From contig PHBQ01000010.1 in assembly GCA_002841975.1 (NCBI GenBank), positions 1 through 48,860 of the forward strand: a stretch of DNA of 48,860 nt, given 5' to 3'. The notes beneath the pieces were generated by a model. The model saw only the letters and a list, made by a program, of their open reading frames with translations. It did not search any database and had not been told where the DNA came from. Made by a program: the position numbers and the translations under genes. Of this stretch, positions 1 through 48,860 are shown in pieces (the stretch's first letter is position 1; the number at the start of each line of letters is the position of its first letter). Origin of the DNA: Candidatus Cloacimonetes bacterium HGW-Cloacimonetes-1 (GTDB lineage: Bacteria > Cloacimonadota > Cloacimonadia > Cloacimonadales > Cloacimonadaceae).

Positions 1-1279
1 TATGTTTGAGGCTGTTGACCCCGGAATTTTTCCTGATTTCGTCCAAAGAGTATTTATTGGCTACGAGTTCTTGATTATTAGGTGTGTCAATGCCATAAAA
101 GCAAGAGTACTTTACCTGGGGAGATCCAATCCGTAGATGCACTTCTTTTGCCCCCGCATTGATGATCATCTTAACAATTTTCTTGATAGTTGTACCACGT
201 ACTATAGAATCATCAATCAAGAGAACACGTTTATCCTTGAAGAAATTGGGAAGGAGGTTAAACTTTTGTTTCACGCTTTCGTCACGGATAGTTTGTTCCG
301 GCTTGATAAAGGTTCTGCCTACATAGTGGTTACGGATCAAACCCATAGATAGCGGAACGTTCTTTGCCTTGGCATAGCCGGAAGCAATAAAATTGGAGGA
401 ATCAGGCACCGGGACAATACAGTCAATTCCTAAGTCTTGATCTGTTTCGGCTAATAAAGCACCAATGTTTTCTCGTACCACGTAGATATCTTCGTCAAAG
501 TGATGACTATCAGGTCTAGAAAAATAGATATGTTCAAAAACGCAGTGTTTGCAGGACGATCCTACTCTGTACATATTCGGGTCATTTTCGATAATGGTAA
601 TTCCATTCTCATTAACCCGAATGATACCGGCAGCAGGTACTTCTCCACGGTCGATTACATCGAGTGTATCGAGGGCACAACTTTCGGAAGCAACTATCAC
701 TACACCTTCGCTTGTCTTCCCCCAGACCATTGGTCGAATAGAATATGGATCCCTGAACATGTACATTTCATCTCGAGTAGAAAGAACAGTGGAAAACGCA
801 CCCCGGACATGTTTCATGAGTAGTCTGATGGCATCTAAAACATTGAGCTGTTTGATTTCAATTTGGTAAGCAATGTATTTTACCAATAGCTCACCATCAT
901 TATCGCTATTAAAATAGACCTTTTCCGTTTCCAGCATCCGGCGGATCGAATTGTAGTTTACGATATCTCCATTGCTAGCCAAAGCATATGTAGGCCCCGA
1001 TAACGTCTCTACCAGATGCGGCTGAGAATTAAACTCTGTAGCAGTGCCTTTCGTAGGATACCGTACATGTCCTATGGCTATGTTTCCGGGTAACTGACTC
1101 AACATCTCGGGAGTAAATACTTCTTTGACTAATCCCATTCGTTTCCGGAGCCGTATTACTTTGCCATCACTCACTGCCATGCCACAGCTTTCCTGGCCTC
1201 GATGTTGTTCGGAAAACATTCCCAAAGCAGCAATATGAGCAGCTTTATCTGAACCAAAAACACCTAAGATTCCGCACAT
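1..1279 (-). CDS. purF: Amidophosphoribosyltransferase, 3' end cut by the window edge
   Basis: Catalyses the first committed step of purine synthesis, moving the glutamine amide to PRPP to give phosphoribosylamine in the cytoplasm. The reverse strand reads open for 426 codons from ATG at 1279 to the edge. The N-terminus is MCGILGVFG, so Cys2 would be the nucleophile of the class II glutamine amidotransferase domain with only the initiator Met to remove. HVRYPT (71-76) and SNGDIVN (102-108) are further glutaminase motifs. The PRPP loop VLLIDDSIVRGTT lies at 352-364. Cys243 or Cys246 and Cys393 match the Fe-S ligand positions of the Bacillus-type enzyme; the last ligands and about 50 residues would lie beyond the edge. 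It follows plsY by 11 bases and is probably the last gene of the der-plsY-purF unit. Confidence 0.96.
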   Translation of the reverse strand, partial: MCGILGVFGSDKAAHIAALGMFSEQHRGQESCGMAVSDGKVIRLRKRMGLVKEVFTPEMLSQLPGNIAIGHVRYPTKGTATEFNSQPHLVETLSGPTYALASNGDIVNYNSIRRMLETEKVYFNSDNDGELLVKYIAYQIEIKQLNVLDAIRLLMKHVRGAFSTVLSTRDEMYMFRDPYSIRPMVWGKTSEGVVIVASESCALDTLDVIDRGEVPAAGIIRVNENGITIIENDPNMYRVGSSCKHCVFEHIYFSRPDSHHFDEDIYVVRENIGALLAETDQDLGIDCIVPVPDSSNFIASGYAKAKNVPLSMGLIRNHYVGRTFIKPEQTIRDESVKQKFNLLPNFFKDKRVLLIDDSIVRGTTIKKIVKMIINAGAKEVHLRIGSPQVKYSCFYGIDTPNNQELVANKYSLDEIRKNSGVNSLKH

Positions 1280-1290
1280 CAAATCTATCC

Positions 1291-1926
1291 TTATTTTTTC
1301 TTAAAAGAGATTTTGTTCTCGTTTCCAGCAATCAGTTTTGACAGATTGCTCTGATGTTTTAGTACGATTAGTAAGACAATAAGTGATGTAAACAACACCA
1401 GATATACATCACTGGAGTTCTGTAGAATACTCTGTATTATTGTAAAGATTTGCAGGCTAATTGCACCCAAAATGGATCCCACAGAGACATAACGAGTGAG
1501 TGAAGTCATTAATATAAATACCATTAACGCCAGTAATAGCGGTAACCAGGACAAAGCTACAAATACTCCGGCTGCTGTTGCAACCCCTTTGCCACCCCGA
1601 AACCGGAGAAACAACGAGAATACATGGCCGATCACTACCATAGCCCCTGTCAGGATAATAATAGGAGTGACGTCCGGGAATAGAGTCTTTGCTATGTAAA
1701 CAGCTAAAAATCCTTTAGCTGCATCAAGTAACAACACAATGACACCGGCAACTACGCCAAAGCTACGTAAAGCATTGGTAGCTCCTATGTTGCCACTTCC
1801 TGAAGTCCTGATATCGGATTTGAAAAACAACTTACCCATGAGAAATCCCATCGGAATGCTACCTATCAGATAGGCCGCGATAAGGGGGAGCAGGTACGCT
1901 ATATTACTTAAGTTCATCCAACTCAT
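1291..1926 (-). CDS. plsY: Glycerol-3-phosphate acyltransferase PlsY
   Basis: An inner-membrane enzyme that moves an acyl group from acyl-phosphate to sn-glycerol 3-phosphate, the first acylation in phospholipid synthesis. The 211-residue protein is hydrophobic throughout and has the three family motifs: GSGNIGATNALR near residue 43, the glycine-rich loop RGGKGVAT near 110, and HQSNLSKLIAGNENK near the C-terminus (Lys where Arg is more usual). The ATG at 1926 has TAGGA seven bases upstream; an in-frame ATG at 1917 is a weaker alternative. It overlaps the end of der by 23 bases, so the two are translationally close. An acyl-phosphate supplier (plsX) is not in the window. Confidence 0.96.
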   Translation of the reverse strand: MSWMNLSNIAYLLPLIAAYLIGSIPMGFLMGKLFFKSDIRTSGSGNIGATNALRSFGVVAGVIVLLLDAAKGFLAVYIAKTLFPDVTPIIILTGAMVVIGHVFSLFLRFRGGKGVATAAGVFVALSWLPLLLALMVFILMTSLTRYVSVGSILGAISLQIFTIIQSILQNSSDVYLVLFTSLIVLLIVLKHQSNLSKLIAGNENKISFKKK

Positions 1927-3250
1927 CGGTTTTCCTACCTTTAAATATCATCTTGATGCTAACCCCTTCAAAGGCAAACATTTCTCTGATTTGGTTATGT
2001 AAATATCTGCGGTAATTCTCGATTATCAAGGAGGGCTTATTGCAGAAAAAGATGAAGGTAGGAGGCTTAACCGCCGCTTGAGTGATGTAATAGATTCGCA
2101 CATGTTTTCCGGATGGATGTGTAGGAGGACGATGCTCCACAACCTTTTCCATGAACTGGTTCAGTTCCGAAGTCGATATCCGTTTTGTGCTTTCTTCTTC
2201 GATTTGGACTATCTGTTCGATAACTCGATTGATACGCTGTCCGGTTTTTGCGGACATAAACTGAACCGGAGCAAACTGCAGAAACGGCATTTGATAATGC
2301 AGGTCTTCTATAAATTTCTTGGTAGTATGTGTGTCTTTCTCTACCAAATCCCATTTGTTGAAGACAACCATAATTTCCTTGTTATTACGCTTGGCATAAG
2401 AGGCGATTTTGATGTCTTGCATAGAGATTGGTTCGTCCGCAGTCAGCACCAAAACCACGGTATTACAACGATCTACAGAATCGATTGTCCGCATCGAGCT
2501 AAAATACTCGACTCCATAATGAATTTTGGTCTTGCGTCGTAATCCTGCAGTATCGATCAAGATATAGTCTTTTCCGTTGAACCTAAACATAGTGTCGATC
2601 GAATCTCTAGTCGTTCCGGGGATATTGTCCACGATCAATTTCTCGCTACCCAGCATCCTGTTTACAATGGATGATTTCCCAACGTTTGGTTTTCCTACAA
2701 CGGCAATTTTTGTGATTTCTTGGACTTCTGCTTCAGGATCGATATCGGAAGTATTGGGGATAAATTTCAGCAATTCATCAAGGAAGTTTCCTGTATTGCG
2801 ACCTTGACTGGCAGATATTGGGAAAGGGTCACCAAATCCTAACTGTAAGAAATCATAAAGCTCCCATTCGTGCTTATCGTTATCGACTTTGTTGGCTACT
2901 ATCATTACTGAATCTCTATGAGGATAGAGCATTCTGGCAATTTCAACGTCTATATCGGTAGCACCGGTCTGGGCATCAACTAAAAACAGGATAAGATCAG
3001 ATTCTTCAATAGCAAGGACAGCTTGATGCTTGATCATTTTATCGATGGCTTCATTAGAGTCAAAAACGATACCGCCGGTATCAACCATTTTGAACACTTT
3101 GCCGTTCCATTCTACATCTTCGTATTTTCTATCTCGTGTGACTCCGGCTTCAAAATCCACAATCGCAATACGTTTTTTGCATAATCGATTGAAGAGGGTT
3201 GATTTGCCAACATTTGGCCGACCAACTATGGATACTATGTATTTTCTCAT
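1904..3250 (-). CDS. der: GTPase Der (EngA), ribosome assembly
   Basis: An essential double GTPase that assists maturation of the 50S subunit. The 448 residues are the usual length. Two G domains are visible: GRPNVGKST at 10-18 with DTGG and NKVD, then GKPNVGKSS near 183 with DTAGLR and NKWD, followed by the C-terminal KH-like domain ending in a basic region. It is the first gene of a leftward unit with plsY and purF. A promoter-like TTGACA-N18-CTATTG pair lies at 3284-3313, about 34 bases before the ATG. An AGGT five bases before the ATG is a weak ribosome binding site. Confidence 0.98.
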   Translation of the reverse strand: MRKYIVSIVGRPNVGKSTLFNRLCKKRIAIVDFEAGVTRDRKYEDVEWNGKVFKMVDTGGIVFDSNEAIDKMIKHQAVLAIEESDLILFLVDAQTGATDIDVEIARMLYPHRDSVMIVANKVDNDKHEWELYDFLQLGFGDPFPISASQGRNTGNFLDELLKFIPNTSDIDPEAEVQEITKIAVVGKPNVGKSSIVNRMLGSEKLIVDNIPGTTRDSIDTMFRFNGKDYILIDTAGLRRKTKIHYGVEYFSSMRTIDSVDRCNTVVLVLTADEPISMQDIKIASYAKRNNKEIMVVFNKWDLVEKDTHTTKKFIEDLHYQMPFLQFAPVQFMSAKTGQRINRVIEQIVQIEEESTKRISTSELNQFMEKVVEHRPPTHPSGKHVRIYYITQAAVKPPTFIFFCNKPSLIIENYRRYLHNQIREMFAFEGVSIKMIFKGRKTDELDELK

Positions 3251-3781
3251 TTTTTACCTAATTTACCGTATATCTATTTGTTGCAATAGAATTGAAAGCC
3301 CTGTTTTTGTCAATAGCTGCATTTGAATTCAGAACCATACCAACAGTCAAACAATGATTTGATTACTCTGCTCCTGCTTGAAGCAGCTGCGAGACTAAAT
3401 GAGTAATTGGGAACAGCTTGGGCAAAGTCCGAATTGTTTTCAATAATTTGGCATCATCTATGTCATAAGTGACAGGGGATGAACATAATGCCAAACTCCA
3501 AAGTCAGTTCAGCCCGTGCTCAGTTCAGCGCAAGGTGTTTCTTGAAACAATAGAATGTGGAGTGTTTAGGGTCGAGCTAACAGAATGCAGATATTGCTTA
3601 ATCCTTTATTACCAAAGGCATAACGTATTGATGCTCGGAGAAGCTAATTTTTTCGCTGAATTTGAAAATAAATGTTTATCTTGACTGAAAACTGATTATT
3701 TTATATGTAGATTATAAGGCATTTGATTTGCATTATAAAGTGCAAAGGAACGACGGGCATACATAAATCTGGAGGCTAACC
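3251..3781. other. Intergenic region with no supported gene
   Basis: A 531-base divergent spacer between der and the secreted-protein gene. A 71-codon open frame at 3469-3684 on the plus strand has no recognisable motif and no good ribosome binding site, so I do not call it. A segment at 3420-3437 matches 25916-25933 at 17 of 18 bases, with looser similarity continuing beyond, so the spacer shares material with the other repeat-bearing spacers. A TTGACT at 3681 may belong to the promoter of the gene at 3782, but no convincing -10 element goes with it. Confidence 0.6.
3284..3313 (-). promoter_or_regulatory. Candidate promoter of der
   Basis: On the minus strand TTGACA (3313-3308) is followed after 18 bases by CTATTG (3289-3284), about 34 bases before the der ATG. 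The TTGAC...TTG layout recurs before ppdK, panD, tRNA-Leu and the broken gene at 8757-9322. No transcript data, so this is inference. Confidence 0.4.
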
Positions 3782-5779
3782 ATGAAACAAAAAGTATTCG
3801 TACTATTTTTACTGGTATTCGTTTGTGTAGGACTTTTCTCACAAAACGCCGGAGATTACCGGAGTAAACAATCTGGAAACTGGGGTTCACGATTAAACTG
3901 GCAAAGGTATTATACTACTGATCCTGCCGGCTGGAAAAACTACGATGCCGTGTTGTATCCCTTTAACTTCCCGACTAATCTTAATGGGGTGATCACTATT
4001 CAAGAGGGCCATAGAATAACTTTAGCTACTTCAAGAACTGCGGATCAAGTGATTATTCGGGGAACCCTATACATAGAAGATGGCAAAATCCTAACAATCA
4101 ATGATGGACCGGGAACTGATATCAGTGTTTTAGGAGTATTGGAACTCAAAGGATACATTATAAATAATGGATCTATAATCGTAACAGGGGCTATGCTCGA
4201 CAGGGGAGGCAATATTAATGGCTCCGGCAATTATGAGCTATCATCCGGTGCCAGCATAGAAATCCAAAATTCTGACGGTCTGTCCTTAGTTGAATATGAT
4301 GAAGCCGAAGATACTAACTATTATTATGGTCTGATCCAATGTGAAGGCGGTATCGTATTTAGTGAAACTGCAAACTATATGTTCTATGGTTATGGTCCTC
4401 AAAATCAGGTGGCAAATGGTCTGCCAGCAGTTGTCAATTCTATTGTAATAAATCATACAGGTGGAGCAGATGTACTGCTTTCCAGCGATTTGACTGTAAC
4501 AACCAGATTTACCTACATGAATGGTGAATTTAAAGATAATACGTTTGTTCTCAGTTACGCACCGGGGGCAACTCTGGAATACGCAGCTAATGTACCGGGG
4601 CAAGATACAGACGATGATTGCTTTCCAGCTACCTATGGACCTACCAATGTGATCATCGACAATTCTTATGGTGTTTCTCTACATGCCAATAGATCAATAT
4701 CCGGGAATTTATTTCTTACCAATGGTGCTTTCGCTCTGTCCGGCTATGTGTTCACGGTTAACGGAACTACTACAAAGACGGGTGGAAGTGTATCCGGAAG
4801 TACATTAGTTACAGATGGTTATATCGATGTAGCTCAGTATATTAGTGTCGCTGAAAACAATGTAACGGTCACAAATCTATCAGTTAACACAATAGCAGAT
4901 TCAGGTACTATGGGACGTGCATGGATAATTTCCGGTACCACTGTATCCGACAAAATTATTACGTTTTATTGGACTGATATCGATGATGGAGGGTTTCCTT
5001 GGACAGTTAGTAACCAGCCATCTATTTTCCTCAATGGAACAAAGTACTTTGGCACATATGATGTATCCGGAGCTTTAAACTCACTTCGGATATCAAACAT
5101 ACCGGTATTATCATCAGCCCAAACGTATTCCAGTACTTCGGGAGAAGGTGTCACTCTTCCCGTCGAATTGTCCTCATTCACTGCAGTTTTCAATACTGAG
5201 ATGTATGTTCAGATCGATTGGCTTGTGGAATCCGAAACCAACCACTCCGGTTACAATGTCCTGCGTAGCGAAATTCGTGACCTGGACACTGCCCTGAGAG
5301 TCAATTCCGAATTGATCGCAGGTGGCACCGAGCTTGGTACTCAGATCAGCTATAGCTTCAAAGATAATGAAGTAGATAACAATACGAACTACTACTATTG
5401 GCTGGAAAGTGTCGCTTTAGATGGCTCTACCGAGTATGCTGGTCCGTTGTTGGTATCAGTTATTGCCAGTGGAGAAACCCCTGGTGTTCCTCAGATCCCT
5501 GTATCTACTGTCTTGATGAGTGCATATCCGAACCCCTTCAATCCTCAAACCAGTCTGCGTTATAGCTTGAAGGAAGCCGGAAATGTCACCATCGATGTAT
5601 ACAACGTAAAAGGTCAGATCATCCGTAGCTTCACCAAAAACCACGCTACTCCAGGTTACTTCAGTGTTACTTGGGATGGTAAGGACAATAGTGGCAGCTC
5701 GGTAAGTAGCGGCGTTTACTTCTACCGTATGATAAGTGGTAAATACTCTGCAATTCGCAAAATGATGCTGATGAAATAG
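3782..5779 (+). CDS. Secreted protein with type IX-like C-terminal sorting domain
   Basis: 665 residues. Residues 1-20 form a typical signal peptide (MKQKVFVLFLLVFVCVGLFS, then QNAGDYR). The next 400 or so residues are rich in short Gly/Asn/Ser/Val strands such as GTLYIEDGKILTIND and GVLELKGYIINNGSIIVTG, which suggests a right-handed beta-helix or beta-sandwich surface protein. From about 460 (VELSSFTAVF) there is a fibronectin-like part, and the last 85 residues hold YPNPFNPQTSLRYSL and a conserved end SGVYFYRMISGK...KMMLMK. This matches the FlgD-like Por/type IX sorting signal. The protein would be exported across the inner membrane and then secreted or anchored outside. The ATG has TGGAGG upstream, and a terminator follows at 5802. 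The substrate is unknown; an adhesin or matrix role is a guess. Confidence 0.9.
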   Translation: MKQKVFVLFLLVFVCVGLFSQNAGDYRSKQSGNWGSRLNWQRYYTTDPAGWKNYDAVLYPFNFPTNLNGVITIQEGHRITLATSRTADQVIIRGTLYIEDGKILTINDGPGTDISVLGVLELKGYIINNGSIIVTGAMLDRGGNINGSGNYELSSGASIEIQNSDGLSLVEYDEAEDTNYYYGLIQCEGGIVFSETANYMFYGYGPQNQVANGLPAVVNSIVINHTGGADVLLSSDLTVTTRFTYMNGEFKDNTFVLSYAPGATLEYAANVPGQDTDDDCFPATYGPTNVIIDNSYGVSLHANRSISGNLFLTNGAFALSGYVFTVNGTTTKTGGSVSGSTLVTDGYIDVAQYISVAENNVTVTNLSVNTIADSGTMGRAWIISGTTVSDKIITFYWTDIDDGGFPWTVSNQPSIFLNGTKYFGTYDVSGALNSLRISNIPVLSSAQTYSSTSGEGVTLPVELSSFTAVFNTEMYVQIDWLVESETNHSGYNVLRSEIRDLDTALRVNSELIAGGTELGTQISYSFKDNEVDNNTNYYYWLESVALDGSTEYAGPLLVSVIASGETPGVPQIPVSTVLMSAYPNPFNPQTSLRYSLKEAGNVTIDVYNVKGQIIRSFTKNHATPGYFSVTWDGKDNSGSSVSSGVYFYRMISGKYSAIRKMMLMK

Positions 5780-5801
5780 TATTATTGATTAAATCCTGAT
5801 C

Positions 5802-5829
5802 AGGCCGTTCTCTGAGCGGCCTATTTTTA
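5802..5829 (+). terminator. Rho-independent terminator after the secreted-protein gene
   Basis: AGGCCG (5802-5807) pairs with CGGCCT (5817-5822) around a 9-base loop, followed by ATTTTTAT. It lies 22 bases after the stop codon. Confidence 0.85.
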
Positions 5830-5846
5830 TGCACCAAACTTAGTTA

Positions 5847-5876
5847 TTGACAAAATCAAGAAAATCCGGACTTTGG
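5847..5876 (+). promoter_or_regulatory. Candidate promoter of ppdK
   Basis: TTGACA at 5847-5852, 18 bases, then CTTTGG at 5871-5876, 44 bases before the ppdK start and just after the preceding terminator. It fits the TTGAC-to-TTG pattern seen elsewhere in the window. Inference only. Confidence 0.45.
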
Positions 5877-5920
5877 TTTGAAGTCCATAAGTTACTATAA
5901 CAAAAATATGTGGAGGATAA

Positions 5921-8650
5921 ATGACTGCTACAAAAAGAGTTTATTTCTTCGGAAATGGAATAGCCGAAGGAAAAGCAAACATGAAGAATCTTCTGGGTGG
6001 TAAAGGTGCGAACCTGGCCGAGATGAATTTGATCGGGCTTCCGGTTCCCCCCGGATTTACAATTACAACTGATGTGTGTACTGAATATATTCAGCAGGGA
6101 CAGGCTAAAGTTCGTGAGTTATTGATCGAAGAAGTGAAGCTTGCGGTCAAGAAAGTTGAAGACATCATGGGAATGCAATTTGGTTCAAATGAAAACCCAC
6201 TGCTGATGTCTGTCCGTTCCGGTGCCAGAGCATCGATGCCAGGTATGATGGATACTATCCTCAATCTTGGTATGAACGACGATGCCGTAGAAGGTATCAT
6301 CAAAAAGACCAATAATGAACGCTTTGCCTGGGATTCCTATCGTCGCTTTGTACAGATGTATGGCGATGTCGTACTGGGTCTGAAACCCACCAGCAAAGAA
6401 GAAGAAGATCCATTTGAAGTGATCATTCACCACGTGAAAGCCAGTAAAGGTATCACCAACGACCTCGATCTGACTACAGAAGATCTTAAGGAACTGGTAA
6501 GACTCTTCAAAAAAGCGGTCAAGGACAATACCGGACACGACTTCCCGAGCGATCCTTGGGAACAGCTTTGGGGCTCTGTGTTTGCAGTATTTGATAGCTG
6601 GCAAAACGACCGTGCCAAACTGTATCGTGCCCTCAACAATATCCCCGAAGAATGGGGAACCGCCGTCAATGTCCAGGCTATGGTCTTTGGTAATATGGGT
6701 GAATCCAGTGCCACAGGCGTTGCCTTCTCTCGTGATGCAGGTACCGGTGAAGACCTCTTTAACGGTGAATATCTCATCAATGCACAGGGTGAAGACGTGG
6801 TCGCAGGTATTCGTACACCTCAACAAATTACTTTGATCGGTTCTCAGCGCTGGGCAGAATTAGCCGGCGTAACCGAAGCAGACCGTGCAAAGGATTTCCC
6901 ATCTTTGGAAGAAACCATGCCAACAGTTTACCTGGAGCTCTTTGCAGCTCAGCAAAAGCTGGAAGATCATGCCAACGACATGCAGGACATAGAGTTTACT
7001 ATTCAAGAAGGTAAGCTCTGGATGCTTCAAACCCGTAATGGCAAGCGTACCGGTTTTGCAATGGTCAAAATCGCTATGGACTTGTTCCGTGAGGGCAAAT
7101 TGGACGAAAAAGGCGTTTTAGCCAGAATCGAAGCCAATAAATTAGATGAACTTTTACACCCTGTATTCACAGGTGCCGGCCTTGATAAAGCCGAGATATT
7201 GGCAAAAGGCTTACCCGCATCACCCGGTGCTGCTACTGGCCAGATAGTCTTCTTCGCTGATGAAGCTGAAGAATGGGTAACTGCCGGCAAAAAAGTCGTA
7301 CTCGTGCGTATCGAGACTTCTCCGGAAGATCTTCGTGGTATGAACGTTGCCAAAGGTATCTTGACTGCCCGTGGCGGTATGACCTCTCACGCAGCGGTTG
7401 TGGCTCGTGGTATGGGTAAGTGCTGTGTCTCCGGTGCCGGAGCTATACAGATAGACTATCGTGCCCGCACCATGACTATCGGTGACAAAGTCTTCAAAGA
7501 AGGAGATTGGATCTCCCTCAATGGTTCTACCGGAAACGTGTATGAAGGCAAGATTGAGACTCAAGACCCTGAAATGAGTGGTGACTTTGGTTCCATCATG
7601 GATCTGGCAGAAAAATTCACCCAAATGGCAGTTCGCACCAATGCCGATTCTCCCAAAGATGCTCGCGTAGCCCGTAATTTTGGTGCAAAAGGGATCGGCC
7701 TTTGCCGTACTGAACACATGTTCTTTGAAGGTATCAGAATTCAAGCCATGCGTGAAATGATCCTTGCCGATGATGAAGCCGGACGTCGTGCTGCCCTTGC
7801 AAAGTTGCTTCCTATGCAACGTGAAGACTTTGAAGGTATCTTTGAAGCAATGACCGGATTCCCCGTAACCATCCGCCTGCTGGATCCACCTCTTCATGAG
7901 TTTGTGCCAAACGAAGCCAAAAACCAGGAAGAAATGGCTATCGAGATGGGTATCGATGTGAAGAAAGTAAGAGCCCGTGTGGAATCACTGCACGAGTTTA
8001 ACCCTATGCTGGGTCATCGTGGTTGCCGTTTGGGTAATACCTATCCCGAAATCACAGAAATGCAAGCCAGAGCTATCATTGAAGCTGCTCTCGATGCAAA
8101 GAAAAAGGGATTTGATCCTTACCCGGAAATCATGGTTCCGCTGATCGGTACAGTTGCCGAATTCAAGATGCAGGAAGATATTATCCGCACTACAGCAGAG
8201 CAAGTCTTTGCTGAAAGAAACGATAGAATTGATTACATGGTCGGAACTATGATCGAGATACCCAGAGCCGCTTTAACAGCTGATAAAGTAGCTGAATTCG
8301 CTGAGTTCTTCTCCTTTGGTACCAACGATCTTACCCAGATGACCTTTGGTTATTCCCGTGACGATGCCGGAAGCTTCTTGCCCATATATATGGCAAAAGG
8401 TTTGCTGAAAAACGATCCTTTCCAGATCCTGGATCAGGAAGGCGTCGGTCAATTGGTAAAGATGGCTACCGAACGCGGCCGCAGCACCAGACCCAACCTC
8501 AAGGTCGGTATTTGCGGAGAACATGGTGGAGAACCTACTTCCGTAATATTCTGCCATGAAGTTGGCATGAACTATGTGAGTTGCTCACCTTACCGTGTAC
8601 CGATTGCTCGCGTCGCTGCAGCAATTGCCGCAATCAATAACCCAAGATAA
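5921..8650 (+). CDS. ppdK: Pyruvate, phosphate dikinase
   Basis: Reversibly converts ATP, phosphate and pyruvate to AMP, PPi and phosphoenolpyruvate. In anaerobes it can run toward pyruvate as a PPi-dependent glycolytic step or toward PEP for gluconeogenesis. The 909 residues match the bacterial form. The N-terminal nucleotide-binding domain begins VYFFGNGIAEG...LLGGKGANLAEM. The swivelling phosphohistidine domain has TARGGMTSHAAVVARG near residue 455, whose His is phosphorylated. The C-terminal PEP/pyruvate domain has GIGLCRTEHMFF and ends with ICGEHGGEPTS and the catalytic-Cys region YVSCSPYRVPIAR. GGAGG lies just before the ATG. It is a single-gene unit between its own candidate promoter and terminator. 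Codon use is strongly biased to a small set, which suggests high expression. Confidence 0.98.
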   Translation: MTATKRVYFFGNGIAEGKANMKNLLGGKGANLAEMNLIGLPVPPGFTITTDVCTEYIQQGQAKVRELLIEEVKLAVKKVEDIMGMQFGSNENPLLMSVRSGARASMPGMMDTILNLGMNDDAVEGIIKKTNNERFAWDSYRRFVQMYGDVVLGLKPTSKEEEDPFEVIIHHVKASKGITNDLDLTTEDLKELVRLFKKAVKDNTGHDFPSDPWEQLWGSVFAVFDSWQNDRAKLYRALNNIPEEWGTAVNVQAMVFGNMGESSATGVAFSRDAGTGEDLFNGEYLINAQGEDVVAGIRTPQQITLIGSQRWAELAGVTEADRAKDFPSLEETMPTVYLELFAAQQKLEDHANDMQDIEFTIQEGKLWMLQTRNGKRTGFAMVKIAMDLFREGKLDEKGVLARIEANKLDELLHPVFTGAGLDKAEILAKGLPASPGAATGQIVFFADEAEEWVTAGKKVVLVRIETSPEDLRGMNVAKGILTARGGMTSHAAVVARGMGKCCVSGAGAIQIDYRARTMTIGDKVFKEGDWISLNGSTGNVYEGKIETQDPEMSGDFGSIMDLAEKFTQMAVRTNADSPKDARVARNFGAKGIGLCRTEHMFFEGIRIQAMREMILADDEAGRRAALAKLLPMQREDFEGIFEAMTGFPVTIRLLDPPLHEFVPNEAKNQEEMAIEMGIDVKKVRARVESLHEFNPMLGHRGCRLGNTYPEITEMQARAIIEAALDAKKKGFDPYPEIMVPLIGTVAEFKMQEDIIRTTAEQVFAERNDRIDYMVGTMIEIPRAALTADKVAEFAEFFSFGTNDLTQMTFGYSRDDAGSFLPIYMAKGLLKNDPFQILDQEGVGQLVKMATERGRSTRPNLKVGICGEHGGEPTSVIFCHEVGMNYVSCSPYRVPIARVAAAIAAINNPR

Positions 8651-8675
8651 CAAAGTATACAGTCTATATAAGAAT

Positions 8676-8709
8676 GACCGCTGTCAATTCGATTGGCAGC
8701 GGTCTTTTA
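8676..8709 (+). terminator. Rho-independent terminator after ppdK
   Basis: A 13-pair stem (8676-8688 with 8692-8704, one G-U pair) with a 3-base loop and a following T run. It lies 26 bases after the ppdK stop. Confidence 0.88.
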
Positions 8710-8756
8710 CATGAACTCCAGATCAAGCTTTCAAACACGAAAAAACAATAACAACC

Positions 8757-9322
8757 TCACTTTACCAGTACCAGTTTCTGACGGTAGCATTCCTTGCCAT
8801 CTGCCAACAAGCGGAGGAAATAGACCCCTGATGATACAGGCTGGGCATTGTCGTCACATCCTTCCCATGCTAAAACATGCTCCCCGGCTGTTTTGGTGTC
8901 CGCTTCGAGAGTCCGCACCTTTTGGCCACGTAGGTTATAGACTATGAGCTGTACTTTGGTGGACTTTAGTATGTAATAGCGGATTACGGTGAGGGAGGTG
9001 AATGGATTGGGGCCGATGGAGAGCGTGGGGATGGATGGTGCCAGATCATCAGTTACAGACACGGAGGAGGTGATCACCACCACGCTGTCACTGAGTGCAG
9101 ATTCCACATTGCCATACAGCGCTGAAACGAAACAGGTTTTGGACTATCTATGAAACGGTTACCATTTATGCTTGTCTGAATAATGGAGCCATAAGACCCA
9201 CCCCAGAGCTGGCAACCGCAAATAAGCGTGATCACCAGTAACAATATCGATCTTTGCGCAATAGAAGCGTATCTACTTCTATGTGCAAATGGGCTTAAAA
9301 CAACTGACAGTTGTTTTAGCAT
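8757..9322 (-). pseudogene. Remnant of a secreted protein with type IX-like sorting domain
   Basis: Two pieces of one former gene lie in different frames on the minus strand. The 5' piece starts at ATG 9322 with GGAGG upstream and has a hydrophobic segment RSILLLVITLICGC, then ends at 9074 after 82 codons. The 3' piece, readable to 8757, has the tail of a fibronectin-like fold (SALYGNVESALSD) and a full sorting domain (IGPNPFTSLTVIRYYI, SSGVYFLRLL, LVLVK). A TAG lies just upstream of the 3' piece in its own frame, so one indel alone does not restore a long protein; most of the middle is gone. The 3' piece could only be translated alone from a GTG at 9107. I infer an internal deletion plus frame loss. 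Confidence 0.72.
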
Positions 9323-9432
9323 GATTCCTCCAGATGAGTTTTCTCCTCTACGGAGACTATTCTATATAAATATCAGACAGTTTTACGATGCATGTTTTAA
9401 TCAGTACAAACAAAAGGTGCATCGCATATTCA

Positions 9433-9462
9433 CACAATTATTGTAAGTATAAATCTGGTCAA
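9433..9462 (-). promoter_or_regulatory. Candidate promoter of the broken sorted-protein gene
   Basis: TTGACC (9462-9457) and ATTGTG (9438-9433) are separated by 18 bases on the minus strand, about 110 bases before the ATG at 9322. Same layout as the other candidate promoters here. Weak because of the distance to the start. Confidence 0.3.
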
Positions 9463-9645
9463 TAGATATATTTGATGCACAGACAATCAAAAATACAGCA
9501 TACCGGAGTAATTGTGCATCTTTGAAATGGGAATGTATGCTACATGAAACTGATCGCTACAAACAACGATGATTTACCATGAAAAGAAACAACCTCAAGT
9601 GGTTCAGTGGGGTGGATGAAGGCTAATGCAAGTCGCTCTAACTTC

Positions 9646-9688
9646 AATCCGAGGTGATCCCCTCGTGCTTCCCTCGTGAAGGCCTTGT
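9646..9688 (+). repeat. Dispersed 43-base repeat, copy A
   Basis: Matches 26063-26105 at 41 of 43 bases. A shorter inverted relative lies at 37130-37157. All three are in spacers. The repeat makes spurious reverse-strand open frames look alike (KAFTRE.RGDHLG in both long copies), which is a DNA effect and not protein homology. Confidence 0.85.
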
Positions 9689-9794
9689 CACGACCTCGGA
9701 ATTGCGCCGGAAGTTCCACGCTGCCACCTGAGTTAGCAGCAGTAGAGCAGGATGCCGTTACTGGGCACAGAATCCTCCAGATGGCAGATCTTTG

Positions 9795-9823
9795 CGTAGC
9801 CGGAGGATGCCGATCCTCCGCAA
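9795..9823 (+). repeat. Dispersed 29-base hairpin repeat, copy A
   Basis: Identical over 29 bases to 25787-25815. Its core CGGAGGAT-GCCG-ATCCTCCG (9801-9820) is a perfect 8-pair hairpin with a 4-base loop. Confidence 0.88.
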
Positions 9824-9952
9824 CCCGCAATTGCACACGCCTCGTGTGCTCACAGTAGGTGCCAAAAACTCTGGTGAAAAATACAGCTATCAAACACGGT
9901 TACATGGTGTCGCCCCTCCAGGGATCATGCTGTTTGGGGCGGATATTTCCTG

Positions 9953-10095
9953 AGGTTCCGCTGCGCTCCACCTTAGCTATAAGAGTATCACATCTCCGAG
10001 GTTTAAAGGCATGCGAATCAGATAGGTTCCGCTGCGCTTCACCTTAGGCTATTAGAATATCATCTCTCCGAGGTTTAAAGGCATGCGAATTAGAT
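9953..10095 (+). repeat. Two tandem copies of a 71/72-base unit
   Basis: Unit 1 is 9953-10023 and unit 2 is 10024-10095. Both begin AGGTTCCGCTGCGCT and end GGCATGCGAAT.AGAT, with only a handful of substitutions and small indels between them. Confidence 0.88.
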
Positions 10096-10141
10096 AGTTA
10101 TCCTATCAGAGGACCTGCAGTATCTTTGACTATATCAGTTT

Positions 10142-10160
10142 AAACCCGTTTAACGGGTTT
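10142..10160 (+). repeat. Perfect 9-pair hairpin
   Basis: AAACCCGTT and AACGGGTTT flank a single T. It directly abuts the left arm of the nested inverted repeat. There is no T run, so it is not called a terminator. Confidence 0.7.
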
Positions 10161-10440
10161 CGGATTATAGGCGTGGGATTTATCCCGCGTATAAAAACAT
10201 CCCCAAACAAACAATATCCCGGTTTTTTAGCGGGGTCGGACTTTGAAGGGGATTTCAATCCCCTTCCTTACCCCAAACCGATCAATACACGCAGCATAAA
10301 TATGATAATCATTGAAGAAAATACCATTATCATCTGAGCTTAACGGGGATTGAAATCCCCTCCAAAGTCCAATACTCGAAGTATAATTAAATAGTTGAAT
10401 TACATCTTTTACGCAGGATAAATCCCACGCCTATAATCCG
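10161..10440. repeat. 280-base element of two nested inverted repeats
   Basis: The outer arms 10161-10185 and 10416-10440 are perfect 25-base reverse complements. The inner arms 10238-10263 and 10345-10370 are 26-base reverse complements with one mismatch, and each inner arm holds a small palindrome GGGGATT..AATCCCC. The central 81 bases have no open frame. The outer right arm is followed by the hairpin ATACCGG-AAAA-CCGGTAT (10441-10458), and part of its sequence (CCTATAATCCGATAC.GG) recurs at 10565-10582. Confidence 0.85.
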
Positions 10441-10453
10441 ATACCGGAAAACC

Positions 10454-10558
10454 GGTATGTTGAATTGTGATACTGGATTATACGGGGCAAGCAACTGTCT
10501 ATTATGGTATGTTGAATTGTGATCCGAGGATTAAACGGGGGAAACTACAGTCAATAAC
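10454..10558 (+). repeat. Degenerate tandem pair of 52-base units
   Basis: An identical 18-base start (GGTATGTTGAATTGTGAT) at 10454-10471 and 10506-10523 is followed in each case by a similar but diverged stretch (GGATTA.ACGGGG and so on). Confidence 0.7.
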
Positions 10559-10830
10559 CCCATACCTATAATCCGATACTGGCCGATTTTTGTATCTCTG
10601 AGCCGCGATTATATATGGGAAGGAAGGAATGCCGGAAGGGATGATGATCCGTCCTGCCGATGATGAACGATGCAATTCACCTCTACGGAATGTGAAAATT
10701 ACGTAGCTTACTGCGGACTTAACTGATCCAAACTTCAGGTGACTTCTATGAAAAGACACGAATATAGCAGATTCAAAAATAGTGTTATCGGAATTGGATG
10801 ATGCAGAGATATGTGTGCAATACAGAGGAT

Positions 10831-11994
10831 TTAAAGCGATGTAGCTATATAGAGTTCTGCTTTGCCACGGATGGATATGGGCAGATCTGTTGCAGGCACA
10901 AATATGGATTGTCCGCGTTCTATAGTCATTTGCGTGTCGCAGCAGTGGATTGCGGCAGAGCCATCTGCACAGAATACTATGCAATCGTGTCGCACAGAAT
11001 CAAGAATTGACTCCGAGCCATCAGAACCAGAGTAATACATCAAGTAAAACTCCTGAGCAGGTGTAGGGTAACTGTATAAACTAGGACTTTGCTCAAAAGG
11101 CTCCAAGATCTCCACCGTCCACGGTTCGAAAGAGATGGTATCCAGCAGTTCATCAATATCAATATGCTTGGGAGTCAGCCCCCCACGGAGCACATTATCC
11201 GAATTTGCCATGATCTCCATTCCGGCACCTTGTAAGTAGGCATGCAGGATTCCGGCATCCAGATACAAGGCCTGGTGGGGTTTTAAATCAATCAAGTTCA
11301 GATACAATGGTGCCAGGATTCCTATGTCTTGCGAAAATTCCTCTTTGATGCGGCTGCAACACCTGGTAATGCTATCCATGGAAGACGGGAGTAAGTGAGG
11401 AGTGCTCAGCATTGAATCGAGATCTTTCATTAGATTTGTGACAAAATACTCGGGTAGAGTCATGAGTTCATGAAAGAAGGCACGGAAAGTTTGTGCTGAG
11501 GGAGCCGAACGAAACACCGGAAAAGTACTAAAAAAGCGATCAAATTTAAGTGCAGTAAAGTGATCTATGATTTCCTGATATTGGCGAAATCCGCACATAG
11601 CACTAAAGGGTGTAAGTGCGCAAATCAATTCCGGTTTATGGTTGTCATCTTTATAGTTACGAACGGGGGAATCTAATGGGATTCCAAGATCATTCTCGCG
11701 TGAAAATCCGATTTGAGCTTGCGCTTTGGAGGGATGTGCTTGAATGGAGAGCGGAAGATCAGCAGCCAGTACTTTGAGCAAATAGGGGAGAGTTGCATCA
11801 GTTATGGGAGTATCGGAAAGATATGTTGAAAGCCGTGTCCACATGCCGTTGATCAATATCTGTGATGAAGCTTTGGGGTGTGATCCCATCCACAATTCCG
11901 CCATGGGAGTATCCACTTGTAGACTCAGGAGATTTTGAATATAGGATTTTGATCCCCAGGCATACTCTTGAATTTTATTCTGCATCAAATACAC
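10831..11994 (-). CDS. manA: Mannose-6-phosphate isomerase, class I
   Basis: Interconverts mannose 6-phosphate and fructose 6-phosphate, feeding or draining GDP-mannose and glycan synthesis in the cytoplasm. The 387 residues fit the class I zinc enzyme. Metal ligands are recognisable: SIQAHPSK (Gln and His), NHKPE (Glu), and the His in LDAGILHAYLQG, followed by the family segment ANSDNVLRGGLTPK. The GTG at 11994 is preferred because GAGGA lies seven bases before it; the ATG at 11985 would be 16 bases away. It is the last gene of the long leftward unit, 22 bases after the TPR gene. No terminator was found in the repeat region beyond it. Confidence 0.95.
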   Translation of the reverse strand: MYLMQNKIQEYAWGSKSYIQNLLSLQVDTPMAELWMGSHPKASSQILINGMWTRLSTYLSDTPITDATLPYLLKVLAADLPLSIQAHPSKAQAQIGFSRENDLGIPLDSPVRNYKDDNHKPELICALTPFSAMCGFRQYQEIIDHFTALKFDRFFSTFPVFRSAPSAQTFRAFFHELMTLPEYFVTNLMKDLDSMLSTPHLLPSSMDSITRCCSRIKEEFSQDIGILAPLYLNLIDLKPHQALYLDAGILHAYLQGAGMEIMANSDNVLRGGLTPKHIDIDELLDTISFEPWTVEILEPFEQSPSLYSYPTPAQEFYLMYYSGSDGSESILDSVRHDCIVFCADGSAAIHCCDTQMTIERGQSIFVPATDLPISIRGKAELYIATSL

Positions 11995-12016
11995 AAATCA
12001 ATCCTCACATATTCGC

Positions 12017-12895
12017 TTATTGATCTTGACGACTACTCTCTGTGATGCGGTCGTTCAGCATCTTGAGTACCGGCGTCAGTTGCGATAAAGCCTTCCGGGC
12101 ATTATTAATGGTGAACCTGGCTCGGGGCAGATCATCAATTTGAATATAAATGCGGGTCAATTCTTCATATAGAGGATAGGAATGAGGATTTATAGAAATC
12201 GCCGTATTGAGTAATTCTATGGATTTGCTGAATTTCCCGATATTACGAGCACAGATAGCAAAGGCCTGTAAATGGTCTTCATTGGTTATATTTGTGAGCT
12301 GTTCGTATTCGGTAAATGCCACAAATGCTTTGAGCCAATACTGCTGATGTGAATAGACTGTGGCTTTTAGCAATAGTAAGTGTTTGTGCTTGCCCAGCTT
12401 TGCTTCAGCCTTCAGTAAATAGCCAAGGGCTTCGTCGTATTTATTGATCCGGATCAGTTGCTCCACCAACAAGAAGTAGATGAATGGGTTGTCGTTGACT
12501 AATTTGATTAAGCGAGTAATCAGATTTATACTTTCTTTGTGTTCTCCGATGTAAGCCAAGACGAGGGCTTTGTTGTATATCACTTCCGGGTTCTGATCAG
12601 TTATCTGTTTGTAATATGCCAGGGCCATACGATATTCATTTACAGCAAAATAACAGTTACCGATCACATACATCAGGTGGTCATCATTGGGCTTCACAGT
12701 TAGTGCTTTTTGGTAACAAGCTATTGCTTTATCGTATCGCCTTTTTTGGGAGAAAATGTCTCCCATACTGATCAAGGATCTGGGATCTTCCGGGAACTCC
12801 TCTGCAGCATGTTCCAAAATATTCACGGCGTGAATCCAGTTGGATTTTGCAATAGACTCTGCCCGGATCAGGATATTGTTCAAAGTGTTTGTCAT
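12017..12895 (-). CDS. TPR-repeat protein
   Basis: 292 residues with no signal peptide. Tetratricopeptide motifs run through most of it, for example PRSLISMGDIFSQKRRYDKAIACYQKAL, read here as one 34-residue unit from about 38, the next unit beginning NDDHLMYVIGNCYFAVNEYR, and later SIELLNTAISINPHSYPLYEEL. Such repeats form an alpha-solenoid that holds protein partners. It begins within the last codons of the Tricorn-like gene (4-base overlap), so the two are co-translated, but one product is exported and this one is probably cytoplasmic. A specific role cannot be read from the sequence. Confidence 0.85.
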   Translation of the reverse strand: MTNTLNNILIRAESIAKSNWIHAVNILEHAAEEFPEDPRSLISMGDIFSQKRRYDKAIACYQKALTVKPNDDHLMYVIGNCYFAVNEYRMALAYYKQITDQNPEVIYNKALVLAYIGEHKESINLITRLIKLVNDNPFIYFLLVEQLIRINKYDEALGYLLKAEAKLGKHKHLLLLKATVYSHQQYWLKAFVAFTEYEQLTNITNEDHLQAFAICARNIGKFSKSIELLNTAISINPHSYPLYEELTRIYIQIDDLPRARFTINNARKALSQLTPVLKMLNDRITESSRQDQ

Positions 12896-15800
12896 TGATC
12901 TATTTCACGGAGGAGTTCATCGATTGCAGTTCGCAATTGGGGATCGTTGCCGGCTATCACATCGTTGGGAGTCAGTTCCACCAGGATATCCGGTTTGGCT
13001 CCGCTTCCTTCCATATTTGTACCATCAATTTTATACCAGCCACTGCCGGGTAAACGCATTTCAGAACCATCAAGGAGTTCATGTTGCCAGGTTCCTATTA
13101 CAGATCCGCTGGATGGCATTCCTACGACCTTGCCCAGTTTCAAGTCCTGATACAGGATAGGGAAGATCTCACCATCCGAAAAAGAATTCTCATCGACAAG
13201 AACGATTGAGGCTTTGTTCCAAGACCGCGAAGGCTGGGGCCTTTTATTGGCTCCATAATACCTGCTCGTTGAATAGGCATATTGTTTCTTTGTCAGGAAG
13301 GTAATTAATTGATCATGAATTCTGCCGCCACTATTACCTCTCACATCGATCACTAACGCCTCTTTGTCGGCATTATCTCTAAACACATCACGGATGAAAA
13401 CTGTATAATCAGACGAACCCATCGCCGGGATATGCACGTAACCCAAACGTCCGTCGGAAAGATCATTCACCAGTAGGCGATTGGCCTCGACTTTATCCTG
13501 GTACCATAGACTACGCTGGCTAGATCTCGATATTCCCGTTACCTGTGCTTTGATTACGGCATCCTTTCTTTTGAATTGAAGATTTATCTTTTTATCGATC
13601 TTGTCAGCAAGTAAGGAGTCGACGGGAGTAAACGGGGTTATTTGGATGCCATCTATGTGGGTCAGGATATCATCTTTTTGGATCTGATAGAACGTATTTA
13701 ATCTGGATCTGGTAAAGACTTGCGAAACTTGCAAACCCTTTGCTGTGGGTTTTGAATAGTCAAATTCTATACCGAGATAAGCTTTGGATTTGTATGAGTA
13801 GGAATTATCCTCTCGGGGATAAAAACCTGTGTGAGAGGCATTGACTTCGCCTATCATTTCATCTATAATCACGGATACATCACGGATCGATGTGGCCTCA
13901 GTCAAATACGGTTTGTACAGATTGTAAAGATCTTTCCAGTTTTTGCCATGCATATTGGGATCATAAAAGTTCAAGCCAAACATACCCCAAGCTTCTTCGA
14001 AAACACGTTGGTTCAAGACGTTCAGATCATAACTGTAAGGAAATGTGGCAGATATTTCTTTTTTGGAGCTTCCACCGATACGTGCAGTCTTGAGTACTCC
14101 ATTTTCCAGATAGTATAGAGTTTTATCGATTAGCTGATATTGACCGGTGTTTTTACCCAATTTTAGCTCGTCTTTGCTGTTATTTCCATAAATGTTCGTT
14201 TTAATGAGCTTGGCTTCGCCGTTGAAAGAATATCCCCCCTGAATGTAGTAAAAAGTGCTATCATCGATAGCTTTAAAAGCGTATGAATAACCATCTATAT
14301 CCATCACAACGGGATAGATCCTCTTCGCCATATCTTGGAGATTATATACAAAGCCATTTACTGAGGCGTCGTCAACACTGAGCGGAGCCTTATCAGTTTT
14401 TCCCTGGATGGAAGTGCTGTCTGAAACAGATATCCGAGGTGAGTTGGTAAGTATTTCAGTCCAATTGTCCTTGTCAAACTCAAATTCATCTCTTGCTACA
14501 AAATCCATGCGATAGATATCTCCGGAGCGTGAAAAAAGGACAGACTTTTGATCCGGTGTCCAGATAATAGAGCTGATCCAGGCTTCATCGTTACAAAGCT
14601 TTATGTGCGTGTCTTTCCTGAAATCATACAAATAGATCTCACGTATCAATATGTCTTCCCGAACAGTAGTATAGATGGCGTAATCTCCGTCAGGACTGAT
14701 GGAGAAATTGCTGATTGCAGATGGAATATCTATGGGATATATGTTTGAAAAGCTGGAATCGGCAATGGCTAACTTGCCACCCATAGTATCATTTGTGAAA
14801 AAGATCACCCATTTGTTGGCTTCTGATTTGTTGATTGAATTGATATGATACTTGTCTTTGCCAAACCACTCAATAGGGGAAAGCGTAATGGTTGAGTCAA
14901 TAACAACTTTGAAGAGGGAATTTCTTCCGGCAGACATTCTGCTGACGATAGCGGTTTTATTGTCCGGTAGAAACGCTATATCATTCACTCCGGCATGATC
15001 AAAAGTGAGTTGTTTTACTTCTCCGCCTTTTCGGGGCATAGCAAACAAATCATATTTGTACTGAAAGACGTTGATCAACTCATTGTTTGAGATTGAAAAA
15101 GTAGAGAAGTCGTCTTTCATTATGTCTTTCTTGATGGGGTCTTTCCACAAATCTTCCGGGATGTTGATAGCGAGCTTTGAGGCTCGATCCAAACCTATCT
15201 TAGTCGGATCATACTTCCAGATCTCATCAAATCTCTCAAACACTATTCGGTCGTTAGTCCTGGCAATTGAGATGTCACGTGCAGACCATTGAGTAAAAGA
15301 AGTGAGCTTGAACGGTTTACTAAAATCGTAGTTTTCTACTCTGTAAAGCTGGAATACGTTTCCGTCAGAACCGGCGTAGAAAATCGATTTACTGGCATGC
15401 GAATACCTGGGATAGCGTTCTGTATAGGGAGTATTTGTCAGATTCGTATATGATTTTGATTTCAGATTTATTTCCCACAGTTCTCCATTTGCCGATCCTG
15501 TATATGCTTCTCTATAGGGATAACCTTTGCGATTGAACAGTATTTTATCGTTATTGGGTGACAGAGAACAATAACCGTCTCCAATTTCGGCGATAATCTG
15601 GGGACGTGAGCCATTCAGAGGCAGCTTATAAAGCGTGGAACCATACTGAAACGTACTTTGAGTTACCAACAGGTTTGCTCCATCGGTGAACCAATCACAG
15701 AGGTTAAATGATTCTCTGAATACTACCTTTGCTTCACCACCTTGGGACGGGATGATATAAACATAGTTTTGACCTTCCCGATTGGAATTGAAGGCGATGA

Positions 15801-16029
15801 ATTGGCCATTCGGTGACCACATAGGACCCCACTCGGATGCGTCTGTAGATGTGAGTCGCTTGGCATCTCCACCTTTGAAGGGCACTGACCACAGGTCGTT
15901 TTGGTATACAAAGCATACTTGTTCGCCATCGGGCGAAATTGCAGGATCGTATGCAAAAAAAGGTTCAACGGCACCAAGGACTATGACGATCGACGTCATG
16001 ATTATCGTAAATACTATATTTCTAAACAT
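12892..16029 (-). CDS. Secreted Tricorn-like protease, S41 family
   Basis: 1045 residues, close to archaeal Tricorn in length and order, but with an N-terminal hydrophobic signal segment (MFRNIVFTIIMTSIVIVLGA), so it likely acts in the periplasm or outside. Residues from about 25 to 640 hold WD40-like PD40 repeats (AYDPAISPDGEQVCFV, PMWSPNGQFIAFNS), forming two beta-propellers. Then come a helical segment, a PDZ-like domain (KAYLGIEFDYS...KDDILTHIDG) and the S41 core. The catalytic set is visible: His733 in NASHTGF, Ser951-Asp952 in ENSFSDGEIF, Glu1007 in TNMEGSGAKPD, with RGNSGG before it. The propellers probably gate peptide entry. GGAGA lies five bases before the ATG. It probably trims peptides for an amino-acid-using anaerobe, which is inference. 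Confidence 0.93.
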   Translation of the reverse strand: MFRNIVFTIIMTSIVIVLGAVEPFFAYDPAISPDGEQVCFVYQNDLWSVPFKGGDAKRLTSTDASEWGPMWSPNGQFIAFNSNREGQNYVYIIPSQGGEAKVVFRESFNLCDWFTDGANLLVTQSTFQYGSTLYKLPLNGSRPQIIAEIGDGYCSLSPNNDKILFNRKGYPYREAYTGSANGELWEINLKSKSYTNLTNTPYTERYPRYSHASKSIFYAGSDGNVFQLYRVENYDFSKPFKLTSFTQWSARDISIARTNDRIVFERFDEIWKYDPTKIGLDRASKLAINIPEDLWKDPIKKDIMKDDFSTFSISNNELINVFQYKYDLFAMPRKGGEVKQLTFDHAGVNDIAFLPDNKTAIVSRMSAGRNSLFKVVIDSTITLSPIEWFGKDKYHINSINKSEANKWVIFFTNDTMGGKLAIADSSFSNIYPIDIPSAISNFSISPDGDYAIYTTVREDILIREIYLYDFRKDTHIKLCNDEAWISSIIWTPDQKSVLFSRSGDIYRMDFVARDEFEFDKDNWTEILTNSPRISVSDSTSIQGKTDKAPLSVDDASVNGFVYNLQDMAKRIYPVVMDIDGYSYAFKAIDDSTFYYIQGGYSFNGEAKLIKTNIYGNNSKDELKLGKNTGQYQLIDKTLYYLENGVLKTARIGGSSKKEISATFPYSYDLNVLNQRVFEEAWGMFGLNFYDPNMHGKNWKDLYNLYKPYLTEATSIRDVSVIIDEMIGEVNASHTGFYPREDNSYSYKSKAYLGIEFDYSKPTAKGLQVSQVFTRSRLNTFYQIQKDDILTHIDGIQITPFTPVDSLLADKIDKKINLQFKRKDAVIKAQVTGISRSSQRSLWYQDKVEANRLLVNDLSDGRLGYVHIPAMGSSDYTVFIRDVFRDNADKEALVIDVRGNSGGRIHDQLITFLTKKQYAYSTSRYYGANKRPQPSRSWNKASIVLVDENSFSDGEIFPILYQDLKLGKVVGMPSSGSVIGTWQHELLDGSEMRLPGSGWYKIDGTNMEGSGAKPDILVELTPNDVIAGNDPQLRTAIDELLREIDQ

Positions 16030-16113
16030 AAATTCTCCAATCTGTGATAGTGCAACAAATCAACCAAACTCACGGTAAATAGTTAAACCTGAGATAAATT
16101 ATTCCTAACTCCC

Positions 16114-17403
16114 TCAATCCTTTTCATATAGCTGAATGCCTTTTTGATGATTCTTAACTGTATAGGAGTGCTTCAAAACCCTTAATGAAGAAAAAGGGTA
16201 GATGTCGTGCTGTGCGATGATGTGGAATTTATCTGTGCGTGGACGTTGTAAAAACCCACTTAACTCTGTGTCCAACATGTTTTCCAAATCGGTTATCGTG
16301 TCTTTCAGAATACTGATTTCTTCAGGATCGACGTCATCTTGCTGTTTAAGATTGATCAGTTCTTTGGTCTTGATCATTAGTAGTGTCTTATAATATGGGC
16401 TAATAGTAATTTCAAGCTCTGTCTCTGTCTTCTCTGAGGAACCTATAGTGCCAAATTCAATGTTACCACAGCTCTGAGCATTACCGCTGATAAACTCACT
16501 GTTGTCACTGCCTAGTATCCCTTTATCAGCAACAAGATGGGAAAACCTGACTGTACCCCGAATATGCAGATGCGCTTTGGTGATGACTCTGGAATCTGTG
16601 ATATTGTTGCAACTAAGGCTTCCCTTGACATGAAGTCCGGGCTTGTTACAATTTATAATATCTCCATTTACTGCAAGATCGCCCTCACACACTATACGAG
16701 CATCTGCCACGCTACCATTTATTGTCACATTGCCATTACACACAAGCTCTATATTGGTGATATTCGAATTGACTACTATTGAAATAGGACATCTAAATGG
16801 TTCATCGTTGAACTCTAAAGCATGGTCGATTACGATCGAATCAAGAATACAAATTCTATGCTCAGAATCAAGGTAGGGGAATCCGGTGGTCTTTGCGATA
16901 TACCTGTTTGTCTTATCATCATAAATCACGTTTGAACCGGCTAGAGCATTATTCGAAGCCTGATCAAAAGTGTCATATTGTAACATCGTGCCGTATATGT
17001 TGTAAACTGATCCTTCGTTTTCAAACAGATTAATACTACTGTCTGCAATAATGGTGCCGGATTCGACACAAGTCAATGTATTCAAATATTCAGGTGTAAA
17101 ATCATGATTGGGATCGATGGAACTATCAATGTCGAAATGGTATTTGAGTTGATGATCCAGAGGCTTGTATTCACATATGGCAATAGGGAACGCCTGGTCA
17201 AATTCCTTTTGAAGACCATCTTGCCTTACTTTGTGAATTGCTTGCTCAAAGCCATATTGGATACCGGACTCATCGATCAAATCCAGTATCTCATTTTCAT
17301 TGATGAGTTTCGTGGATCTGTGAATCGTCATCCAAGCAGACATTCCGTCATCACTGACTTCCAATGTCACTCTTCCGGATTTGCTGGTTAGTATTTTACT
17401 CAT
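16114..17403 (-). CDS. FapA-family (DUF342) protein
   Basis: 429 residues, no signal peptide or membrane segment. The middle is a repetitive beta-structure with short turns (CNGNVTINGSVADARIVCEG, DLAVNGDIINC, LHVKGSLSCNNI), the polymer-like beta-helix typical of the DUF342/FapA family. It is followed by a helical coiled-coil segment (ELINLKQQDDVDPEEISILK) and a short beta tail. Members were named for flagellar assembly, but the family occurs in non-flagellated bacteria and no flagellar gene is present here, so the function is open. It overlaps the pgeF-like gene by 8 bases. Confidence 0.78.
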   Translation of the reverse strand: MSKILTSKSGRVTLEVSDDGMSAWMTIHRSTKLINENEILDLIDESGIQYGFEQAIHKVRQDGLQKEFDQAFPIAICEYKPLDHQLKYHFDIDSSIDPNHDFTPEYLNTLTCVESGTIIADSSINLFENEGSVYNIYGTMLQYDTFDQASNNALAGSNVIYDDKTNRYIAKTTGFPYLDSEHRICILDSIVIDHALEFNDEPFRCPISIVVNSNITNIELVCNGNVTINGSVADARIVCEGDLAVNGDIINCNKPGLHVKGSLSCNNITDSRVITKAHLHIRGTVRFSHLVADKGILGSDNSEFISGNAQSCGNIEFGTIGSSEKTETELEITISPYYKTLLMIKTKELINLKQQDDVDPEEISILKDTITDLENMLDTELSGFLQRPRTDKFHIIAQHDIYPFSSLRVLKHSYTVKNHQKGIQLYEKD

Positions 17404-18085
17404 GTGTTATCCCGATGATGTTGATTTGTCTATTTTTGGTCCCATCTCGTCTGAAAGAAAAGTAGTCTTCAGACTCAAATGTACATTTGTGAACATATTC
17501 GATATTGTCAATAGGAACCCCACATTTCACTATCTGCCGCAAGATAGTTCCCTGGATATCGAGGTGCCTGAAAGTAGTATTTGGCATTACAATCCCCTTC
17601 TTTGAAACGGAGTCTTGAAACTCTTCATAAATCTGTTGGCTCACTTCATAGTGTTCGGAACATATACCGGGTCCGATGCTGGCATGAATATGTTCCGTGG
17701 AACTCTGAAAGTGCATTACCATGAGTCTGATGGCATTGCCGACAATATCTTTGCGGGTACTTTCTCTACCACTATGTACGGCTGCAATCACATTCAAGGT
17801 TTCATCCCACAAAAGTACCGGAGTACAGTCTGCGGTTCGAATCAAGAGATATAGATTGGGTATGTTTGTTACAAAGCCATCAGCAATGGGGATTTGAGGA
17901 TGGGAGCCGATCCCTGCTCCGGCATCAAGTTCACTGCATAAATGCACCAGTTCAGAATGAGTCTGTTCACAGATCACAAGTCTATCGATAGGAACAATCA
18001 GGCCAGACAGATTTATATCTGTTTGGTCGCGCATGATGCTTCGGTAGTCGTGTTTGGTGTCGCCGATGTACTTGGCTATCTTCAT
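17396..18085 (-). CDS. pgeF: PgeF/YlmD-family purine nucleoside phosphorylase or oxidase-like protein
   Basis: 229 residues of the DUF152 family (YfiH, YlmD, LACC1). Members act on purine nucleosides, and the E. coli protein has been linked to editing of peptidoglycan precursors. The metal-site residues are present: His in CEQTHSEL, Cys in RTADCTPVLLW, His in AAVHSGR. GPGICSEHYEV near 150 is also conserved. The usual HAGWRGT segment is here HSGREST, so the Trp-Arg-Gly part is altered, which may change the active-site rim. It overlaps the MFS gene by 4 bases and the FapA-like gene by 8. Substrate is not readable; the family call is secure. Confidence 0.85.
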   Translation of the reverse strand: MKIAKYIGDTKHDYRSIMRDQTDINLSGLIVPIDRLVICEQTHSELVHLCSELDAGAGIGSHPQIPIADGFVTNIPNLYLLIRTADCTPVLLWDETLNVIAAVHSGRESTRKDIVGNAIRLMVMHFQSSTEHIHASIGPGICSEHYEVSQQIYEEFQDSVSKKGIVMPNTTFRHLDIQGTILRQIVKCGVPIDNIEYVHKCTFESEDYFSFRRDGTKNRQINIIGITHE

Positions 18086-19380
18086 TTTATGATCCCGATG
18101 TTAATTGGAGAGGAAATAGGACGATAACTCTCTTGATTGTTGTTTTCGATCAGCATTCTTTGGATACCTCTGGTGAGGTTCTTGTGTTGACGGAGTCCAT
18201 TTAATGCCCACAGCATACATATCACGGCAGTACATAACAGTGTAGCCTTTACTCCAAATCGACTGGAGAGAGAGCCCACCATCAAACTGCCAAAGGGTGC
18301 TATGGACATATAAGCCATAGTGTACATGCTGAGGACTCTTCCTCGCATCCTGTCATTTATCATGCTTTGCAGCATCGTATTCGTTGATGCCATTTGCAAC
18401 ATCATCCCCAAACCGATAATCAGTAAGAGAAACATGCTAAGGTAAAGGTAGGACGAAAACGAAAAGACAACCAGAGAAATACTTACTACAAAACCTGCGA
18501 TGACCATACGATAACTGAGTCCTTTGATGTTCTGTCTCGAGGCTAGGTAAAGTGCACCTGTTAATGCCCCAACTCCAGCCGTGGACATTAAGAGCCCCAG
18601 GGTTCGAGAGTCTCCATGCAAGACATCTCTGGCAAAGACAGGTAACAGAGTCGCATATGACATCCCAAACAAGGTAAAGATGATGATATTGGATATCAGA
18701 AAACGGATTGGGAAATACGAATATGCATACTTCCAACCCTCCATTACATTGTGTAACGTAGAGTGCTTTGATGGTGGTGATTTGACGTACTTTATCTTTA
18801 TGAACAGCAACATGATAATAACAGGAATGTAAGAAATAGCATTAAATGTAAAACACACTCCTTCACTAAAGCTGATGATCAGGATTCCTGCTATTGATGG
18901 GCCAATCAGTCTGGCTGCATTGAATGCTGCTGAATTCATGGCTATGGCATTGGATAACATACTCTTCTTTTCTATGAGATCGATAACAAATGATTGACGG
19001 ATGGGTGCATCAACGGCTTCAATGATTCCTTGCATCAGGCTAAGTACGATCAATGGCCAGATTACGGTTTTACTAATAAACCCACTCAGAACAAGAGCTG
19101 CCAAAACAGATGTCTGGATCAATGCGGAAATCTGAGTAATCAATATTATCTTATGGCGATTGGTTCGATCCGCGAGATCACCCGCAAAGGGGCTGATAAA
19201 CACCGACGGTATCATGCTGAGAAAACTGATGAGACCCAAGAGAAACACAGAATTGGTAAGCCTGTAAACAAACCATCCCATCGTAGTCCTTTGGATCCAA
19301 GTACCGATCAATGATATACCTTGACCGATAAAGAAAAGGCGGTAGTTTTTTACTTGTAATGCTACAAAGATATTCTTCAA
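18082..19380 (-). CDS. MFS transporter, EntS-like exporter group
   Basis: 432 residues with about 12 hydrophobic segments and a basic central loop, cytoplasmic-membrane located. N-terminal NYRLFFIGQGISLIGTWIQR, the first-loop motif GDLADRTNRHK, and NDRMRGRVLSMYTMAY in the second half are characteristic of the MFS_3 group (EntS-like drug or siderophore exporters). The start is a TTG at 19380 with only a weak AGAAG upstream, 9 bases after hslU. The substrate cannot be told, and no siderophore or antibiotic synthesis gene lies nearby. Confidence 0.87.
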   Translation of the reverse strand: MKNIFVALQVKNYRLFFIGQGISLIGTWIQRTTMGWFVYRLTNSVFLLGLISFLSMIPSVFISPFAGDLADRTNRHKIILITQISALIQTSVLAALVLSGFISKTVIWPLIVLSLMQGIIEAVDAPIRQSFVIDLIEKKSMLSNAIAMNSAAFNAARLIGPSIAGILIISFSEGVCFTFNAISYIPVIIMLLFIKIKYVKSPPSKHSTLHNVMEGWKYAYSYFPIRFLISNIIIFTLFGMSYATLLPVFARDVLHGDSRTLGLLMSTAGVGALTGALYLASRQNIKGLSYRMVIAGFVVSISLVVFSFSSYLYLSMFLLLIIGLGMMLQMASTNTMLQSMINDRMRGRVLSMYTMAYMSIAPFGSLMVGSLSSRFGVKATLLCTAVICMLWALNGLRQHKNLTRGIQRMLIENNNQESYRPISSPINIGIIK

Positions 19381-19389
19381 GGGAATCTT

Positions 19390-20757
19390 CTACAAAATGA
19401 ATCGGGAGAGGTCTTCGCTTTCGATAACAGGAGTAAGGCACTGGATCACTTGCTTCGAAGAAATTGTGACCTTTTTGACCTGTTCATTGGGCATTTCAAA
19501 CAAGTATTCATCCAATAGAGTATTCATAATGGTGTGAAGTCTACGAGCCCCAATGTCTTCCATCTTCTCGTTAGCCAAAGCTGCAAAACGTGCTATTTCT
19601 TTGATGGCTGCTGCCTGAAACTTCAGATCAACTGCTTCAGATTTGAAAAGAGCTGTGTATTGTTTGGTAAGAGCATTCTCCGGCTCCACCAATATCTTTT
19701 CAAAATCGTCTTGAGACAAGCTGTTTAACTCAACTCGAATCGGAAAACGTCCCTGTAATTCAGGAATCATGTCGGATGGTTTTGCCGTATGAAAAGCTCC
19801 TGCAGCTATAAACAGTATGTGTGATGTATCGATAGTACCATATTTGGTAGGGACATTGGAGCCTTCGACGATTGGCAACAAATCTCTTTGCACACCGGAT
19901 CGGGATACATCGATTCCACCATGTTTGTCGGAAGTCGCTATTTTATCTATCTCATCTATAAATATAATTCCATGATTCTCCACGGCATAAGCAGCGTGTT
20001 CGATCACCTTATCCTTGTTTACCAAGCGATCGGCTTCAGATTCGGTAAAATACTCAAGTGCTTCCCCGACTTTCATCTTCTTGATTTTGTCTTTGATGCC
20101 GGGCAACAGATTTGAGAGCATATCATTCATGTTAAAGTCGAGCATTTCAAGGTTCAGGTTTGACATTATCTCTATTTGAGGTGAAGGTTCATGGTCGCTT
20201 TTAAATTCTATTTCTCTTTCATCAAGATCACCTTTCAAGAGTTTTGTCTTCATCTTAGCACGGGTTCTTTGATAGCGTTCATTTTGTGCCGAACTATCTT
20301 CTTCAGTGCTCTTCGATTTACTTTTGGATGATCTGGGAACCAGGATGTCCACAATCCTTTCAATGGCAGTGAGACGTGCTTGTTCCGATACTTCATCCAT
20401 CATCTGAGTTTTGACTTGGTTTACGGAGATACTCATCAGTTCCCGCACCATGGACTCTACGTCACGTCCCACATATCCCACTTCGGTAAATTTGGAAGCT
20501 TCCACTTTGATAAATGGAGCGTTGGCGAGGCGAGAAAGTCTTCTGGCAATTTCTGTTTTTCCCACTCCGGTAGGACCGATCAGGATGATATTGTTGGGCA
20601 AGATCTCGCCTTGCATTTGTCCGCTGATTTGTTGTCTTCTCCACCGGTTGCGGAGAGCAATCGCCACGGCCCGTTTGGCTTGATGTTGGCCGATGATATA
20701 CTTGTCTAATTCTTCTACTATTTTTTGAGGTGTCAATGAGTCCAGGGTTAGCATCAA
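19390..20757 (-). CDS. hslU: ATP-dependent protease ATPase subunit HslU
   Basis: The AAA+ unfoldase of the HslUV (ClpYQ) proteasome-like complex. 455 residues. Walker [10 protein letters not shown] near residue 60, the pore loop GYVGRD near 92, an insertion I-domain (about 110-230, charged and helical), Walker [11 protein letters not shown], and an arginine-finger region GRFPIRVEL. The C-terminus ends DLSRFIL; the last residues dock into HslV in this family. Its ATG overlaps the hslV stop by 4 bases, so the two subunits are translationally coupled. Confidence 0.97.
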
Positions 20758-21287
20758 ACTTCCTCTACTATGAAATTGTGATTTGTATAAATACAGATAT
20801 CAGCCGCTACATGAATAGCCTCTTGCACAATTTCACGATTACTGAGCTTGCTATGTTTGACCAAAGAGCGAGCAGCAGCCAGGGCATAGTTTCCACCGGA
20901 TCCGATGGCAGCAATACCATCATCTGGCTCCAATACATCACCTACACCACTGATCAGGATAATACCGGTTTTATCTCCGGCAATGAGCATGGCTTCCAGT
21001 CTGCGTAGGAATTTATCTGATCTCCAGTCTTTTGCCAGTTCTACAGCGGCCTTTTTCAAATTCCCTTTGTTTGCCTTGAGGCGCTCTTCAAACTTTTCAA
21101 AGAGTGAGATTGCGTCAGAGGTTGCGCCGGCAAAACCGATAACGACTTTATCTTCGTACAGTCTACGTATTTTGATGGCTGTTGCCTTGATGACCGCATC
21201 ACCGAGGGTTACTTGACCATCTCCGCAGATAGCGGTATGACCGTTACGGTGAATTCCGATAATTGTAGTCCCGTGAAATGTCATCAT
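20754..21287 (-). CDS. hslV: ATP-dependent protease peptidase subunit HslV
   Basis: Threonine peptidase of the HslUV complex, forming a double ring with HslU caps. 177 residues. A short prosequence MMTFHG precedes [11 protein letters not shown]; cleavage would free Thr1. Asp17 (GDGQ) and Lys33 of the mature numbering, both used in catalysis, are present, so it should be active. The ATG at 21287 overlaps the ftsH stop by 4 bases; a second ATG directly follows at 21284 and either could be used. Glycine-rich [15 protein letters not shown] is also conserved. Confidence 0.97.
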
Positions 21288-23575
21288 ACATCACTTCCGT
21301 CTTCAGGTTTGGTCGCTGTGACATCATCAGCTTCGCTGGCAGCGTCACTTTCGTCATCGGCTACGATCTCTTTAGCATTGATGTTCTCTGAACTTTCAGC
21401 ACCAAATTCAATACGGAGTTCCTGAGCTTTGTTGTACTTTTCCTGGACGATGCTCAATTTGTCACCGCCCACTTGCGAAAGGATGATATCGAATATTTCT
21501 ATGGCACCCAGAGTTTCCTTCTCGAAGAGTTCCTGAGCCAGTATGTCTAGTAATGCTCGGTGTTCTTTGAGGATATCGATAGCCGTTTGATGCGCTTCCA
21601 TAATGATACTGCGTATCTCTGTATCGATCAACTGGGATGTCTCGTTACTATGAATATCTTTGGTTCCAATATCCTTACCAAGGAATACCTCGCCCTGTTC
21701 TTTTCCCAGAGTCATAGGTCCGATCTTTTCACTCATACCCCAGTTACATACCATTTTCTGGGCAATATCGGAGCAACGTTCGATGTCATTACCTGCACCG
21801 GTAGTCAGTTCGTCAAATACAATCTCTTCTGCTGCACGACCACCCATTAAGGAAACTAATACTTGCTTCAGGTAGGTACGGGAATATCCCATTTTATCGG
21901 TCAGTAAATAGTGAGTAGCTCCACCTGTAAAGCCACGCGGTATAATAGACACTTTATGTACAGGCTCGGTCTTGTCTTGGAAAACAGAGGTCAAAACATG
22001 CCCGATTTCATGATAAGCTGTAAGGCGTTTGTCTTCTTCAGGAATGACTCTGCTTTTCTTTTCTTTTCCCAAAATCAGCTTGTCTTTAGCTTCTTCAAAA
22101 TCTCTCATCTCGATGTGTTTTTTATTTTTGCTGGCTGCAATCAATGCTGCCTCATTCACTATATTCGCAAGATCGGCACCACTAAATCCGGGAGTCCCGC
22201 GAGCGATGATTTCAAAGCTGATGTCCGGTCCAAGTGGAACTCTGGAAGCATGAACTCTCAAGATCTCGGTACGACCTTTGATATCCGGAAGATCAACAGT
22301 TACTTGCCGATCAAATCTTCCCGGGCGCAGCAATGCAGGGTCCAAGATATCCGGTCTGTTTGTCGCCGCAATTATTATCACAGCTTCATTTGGTTCAAAT
22401 CCATCCATTTCTACCAATAACTGGTTCAGGGTTTGTTCACGCTCGTCATGACCACCCCCCAATCCGGTGCCACGATGCCGTCCCACAGCATCAATTTCAT
22501 CGATAAAGGTAATACAGGGTGAGCTTTTTTTTGCTTGAGCAAACAAATCACGTACCCTGGCAGCACCCACACCCACAAACATTTCCACAAAGTCGGAGCC
22601 ACTAATGGAAAAGAATGGTACTCCGGCTTCACCGGAAACTGCTTTTGCAAGTAAGGTTTTACCGGTTCCGGGACGACCAACTAAGAGTACGCCACGGGGA
22701 ATCCTGCCACCTAATCTTTGGAATTTACCCGGGTCCTTGAGGAATTCCACGATTTCTTGCAGTTCCTCTTTGGCTTCATCCACACCCGCAACATCTTTAA
22801 ATGTAATCTTTGTTTTACTGCCTTCATGCAGCTTGGCGCGACTTTTCCCAAAACTGAATGCCTTGGAATTCTGAGAATTCATCCCACGCATAAAGAACAT
22901 CCAAAAACCGATCAATAAGATAAATGGAAATACATACGAAAGTATGCTTAACCATTTTGAAGGCTTGATAGAGCTGACTTTGATTCCGCTACTGACCAGT
23001 CGCTCTACTAAACGGGGATCATCAAAAGGCACTATCGTTACATAGTCTTTCCCCGTGGAGTCGGTATAATAGATATCACGCTGGGCAAAATCAACGCTTT
23101 TTATCTGATTTGCAGATACCCTGGCGATGAAATTGGTATAACTCTCTTTAATCACTTGTTGACGTGATGAGTTCCAAGAATGATACATCACAAATAAGAG
23201 CATTAGCAGAATAAACAGATAAGTCATGGAATAATTGCTCTTCACTTTGATCGCACCACTGGCATCAGTCTTGACGGTTTTGCCAAAGTTAGGTTGCGTT
23301 CCCTGCTTTTTCTTTACCAAGTAAACCCGAATCATACTAATCGTAGTGATGAGGATAATGGCAATGATAAACCAACCCAAGTACGTTTTTACTGTCGTTA
23401 ATACACCAGCATCAACGACTTTGTCAAGGGCTACCGGCTGAGTTGCTTTGACTGCAACAACGCTATCACTCATCGTACCTAGAGTCTTGCTGCTGTCAAT
23501 ATCGACTGGCAATGATAGTAACATGCTAATGCCGATTAGCATGGCTATAATACTGATTATCTTTGATTTATTCAT
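21284..23575 (-). CDS. ftsH: Membrane AAA+ zinc protease FtsH with N-terminal extension
   Basis: Membrane-bound hexameric protease that degrades misfolded membrane and short-lived proteins. 763 residues against about 610-650 usual. Walker A GRPGTGKT at 300-307, Walker [10 protein letters not shown] near 356, pore and second region of homology ([19 protein letters not shown]), zinc site HEIGH at 522-526 and GNDIERCSD later. The canonical two transmembrane helices are at 117-132 and 208-228. Ahead of them sit a signal-like helix (5-22), a 40-residue linker and another helix (64-87), which is unusual. The C-terminus is an acidic low-complexity tail. The ATG overlaps the hpt stop by 4 bases, which supports this long start. 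Confidence 0.96.
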
Positions 23576-24117
23576 GAATACATTTCTTCCTTTAGGATCC
23601 CGATATATGGTAGGTTTCGATAAAACTCGTTGAAATCCAAGCCATAGCCCACTACAAATTCATTTCCTATATTGAACCCAACATAATCGATCTCCACCTC
23701 AATTTTATGAGCTTGAGGTTTGTCCAACAACACACATATTTTTACAGAATTGGGTTGGTGCTTTGTGATGTAGTCTTTGATATATTGTAAAGACAGGCCG
23801 GAATCCACTATGTCTTCCACGATGATCACATCTCTGCCGCAGATATCGACGTCGATATCCTTGCGGATCTTTACTACTCCGCTACTGGTAGTACCGCTTC
23901 CATAGCTGGAGATAGCCATAAAATCTACTTCCACGGGGATAGTAATGCTCCGCAAAAGATCTGCCATAAACACAAATCCTCCCTTTAAAATCCCGATGAG
24001 TACCGGCTTTCTGGTGCCATATTCATTGGTAATGGCGAGGCCGAGTTCACGGATTCGTGCCTGTATCTTATATTCGTCGTATAAAACTGCTGAAATATCA
24101 CAATTCATGGTATTCAT
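23572..24117 (-). CDS. hpt: Hypoxanthine phosphoribosyltransferase
   Basis: Salvages hypoxanthine and guanine with PRPP to IMP and GMP. The PRPP loop VIIVEDIVDSGLSL and the PPi loop ILKGGFVFMADLL are clear, as is VDFMAISSYG for the flexible flap. I place the start at the ATG at 24117, giving 181 residues, the usual size, because GGAGG lies five bases upstream. A longer reading from 24204 would add 29 non-homologous residues and overlap tilS by 70 bases. The tilS-hpt-ftsH order is common in many bacteria. It overlaps ftsH by 4 bases. Confidence 0.95.
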   Translation of the reverse strand: MNTMNCDISAVLYDEYKIQARIRELGLAITNEYGTRKPVLIGILKGGFVFMADLLRSITIPVEVDFMAISSYGSGTTSSGVVKIRKDIDVDICGRDVIIVEDIVDSGLSLQYIKDYITKHQPNSVKICVLLDKPQAHKIEVEIDYVGFNIGNEFVVGYGLDFNEFYRNLPYIGILKEEMYS

Positions 24118-24134
24118 TCTTTCCTCCAAGGGCT

Positions 24135-25559
24135 CTATTTTCTGCTTGCTGCACGGTTTCTGCCCAAATGAACAGGTTCTGCTGTTATCTGTAAATAGTG
24201 ACAAGTTTCCTCATCACATTTGACGCGTTCGTCCAGACGATGTCCCACTATCCAGATGATCTGGGAACTGTCTTCAAGTATAGGTATCTTATCCCTTTCG
24301 AATTTAGGAACTTTTTCGTCAATAAAAAACTCTTTCAGTTTCTTATCGTGCCCCAGTCCCAAGGGTGAAAAACGGTCTCCAGCTTGTCTCGAACGTATTG
24401 TTAGAGGCATAGATAGCTTGTCGTAATCGATAATCACGCTGAACTTGCCACCTTCAGTCATTGCTGACTTTGTTACTACTTTCAGATGTTTGAAAGTAAA
24501 TCTGAATCCCATGTGCACTGCTCTGGAGCGATCATCTTCGATTACAACGACTTCGCTATTTTCAGAAGCCTCATCGGCACGTTCTTTGGAAAAGCTCAAT
24601 TCATTGTATTGCTTTTTCACAAAGACTCCGTGCTGAAGCATAGAGTACTTTGATCCACTGCTTCCACAGAGTGATATCAGTTCGTGGTATGAATGCATAT
24701 AAAAATCACTGTCCAGTTTTGAGATAGTGCTATAGATCTGTTTAAAGCAATAGAAGCGCTCTATCTCACATAACTTCATTAGTCCCGTTATTGAGATAGT
24801 GATCATTTCTGGGCTATGCTCCAGAGTGATCTTCTTCAGCTTTTTGCTGCAACTAGATTTCAATAGAGTCTCTGCGTGGCGAAAAATCTCTGCCTGAGTA
24901 GATAACTTCTCTACCAGAAGCGGATTGTAGTTTTCTTCCAAAGACGGGATCAATTCGTTGCGGATTTTATTGCGTTTGAAATTGTTCAGTTTGTTACTGC
25001 TATCCTCTTGCCAAGAAATATGCTGTGTTCTCAAAATCTCCAGGAGTTCACTTTTGTCAAAGCACAACAGGGGATGGATGATGCTCCCGGATTGAGGCTT
25101 GATTCCTGCCATGCCATTGATCCCGGTTCCCCGGAATAAATTCATCAAAACAGTTTCTGCTTGGTCGTTCTTATGATGAGCCATGGCAACTTTGTCAAAT
25201 CTATACATTTTCAAGATTTGGCTAAAGACCTCTTGTCTTTTCAGTCTCGCTTGATTTTCCAGATCACGGTGATCTTTGAATTCTGCTCTACGGACGATGA
25301 GTGGGATATTGTTTTGGAGGCAAATCTGTTTGCAATAGTTTTCATCATCCAGGGATTCTGTGCCTCGCAATTGATGATTGATATGTACGGCTAAGATGGA
25401 TATTGTAAACTTAGATCTTAGTCTGGAAAGTAGATACAATAATGCCGTGGAATCAGCACCACCCGAAAATCCCACCAATATCTTATCGCCACGCGAGATC
25501 AAATCTTCTTTGGATACATAGGTCTCAAATCTTTTGAAATATCCAGCAATTTCTGCCAT
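24135..25559 (-). CDS. tilS: tRNA(Ile)-lysidine synthase
   Basis: Attaches lysine to C34 of the CAU-anticodon tRNA(Ile), switching its reading from AUG to AUA. The ATG at 25559 is preferred, with AGGAG five bases upstream, giving 474 residues; a start at 25694 would add 45 residues of spacer sequence. The ATP-pyrophosphatase motif SGGADS is at 32-37, followed by the family segment AHHKNDQAETVLMNLFRG. The C-terminal domain has RSRQAGDRFSPLG and KKLKEFFID. It opens the long leftward unit; a TTGACA at 25619-25624 on the minus strand may be its -35 box. Confidence 0.96.
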   Translation of the reverse strand: MAEIAGYFKRFETYVSKEDLISRGDKILVGFSGGADSTALLYLLSRLRSKFTISILAVHINHQLRGTESLDDENYCKQICLQNNIPLIVRRAEFKDHRDLENQARLKRQEVFSQILKMYRFDKVAMAHHKNDQAETVLMNLFRGTGINGMAGIKPQSGSIIHPLLCFDKSELLEILRTQHISWQEDSSNKLNNFKRNKIRNELIPSLEENYNPLLVEKLSTQAEIFRHAETLLKSSCSKKLKKITLEHSPEMITISITGLMKLCEIERFYCFKQIYSTISKLDSDFYMHSYHELISLCGSSGSKYSMLQHGVFVKKQYNELSFSKERADEASENSEVVVIEDDRSRAVHMGFRFTFKHLKVVTKSAMTEGGKFSVIIDYDKLSMPLTIRSRQAGDRFSPLGLGHDKKLKEFFIDEKVPKFERDKIPILEDSSQIIWIVGHRLDERVKCDEETCHYLQITAEPVHLGRNRAASRK

Positions 25560-25666
25560 AGTCACTCCTGTCCAAATTAACAGATAGAAAAACGTACACT
25601 TATCGATATGCCTCAGTTTGTCAATCTCAAAATGCCGGAGTGATTGTGAATAGTCAAAATCCGTAG

Positions 25667-25688
25667 GGGCAGACCTATGTGTCTGCCC
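25667..25688 (+). repeat. Hairpin module GGGCAGAC/GTCTGCCC
   Basis: A perfect 8-pair stem with a 6-base loop, entered by CGTAG as in the 29-base module but with a different stem. No T run follows on either strand, so it is not called a terminator. Confidence 0.7.
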
Positions 25689-25786
25689 TTCCAAAACGTA
25701 TTTACGCTACTACGCAGACTTTGAGTTCATGAGATTAACGTGGTTAATGGATAAGTGCTTAGAGCTCCATAAGGCATCTGTGCTAC

Positions 25787-25815
25787 CGTAGCCGGAGGAT
25801 GCCGATCCTCCGCAA
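25787..25815 (+). repeat. Dispersed 29-base hairpin repeat, copy B
   Basis: Identical to 9795-9823. The flanks beyond the 29 bases are not similar, so the mobile or copied unit is short. Confidence 0.88.
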
Positions 25816-25915
25816 AAGGAGATAAATACGAGCTTCAGCAAGCTCCGCAACCACGCAGCTGACATCTGCATCTAAATATATTGAACAACACGAGCGGGAT
25901 CCACAAAGACGGATG

Positions 25916-25933
25916 GGGCAAAGTCCGAACTGT
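25916..25933 (+). repeat. 18-base module shared with 3420-3437
   Basis: 17 of 18 bases match (GGGCAAAGTCCGAA.TGT), followed in both by a looser match (ATAAT...GCA). Confidence 0.6.
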
Positions 25934-25957
25934 CCCTGATAATCTCTGCACTTGGAT

Positions 25958-25977
25958 GGCAGATCTTCGTATCTGCC
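25958..25977 (+). repeat. Hairpin module GGCAGAT/ATCTGCC
   Basis: A perfect 7-pair stem with loop CTTCGT. The start ATGGCAGATCTT also appears at 9781 just before the 29-base module copy A, there without the right arm. Confidence 0.65.
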
Positions 25978-26062
25978 TGATCCAGCATTTCCCTCTCCCA
26001 TAAAGGACGAGGGGAGTTTGCTCGCGTACTCCGAACTCAGATGAGTGGACTCCCGTTCCTTG

Positions 26063-26105
26063 AATCCGAGGTGATCCCCTCGTGATTCCCTTGTGAAGGC
26101 CTTGT
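26063..26105 (+). repeat. Dispersed 43-base repeat, copy B
   Basis: 41 of 43 bases match 9646-9688 in the same orientation. Here it lies after the 29-base hairpin module, whereas in the other spacer it lies before it, so the modules have been shuffled. Confidence 0.85.
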
Positions 26106-26318
26106 GAATACGAGAGAATTTTAAGGAAAGCATCACGCCAACATGACAGGAGAAAATATGATGGATCTCAGTCCTAATAGTGATATGATCATAAATGTTA
26201 CTCTTTCTAACGGAATAGTTCTCTTAGTCGCTACTGTTATCAATTGTCAGAACGGCCTTATCAGTTATCTTGTATATCAGTTAACCTATAGACTTGATAT
26301 ACAAATAATCGAAAATTA

Positions 26319-26348
26319 TTGACATATCCGGCCGATGGGGAATTTGGA
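26319..26348 (+). promoter_or_regulatory. Candidate promoter of panD-panC
   Basis: TTGACA at 26319-26324, 18 bases, then TTTGGA at 26343-26348, 28 bases before the panD ATG. Fits the shared layout. Inference only. Confidence 0.45.
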
Positions 26349-26376
26349 ACCATAATAGTTTCGCTGGAGGAACAAA

Positions 26377-26727
26377 ATGCTCAGACAGATTCTTCTGTCC
26401 AAGTTACATCGGGCCACTGTGACAGAATGTGACATCAACTACAATGGTAGTATCAGTATAGATGAAGATCTCCTTGACCTTTGCGGTATTAAGGAATTTG
26501 AACGGGTCGATGTTTTTAACATAAATAACGGTGCTCGCTTTTCCACTTATGTGATACTGGGAAAAAGAGGTAGCGGAGAAATCGGTATCAATGGTGCCGC
26601 AGCTCGTTTAGCTCAACCCGGAGACAAAGTCATAATCGTCAATTTTGGTATGTTTGGAGACAATGAAATAGCAAACCACAAACCCAATATTGTCGTTCTG
26701 GACGATCAAAACAAAGTATTGAAATAA
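26377..26727 (+). CDS. panD: Aspartate 1-decarboxylase
   Basis: Makes beta-alanine from aspartate for pantothenate. It is a pyruvoyl enzyme made by self-cleavage of a proenzyme. The 116 residues carry the Gly24-Ser25 cleavage site (YNGSISID), where Ser25 becomes the pyruvoyl group. Lys9, Tyr22, Arg54 and Tyr58 match the active-site positions of the E. coli enzyme, and GEIGINGAAARLA is conserved. GGAGG lies 7 bases before the ATG. The stop shares a base with the panC start (TAATG), so its product and the next enzyme are coupled. Confidence 0.97.
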   Translation: MLRQILLSKLHRATVTECDINYNGSISIDEDLLDLCGIKEFERVDVFNINNGARFSTYVILGKRGSGEIGINGAAARLAQPGDKVIIVNFGMFGDNEIANHKPNIVVLDDQNKVLK

Positions 26728-27566
26728 TGCAGATAATTCGCACTGCAGCAGAGATGCAGGAGATATCAGCCCACTGGCAACCAACTATTAAGGTAGGATT
26801 CATCCCCACCATGGGTTATTTGCACGCAGGTCATTTGTCTTTGATCTCCAGGGCAAAAGAAGAATGTGACGTTGTTATTGTTTCAATCTTTGTAAATCCT
26901 GCCCAATTTGGTGCCAATGAAGATCTGGGTAACTATCCCAGAGACCTGGATCGAGATTTATCTTTGATGGGGCCTTTGAACGTCGATTACGTCTTCTTCC
27001 CGACGGGGGAAATGATGTATCCTGCGGGATATAAAACATGGATCGAAGTTAAAGGCATTTCCGATATTCTATGCGGTGCCAGTCGTCCCGGGCATTTCAT
27101 CGGAGTTGCTACAGTCGTGCTCAAATTGGTCAATATCGTCCGTCCCACACTTATGTATATGGGGGAGAAGGATTACCAACAAGTTGCAGTCCTGGAAACC
27201 ATGCTGCGAGATTTGAACGTTCCGACCACCATAGTTCGCTGCCCGATAGTACGTGAAGAAGATGGTTTGGCAATGAGTTCCAGAAACAAATATCTGGATA
27301 GCGACCAAAGAGTCCAAGCTCTGTGCTTGGCAAATGCTATCCGCTTGGCGCAAAAACAGTTTCTGGCCGGGAATCACGATCCCCAAAGCCTGATCGAACT
27401 AATGTCAGATCTGATCATAGGGGAAAATGGTAGCATAGACTACATCCGTTTTGTAGATCCGATAGACTTGGCGGATGTCCAATCTATCAAGTCAGATACG
27501 CGGATCATTTTAGCAGTGTATATCGGCAAAACCAGATTAATAGACAACTCGGCAGTATTGGCTTGA
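26727..27566 (+). CDS. panC: Pantothenate synthetase
   Basis: Joins pantoate and beta-alanine using ATP. 279 residues, the usual length. PTMGYLHAGH at 27-36 holds the HIGH-type nucleotide motif, GEKDYQQ is the phosphate-binding region, and AMSSRNKYL near 187 corresponds to the KMSKS-like loop. Start and stop overlap with panD by one base. Only panD and panC are here; the pantoate-making genes panB and panE are not in the window, but coaD, a later CoA step, is 5 kb downstream. Confidence 0.97.
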   Translation: MQIIRTAAEMQEISAHWQPTIKVGFIPTMGYLHAGHLSLISRAKEECDVVIVSIFVNPAQFGANEDLGNYPRDLDRDLSLMGPLNVDYVFFPTGEMMYPAGYKTWIEVKGISDILCGASRPGHFIGVATVVLKLVNIVRPTLMYMGEKDYQQVAVLETMLRDLNVPTTIVRCPIVREEDGLAMSSRNKYLDSDQRVQALCLANAIRLAQKQFLAGNHDPQSLIELMSDLIIGENGSIDYIRFVDPIDLADVQSIKSDTRIILAVYIGKTRLIDNSAVLA

Positions 27567-27592
27567 CAAACTGCTATTCTCAAATAAATTGG
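27563..27592 (+). promoter_or_regulatory. Candidate promoter of tRNA-Leu and tig-clpPX
   Basis: TTGACA at 27563-27568, 18 bases, then AATTGG at 27587-27592, 13 bases before the tRNA. Transcription would then start very close to the tRNA 5' end. The TTGACA overlaps the last codons of panC. Confidence 0.5.
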
Positions 27593-27605
27593 CTTAAATT
27601 TATAC

Positions 27606-27691
27606 GCGAAAGTGGCGGAATTGGCAGACGCGCTGGACTTAGGATCCAGTAGGTTACACCTGTAGGGGTTCGAGTCCCCTCTTTCGCACCA
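27606..27691 (+). tRNA. tRNA-Leu (anticodon UAG), CCA encoded
   Basis: A 7-pair acceptor stem GCGAAAG/CTTTCGC, an anticodon stem CTGGA/TCCAG around loop CTTAGGA (anticodon TAG at 27640-27642), a long variable arm as expected for a class II tRNA, and T-loop GGTTCGAGTCC. CCA is encoded at 27689-27691. It decodes CUN leucine codons, chiefly CUA. It lies 39 bases after panC and 33 before trigger factor, probably co-transcribed with the latter. Confidence 0.97.
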
Positions 27692-27724
27692 CATTTTATA
27701 TTATCTATATCACAAGGAGTTATC

Positions 27725-29047
27725 GTGCAAGTCGAGATCAAACAAATAAATGCAGTCAAAAAAGAAGTTACACTCGTAGTAGAAGCTGAAAGAACTGAAA
27801 AGTTCTATCTGAAGTATTTGAAAAAAGTCGCATTGGAGGCAGCAGTTCCCGGTTTTCGCAAAGGGAAAGCTCCACTATCAATGGTAGAAAGAATGTATAG
27901 CGACAAGGTTGAAGATTATTTTTACAAAGAAATGGTCGATGATTCCTTTGATGAAGCTTCTCGTGAACACGATATTCATTATTTACTGTATCCTGAAGTG
28001 AAAGACATTCAATGGAATCGGGGCGAAGCCATGACGATAGTTATCGAAATCGAGACCGAACCTGAAATTGAATTCAAACAAATTGAAGGTCTCAGCGTTC
28101 CTTACAAACCGCTGGTATTGGAAGCCGAAGTCGATAAGTACATAGAAGAACTTCGCAAAGAAAATTCGTATGCCATCGATGTCGAAGATAGCATCATCGA
28201 AGCTGACGAAGTCGAATTTGAGATTACCTCTGAGGCAACAAATTCAGAAGCTGTGAATGGTAGTATCAAAGCCGATCCCAAGGTTTATGCCGTCTGTGCT
28301 CCTGCTCTGATTGGTAAGACAATTGGTGACAAGATCGAGATTTCGGTACCCGGCTACGAGCTCAAAGTTATGCTCAAGGACTTGGCAGTTTCCGAAGATG
28401 ATGATTTTGCCTGCACTATCATGATCAATGCCATACGCAGAATGCAAGTCCCTGAATTGGATGAAGCCTTTGCCAAAGATCTGGAATTTGATTCAATAGA
28501 TCAGATGAAAGCTAAGATTTCCGAGGATATGCAGCTCAAGATAGAGCATCAAAACATCAACATCATGAATTTCGCTGTCATCGGCAAACTCTATATTGAC
28601 AATCGTTTTGATTTACCGGAGAAGACTCTGGCTCACATAGCTTCCAAGGAAACTGAGCATATCACCGATGAAAACTGGAAACGCTTCTATGAATATCAAG
28701 TCAAAATGCAGATAGCTCAAGAAATGGTGAGTGTTTATACATTGAACAATCTCAAAAAAGCTTATGATGTAGAAGTTAGCGAAGCTGACGTTGCGAATTA
28801 CATCGAACACAATGCCATCTTGGAAGATAAAACTGTCGAAGCCTGGAAAGAAACCAACAAGAAAGAATTGGAAGATGAGAGCTTCAACGGATCCGTACGG
28901 AATTTCGTAATTTTACGCAAGATAGCAAATACTTGCGACTTCTATGTAGAAGAACCATCAGCAGAACCGGAAGCAGCAGAGATAATGGATGCAATAACCG
29001 ATATCGATGCTTCTGACGACGTTCAGCAAGCTGAGATAGAAATCTAG
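27725..29047 (+). CDS. tig: Trigger factor
   Basis: Ribosome-associated chaperone that receives nascent chains. 440 residues. The N-terminal ribosome-binding domain carries the signature PGFRKGKAP near residue 38. The middle PPIase domain (about 155-240) is diverged, and the C-terminal helical cradle follows. The last 30 residues are acidic and Ala-rich ([15 protein letters not shown]). It starts with GTG at 27725, supported by AAGGAG five bases upstream; there is no nearby ATG. It precedes clpP and clpX, the standard tig-clpP-clpX order. Confidence 0.95.
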
Positions 29048-29063
29048 TTCTGCGGAGGAATGT

Positions 29064-29648
29064 ATGAGCTTTATCCCTATTGTAATCGAACAAGTAGGGC
29101 GTGGTGAGCGCGCTTATGATATCTATTCCAGATTACTGAATGACCGCATCATATTTTTGGGTGGCGTCATTGAAGATAATCTTGCAAATTCTATAGTAGC
29201 GCAATTGTTACATCTGGAAGGTGAAGACCCCAGCCGGGATATATTTATGTATATCAACAGTCCCGGAGGCGTGATCTCATCTGGTTTGGCAATTTATGAC
29301 ACCATGCAATATATCAAGCCACAGGTCAGTACCATTTGTATTGGTCAAGCCGCCAGTATGGCAGCAGTGCTCTTGGCTGCAGGTGCACCAGGTAAAAGAA
29401 CAGCCCTGCCCAATAGTAGGGTGATGATTCATCAACCGTTGGGTGGAGCTCAGGGTCAAGCCTCTGACATCGAAATTCAGGCAAAGGAAATCCTTTACCT
29501 GCGCGCCAGAATGAATGAAATCCTGCATCATCACACAGCCCAATCAATAGAGAAAATCCAGTTTGATACAGATCGAAACTATTTCATGAGTGCCGTCGAG
29601 GCCAAAGATTATGGCATTATCGACGAGGTCATTGAAAATCGTAAATAA
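29064..29648 (+). CDS. clpP: ATP-dependent Clp protease proteolytic subunit, catalytic Asp replaced by Asn
   Basis: The barrel-forming serine peptidase that works with ClpX. 194 residues. The catalytic Ser98 is in [10 protein letters not shown] and His123 in MIHQPLGG. The third member of the triad, Asp172 in Bacillus-type ClpP (DTDRDYFM), is Asn172 here (DTDRNYFM, codon AAC at 29577-29579). Listeria ClpP1 is a known example with Asn at this site and has an altered activity state, working best with its partner ClpP2. I see no second clpP in the window. GGAGG sits five bases before the ATG. Family call is certain; activity is not. Confidence 0.96.
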
Positions 29649-29708
29649 ATACAAGCTGTCTGACGGCATTTGTATAAATGATTTCCAAACAAATCTGTGG
29701 AGGCTTTT

Positions 29709-30947
29709 TTGGAAAAATATAAAAATTTGAGCTGTTCATTTTGCGGACGTGCCGAATCTGAAGTGAAGACTTTGATTCGTGGTATCGCCGGTAATATCTG
29801 TGATGAATGTATAGTAATGTGTCACACCATCATAGATTCCGATAAACCGGAAGTGGATTCAGCAGAATTTGATCTACCTGTTCCCAGTAAGATAAAAACA
29901 TTTCTTGATCAATATGTAATCGGTCAAGACAACGCTAAAGAGCTTATCTCTGTAGCAGTTTACAATCATTATAAGCGCATATTCCGCCAAGTGAAAGGTG
30001 AAGAAGTGGAGCTCGAAAAGAGCAATATTTTGATGTTGGGTCCCACGGGATCCGGCAAGACTCTCATTGCTCAAACCTTAGCACGAGTACTGAAAGTACC
30101 GTTTGCGATTTCGGATGCTACGACCCTAACGGAAGCAGGATATGTCGGCGAAGATGTAGAAAATATACTGGTACGTTTACTGCAGAATGCGAATTATGAT
30201 GTCGCTAAAGCTGAACGTGGAATTGTTTATATTGATGAAATAGATAAAATCTCCCGCAAATCGGAAACTCCGTCCATCACTCGTGATGTATCAGGTGAAG
30301 GTGTGCAGCAAGCTTTGCTTAAAATACTGGAAGGGACCAAAGTCAATGTTCCCCCCAAAGGGGGCAGAAAACATCCCCAACAGGACTTTATCGAAATGGA
30401 TACCACCAATATTCTCTTTATTGCCGGAGGAGCTTTCTTTGGCTTGGAAAAAATCATCAAAGAGAGAATGGACAAGAAAGCCATAGGCTTTGACGTAGAT
30501 TTGGGTACAAAACAGAATGAGATCAATATCTTTGATCAGGTTGGACCACACGATTTACTGAGATACGGCTTGATCCCGGAACTGATTGGCCGTTTACCCA
30601 TTATCTGTTCCCTGCATGAGCTTTCTGTAGAAGCCTTGATGGACATCCTGGTCAAACCACGGAATGCAATATGCAAGCAATACCACAAGAATTTTGAGCT
30701 GGACGGTGTAGATCTGACTTTTGATGATGATGCTCTGCAAGAAGTTGCACGCATAGCCGTAACCCAAAAAACTGGTGCCCGCGGCTTAAGATCCATCATG
30801 GAGAAATTTATGCTCCGCATCATGTATGTGATTCCGGATCGCAAAGATATCCAAGCATGTAAGATTACCAAATCCGTGATCACAGATAAGGCTGAACCGG
30901 AATATACGCACTACAGCCACATAGAACATGAAAAAGTAGTCAGTTAA
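29709..30947 (+). CDS. clpX: ATP-dependent Clp protease ATPase subunit ClpX
   Basis: AAA+ unfoldase that feeds ClpP. I take TTG at 29709 as the start (412 residues) because GGAGG (29699-29703) lies five bases before it; GTG at 29697 would place that site inside the gene. The zinc domain comes first: CSFCGRA then [10 protein letters not shown]. Walker A GPTGSGKT, Walker [12 protein letters not shown] and the pore loop GYVGED follow. The ClpP-docking loop keeps the IGF tripeptide (KAIGFDVDL). It ends 12 bases before the next lipoprotein gene. Confidence 0.97.
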
Positions 30948-30959
30948 CAAGGAGACAAA

Positions 30960-31574
30960 ATGAGACGTTTACTATCAATCCTCGTTATTTCGGTAATGGT
31001 GTTAGTACTAACATCATGTGTAGAAGATGGCACTCTGAGAGTAAAAAACAACACTTCTGCCATGATATGGTTTGATGTGGACTCCGGTGTTACAAACTAT
31101 TTAAATGCATATTCCAGTTGGAACAGAAATTACAGTTCAGACCGTTGGGTAGATATCGAATACAGCGGTGATCATGTATTTAGCTCTTCAGCAGAAGTCT
31201 TGGTAGAGAATGGAAGGACCACGAGTTTGGAAATATCTGCTACCGGTGGAGCGATCTCTCTATTGAACAATTCTGGCATCACGATTTATAGTGTATATTT
31301 ATCACCATCGTCGTCCAGTTCATGGGGATCTGACCAACTCACCGGTGTATTGAATCCAAATCAAACAACGCTTTGGACAGTTAGTGCAGGAAGTTGGGAT
31401 ATCAGGATCAAAGATATAGCCGGCAATAACTATTACATCTATGACAGATATATCAACTTGGATCACACTCTCAGTGTTTCATTTACCTACTCGCAAAAAA
31501 CAGAGCAGAAAGTCAAACATGAGGGCATTGATCCCAATCTGTCTGACGCTTGTCGCATAGAAAAGAAAAATTAG
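30960..31574 (+). CDS. Lipoprotein of unknown function
   Basis: 204 residues, not recognised. The signal peptide ends in the lipobox LTSC (Cys20), so the mature protein is lipid-anchored. The rest looks like two related beta-rich segments, each opening with a strand and a turn (GTLRVKNNTSAMIWFD and GAISLLNNSGITIYSV), suggesting duplication of a small domain with many aromatic and Ser residues. The last 25 residues are charged. AAGGAG precedes the ATG, it follows clpX by 12 bases and it ends at a terminator, so it belongs to the tig-clpP-clpX unit. A stress-linked surface role would be a guess. Confidence 0.75.
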   Translation: MRRLLSILVISVMVLVLTSCVEDGTLRVKNNTSAMIWFDVDSGVTNYLNAYSSWNRNYSSDRWVDIEYSGDHVFSSSAEVLVENGRTTSLEISATGGAISLLNNSGITIYSVYLSPSSSSSWGSDQLTGVLNPNQTTLWTVSAGSWDIRIKDIAGNNYYIYDRYINLDHTLSVSFTYSQKTEQKVKHEGIDPNLSDACRIEKKN

Positions 31575-31582
31575 ATATAAAT

Positions 31583-31611
31583 AGCGCCATGGTAATTCTG
31601 TGGCGCTTTTA
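31583..31611 (+). terminator. Rho-independent terminator after the lipoprotein
   Basis: AGCGCCA (31583-31589) pairs with TGGCGCT (31601-31607), followed by a short T run. It closes the tRNA-Leu/tig-clpPX unit 9 bases after the stop. Confidence 0.85.
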
Positions 31612-31647
31612 ACTACCCCATATCTTGAGATTTAATGGAGATGGATT

Positions 31648-32880
31648 ATGACGGCTCAAATATCTACTACGCGTAGAAGCCAGCTAGCAGAGATTATGAA
31701 AGATGGTGAGAGTGTGGTTCTCTTTGCAAATCCTGCAGCTAATTTGGAAAAGTTTTCACAAGACTGTAATTTTCTTTATCTTACCGGGCTCAATTATCCC
31801 GACTTGATTTATATTGCCGAGAAGAAAAATGGGAGCTTTAGTGATATCCTGTTCATCGAGCGCAGTAATCCTGAAAGGGAAGTGTGGGATGGGAAAAAGT
31901 TGCAATCCATCGAAGCCAGAGATTTGTCCGGCATTGAACGCATTAGCTATTTAGATGACTTTTATACGACTTTGACTGGTGTATGTTCAACCACGAAGCA
32001 TCTCTATTCTAATCTGGGTAATGTCGCCATCAATAAACCACTATCTTATGCCATGTTCATGCTCGAACCCGTACGTCAGCGTTACCCTCATATCGTGATA
32101 GATCAGATCAACAATTTGATTACTCCCTTGCGGAAAGTGAAAAGCGAGTGGGAGATTATGCAGCTTCAGAAAGCGATAGATATCACCGGTAAAGGCATTA
32201 TGGATATCTGGGAATCTGCAACGGTTGGGATGATGGAATATGAGCTGGAAGCAATGTTGTTTTATCGAATGCAGAAAAGTGGAGTCCAACGTTGGGGTTT
32301 TGCACCGATAGTTGCAGCGGGTATCAATGCGGCCACGTTACATTATGGACAGAATGAGTGCAGAATTGAACAGGGTGAACTGGTTCTTCTGGACGTCGGA
32401 GCGTCATACAACGGCTATAGTGCCGATATTACACGATGCTTCCCGATTAGTGGAACTTTCAGTGATAGACAAAAACAGATTTATGCAATAGTATTAAAGG
32501 TACAAAAAAGCATTATTGAAATGATCAAGCCTGGGGTACTGCTCAGTGAGTTGAACAGAGCCACCAGACAGATGTTGATAGAAGAATTGATGGGCATAGA
32601 CTTAATCAGTGCACCTGAAGAAATTGGCAAGTATTATATGCATTACGTAGGTCATTTCTTAGGAATGGACACTCATGATGTGGGTGGGAGAGAAGCCGTA
32701 CTCGAAATCGGGAATGTGATAACAATAGAACCCGGAGTATATATTTCCGAAGAAAGGCTGGGAGTGAGAATTGAAGATGATGTGCTGATCACCCGAGACG
32801 GATATTGCGTGTTATCCCAGAATATTCCCAAAGAGATAGATGATATTGAGGCAATCCGCAAAGTAGCGTTGAACCAATGA
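31648..32880 (+). CDS. pepP: Xaa-Pro aminopeptidase, M24B family
   Basis: Removes the first residue from peptides whose second residue is proline, in the cytoplasm. 410 residues. An N-terminal creatinase-like domain is followed by the pita-bread fold with all five dimetal ligands: Asp in LLDVGASY and SADITRCF, His in HYVGHFLGMDTHDVG, Glu in TIEPGVYI and GVRIEDDVL. GGAG is seven bases before the ATG. Its stop overlaps the coaD start by 4 bases. Confidence 0.93.
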   Translation: MTAQISTTRRSQLAEIMKDGESVVLFANPAANLEKFSQDCNFLYLTGLNYPDLIYIAEKKNGSFSDILFIERSNPEREVWDGKKLQSIEARDLSGIERISYLDDFYTTLTGVCSTTKHLYSNLGNVAINKPLSYAMFMLEPVRQRYPHIVIDQINNLITPLRKVKSEWEIMQLQKAIDITGKGIMDIWESATVGMMEYELEAMLFYRMQKSGVQRWGFAPIVAAGINAATLHYGQNECRIEQGELVLLDVGASYNGYSADITRCFPISGTFSDRQKQIYAIVLKVQKSIIEMIKPGVLLSELNRATRQMLIEELMGIDLISAPEEIGKYYMHYVGHFLGMDTHDVGGREAVLEIGNVITIEPGVYISEERLGVRIEDDVLITRDGYCVLSQNIPKEIDDIEAIRKVALNQ

Positions 32881-33356
32881 TCAGACGCGCCGTTTATCCC
32901 GGAACTTTTGATCCCATTACATTTGGTCATCTCAACATTCTGGAAAAAGCTGCCAAGATGTTTGACGAAGTAATACTGGCAGTAGCTGATTTTACTGGGA
33001 AAAATACATTGTTTGACCTAGCAGAACGTACTTCAATGTGTAGAATTGCTACAAGCCACCTCAGCAATGTCGTGGTCGATAGCTTTGATGGATTGATCGT
33101 GGACTATACCCGGAAAAAGGAAAGTGCCGTCATGATTCGCGGTATGCGTGCGGTATCAGACTTTGAATATGAGCTTGCTTTGGCTTTGACAAACAAAAAG
33201 TTAGCCCCTGACATAGAGACCATCTTTTTGGTGCCTAACCTACGCTACATGTATCAATCATCATCATTGATCAAACAGCTGGCATTACTCAGCAGCGCAC
33301 TGGATGACTATGTCCCCGCCTGTGTAATCAAAGCATTTGAAACTAAGAAGAAGTAA
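32877..33356 (+). CDS. coaD: Phosphopantetheine adenylyltransferase
   Basis: Transfers AMP from ATP to 4'-phosphopantetheine, giving dephospho-CoA. 159 residues, normal. YPGTFDPITFGHLNIL holds the nucleotidyl-transferase (T/H)xGH-type motif, MIRGMRAVSDFEYE is the phosphopantetheine region, and YQSSSLIKQLA is close to the ISSS.vre. signature. It overlaps pepP by 4 bases and is followed 2 bases later by dnaB. Together with panD and panC it shows the organism makes CoA from aspartate-derived beta-alanine. Confidence 0.97.
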   Translation: MIRRAVYPGTFDPITFGHLNILEKAAKMFDEVILAVADFTGKNTLFDLAERTSMCRIATSHLSNVVVDSFDGLIVDYTRKKESAVMIRGMRAVSDFEYELALALTNKKLAPDIETIFLVPNLRYMYQSSSLIKQLALLSSALDDYVPACVIKAFETKKK

Positions 33357-33358
33357 GT

Positions 33359-34732
33359 ATGGCACGTAAAACAGACACCAAAGAAATCCTCAAGATATCA
33401 GAACGTACTCTTCCCAACGATATAAATGCTGAAGCCGCTATTCTTTCAGCAATGATTATTGATTCCGATGTAGTAAGTAAAGGGATCGAGAAGATCAAGG
33501 AAGAGTATTTCTATCGTAATGCCCACAAGCTGATTTTCCGGACAATGCAAGAATTGTTCAATGAAAACATGGAAATAGATACGCTGATATTGATCAATAG
33601 ACTGGATCGGAACAATCTCTTGGAAAAAGTAGGCGGAGTCCAGTATATTAGTGATCTTTCGGATATCGTCGTATCGAGTGCTAATTTTGACTTTCATCTG
33701 AATATAGTAGTAGATCAAGCCCTACTTCGCCATCTCATCATAGCATGTAATGGGATCATAGAGTCTTGCTACAATTCTCCCAAACCGGTGAAGACTATTG
33801 TCGATGAAGCAGAACAGGCAATATTTGAGATCGCAGAAATGCCACAACATCAAGGTTTCCAGAGAGTGGACGAGATCTCAGCAGAGGTGATCAAGACTAT
33901 AGACCTGGTCGCATCGACCAAGGTACCGGTTTTGGGTGTTTCCAGTGGTTTCCCCGATCTGGACCGCTTATCAGGTGGTTTCCGTCCCGGTCAGCTGATA
34001 ATATTAGCTGCCAGGCCTGCGATGGGGAAGACCTCTCTGGCACTCAATGTAGCGTCTCATGCCGCTGTAAATCAGGGGAAAAAGGTTGCCGTTTTCACTA
34101 TGGAAATGTCATCCGATGAATTAGTAATGCGTTTGTTCAGCTCTGCTTCCGAAGTAAACATGGATGCTATGCTCAAAGGCTTTGGGATGAATGAAGAAAA
34201 GCTCATTCGTATCATGCAAGCATCTGAAGTCTTATCTGCCAAGCAGATTTATATTGATGATCAAGGTACGAACTCGCCACTGGATATTCGTGCTAAAACC
34301 AGACGATTATCTGCGGAGATTGGCGGCGTTGATCTGATAATCATAGACTATTTACAATTGATGACACTTGCAAAAGATCGTGATAACAGGCAGCAGGAAA
34401 TTGCGGAAATCTCCAGAGCACTCAAGATCATGGCAAAAGACATGAAAATACCCGTGATTGCTCTATCACAGCTCAACCGTGGATTAGAATCCCGTGACGA
34501 CAAACGACCGCGCTTATCAGACTTACGTGAATCAGGTGCCATAGAACAGGATGCCGATCTTGTGATGTTCATTTACCGTGACGATTATTACTATCCAGAT
34601 ACCTCTACTAAGCCAGGATTGGCTGAGATTATTATAGGTAAAAACCGTCATGGTGCTACCGGTAATATCGAGCTTGGTTTTGTTAAAGAATTTACCCTGT
34701 TCCGTCCTCTCGATACAATTCATGAACAGTAG
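33359..34732 (+). CDS. dnaB: Replicative DNA helicase DnaB
   Basis: Hexameric helicase that unwinds the replication fork and carries primase. 457 residues. The N-terminal domain (about 15-120) is followed by a linker and a RecA-like motor with Walker A ARPAMGKTS and Walker B LIIIDYLQLM, and SGAIEQDADLVMFIYR near the end. There is no intein. It begins 2 bases after coaD and its end overlaps the mlaE-like gene by 11 bases. Confidence 0.97.
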   Translation: MARKTDTKEILKISERTLPNDINAEAAILSAMIIDSDVVSKGIEKIKEEYFYRNAHKLIFRTMQELFNENMEIDTLILINRLDRNNLLEKVGGVQYISDLSDIVVSSANFDFHLNIVVDQALLRHLIIACNGIIESCYNSPKPVKTIVDEAEQAIFEIAEMPQHQGFQRVDEISAEVIKTIDLVASTKVPVLGVSSGFPDLDRLSGGFRPGQLIILAARPAMGKTSLALNVASHAAVNQGKKVAVFTMEMSSDELVMRLFSSASEVNMDAMLKGFGMNEEKLIRIMQASEVLSAKQIYIDDQGTNSPLDIRAKTRRLSAEIGGVDLIIIDYLQLMTLAKDRDNRQQEIAEISRALKIMAKDMKIPVIALSQLNRGLESRDDKRPRLSDLRESGAIEQDADLVMFIYRDDYYYPDTSTKPGLAEIIIGKNRHGATGNIELGFVKEFTLFRPLDTIHEQ

Positions 34733-35468
34733 TTTTTTGGCTGGGATTGGCGACTACGTCCTCTTTCTCGGCTCAGTATTCAGAAAATTTCCCAAGCTCT
34801 TACGGAGGCGTTCAGAAGTCATGATCCAGTTGCATCGCTTGGGTTATGATTCATTGGGATTAATAACACTTACTGCGGCTTTCACCGGGCTAGTGACAGC
34901 TTTGCAAGCAGTTTATCAGACTCGCGGCTACATTCCCGTAAATTACATGGGTGTATTGGTGGGGAAGTCCACCATGATCGAATTGGCACCTGTGTTGACT
35001 GCATTGGTATTGACCGGAAAAGTAGGTGCATCCATTGCTGCAGAGATTGGATCGATGAAAGTAAGTGAACAACTTGATGCCTTGGTTAGTATGAATATCG
35101 ATCCTGTAGACTTTTTGTATCTCCCGCGGATAGCTGCAGGGATCATTATATTCCCTTTTCTTAATGTCTTTGCAGCAATAATCGGAATCATCACCGCATG
35201 GTATTTTTCTTGGCTGCGTTACGGAGTTCACTACTACACCTTCTTTAACAATATGAAAAGCTACTTTTTGCCCTCTGATCTCTGGGGTGGTATTGTCAAA
35301 TCAATCGTATTTGGCTTTATCATCACATCCATGGGATGCTATCATGGCAGTAAGACTTGGGGGGGGGCAGAAGGTGTAGGTAAATCAACTACTCAGACTG
35401 TAGTACAATCCTCCATAATGATCCTGATAATGGATTTTGCGGTGGCATGGCTACTCTTCGGGATTTAG
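34722..35468 (+). CDS. mlaE: MlaE-family ABC transporter permease
   Basis: Inner-membrane permease of the Mla/Tgt/Mce type, which moves phospholipids between the two membranes. I start it at ATG 34722 (248 residues), inside the last codons of dnaB; a start at 34650 would add 24 residues that merely read dnaB in another frame. Several hydrophobic helices are visible, with family segments GYDSLGLITLTAAFTGLV, GKVGASIAAEIGSMKVSEQ and GCYHGSKTWGGAEGVG. The usual partners, an ATPase (MlaF) and an Mce-domain protein (MlaD), are not next to it, so it must pair with products encoded elsewhere. Confidence 0.9.
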   Translation: MNSSFLAGIGDYVLFLGSVFRKFPKLLRRRSEVMIQLHRLGYDSLGLITLTAAFTGLVTALQAVYQTRGYIPVNYMGVLVGKSTMIELAPVLTALVLTGKVGASIAAEIGSMKVSEQLDALVSMNIDPVDFLYLPRIAAGIIIFPFLNVFAAIIGIITAWYFSWLRYGVHYYTFFNNMKSYFLPSDLWGGIVKSIVFGFIITSMGCYHGSKTWGGAEGVGKSTTQTVVQSSIMILIMDFAVAWLLFGI

Positions 35469-36508
35469 CTTGTATCTTGTTTCTGTGTTGCATTCTATTA
35501 TTCGCAGTAGCTTGTAACCCAGACAAAGCCCCTAAGATGGCCAAACAAGCCGATGCCGATGATAGCTTGATAGTTTTGTGTATGAACAGGTTTGTAGAAT
35601 CAGGGCTCAAATCTGCCGTTTTAAATGATTTTGAAGCTGCGAACAAATGCAAGATCAAACTTATCAATGTTGAGAACTCTACTGAGTTATTGAAGAGGAT
35701 TAAAGAAGATAAAGACGAACATAAGTATGATGTTGTTATTGGTCTTGATAATGCCTTTTTCACGGATGCAGATGTTCAAGACTATTTTAAAGCAGTTCAG
35801 GTTGAAACAGATCAGCTCAACGATGAAGCTCTGTTTGATCCTGCAAATAAAATGATCCCCTATGGCTATGGGTACCTATCCATAGTCTACAATTCCAATA
35901 TCATCCCCGTACCTCCGGAATCATTTGGAGAATTGCAGGATTCCAAGTTTTACAATCAGATGGCAATTTGCGATCCCCAAAGCTCCGGGATTGGCAGATC
36001 GATCCTCTTGTGGTCAGTCGCTTTGTTTGGTACAGAGGGATATCAACACTTGTGGAAGAGTCTGCGTAAGAATATTGTAGATACATACCCCAGTTGGCTA
36101 GATTCGTTTAAAGCTCTTGCGGATGGTAAATGTGGCATGATATTTGGTTTTAGCAGCACCGCTTCATGGTATCTGGAGAACACGGAAATGCCGCTTCCTC
36201 TTCAAGTATCGATGCTCAAAGAGGGAAGCTATCTCTATGTCGAAGCCATCGGCATAGCTCAAAGTACAAAGCGTGGCTTGCTAGCCGAAAAACTGGTGAA
36301 TTATTTGATCAGCCCTACGGCTCAGCAGTATGTGATTTTTAAACTGGGGCTCTTTCCCGTAAACAACAAAACACTCCTACCTGTGCACTTTACAAATATA
36401 CCATTTAGCACATATACTGTGAATAAAAAGTTGAGTCCGGAAAGCATAGTTTCCGGTATCAATGAGTGGCTGAACTTTTGGCAGCAGCTCTTTTCTTATC
36501 GGTATTAG
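35447..36508 (+). CDS. Solute-binding lipoprotein, thiamine-binding-protein type
   Basis: 353 residues. The signal peptide ends at the lipobox AVAC (about residue 23). The body fits the periplasmic binding fold of iron/thiamine/spermidine type: LIVLCMNRFVESGLK, YDVVIGLDNAFF, YGYLSIVYNSN, QSSGIGRSILLWSVALFG, and a C-terminal LVNYLISPTAQQYV. It most resembles the thiamine-binding group. No cognate permease or ATPase genes lie nearby. It begins inside the end of the mlaE-like gene (22-base overlap), so it is co-transcribed with it. The ligand is unproven. Confidence 0.78.
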   Translation: MATLRDLACILFLCCILLFAVACNPDKAPKMAKQADADDSLIVLCMNRFVESGLKSAVLNDFEAANKCKIKLINVENSTELLKRIKEDKDEHKYDVVIGLDNAFFTDADVQDYFKAVQVETDQLNDEALFDPANKMIPYGYGYLSIVYNSNIIPVPPESFGELQDSKFYNQMAICDPQSSGIGRSILLWSVALFGTEGYQHLWKSLRKNIVDTYPSWLDSFKALADGKCGMIFGFSSTASWYLENTEMPLPLQVSMLKEGSYLYVEAIGIAQSTKRGLLAEKLVNYLISPTAQQYVIFKLGLFPVNNKTLLPVHFTNIPFSTYTVNKKLSPESIVSGINEWLNFWQQLFSYRY

Positions 36509-36537
36509 TACAAACTCAAGGAGAGGTCTTCTAAATT

Positions 36538-37008
36538 ATGATAGAAATTCAACAATTCCAATTTCATATAGTTTTGTATCAACCGGAAATCCCAGCTAAC
36601 ACTGGTAACATCGGACGTTTGTGCGTAGGGACGAACAGCGTTCTGCATTTGGTAAAACCGTTTCGTTTTTTCATTGATGACAAGTCTTTGAAAAGAGCCG
36701 GTCTGGATTATTGGCACTTATTGGACGTTAGGATTCATGAAACTCTGGAGGATGCGCTCAAGCAAGTGGATCCTCAAAGAGTGTTTTATTGCACTACAAA
36801 AACTAAGAATGAATACACCAAAATCAATTACCAGTCCGGAGATTGTTTTGTGTTTGGCCCGGAATCCAGAGGATTGCCGGAGACTATGCTGCAAGATCAT
36901 TCAGAACAAACGATCACCATTCCAATGTCAAACAACATTCGGTCTATCAATCTCTCAAATTCTGTAGCTATCATTCTCTACGAAGCTGTTCGCCAGCTGA
37001 ATCATTGA
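36538..37008 (+). CDS. trmL: tRNA (cytidine(34)-2'-O)-methyltransferase
   Basis: A SPOUT-class enzyme that methylates the wobble ribose of two leucine tRNAs in E. coli. 156 residues, the usual size. LYQPEIPANTGNIGRLCV and KSLKRAGLDYW are the family markers, and the knotted SAM site is in VFGPESRGLPE and SMSNNIRSINLSNS-like segments (IPMSNNIRSINLSNSVA). An AAGGAG about 12 bases upstream is rather far. A hairpin ACAGCA/TGCTGT at 37046-37064 without a clear T run may be a weak terminator. Confidence 0.94.
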   Translation: MIEIQQFQFHIVLYQPEIPANTGNIGRLCVGTNSVLHLVKPFRFFIDDKSLKRAGLDYWHLLDVRIHETLEDALKQVDPQRVFYCTTKTKNEYTKINYQSGDCFVFGPESRGLPETMLQDHSEQTITIPMSNNIRSINLSNSVAIILYEAVRQLNH

Positions 37009-37129
37009 TATACTGCAAACAAAATTAACACCAATCCCCAATTCTACAGCATGAATCGTGCTGTCGGTATTCTACTATAGCTTCTAACCAGATACAGACC
37101 TCGAACTTCCCTTGTATTTCACAGGTTCC

Positions 37130-37157
37130 ACAAGGGCTTCACGAGGGGATCACGAGG
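37130..37157 (-). repeat. Dispersed repeat, inverted partial copy C
   Basis: On the minus strand this stretch matches about 25 of 28 bases of the right part of the 43-base repeat at 26063-26105. It is followed on the plus strand by a second ACGAGGTGATCAC-like piece, so it may be a compound copy. Confidence 0.65.
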
Positions 37158-37363
37158 TGATCACAAGAGATTGCAGTAAGAGGAATTAACATTTGAAGCA
37201 GAGATTATACAACAGGGTAGAGATTGGCAGTCGATTATTCCATAATGAGTAGAGAGTATTTTCGAAGCACGCCTCCAGAACCTATTGTGTATGGGTACAC
37301 TCCCAATAACTGATAGTCCATCCTCTACATATGATATCTCAACAAAGACGTCCATACAAAAAT

Positions 37364-37397
37364 AGAGCCCGGTATAACCGGGCTCTACAGATTAAGA
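37364..37397 (-). terminator. Strong terminator of the large leftward unit
   Basis: A perfect 11-pair stem (37373-37383 with 37387-37397) around a 3-base loop ATA. On the minus strand it is followed by TTTTTGT. It lies 17 bases after the stop of the lipoprotein gene. Confidence 0.92.
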
Positions 37398-37414
37398 CTA
37401 TATTAGTTTGGGGT

Positions 37415-39850
37415 TTACATTACTTCTGTGATGATCTTAGCAAACATGGCCTTCATGGATTCTATTTCCATATAAGAGAGTGGGAATCCAAACAAGTAAT
37501 TTGTATTGTTTGTATTGACTTTCTTGATGGCTACAGGCTTACCATTGAATTGATCGTACTGCGCTTGTGTAGGAGCGTAAGACGGGTAACTAACAGGTTT
37601 GCATCCCAGTCTATAGATGACATCACCGCTATAAGCATTAAAATAGGTGATAGCACTAAGTCCCTTGCGACTATTAACTATAGAATTGAATCCGGCAGTA
37701 GGATAATGAGCCAAGTCATTATTGTCCTGGAATTGAACATAAACATCACCATATCCGGCTTGGCCTGTCGCCTTCTGGAAGAAGGTATTGTTTTGGATAC
37801 CGGAAGGAGTGAGGCTGGAAGTATTTGACAGCGAATATCCGAGTCCCATAGAAGTGACGAATGTTCTCTGAGTAGCAGCGACCATCGCATCATATATTGT
37901 GGTATGTAGATGTGTACCGGAAATCAACAAGTTTCCTCCGGTATGCAAATACAATGCTAATCCATCATGGTCTTTATTCAGTGTTGTTGAACTGGCAACA
38001 TTATCACTATGGTGAATAACCAAGCGATAATTTTGGAGATCACTTAAAGCCAGATGGCGTTTTCTAATATCTTCAAAGGTTTGACCTGGGTTTTGAGCTG
38101 TTGATCTGGTAATGAATGTCTTTGTTCCAGAGTATGATGCCAGTGCATCAGTATATTTCTGTAATACTATTTCATCAGGTGAAGTGGAAAGACTATTAGT
38201 ATCATCATCAATGATCAAGATACCTTGTCTTTGTGCTTTTGGAACAGGAGCTACTAAGTCAAATGTAAACTCTGCCGGAGTAGGATCAACAACACCTTGT
38301 AAATCTACGGCTCTGACCTCAAAGGAGTGAGTACCGATCGCTAAAGTTGTTAGAACAACTGTTTGACCGAGAGGTGAACTAAAGGGAATACGAAGCCATC
38401 TTTTACCATCTAAATCAGTAACCACTTGATCTGCAAGAGGAGGGAAGTTATATGGTTGTCCATCAAGCCTCAAATCAAAATGAGTGATTTCTGCATAATA
38501 GTTTCTATTTGTTGTTTCATCCAAAACCGCATCGACTTTCTTCTCGTAAGGGTCAAGAGTAGGTATGTTATCACCGTTGCTTTGAACGCGTGCATATTCT
38601 CCCCACCATCCCCAACGTATCCATACTTTGGCATTGTCGCTATGAACGGCTGTGTTCTTTTGAGTGAGATCAACAAAGAAAGGAGTAGCAAAACGCTGAC
38701 CACCGTTAACTAAAGTGAAAGGTAATACCTCCGGGATAGCGTCATCACTGTAATCTACAAAGTGATTATCGCCCAAGGCATAAGTCTTTTGACCATAAAT
38801 AACGGTTTGAGGATTAAATCCTTCGTAGACGGCAAAGCGGACAGATGTTTTACCAATTATAGCCCCATTTGCATTATACTTCAAAGTATCCGACACAATA
38901 CCAGCTGTATCATAGGCTCTGGCAACTACTTCAGTGTGTGTTACCTGAACACCATTCACGTAGTCTGAGGTTATGGAAGGATCTGTGTGTTGAGTGAGTA
39001 AGAACTGACTGATATTTGCCAAGTTTGTAGTGACATACCATTGAGTGGAACTAATAACAGGATATTGGTTATCGTTGTACACTGCACCAGTATCCGGTGC
39101 GGTATAAATACCCTGGCGTTTGTTTATCTTAAACTTGAAATACCAAGGAGCTGATGTAATAAAAGGATCATAATCAATCATAGTAAAACTGAGGCGGATG
39201 GCTGTACCAACTTGCTTACCTTGGGGGTCACCTTTTGTGGTTTGAACACTACATGTAGGCTTTTCAGATTCGGTTTTGAAGAGACGGAAAGCTGCATGTT
39301 CAGTTACTTGATTCCGATTATCAATAGCAATGACTTCAAATCTGCTCATCCGAATCGCGGGATTTCCATTTGCATCTGAGGCAGGGAAATTGATGAGAGC
39401 ATACTTATTGGAGGTCCAAATAGTCTTCCGTGCTTGAGGGCTACTCAAAGGTACACTCTGGTCTGCACCGGCTTTATAATGGACTACCCAGCCAGAGCCT
39501 AAGCCAGGCATATTGAGTACTTCACTAGGTGTGACAGAACCATCAGTGTCTATATATCTGTTACCGGGTGTAGAAATGGGATTTCCATTTTCATCTAAAA
39601 CACGATATGCATAACCAGTAATAACACCATCTGTATCATCAGCATGCCAATAGATCCTCTGTTGATATGAAAGGGTATCGGGTGAATTGTATACAGTGGA
39701 TGTGGTGTCAATACCTTCATACGATGTGATCTTAATAGTTGGTGCATGATTGTCAAAACGGTTACCTGATTTACCGCAACCGGTAGTAAGGAACATCGTT
39801 CCTACCATAATAGCGGCGACAAATAAGAGTATTATACTCTTTCTTAGCAT
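37415..39850 (-). CDS. Large lipoprotein with C-terminal amidotransferase-like fold
   Basis: 811 residues from ATG 39850, chosen because GGAGG is four bases upstream; an ATG at 39853 is too close to it. The signal peptide ends in the lipobox TTGC (about residue 25). The body is a chain of beta-rich domains with immunoglobulin or fibronectin-like turns (DDTDGVITGYAYRVLDENG, SFEVRAVDLQGVVDPTP). From about 550 a Rossmann-like part begins, RQGILIIDDDTN, then LQNYRLVIHHSDN and LALYLHTGGNLLISGTHLH, like the glutamine-amidotransferase or ThuA-type fold, but no catalytic Cys-His-Glu set is visible. It would sit on the cell envelope. Function unknown. It is the last gene before a strong terminator. 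Confidence 0.82.
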   Translation of the reverse strand: MLRKSIILLFVAAIMVGTMFLTTGCGKSGNRFDNHAPTIKITSYEGIDTTSTVYNSPDTLSYQQRIYWHADDTDGVITGYAYRVLDENGNPISTPGNRYIDTDGSVTPSEVLNMPGLGSGWVVHYKAGADQSVPLSSPQARKTIWTSNKYALINFPASDANGNPAIRMSRFEVIAIDNRNQVTEHAAFRLFKTESEKPTCSVQTTKGDPQGKQVGTAIRLSFTMIDYDPFITSAPWYFKFKINKRQGIYTAPDTGAVYNDNQYPVISSTQWYVTTNLANISQFLLTQHTDPSITSDYVNGVQVTHTEVVARAYDTAGIVSDTLKYNANGAIIGKTSVRFAVYEGFNPQTVIYGQKTYALGDNHFVDYSDDAIPEVLPFTLVNGGQRFATPFFVDLTQKNTAVHSDNAKVWIRWGWWGEYARVQSNGDNIPTLDPYEKKVDAVLDETTNRNYYAEITHFDLRLDGQPYNFPPLADQVVTDLDGKRWLRIPFSSPLGQTVVLTTLAIGTHSFEVRAVDLQGVVDPTPAEFTFDLVAPVPKAQRQGILIIDDDTNSLSTSPDEIVLQKYTDALASYSGTKTFITRSTAQNPGQTFEDIRKRHLALSDLQNYRLVIHHSDNVASSTTLNKDHDGLALYLHTGGNLLISGTHLHTTIYDAMVAATQRTFVTSMGLGYSLSNTSSLTPSGIQNNTFFQKATGQAGYGDVYVQFQDNNDLAHYPTAGFNSIVNSRKGLSAITYFNAYSGDVIYRLGCKPVSYPSYAPTQAQYDQFNGKPVAIKKVNTNNTNYLFGFPLSYMEIESMKAMFAKIITEVM

Positions 39851-39883
39851 CATTCCTCCCAAAATCGGAATAGTCTTTTTTAT

Positions 39884-40795
39884 CTACATATCATGAAAAA
39901 TGACTGTAGCAAAATCGTCAACTGATTTATTCTGTTCTTGCACCAAAGCAGTGCGTAACAGATTCTCAAATAAAACCGAAGTAGTGATCGTTCCGATGCC
40001 TCCTGGCACAGGAGTTATTGCCAAAGCTTTATCAAAGCAAGATTTATAGTCAATATCACCTACATATTGGTCGGTAGAATCCGGATTTGTAATCAGATTA
40101 ATACCCACGTCGATTAAAACAGTATTATCGCCGATCATATCCTCTGTGATAAAATTTGGTTTACCAATTGCAGCGACAATAATGTCCGCCGTCCTCGTTA
40201 TCAAATGAAGTTTATGGGTTTTACTGTGGCAAATGGTTACCGTTGCATCTCCGGGATAAGTCTTACGAATCAATAAAGCTGCCAACGGTTTTCCCACAAC
40301 AGTGCTGCGACCAATGATCACAACATGCTTTCCGGCGGTTGGAATGCCATAGAACTCGATGGTTTTCAATACAGCAGAAGGAGTGCATGGTAATAGGTAT
40401 TCATCTTCCACCATTATTCTTCCGAGGTTCATGGGATGAATACCATCAATATCCTTCTCAGGACTGATGGTACTGTTGATTATCTTTTCATCAATGGTTT
40501 TTGGCAGAGGCTTCTGGATCATAATGCCATGTATAGTCGGATCTATGTTTCCCTCTTGAATGATCTCAATCAGCGTGTTTTGATCTATACTGATATCTAG
40601 GATACGATATATCACACTGCATCCCAGTTTGTTCCCTGTTTTGATGATGTTTTGTACATAATAGTCAGAAGCAGGGTCTGCACCGACTTGAATAAGCAGC
40701 ATGCCGGGCTGAATTCCGGAACTTTGTACGGTGCTTTGGATTTGCTCTCTCAATTGTTTTGCAATAGGTTTTCCGGATAGAATCTTGTTAATCAA
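39884..40795 (-). CDS. folD: Methylenetetrahydrofolate dehydrogenase / cyclohydrolase, cyclohydrolase Lys replaced
   Basis: Interconverts methylene- and formyl-tetrahydrofolate using NAD(P). 303 residues. The family segments are present: GADPASDYYV at 38-47, IQKPLP (Gln94), EKDIDGIHP and the nucleotide-binding GRSTVVGKPLA near 160, with the end motif TPVPGGIGTIT. The invariant Lys in YVxxK, needed for cyclohydrolase activity in the studied enzymes (Lys54 in E. coli, Lys56 in human), is Ile50 here (YVQNI), with a Lys two residues later. The dehydrogenase part looks normal. It overlaps ymdB by 4 bases. Confidence 0.94.
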   Translation of the reverse strand: MINKILSGKPIAKQLREQIQSTVQSSGIQPGMLLIQVGADPASDYYVQNIIKTGNKLGCSVIYRILDISIDQNTLIEIIQEGNIDPTIHGIMIQKPLPKTIDEKIINSTISPEKDIDGIHPMNLGRIMVEDEYLLPCTPSAVLKTIEFYGIPTAGKHVVIIGRSTVVGKPLAALLIRKTYPGDATVTICHSKTHKLHLITRTADIIVAAIGKPNFITEDMIGDNTVLIDVGINLITNPDSTDQYVGDIDYKSCFDKALAITPVPGGIGTITTSVLFENLLRTALVQEQNKSVDDFATVIFHDM

Positions 40796-41580
40796 TTTAC
40801 AGCCTCACAATGTTGTTTCACTCGTGTGATTGATAGTGCTTTTCCTGTCAGTACATCGATCTTGATTATCGCACCATTAAGCTGTAAACCGGTATCGGGT
40901 ACTTCATAGCGAATTGGAACTGCTGTAAGCATTTTCTCCAAAATGATGTTCTTTCTAATACCGATTACAGAGTCATGTGGTCCGGTCATTCCGGCATCTG
41001 TCAGATAAGCCATGCCCCGCGGTAGGATTTCTTCATCAGCTGTTTGGATATGAGTGTGAGTTCCGATCAAAGCCGATACTCTACCATCCAGAAACCATCC
41101 CATGGCACGCTTTTCTGCGGTGGATTCAGCATGGAAATCGACTAAAATAATGTTTGAATTTGCACGGATATCATCGTAATATTTATCGATTGCCAAAAAG
41201 GGAGAATCTGTGGGTGGCATATAGATCTGACCAGCAAGGCTTACTACTGTGAGAGCCACGTTCTTTTTCTCTAGTGTAAACCATCTGCTGCCGGGTGTCC
41301 TAAACGGATAATTGAGGGGTTTTACAATCTGGGGTGTTTTATGGATAAAATCCAAAGATTCATTGCGGTCCCACAAGTGGTTACCACCAGTCACAATGTC
41401 CACCCCTGCATGAAATAGTGGTTTACACGTGCGTTCGGTAAGTCCCCTGCCATCAGCAAGGTTTTCACCATTTACCACGCAAAAGTCTATTTTATGTGTT
41501 TCAAGAAATTGAGGAAGTCTTTCGATAACTAGGTTTCTACCCGGCTTTCCAAAGACATCCCCCAAAAACAGAATATTCAT
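40792..41580 (-). CDS. ymdB: YmdB-family metallophosphoesterase
   Basis: 262 residues of the YmdB family, which hydrolyses 2',3'-cyclic nucleotides and affects biofilm and motility choices in Bacillus. Metal ligands are all visible: Asp in FLGDVFG, Glu-Asn in VNGENLADG, Asn-His in TGGNHLWD, His in VDFHAEST, His-x-His in GTHTHIQTAD. It directly follows rny with the stop and start overlapping by one base, which is the classic rny-ymdB pairing and suggests a shared role in RNA turnover. Confidence 0.93.
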   Translation of the reverse strand: MNILFLGDVFGKPGRNLVIERLPQFLETHKIDFCVVNGENLADGRGLTERTCKPLFHAGVDIVTGGNHLWDRNESLDFIHKTPQIVKPLNYPFRTPGSRWFTLEKKNVALTVVSLAGQIYMPPTDSPFLAIDKYYDDIRANSNIILVDFHAESTAEKRAMGWFLDGRVSALIGTHTHIQTADEEILPRGMAYLTDAGMTGPHDSVIGIRKNIILEKMLTAVPIRYEVPDTGLQLNGAIIKIDVLTGKALSITRVKQHCEAVN

Positions 41581-43142
41581 TACTTCGCCATTGCCACTTG
41601 ACGCGTTTCGCGGATTACAGTGACTTTTATCTGGCCCGGATACTGAACTTGCTTCTCGATCTGAGCGGCGATTTCGGTTGCAATGATTGGTGTTTGAGCG
41701 TCTTCAATCTGAGATGGCTCGACAATGATTCTCAGTTCTCTTCCGGCTTGGATGGCATATGATTTGTTTACACCTTCGACCGAATTGGCAATTTCTTCCA
41801 ATTTAGCAAGTCTTTGCATATAGGTTTCTAACATTTCGCGACGGGCACCGGGACGGGCTCCTGAGATTGCATCTGATGCTTGAACCAAGGCTCCGTACAC
41901 TGAAGTAGCTTCGACTTCTTCATGATGCGCTTCGATAGCGTTGATTATGACTTTGTTCTCACCATTCTTTCTGGCCAGATTGGCACCTAAGACGGCGTGT
42001 GAACCATCAAATTCGTGATCAATTGCTTTTCCAAGGTCATGCAACAAACCGGCGCGTCTGGCAATCTCTTGATCCAGACCCAGTTCAGTTGCCAGGATTC
42101 CACAAATCCAAGCTGCTTCGATGGAGTGATTCAGCACATTCTGTCCGTAACTGGTACGATAATGAAGCCTTCCCAGTACTTTGATCAGGTTTGGTGAGAT
42201 GTTGTGGATATTTGTCTCGAGGACTGCTTTTTCACCGATTTTGATCAGGTTCTCATCCATCTCTTTACCGGTTTTAGCAACGACTTCTTCGATTCTACCC
42301 GGATGGATTCTACCATCAGAGATCAATTTTTCCAAAGAGAGCCTGGCAATTTCGCGACGTACGGGGTCAAAGCATGAAAGCACAACAGCCTCTGGAGTAT
42401 CGTCAATAATCAGATCTACGCCTGAAGCCTTTTCAAAGGTGCGAATATTTCTTCCTTCACGACCGATAATCCTACCCTTCATTTCGTCGTTAGGTAGAGA
42501 CACCACAGAAACAGTGGTTTCGGATACATGATCAACAGCCATACGTTGAATAGCTGTTGCTAAAATCTCAGAAGCCTTTTTATTGGCATCAAGTTTAAGT
42601 TGCTCAAGTGCTATGCGAACGTCATTAGCAGCTACGTGACGGGCTTGATTGATGATCTCATCACGCAGTTTTTGAATCGCTTCTTCTCTGGAGAGTCCGG
42701 CGATCTCTTCAAGCTTCTTTTTCTGCTCGGCTACTACTAGATCGTATTCACCAATACTCTTTGCCAATTCGTCTTCTTTGACTTTGAGTTTGCGTTCTTG
42801 TTCAGTTAAATTGTTCTCTTTCTTGTCCAGGGAATCCAGTCTTTTGTCCAAAGACCCCAGTCTTTCATTATATTTCTTTTCTTGAATGCGTAGTTCTTTC
42901 TGGCGTTCTTTGATTTCTTCTTCATGAATACGCTTCTGTTTGAACCATTCTTCTCTTGCTTCCAACAGGGCAGCTTTTTTGGAATTCTCAGCCTCTTTAT
43001 GAGCCTCTTTCTTGATGTCTTCTGCGATTTGTTTGGCTTGAGATATAAGTTTGAAACTGGAATTACGCTGGACCCAATAAAAAATGAAAGCTACAATAAA
43101 CCCAATTGCCAAGCCGATTACGGCTGGTATTAATCTATCCAT
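41580..43142 (-). CDS. rny: Ribonuclease Y
   Basis: Membrane-anchored endonuclease that starts mRNA decay in many bacteria. 520 residues. An N-terminal membrane helix (about 5-24, IGLAIGFIVAFIFYWV), a long charged coiled coil (about 30-200), a KH domain with GRIIGREGRNIRTFE, and the HD domain with HDLGKAIDHEFDGSHA. AAGGA lies seven bases before the ATG. It is preceded by a structured 258-base spacer that separates it from zapA and followed at once by ymdB. Confidence 0.97.
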   Translation of the reverse strand: MDRLIPAVIGLAIGFIVAFIFYWVQRNSSFKLISQAKQIAEDIKKEAHKEAENSKKAALLEAREEWFKQKRIHEEEIKERQKELRIQEKKYNERLGSLDKRLDSLDKKENNLTEQERKLKVKEDELAKSIGEYDLVVAEQKKKLEEIAGLSREEAIQKLRDEIINQARHVAANDVRIALEQLKLDANKKASEILATAIQRMAVDHVSETTVSVVSLPNDEMKGRIIGREGRNIRTFEKASGVDLIIDDTPEAVVLSCFDPVRREIARLSLEKLISDGRIHPGRIEEVVAKTGKEMDENLIKIGEKAVLETNIHNISPNLIKVLGRLHYRTSYGQNVLNHSIEAAWICGILATELGLDQEIARRAGLLHDLGKAIDHEFDGSHAVLGANLARKNGENKVIINAIEAHHEEVEATSVYGALVQASDAISGARPGARREMLETYMQRLAKLEEIANSVEGVNKSYAIQAGRELRIIVEPSQIEDAQTPIIATEIAAQIEKQVQYPGQIKVTVIRETRQVAMAK

Positions 43143-43219
43143 ATACGTTTCCTTGTTCTTATACGAGCCTTGTCTTGAACAACGGCCCGCATTGTTATAG
43201 CCATTAAATCATGGTTAAT

Positions 43220-43397
43220 ATAAATCCCCGCAGTGACCGTGTATGCTTGACAAGTAAAGCCGAATATTAAGGTGGGTATCTACCTTATAAGCTTTATGGA
43301 TCCGAAACGAGTTCGGCATGCACGCCACAAATGGCTTGACTCCCGATATTTTGATAGCTTTATAACAATACATATCACAAATCCTGCAGGGATATAA
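43220..43397 (-). ncRNA. Candidate structured RNA, possibly 6S RNA
   Basis: Between zapA and rny, where 6S RNA genes occur in several bacterial groups (zapA-ssrS linkage). On the minus strand the ends pair: AUCCCUGCAG (43393-43384) with CUGCGGGGAU (43233-43224), 10 pairs with one G-U. Further in, GUGaUAUG pairs with CAUACAC (one bulge), UAAAGC with GCUUUA, and AAUAU with AUAUU, giving a long rod with internal loops. Small hairpins (CCGAA/UUCGG, AAGGU/ACCUU) fill the top. Length and rod shape fit 6S; the multi-hairpin top and the small internal bubble fit less well. I recognise no conserved 6S sequence. Confidence 0.5.
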
Positions 43398-43400
43398 AAT

Positions 43401-43670
43401 CTATATGTCACCAATGATTTTTGATATCATCTGATTCATCCTTTCCAGGTCTGAACTCAGATCTCTATTTTTAATTATTAGTTCGTGAGTTTCCTCTTGC
43501 TGTTGAAGTGTAACTAAAAGCAGCAGTCTCGTAAAATCTAGATTGTCATATTGTTCACGAAATTGCGCCAATTTACGATTGAGTTCATCGACAATTTCGA
43601 TCGTAGCATCTGGATTATCGCTACGCAGTTTGAACTTGCGGCCGTAAATTTCCACTTCTACTGATTGCAT
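43401..43670 (-). CDS. zapA: Cell division protein ZapA
   Basis: Small cytoplasmic protein that binds FtsZ and strengthens the division ring. 89 residues. The N-terminal strand region SVEVEIYGRKFKLRSD and the helical second half (EIVDELNRKLAQF...LLLLVTLQQQEETHELI) are typical of the family, with a coiled-coil end. It follows the coiled-coil gene by 10 bases and precedes the candidate RNA gene. Confidence 0.92.
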   Translation of the reverse strand: MQSVEVEIYGRKFKLRSDNPDATIEIVDELNRKLAQFREQYDNLDFTRLLLLVTLQQQEETHELIIKNRDLSSDLERMNQMISKIIGDI

Positions 43671-43680
43671 GATGCCTCTC

Positions 43681-44043
43681 TTAGGCTGGGGATACAGGGT
43701 TTACCAAACTATCGATTTTCAAGATGGCATCGTTTGCTAAGTCTTCAAAGCTCATCATTGTACCTTCAAGGTCCTGATGGAGTTGTTGCAGATCTTGATG
43801 CTGTTTCTGAAGCTCATGGTGCTGGGATTGTAAAGTTCTCAATTGAGCGTCTAACTCTAACACTTTCGCATCTGAAATACTCTTGAGCTTGTTGATTTCA
43901 TCTATTTGTTGAATCAGTTGTAGGTTTTCTTCGGTTAGAGCGTTGTTATAGTCTTCGGCATCAGCCAATTTCTTTTTATCTTTAGTGTATTGATCTATCA
44001 GAATTTGAATTTTGTCTTGTAAGTTAACTGCACGATTTTCCAT
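43681..44043 (-). CDS. Coiled-coil protein, possible ZapB-like division factor
   Basis: 120 residues, nearly all heptad-like, with a His/Gln-rich stretch HHELQKQHQDLQQLHQDLEG in the middle and a short hydrophobic end. No other domain. Placed immediately before zapA and 4 bases after pheT. In E. coli ZapB is a small coiled coil that works with ZapA; the neighbourhood suggests the same here, but sequence alone cannot tell it from any other coiled coil. Confidence 0.65.
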   Translation of the reverse strand: MENRAVNLQDKIQILIDQYTKDKKKLADAEDYNNALTEENLQLIQQIDEINKLKSISDAKVLELDAQLRTLQSQHHELQKQHQDLQQLHQDLEGTMMSFEDLANDAILKIDSLVNPVSPA

Positions 44044-44047
44044 TTGA

Positions 44048-46567
44048 TTACCTCATCTTTATTTGCCACTTCTCCAGCAGCATATTTATTATTGTGTCTA
44101 TGACCTTATCAACACGTTCAATTGTCAATGTTTTTCCGCTGTCATTGAGTACAATATGCAATGAAAGGCTTCTAAATCCTTCTGGAATCTGTTTTCCTTT
44201 GTATTCATCAAAGACATTGACCGAACAAATGAGCTGATGGTCAATTTTCATTATGTGTTCTCTGAGAATGGAATATGGCACTTCATTTGAAATCACAAAT
44301 GAAATATCCCGTTCTACAGTTGGGAATTTGGGAATGGGAATAAATTTACGTTCAAAGTTTCGACCCAGCTCGATTACGGAGTTCAGATCTATATCAATGA
44401 CCCAGATATCTTGCTTCAAATCGATTAAGTCAATACCAAATTTTGATGCAACTTCAGGTTTCAACTTCCCAAAGCGAAGAACTTCCGATGCTCCGCTCAA
44501 GTATTTTACGCTGAATGAGTCTATCAAGTAAGGTGTAGTATTATTTTGAACATCGGATATTTTCAAATTCAAAGTGTTTAGCAGGCCATCTACTATACCC
44601 TTGATGTGATAAAAACCCGTATTTGAATTCTTTTCTAACCAATGTTCTTCTGTGTTTTTACCCATTACGAGCGCAGAGAATCTCATGTTCTCGGAATGCG
44701 CCCCATCATTGCCACGAAGATACACTTTGTTTGCTTCATAGATCCGGACATTGCTTTCTCCATGATTGATATTGTATTGCATCGTTTTTAGCAATTGAGG
44801 AATTAGTGTGGTTCTCATCACAGATTGATTACTGCTTTGAGGGTTGATCAGCGAGATCATGTTTGCTTCCTGAAATGTCTCATCCAAGCCCAAAAGCGCA
44901 ATATTCTCCGGATCATCAAAACTAAAATTGATCACTTCAAAGAATCCACAACCAGAAAAATAAGATTTTGCTCGGCGCTTCACTTCATAGGCATGTCTGT
45001 CCATGATCAAAGAGATAGTGGTTTTCTGGGGAACTTTGTCGTAACCATCCAGTCTTGCCAGTTCCTCGATAATGTCTATCTCTCGTTCCAAATCGACCCG
45101 ATAGTGTGGTATCCGAAAATACATAGTATGCTGACATCCGATTTTCTCCTCGAACACAGCATTACCCAGGTTGATTTGTTCAGCATGATAGCAATAGACT
45201 GAAGCCAGATCGGTAATGTTTCCCGCTTTCCAATCACCATACTGGACAAATTCTAAGCCTAAACCGGACAGATACTTCAAGATTGTCTCATCGGAGAGTT
45301 TATATCCGATAATGCTCTCATAGCGTGTCGGTCGTAAACCTAAGATAGATTCTGCCAATGGTATCGGATAGGAGTCACATATCCCTTTGCACAAAGATCC
45401 ACCTGCAAGTTCCAGGATGATCTGTACTGCTCTACCTGTAGAGTAGTCTGTAGATGGGGCAGAGATGTGCCGCTCAAAGCGATAGGATGAATCTGTGGTC
45501 AGTTTATACTTGTATGCTGTTCTGCGTACAGATCCGGGATCGAAGACAGCGGATTCGAGAACTATGTTCTTTGTGCTTTCCGTGATATGTGAATTCATGC
45601 CACCGATCACACCGGCAATAGCAATAGGCTTGACCCCATCTGCAATCACCAGATCATTAATGTCAAGCTTGTAGTTTTTACCATCCAAAGCGGTAATGAT
45701 TTCACCATCATTCGCATTACGAATCTTGATTTCTTTGATTTCTCCTGTTGATTCCAAAAGATCAAAATCAAAAGCGTGTAGCGGATGACCGCTCTCAAAC
45801 ATAACAAGATTGGTGATATCCACTACATTGTTAATAGATTTGAGGCCGATCTTAGTCAGCTTGGTTTTCAGCCAAAGCGGGGATTCTGTAACTGTCACAT
45901 TCCGGATCACTCTTGCGGTATAGCGGGAGCACAGGTTTTCATCTGCGATATCCACAGACAGCAGGCTTGATACCGGTAAATCGGATTCTGTAAAATGGGG
46001 AGTTGGTGTATTAACGGGGATACCTGTACTGGCAGATAAATCTCTGGCAATGCCGAGCAACCCCAACAAATCGGATCTATTGGGAGTGATCTCAAACTCA
46101 AACATGGTATCGGGTAATCCGAATAAATCATTTACATTGTGCCCCAGTGCAATATCGGAACCCAATTCTATGATGCCTTCATGATTTTCGGAGATGCCCA
46201 ATTCACGTTCAGAGCAGAGCATGCCATTGGATGCTACACCCCGCAACTTTGCGGCTTTGATGGTGATATCTCCCAACCGGGTCCCGGGCAAAGCTAAAAC
46301 ACAAGTAATACCGGCTCTGCAATTTGCAGCTCCACAAACTACTTGGTGTACTTGATCACCGGTATCGACCTGGCAGACATGTAAATGATCCGATCCCTCG
46401 ACTTTATCTGCCGAGAGGATTTTAGCAGTTACAATCGTATCCTGTAAAGCTGGCATTTCTTCCACGGCTTCTACTTCAATGCCGGAAAAAGTAAGAATAT
46501 TCTTGATCTCTTCCGTCGAATATTGAAGAGGAATGTAGTCTTTGAGCCAATTATAAGAAATTCTCAT
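44048..46567 (-). CDS. pheT: Phenylalanine-tRNA ligase beta subunit
   Basis: Large subunit of the alpha2-beta2 enzyme that charges tRNA-Phe. 839 residues, slightly longer than the typical 790-800. N-terminal EMAP-like tRNA-binding OB fold (about 40-150, DHLHVCQVDTGD), then the B3/B4 editing region, B5, the inactive synthetase-like core (EIDIIEELARLDGYDKVP), and the C-terminal anticodon-binding FDX-ACB domain (FPTVERDISFVISNEVP to the end). It starts 6 bases after pheS. Confidence 0.97.
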   Translation of the reverse strand: MRISYNWLKDYIPLQYSTEEIKNILTFSGIEVEAVEEMPALQDTIVTAKILSADKVEGSDHLHVCQVDTGDQVHQVVCGAANCRAGITCVLALPGTRLGDITIKAAKLRGVASNGMLCSERELGISENHEGIIELGSDIALGHNVNDLFGLPDTMFEFEITPNRSDLLGLLGIARDLSASTGIPVNTPTPHFTESDLPVSSLLSVDIADENLCSRYTARVIRNVTVTESPLWLKTKLTKIGLKSINNVVDITNLVMFESGHPLHAFDFDLLESTGEIKEIKIRNANDGEIITALDGKNYKLDINDLVIADGVKPIAIAGVIGGMNSHITESTKNIVLESAVFDPGSVRRTAYKYKLTTDSSYRFERHISAPSTDYSTGRAVQIILELAGGSLCKGICDSYPIPLAESILGLRPTRYESIIGYKLSDETILKYLSGLGLEFVQYGDWKAGNITDLASVYCYHAEQINLGNAVFEEKIGCQHTMYFRIPHYRVDLEREIDIIEELARLDGYDKVPQKTTISLIMDRHAYEVKRRAKSYFSGCGFFEVINFSFDDPENIALLGLDETFQEANMISLINPQSSNQSVMRTTLIPQLLKTMQYNINHGESNVRIYEANKVYLRGNDGAHSENMRFSALVMGKNTEEHWLEKNSNTGFYHIKGIVDGLLNTLNLKISDVQNNTTPYLIDSFSVKYLSGASEVLRFGKLKPEVASKFGIDLIDLKQDIWVIDIDLNSVIELGRNFERKFIPIPKFPTVERDISFVISNEVPYSILREHIMKIDHQLICSVNVFDEYKGKQIPEGFRSLSLHIVLNDSGKTLTIERVDKVIDTIINMLLEKWQIKMR

Positions 46568-46573
46568 CTATTC

Positions 46574-47596
46574 CTACCTGAACTGTCGTAACATTCTGAG
46601 GTCGTTTTCAAAGAGAATTCGCATATCCGGAATGTTATATTTGAGCATAGTGATTCTCTCAATACCCAAACCGAATGCGAATCCGGAATATATCTCCGGA
46701 TCTATGCCTACGATATTGAATACATTGGGATCCACCATACCGGCGCCACCCATCTCTAACCAACCGGAGTTTTTGCAAACTCTGCATCCAGTGCCACCGC
46801 AATTGACACAACTGATATCAATTTCTGCGCTGGGTTCTGTGAACGGGAAGAAATGAGGACGAATCCTGGACTTGACATTTGGTCCAAACATCAAGATGGC
46901 AAAGTTTTGTAAGGTGTCTCTTAGATCTGCTAATGAAACACCTTTATCTACTACTAATGCTTCTACTTGGCTAAACACTGGAGAATGTGAAGGATCAGGT
47001 TTGTCATTTCGATAACAACGTCCCGGAGATATAATCCGGATCGGTGGCTTGAAATTTTCCATTACTCTGATCTGGACCGGCGAAGTTTGAGTTCGCAGCA
47101 ATTTTCCGTTATCCAAATAGAATGTATCTGCCAAATTTCGGGATGGATGGTCTTTGGGTGTGTTCAGTGCATCAAAATTGTGGAATTCATCCTCGATATC
47201 AAAGCCCTCTGCGATCTCAAACCCCATGCTGAGAAATGTGTCTTCAATCTCATGCATGATAATGGTGAGAGGGTGCAATCCGCCACGTTCCGGCATAATC
47301 CCAGGCATGCTAAAGTCGGTTTTGACTCCAGCATTCTGCTTATCCCAGTTTTGTGTCTTCAGAGCTTTTTCTTTGAAATTCAACAATTCTTCAATTTTCG
47401 TCCTGGCATCATTGATTTTTTGTCCAAATGCGGGACGTTCCTCAGCGCTCAGCTCTCGTAACTGGGAAAACAAAGTGTTTAAATAGCTTTTTTTTCCCAA
47501 GTAAAGTGCTTTGGCGTTCAAGATATCGTTAGGGCTACTGCATTGAGCGATATCTATTTGAGCTTTGTCTATCAGGTCTAACAATTGTTGGTGCAC
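46574..47596 (-). CDS. pheS: Phenylalanine-tRNA ligase alpha subunit
   Basis: Catalytic subunit. 340 residues. An N-terminal coiled coil (1-85), then the class II synthetase core with motif 2 RIISPGRCYRNDKPDPSHSP and motif 3 FGLGIERITMLKY. FTEPSAEIDISC and GTGCRVCKNSGWLE are typical. The start is GTG at 47596 with AAGGA eight bases upstream. It lies 15 bases downstream of rplT; the infC-rpmI-rplT-pheST order is the classical translation operon. Confidence 0.97.
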   Translation of the reverse strand: MHQQLLDLIDKAQIDIAQCSSPNDILNAKALYLGKKSYLNTLFSQLRELSAEERPAFGQKINDARTKIEELLNFKEKALKTQNWDKQNAGVKTDFSMPGIMPERGGLHPLTIIMHEIEDTFLSMGFEIAEGFDIEDEFHNFDALNTPKDHPSRNLADTFYLDNGKLLRTQTSPVQIRVMENFKPPIRIISPGRCYRNDKPDPSHSPVFSQVEALVVDKGVSLADLRDTLQNFAILMFGPNVKSRIRPHFFPFTEPSAEIDISCVNCGGTGCRVCKNSGWLEMGGAGMVDPNVFNIVGIDPEIYSGFAFGLGIERITMLKYNIPDMRILFENDLRMLRQFR

Positions 47597-47611
47597 AGAA
47601 ACATCCTTTGA

Positions 47612-47962
47612 TTAATTACCTTTTGCGATTTCTATGAGTTTGGCAAATGCAGGAGCATCTTTCCATGCCAAATGGGCAAGCGTCTTACGATTGATATCTA
47701 TATTGGCTTTGTGAAGGCCATTGATAAAGCGACTGTAGGACATATCATTCAAACGGCATGCTGCATTGATACGAACGATCCAGAGGCGACGGAACTGTCT
47801 CTTCTTCTGCTTACGACCTTCGAAAGCGAAAGCCATACCACGTTCGACAGACATTCTGGCTACACGATATGTTTTGCTGCGGGCACCGAAGTAACCACGG
47901 GCGGCGAGCATGAATTTCTTTCTTCTACGATGGGCAGCGACGTTATTTGTTGATCTTGGCAT
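47612..47962 (-). CDS. rplT: 50S ribosomal protein L20
   Basis: Binds 23S rRNA and is required early in 50S assembly. 116 residues. Starts MPRSTNNVAAHRRRKK and contains FRRLWIVRINAACR and YSRFINGLHKANIDINRK, all family hallmarks. AAGGAG lies seven bases before the ATG. It follows rpmI by 11 bases. In E. coli L20 represses this operon; I see no obvious matching leader structure within the short spacer. Confidence 0.98.
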   Translation of the reverse strand: MPRSTNNVAAHRRRKKFMLAARGYFGARSKTYRVARMSVERGMAFAFEGRKQKKRQFRRLWIVRINAACRLNDMSYSRFINGLHKANIDINRKTLAHLAWKDAPAFAKLIEIAKGN

Positions 47963-47973
47963 GATTTACTCCT

Positions 47974-48168
47974 TTACATTCCCAACATACGGTAGATTCT
48001 ACCCTCGTCACATTTTCTGACGATGGCGCTTTGGCGCAAATTACGTTTGAGTTTCGGTGATTTTTTGGTCTTGATGTGAGCTGATTTAGCGTGGTGACGG
48101 ACGATCTTTCCGGATCCCGTAACCTTAAAACGCTTGGCAGCAGATCTGTTAGTCTTGATCTTTGGCAT
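47974..48168 (-). CDS. rpmI: 50S ribosomal protein L35
   Basis: Small basic ribosomal protein. 64 residues. [20 protein letters not shown] and the Lys/Arg-rich middle are typical. AAGGAG is well placed before the ATG. An 85-base spacer separates it from infC. Confidence 0.97.
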
Positions 48169-48253
48169 TTTTATCTCCTTATTACGTACTAAATATTGAA
48201 ACTAATTTAGTTATATTGAATCGAGTGATCTCAAATTCAGTTCAGTGGATATT

Positions 48254-48860
48254 TTATTCTCCCGCTTCTTCGGTTTCGTCTATATCCAGTTCGTCGTCGA
48301 GGCTTTCAACAGGGGGTGTATCATCTACGACTATGTTCATCTTTGCAAAGATCTTATCGATATCTTTCTTGGGTGATACAATCATAGACAGTAAGTTGCG
48401 ATCTGGTACTGGCTCGGAATCGACATCTGCAATCGGTGCAAGATCGACCTTGAGCTTGGCCAAAACGGCATATCCCAGTTCTTTGTGAGCCATCTGTCTT
48501 CCGCGGAAGCGTATGGTAAACTTGACCTTGTTGTGTTGTTTCAGAAACTTGATAGCGTTGTTCTTCTTGAAGTTGTAGTCGTGTTCTTCGGTATTAGGCC
48601 CAAATTTCACTTCTTTAATCTCAACTTCGTGTTGTTTCTTACGAGCTTCACGCACCTTCTTTTCTTTCTGATAATAGTACTTGCTGAAATCTAGGATGCG
48701 GCATACCGGAGGCTCGGCGGTGGGGGATATCTCCACCAGGTCGAGACCCATTTCTTCGGCTCTGCGCAACGCTTCTTTCGTGGCAACAACACCAATCATC
48801 TTACCTTCAGGATCGATCAGACGAACTGACGAAGCCGTTATCTGGTTGTTAGTTCTTTCT
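48254..48860 (-). CDS. infC: Translation initiation factor IF-3, 5' end cut by the window edge
   Basis: Keeps the ribosomal subunits apart and checks the start codon. The frame is open to the right edge: the first readable residues are ERTNNQITASSVRLIDPEGK, which belong to the usual N-terminal helix, so only a few residues and the start codon are missing. Both halves are present (LVEISPTAEPPVCRILDF for the N-domain to linker, RFRGRQMAHKELG for the C-domain). After the usual end there is an acidic tail of about 25 residues (ESLDDELDIDETEEAGE). Start codon not visible, so the AUU-type control cannot be judged. Confidence 0.95.
   Translation of the reverse strand, partial: ERTNNQITASSVRLIDPEGKMIGVVATKEALRRAEEMGLDLVEISPTAEPPVCRILDFSKYYYQKEKKVREARKKQHEVEIKEVKFGPNTEEHDYNFKKNNAIKFLKQHNKVKFTIRFRGRQMAHKELGYAVLAKLKVDLAPIADVDSEPVPDRNLLSMIVSPKKDIDKIFAKMNIVVDDTPPVESLDDELDIDETEEAGE

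Follow-up and report, generated by a model that had tools for sequence, protein, structure and literature searches.

A divergent 6S RNA between zapA and rny in a Cloacimonadota bacterium, probably cut out of a shared protein-operon transcript

The proximity of zapA to ssrS, the gene for 6S RNA, is not in itself a new finding, as this linkage is already known in beta- and gammaproteobacteria (PMC7641849). According to the same article, which relays earlier work, E. coli ssrS is co-transcribed with its downstream gene and the dicistronic transcript is processed. The pRNA-mediated release of 6S RNA has been summarised as well (PMC11077062). Our literature search returned no description of a 6S RNA in Cloacimonadota, nor of one adjoining rny. 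The results presented here add a well-supported 6S RNA to a phylum without one in the literature searched, and extend the zapA-6S linkage to Cloacimonadota and to a deltaproteobacterial phylum, there with rny as the next gene.

The window analysed is a stretch of 48,860 nucleotides from a Cloacimonadota bacterium, in which a first-pass annotation had singled out a highly foldable segment at 43220-43397 as a candidate 6S RNA. This segment was indeed recovered by an Rfam 15 scan of the window as a match to RF00013 (6S RNA) at 43395..43221 on the minus strand, and the covariance-model search, which the annotation had itself proposed as a check, returned a score of 65.2 bits, above the curated cut-off of 46.4 (E 9.4e-11). 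The alignment is full-length (positions 1-187 of the 187 in the model), and at E values up to 1 the segment matched nothing else in Rfam. The predicted RNA (43221..43395, minus strand; 5' end at 43395, 3' end at 43221) is 175 nt long, compared to 167-217 nt in its relatives and to the approximately 150-200 nt expected of a 6S RNA; at one locus (L109:1501-1717, minus strand) the 6S RNA is 217 nt long and its apical region is expanded. A genome-wide search found no second copy, and the gene is thus single-copy. A primary sigma factor is encoded in the genome as well (TIGR02393; its 384.6 bits exceed the cut-off), and the primary sigma-70/sigma-A factor is the expected partner of 6S RNA. The segment is a real 6S RNA which, though divergent, clearly belongs to this known family. 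Because the score amounts to only 65 bits, and the 6S RNAs of some relatives fall below the Rfam cut-off, the 6S RNA of this phylum represents a divergent subfamily. Overall, we place at about 95% the probability that the element is the single-copy ssrS of this Cloacimonadota bacterium, which would act as a 6S RNA and would probably be excised from a pheT-zapA-6S-rny transcript. Elsewhere in the window, Rfam recognised a plus-strand tRNA gene at 27606-27688 (59.7 bits).

Within the phylum, the Rfam model detected 6S RNA in 83 of 125 genomes and one that we constructed from 20 sequences of the same family as the window detected it in 97; when both models were combined, 113 of the 125 genomes had one full match each. 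The remaining 12 had no 6S match even under laxer filters. Loss of 6S RNA in these genomes can be rejected, as all of them either lack the rny locus or have it interrupted by a contig end: rny was undetected in nine and truncated in two, and in the last one (G107) the contig starts within a 5'-truncated 6S RNA, retained directly upstream of rny. 6S RNA, in fact, occurs wherever the upstream flank of rny is assembled. Such phylum-wide presence, together with the match to the Rfam model and the covariation found in the spacer, bears out the earlier proposal that this is the 6S RNA of this phylum.

The two genes that flank the RNA are encoded on the minus strand. Upstream, zapA (43401..43670; an ORF of 89 aa, Pfam ZapA PF05164, E 6.6e-11) has its stop codon ending 5 nt before the first nucleotide of 6S RNA; downstream, the start codon of rny (41580..43142; an ORF of 520 aa for RNase Y, with the Pfam domains RNase_Y_N (PF12072), KH and HD) lies 78 nt beyond the 3' end of 6S RNA, and ymdB (PF13277) comes next. 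The RNase Y is 77-80% identical to that encoded on the nearest 'Candidatus Cloacimonadota' contigs. Between pheT and zapA, an ORF at 43681..44043, also on the minus strand, encodes a coiled-coil-like protein of 120 aa, conserved in the family; it had no Pfam match above the cut-off and, judging from its position and composition, may be a ZapB-like protein. The order pheT, small coiled-coil protein, zapA, 6S, rny and ymdB is found throughout the phylum where contigs are long enough. Among the 87 genomes outside family f13 for which this distance was counted, 79 have the stop codon of zapA no more than 10 nt from the first 6S nucleotide, and in 31 it overlaps the RNA. The distance from the end of 6S RNA to the ATG of rny is 12-26 nt in most other families of the order; in the family of the window and a few others it amounts to 43-98 nt. 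The 6S-rny spacer of the window (43143..43220, minus strand) could form a small hairpin, AACAA-UGCGGGCCG-UUGUU, and holds no terminator-like site on its minus (coding) strand. Elsewhere in this family (e.g., L127, L144, and L153), the same spacer carries a small, sequence-variable hairpin without a U-run.

This anatomy suggests that the 6S RNA is probably cut out of a transcript that it shares with the protein-coding genes. Since zapA and rny flank it nearly without gaps and the spacers yielded neither a promoter nor a terminator for it, excision is the simplest reading: pheT, zapA, 6S, and rny would be transcribed as one polycistronic RNA, from which nucleases would excise the 6S RNA. The first-pass annotation had raised processing from a zapA-rny transcript, an idea that is compatible with the 6S identity and that we favour as the route of biogenesis. 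The near absence of spacers also makes biogenesis of 6S RNA through excision from an mRNA directly testable. Alternatively, the 6S RNA could be a stand-alone gene with its own promoter in the 3' end of zapA, and rny could be either read through or separately promoted, a scenario that would oppose only the processing part of our reading and not the identification of the RNA. Such an arrangement has a precedent in E. coli, where ssrS has dedicated upstream promoters and is co-transcribed with ygfA, and it finds some encouragement in a TATAGA motif that the window holds close to the 5' end of the RNA, and in TATAAA- or TATAAT-like boxes there in some relatives. Across 83 genomes, however, promoters at the 6S 5' end scored 7.33 of 12 as opposed to 7.13 in slid controls, which is no clear excess, with the reservation that the sigma-70 consensus behind these scores may not be valid for Cloacimonadota. 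Constraint on synonymous sites does not speak for a promoter within zapA either, as the family of the window shows a synonymous codon identity of 0.43 over the last 17 codons and of 0.44 over the remainder of zapA; in family f10 the value at the end was slightly higher, 0.59 against 0.54. With neither consensus scoring nor synonymous constraint to support it, we regard a dedicated promoter inside zapA as unlikely.

The linkage of 6S RNA to zapA and rny reaches beyond Cloacimonadota. Deltaproteobacterial contigs, found as relatives in RNase Y, carry 6S RNA upstream of rny and zapA directly before 6S. In L025 and L042, 6S and rny are separated by an ORF of roughly 200 codons, by sequence a putative 5-formyl-THF cyclo-ligase (ygfA). 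All 29 further 6S loci from the phylum of L025 and L034, which were the best-scoring 6S loci of the draw rather than a random sample, have a rny homologue downstream within 1.5 kb, and zapA was detectable in 24 of these 29, usually 0-20 nt upstream of 6S. The order zapA-6S-(ygfA-like ORF)-rny is widespread in this deltaproteobacterial phylum (L198-L238). What goes beyond routine annotation in our findings is only the fixed and almost gapless position between zapA and rny, and the conserved linkage to rny is mildly novel.

The neighbourhood of rny suggests a possible link of polymerase control with mRNA decay. A true functional coupling, in which the ancient and nearly gapless zapA-6S-rny arrangement would allow 6S RNA still within the transcript to recruit RNA polymerase to the rny mRNA, or in which its excision, perhaps by RNase Y itself, would set rny expression, appears improbable to us; if it were true, a polymerase inhibitor and the main mRNA-decay enzyme would be made in a fixed ratio. 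To our knowledge, 6S RNA is not adjacent to rny in B. subtilis. RNA polymerase of B. subtilis has been reported to bind rny mRNA (PMC11077062), and given such binding the 6S-rny neighbourhood may merit experiment.

The same report could also be invoked, together with a position just upstream of rny that is constant in the phylum and in a second group, to propose that the element is a cis-acting rny leader, such as an attenuator or a polymerase-binding 5' UTR, which would be kept in the mRNA and never be released as free 6S RNA. Family f13 offers a further argument in this direction, because there GUUCUUUCC just before 6S pairs with GGAAAGGA just after it, the latter containing the rny ribosome-binding site, and the duplex averages -12.5 kcal/mol compared to -7.5 kcal/mol when shuffled. 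This flank pairing, seen at L082-L086, L088, L099, L100, L102, L105, L106, L110, L126, L131, and L138, might serve as a site for RNase III or as a switch of translation. It is absent in the family of the window and in the rest of the order, and a general role of 6S flanks in hiding the ribosome-binding site was thus rejected, as the pairing is confined to f13. Against the leader proposal, moreover, the element equals free 6S RNAs in length and keeps their whole structure, and the ygfA-like ORF that separates 6S from rny in L025 and L042 means that it is not always a direct leader; we therefore consider this explanation very improbable.

Our identification of the element as 6S RNA is reinforced by the comparison of its fold among relatives. 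The folding energy of the minus strand was -51.2 kcal/mol, against -39.9 +/- 3.7 kcal/mol for 200 dinucleotide shuffles, of which 2 folded as well (z -3.07). Because the plus strand folds about equally well (z -3.2), folding of a single sequence cannot decide the strand; the Rfam match and the gene order do, and they settle it as the minus one, in agreement with the first-pass annotation, which had placed the element on the coding strand of the flanking genes. The closing stem of 10 pairs described there is present (43393..43384 with 43233..43224; 5' arm AUCCCUGCAG at 43384..43393 and 3' arm CUGCGGGGAU at 43224..43233, both on the minus strand), and its pairs are conserved and covary in 20 relatives, as do those of the 7-pair and apical stems. 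The nested pairings reported along with it, of seven (UAAAGCU/GGCUUUA), six (UAAGGU/ACCUUA) and five pairs (CCGAA/UUCGG), can all be found in the sequence; the first of them belongs to the covarying rod, whereas the 6-pair hairpin is not a conserved feature, as its two outer pairs are formed in only 5 and 7 of the 20 relatives, respectively. Comparative folding of the zapA-rny spacer, also advised at that stage, revealed double-sided changes in 16 of the 46 pairs when 20 family members were aligned with MAFFT, a result that none of 500 shuffles equalled, and 97.4% of the consensus-rod cells in this alignment were paired, as opposed to 22-42% with slid partners. In 86 sequences of the order, 35 of the 46 pairs covary, although this alignment was fitted to the model and is hence biased towards it. 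The stem that closes the central bubble alternates among AAGCU/GGCUU, GAACC/GGUUC and GAGUC/GACUC forms, and the terminal stem covaries too (columns 58-125, 74-108, 75-107, and 84-99 of alignment A1), which supports a continuous rod. The first-pass annotation had instead described a tip that differs from textbook 6S RNA, and this claim found no support: several hairpins appear only in the minimum-energy fold, where the single sequence reaches about -51.1 kcal/mol in the multi-hairpin form and -46.2 kcal/mol in the enforced 6S rod, whereas covariation favours the usual continuous rod. With the 6S rod backed by covariation and the 6-pair hairpin not conserved, the multi-hairpin tip is an artefact of single-sequence minimum-energy folding. 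That tip was what spoke for a novel structured RNA outside the 6S family, or for a spacer foldable by chance, a reading of negligible probability that is already refuted by the full-model Rfam 6S match (E 9e-11), by the covariation of the 6S rod in relatives that mostly break the 6-pair hairpin, and by conservation throughout the phylum.

In the Rfam alignment, the interval 43343..43362 (minus strand) comprises the stem strand UAAAGCU (43362-43356) followed by the 5' strand of the central bubble, and extends to the GGGA with which the terminal stem begins to be recognisable. This bubble strand, AUCAAAAUAUC, is A/U-rich, occupies about 43355-43345 of the minus strand and is flanked by covarying stems; analogy with the 6S RNAs of E. 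coli and B. subtilis makes it the likely template for pRNA. If this 6S RNA behaves as the rest of its family, it would be an abundant free RNA, mostly in stationary phase, and would mimic an open promoter and occupy the primary-sigma RNA polymerase holoenzyme as growth slows, until transcription of a short pRNA from the central bubble by the polymerase would lead to its release. Both polymerase binding and pRNA synthesis by this particular RNA are inferred by analogy.

How the locus compares with known systems can be summarised as follows. Ms1 RNA of Actinobacteria is likewise a 6S-like rod that binds RNA polymerase (PMC9130861), but Ms1 binds the core enzyme without sigma, and the RNA in the window matches the 6S model alone among Rfam families at E values up to 1. 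With the 6S RNAs of beta- and gammaproteobacteria it shares zapA just upstream (PMC7641849). The same holds for the ssrS-ygfA locus of E. coli, which it may further resemble in co-transcription and processing, both of which are suggested here by the anatomy of the locus. The dedicated promoters of E. coli ssrS, on the other hand, had no counterpart detected here by the sigma-70 consensus scan. The closest likeness is to the 6S/SsrS family itself (RF00013), in the length of 175 nt, the closing stem, the A/U-rich 5' strand of the bubble, the terminal stem with its apical hairpin and the conserved GGGA...CCCACCU; the RNA described here departs from that family in a score of only 65 bits, in having rny downstream instead of ygfA or EVE, and in the almost complete lack of a spacer after zapA.
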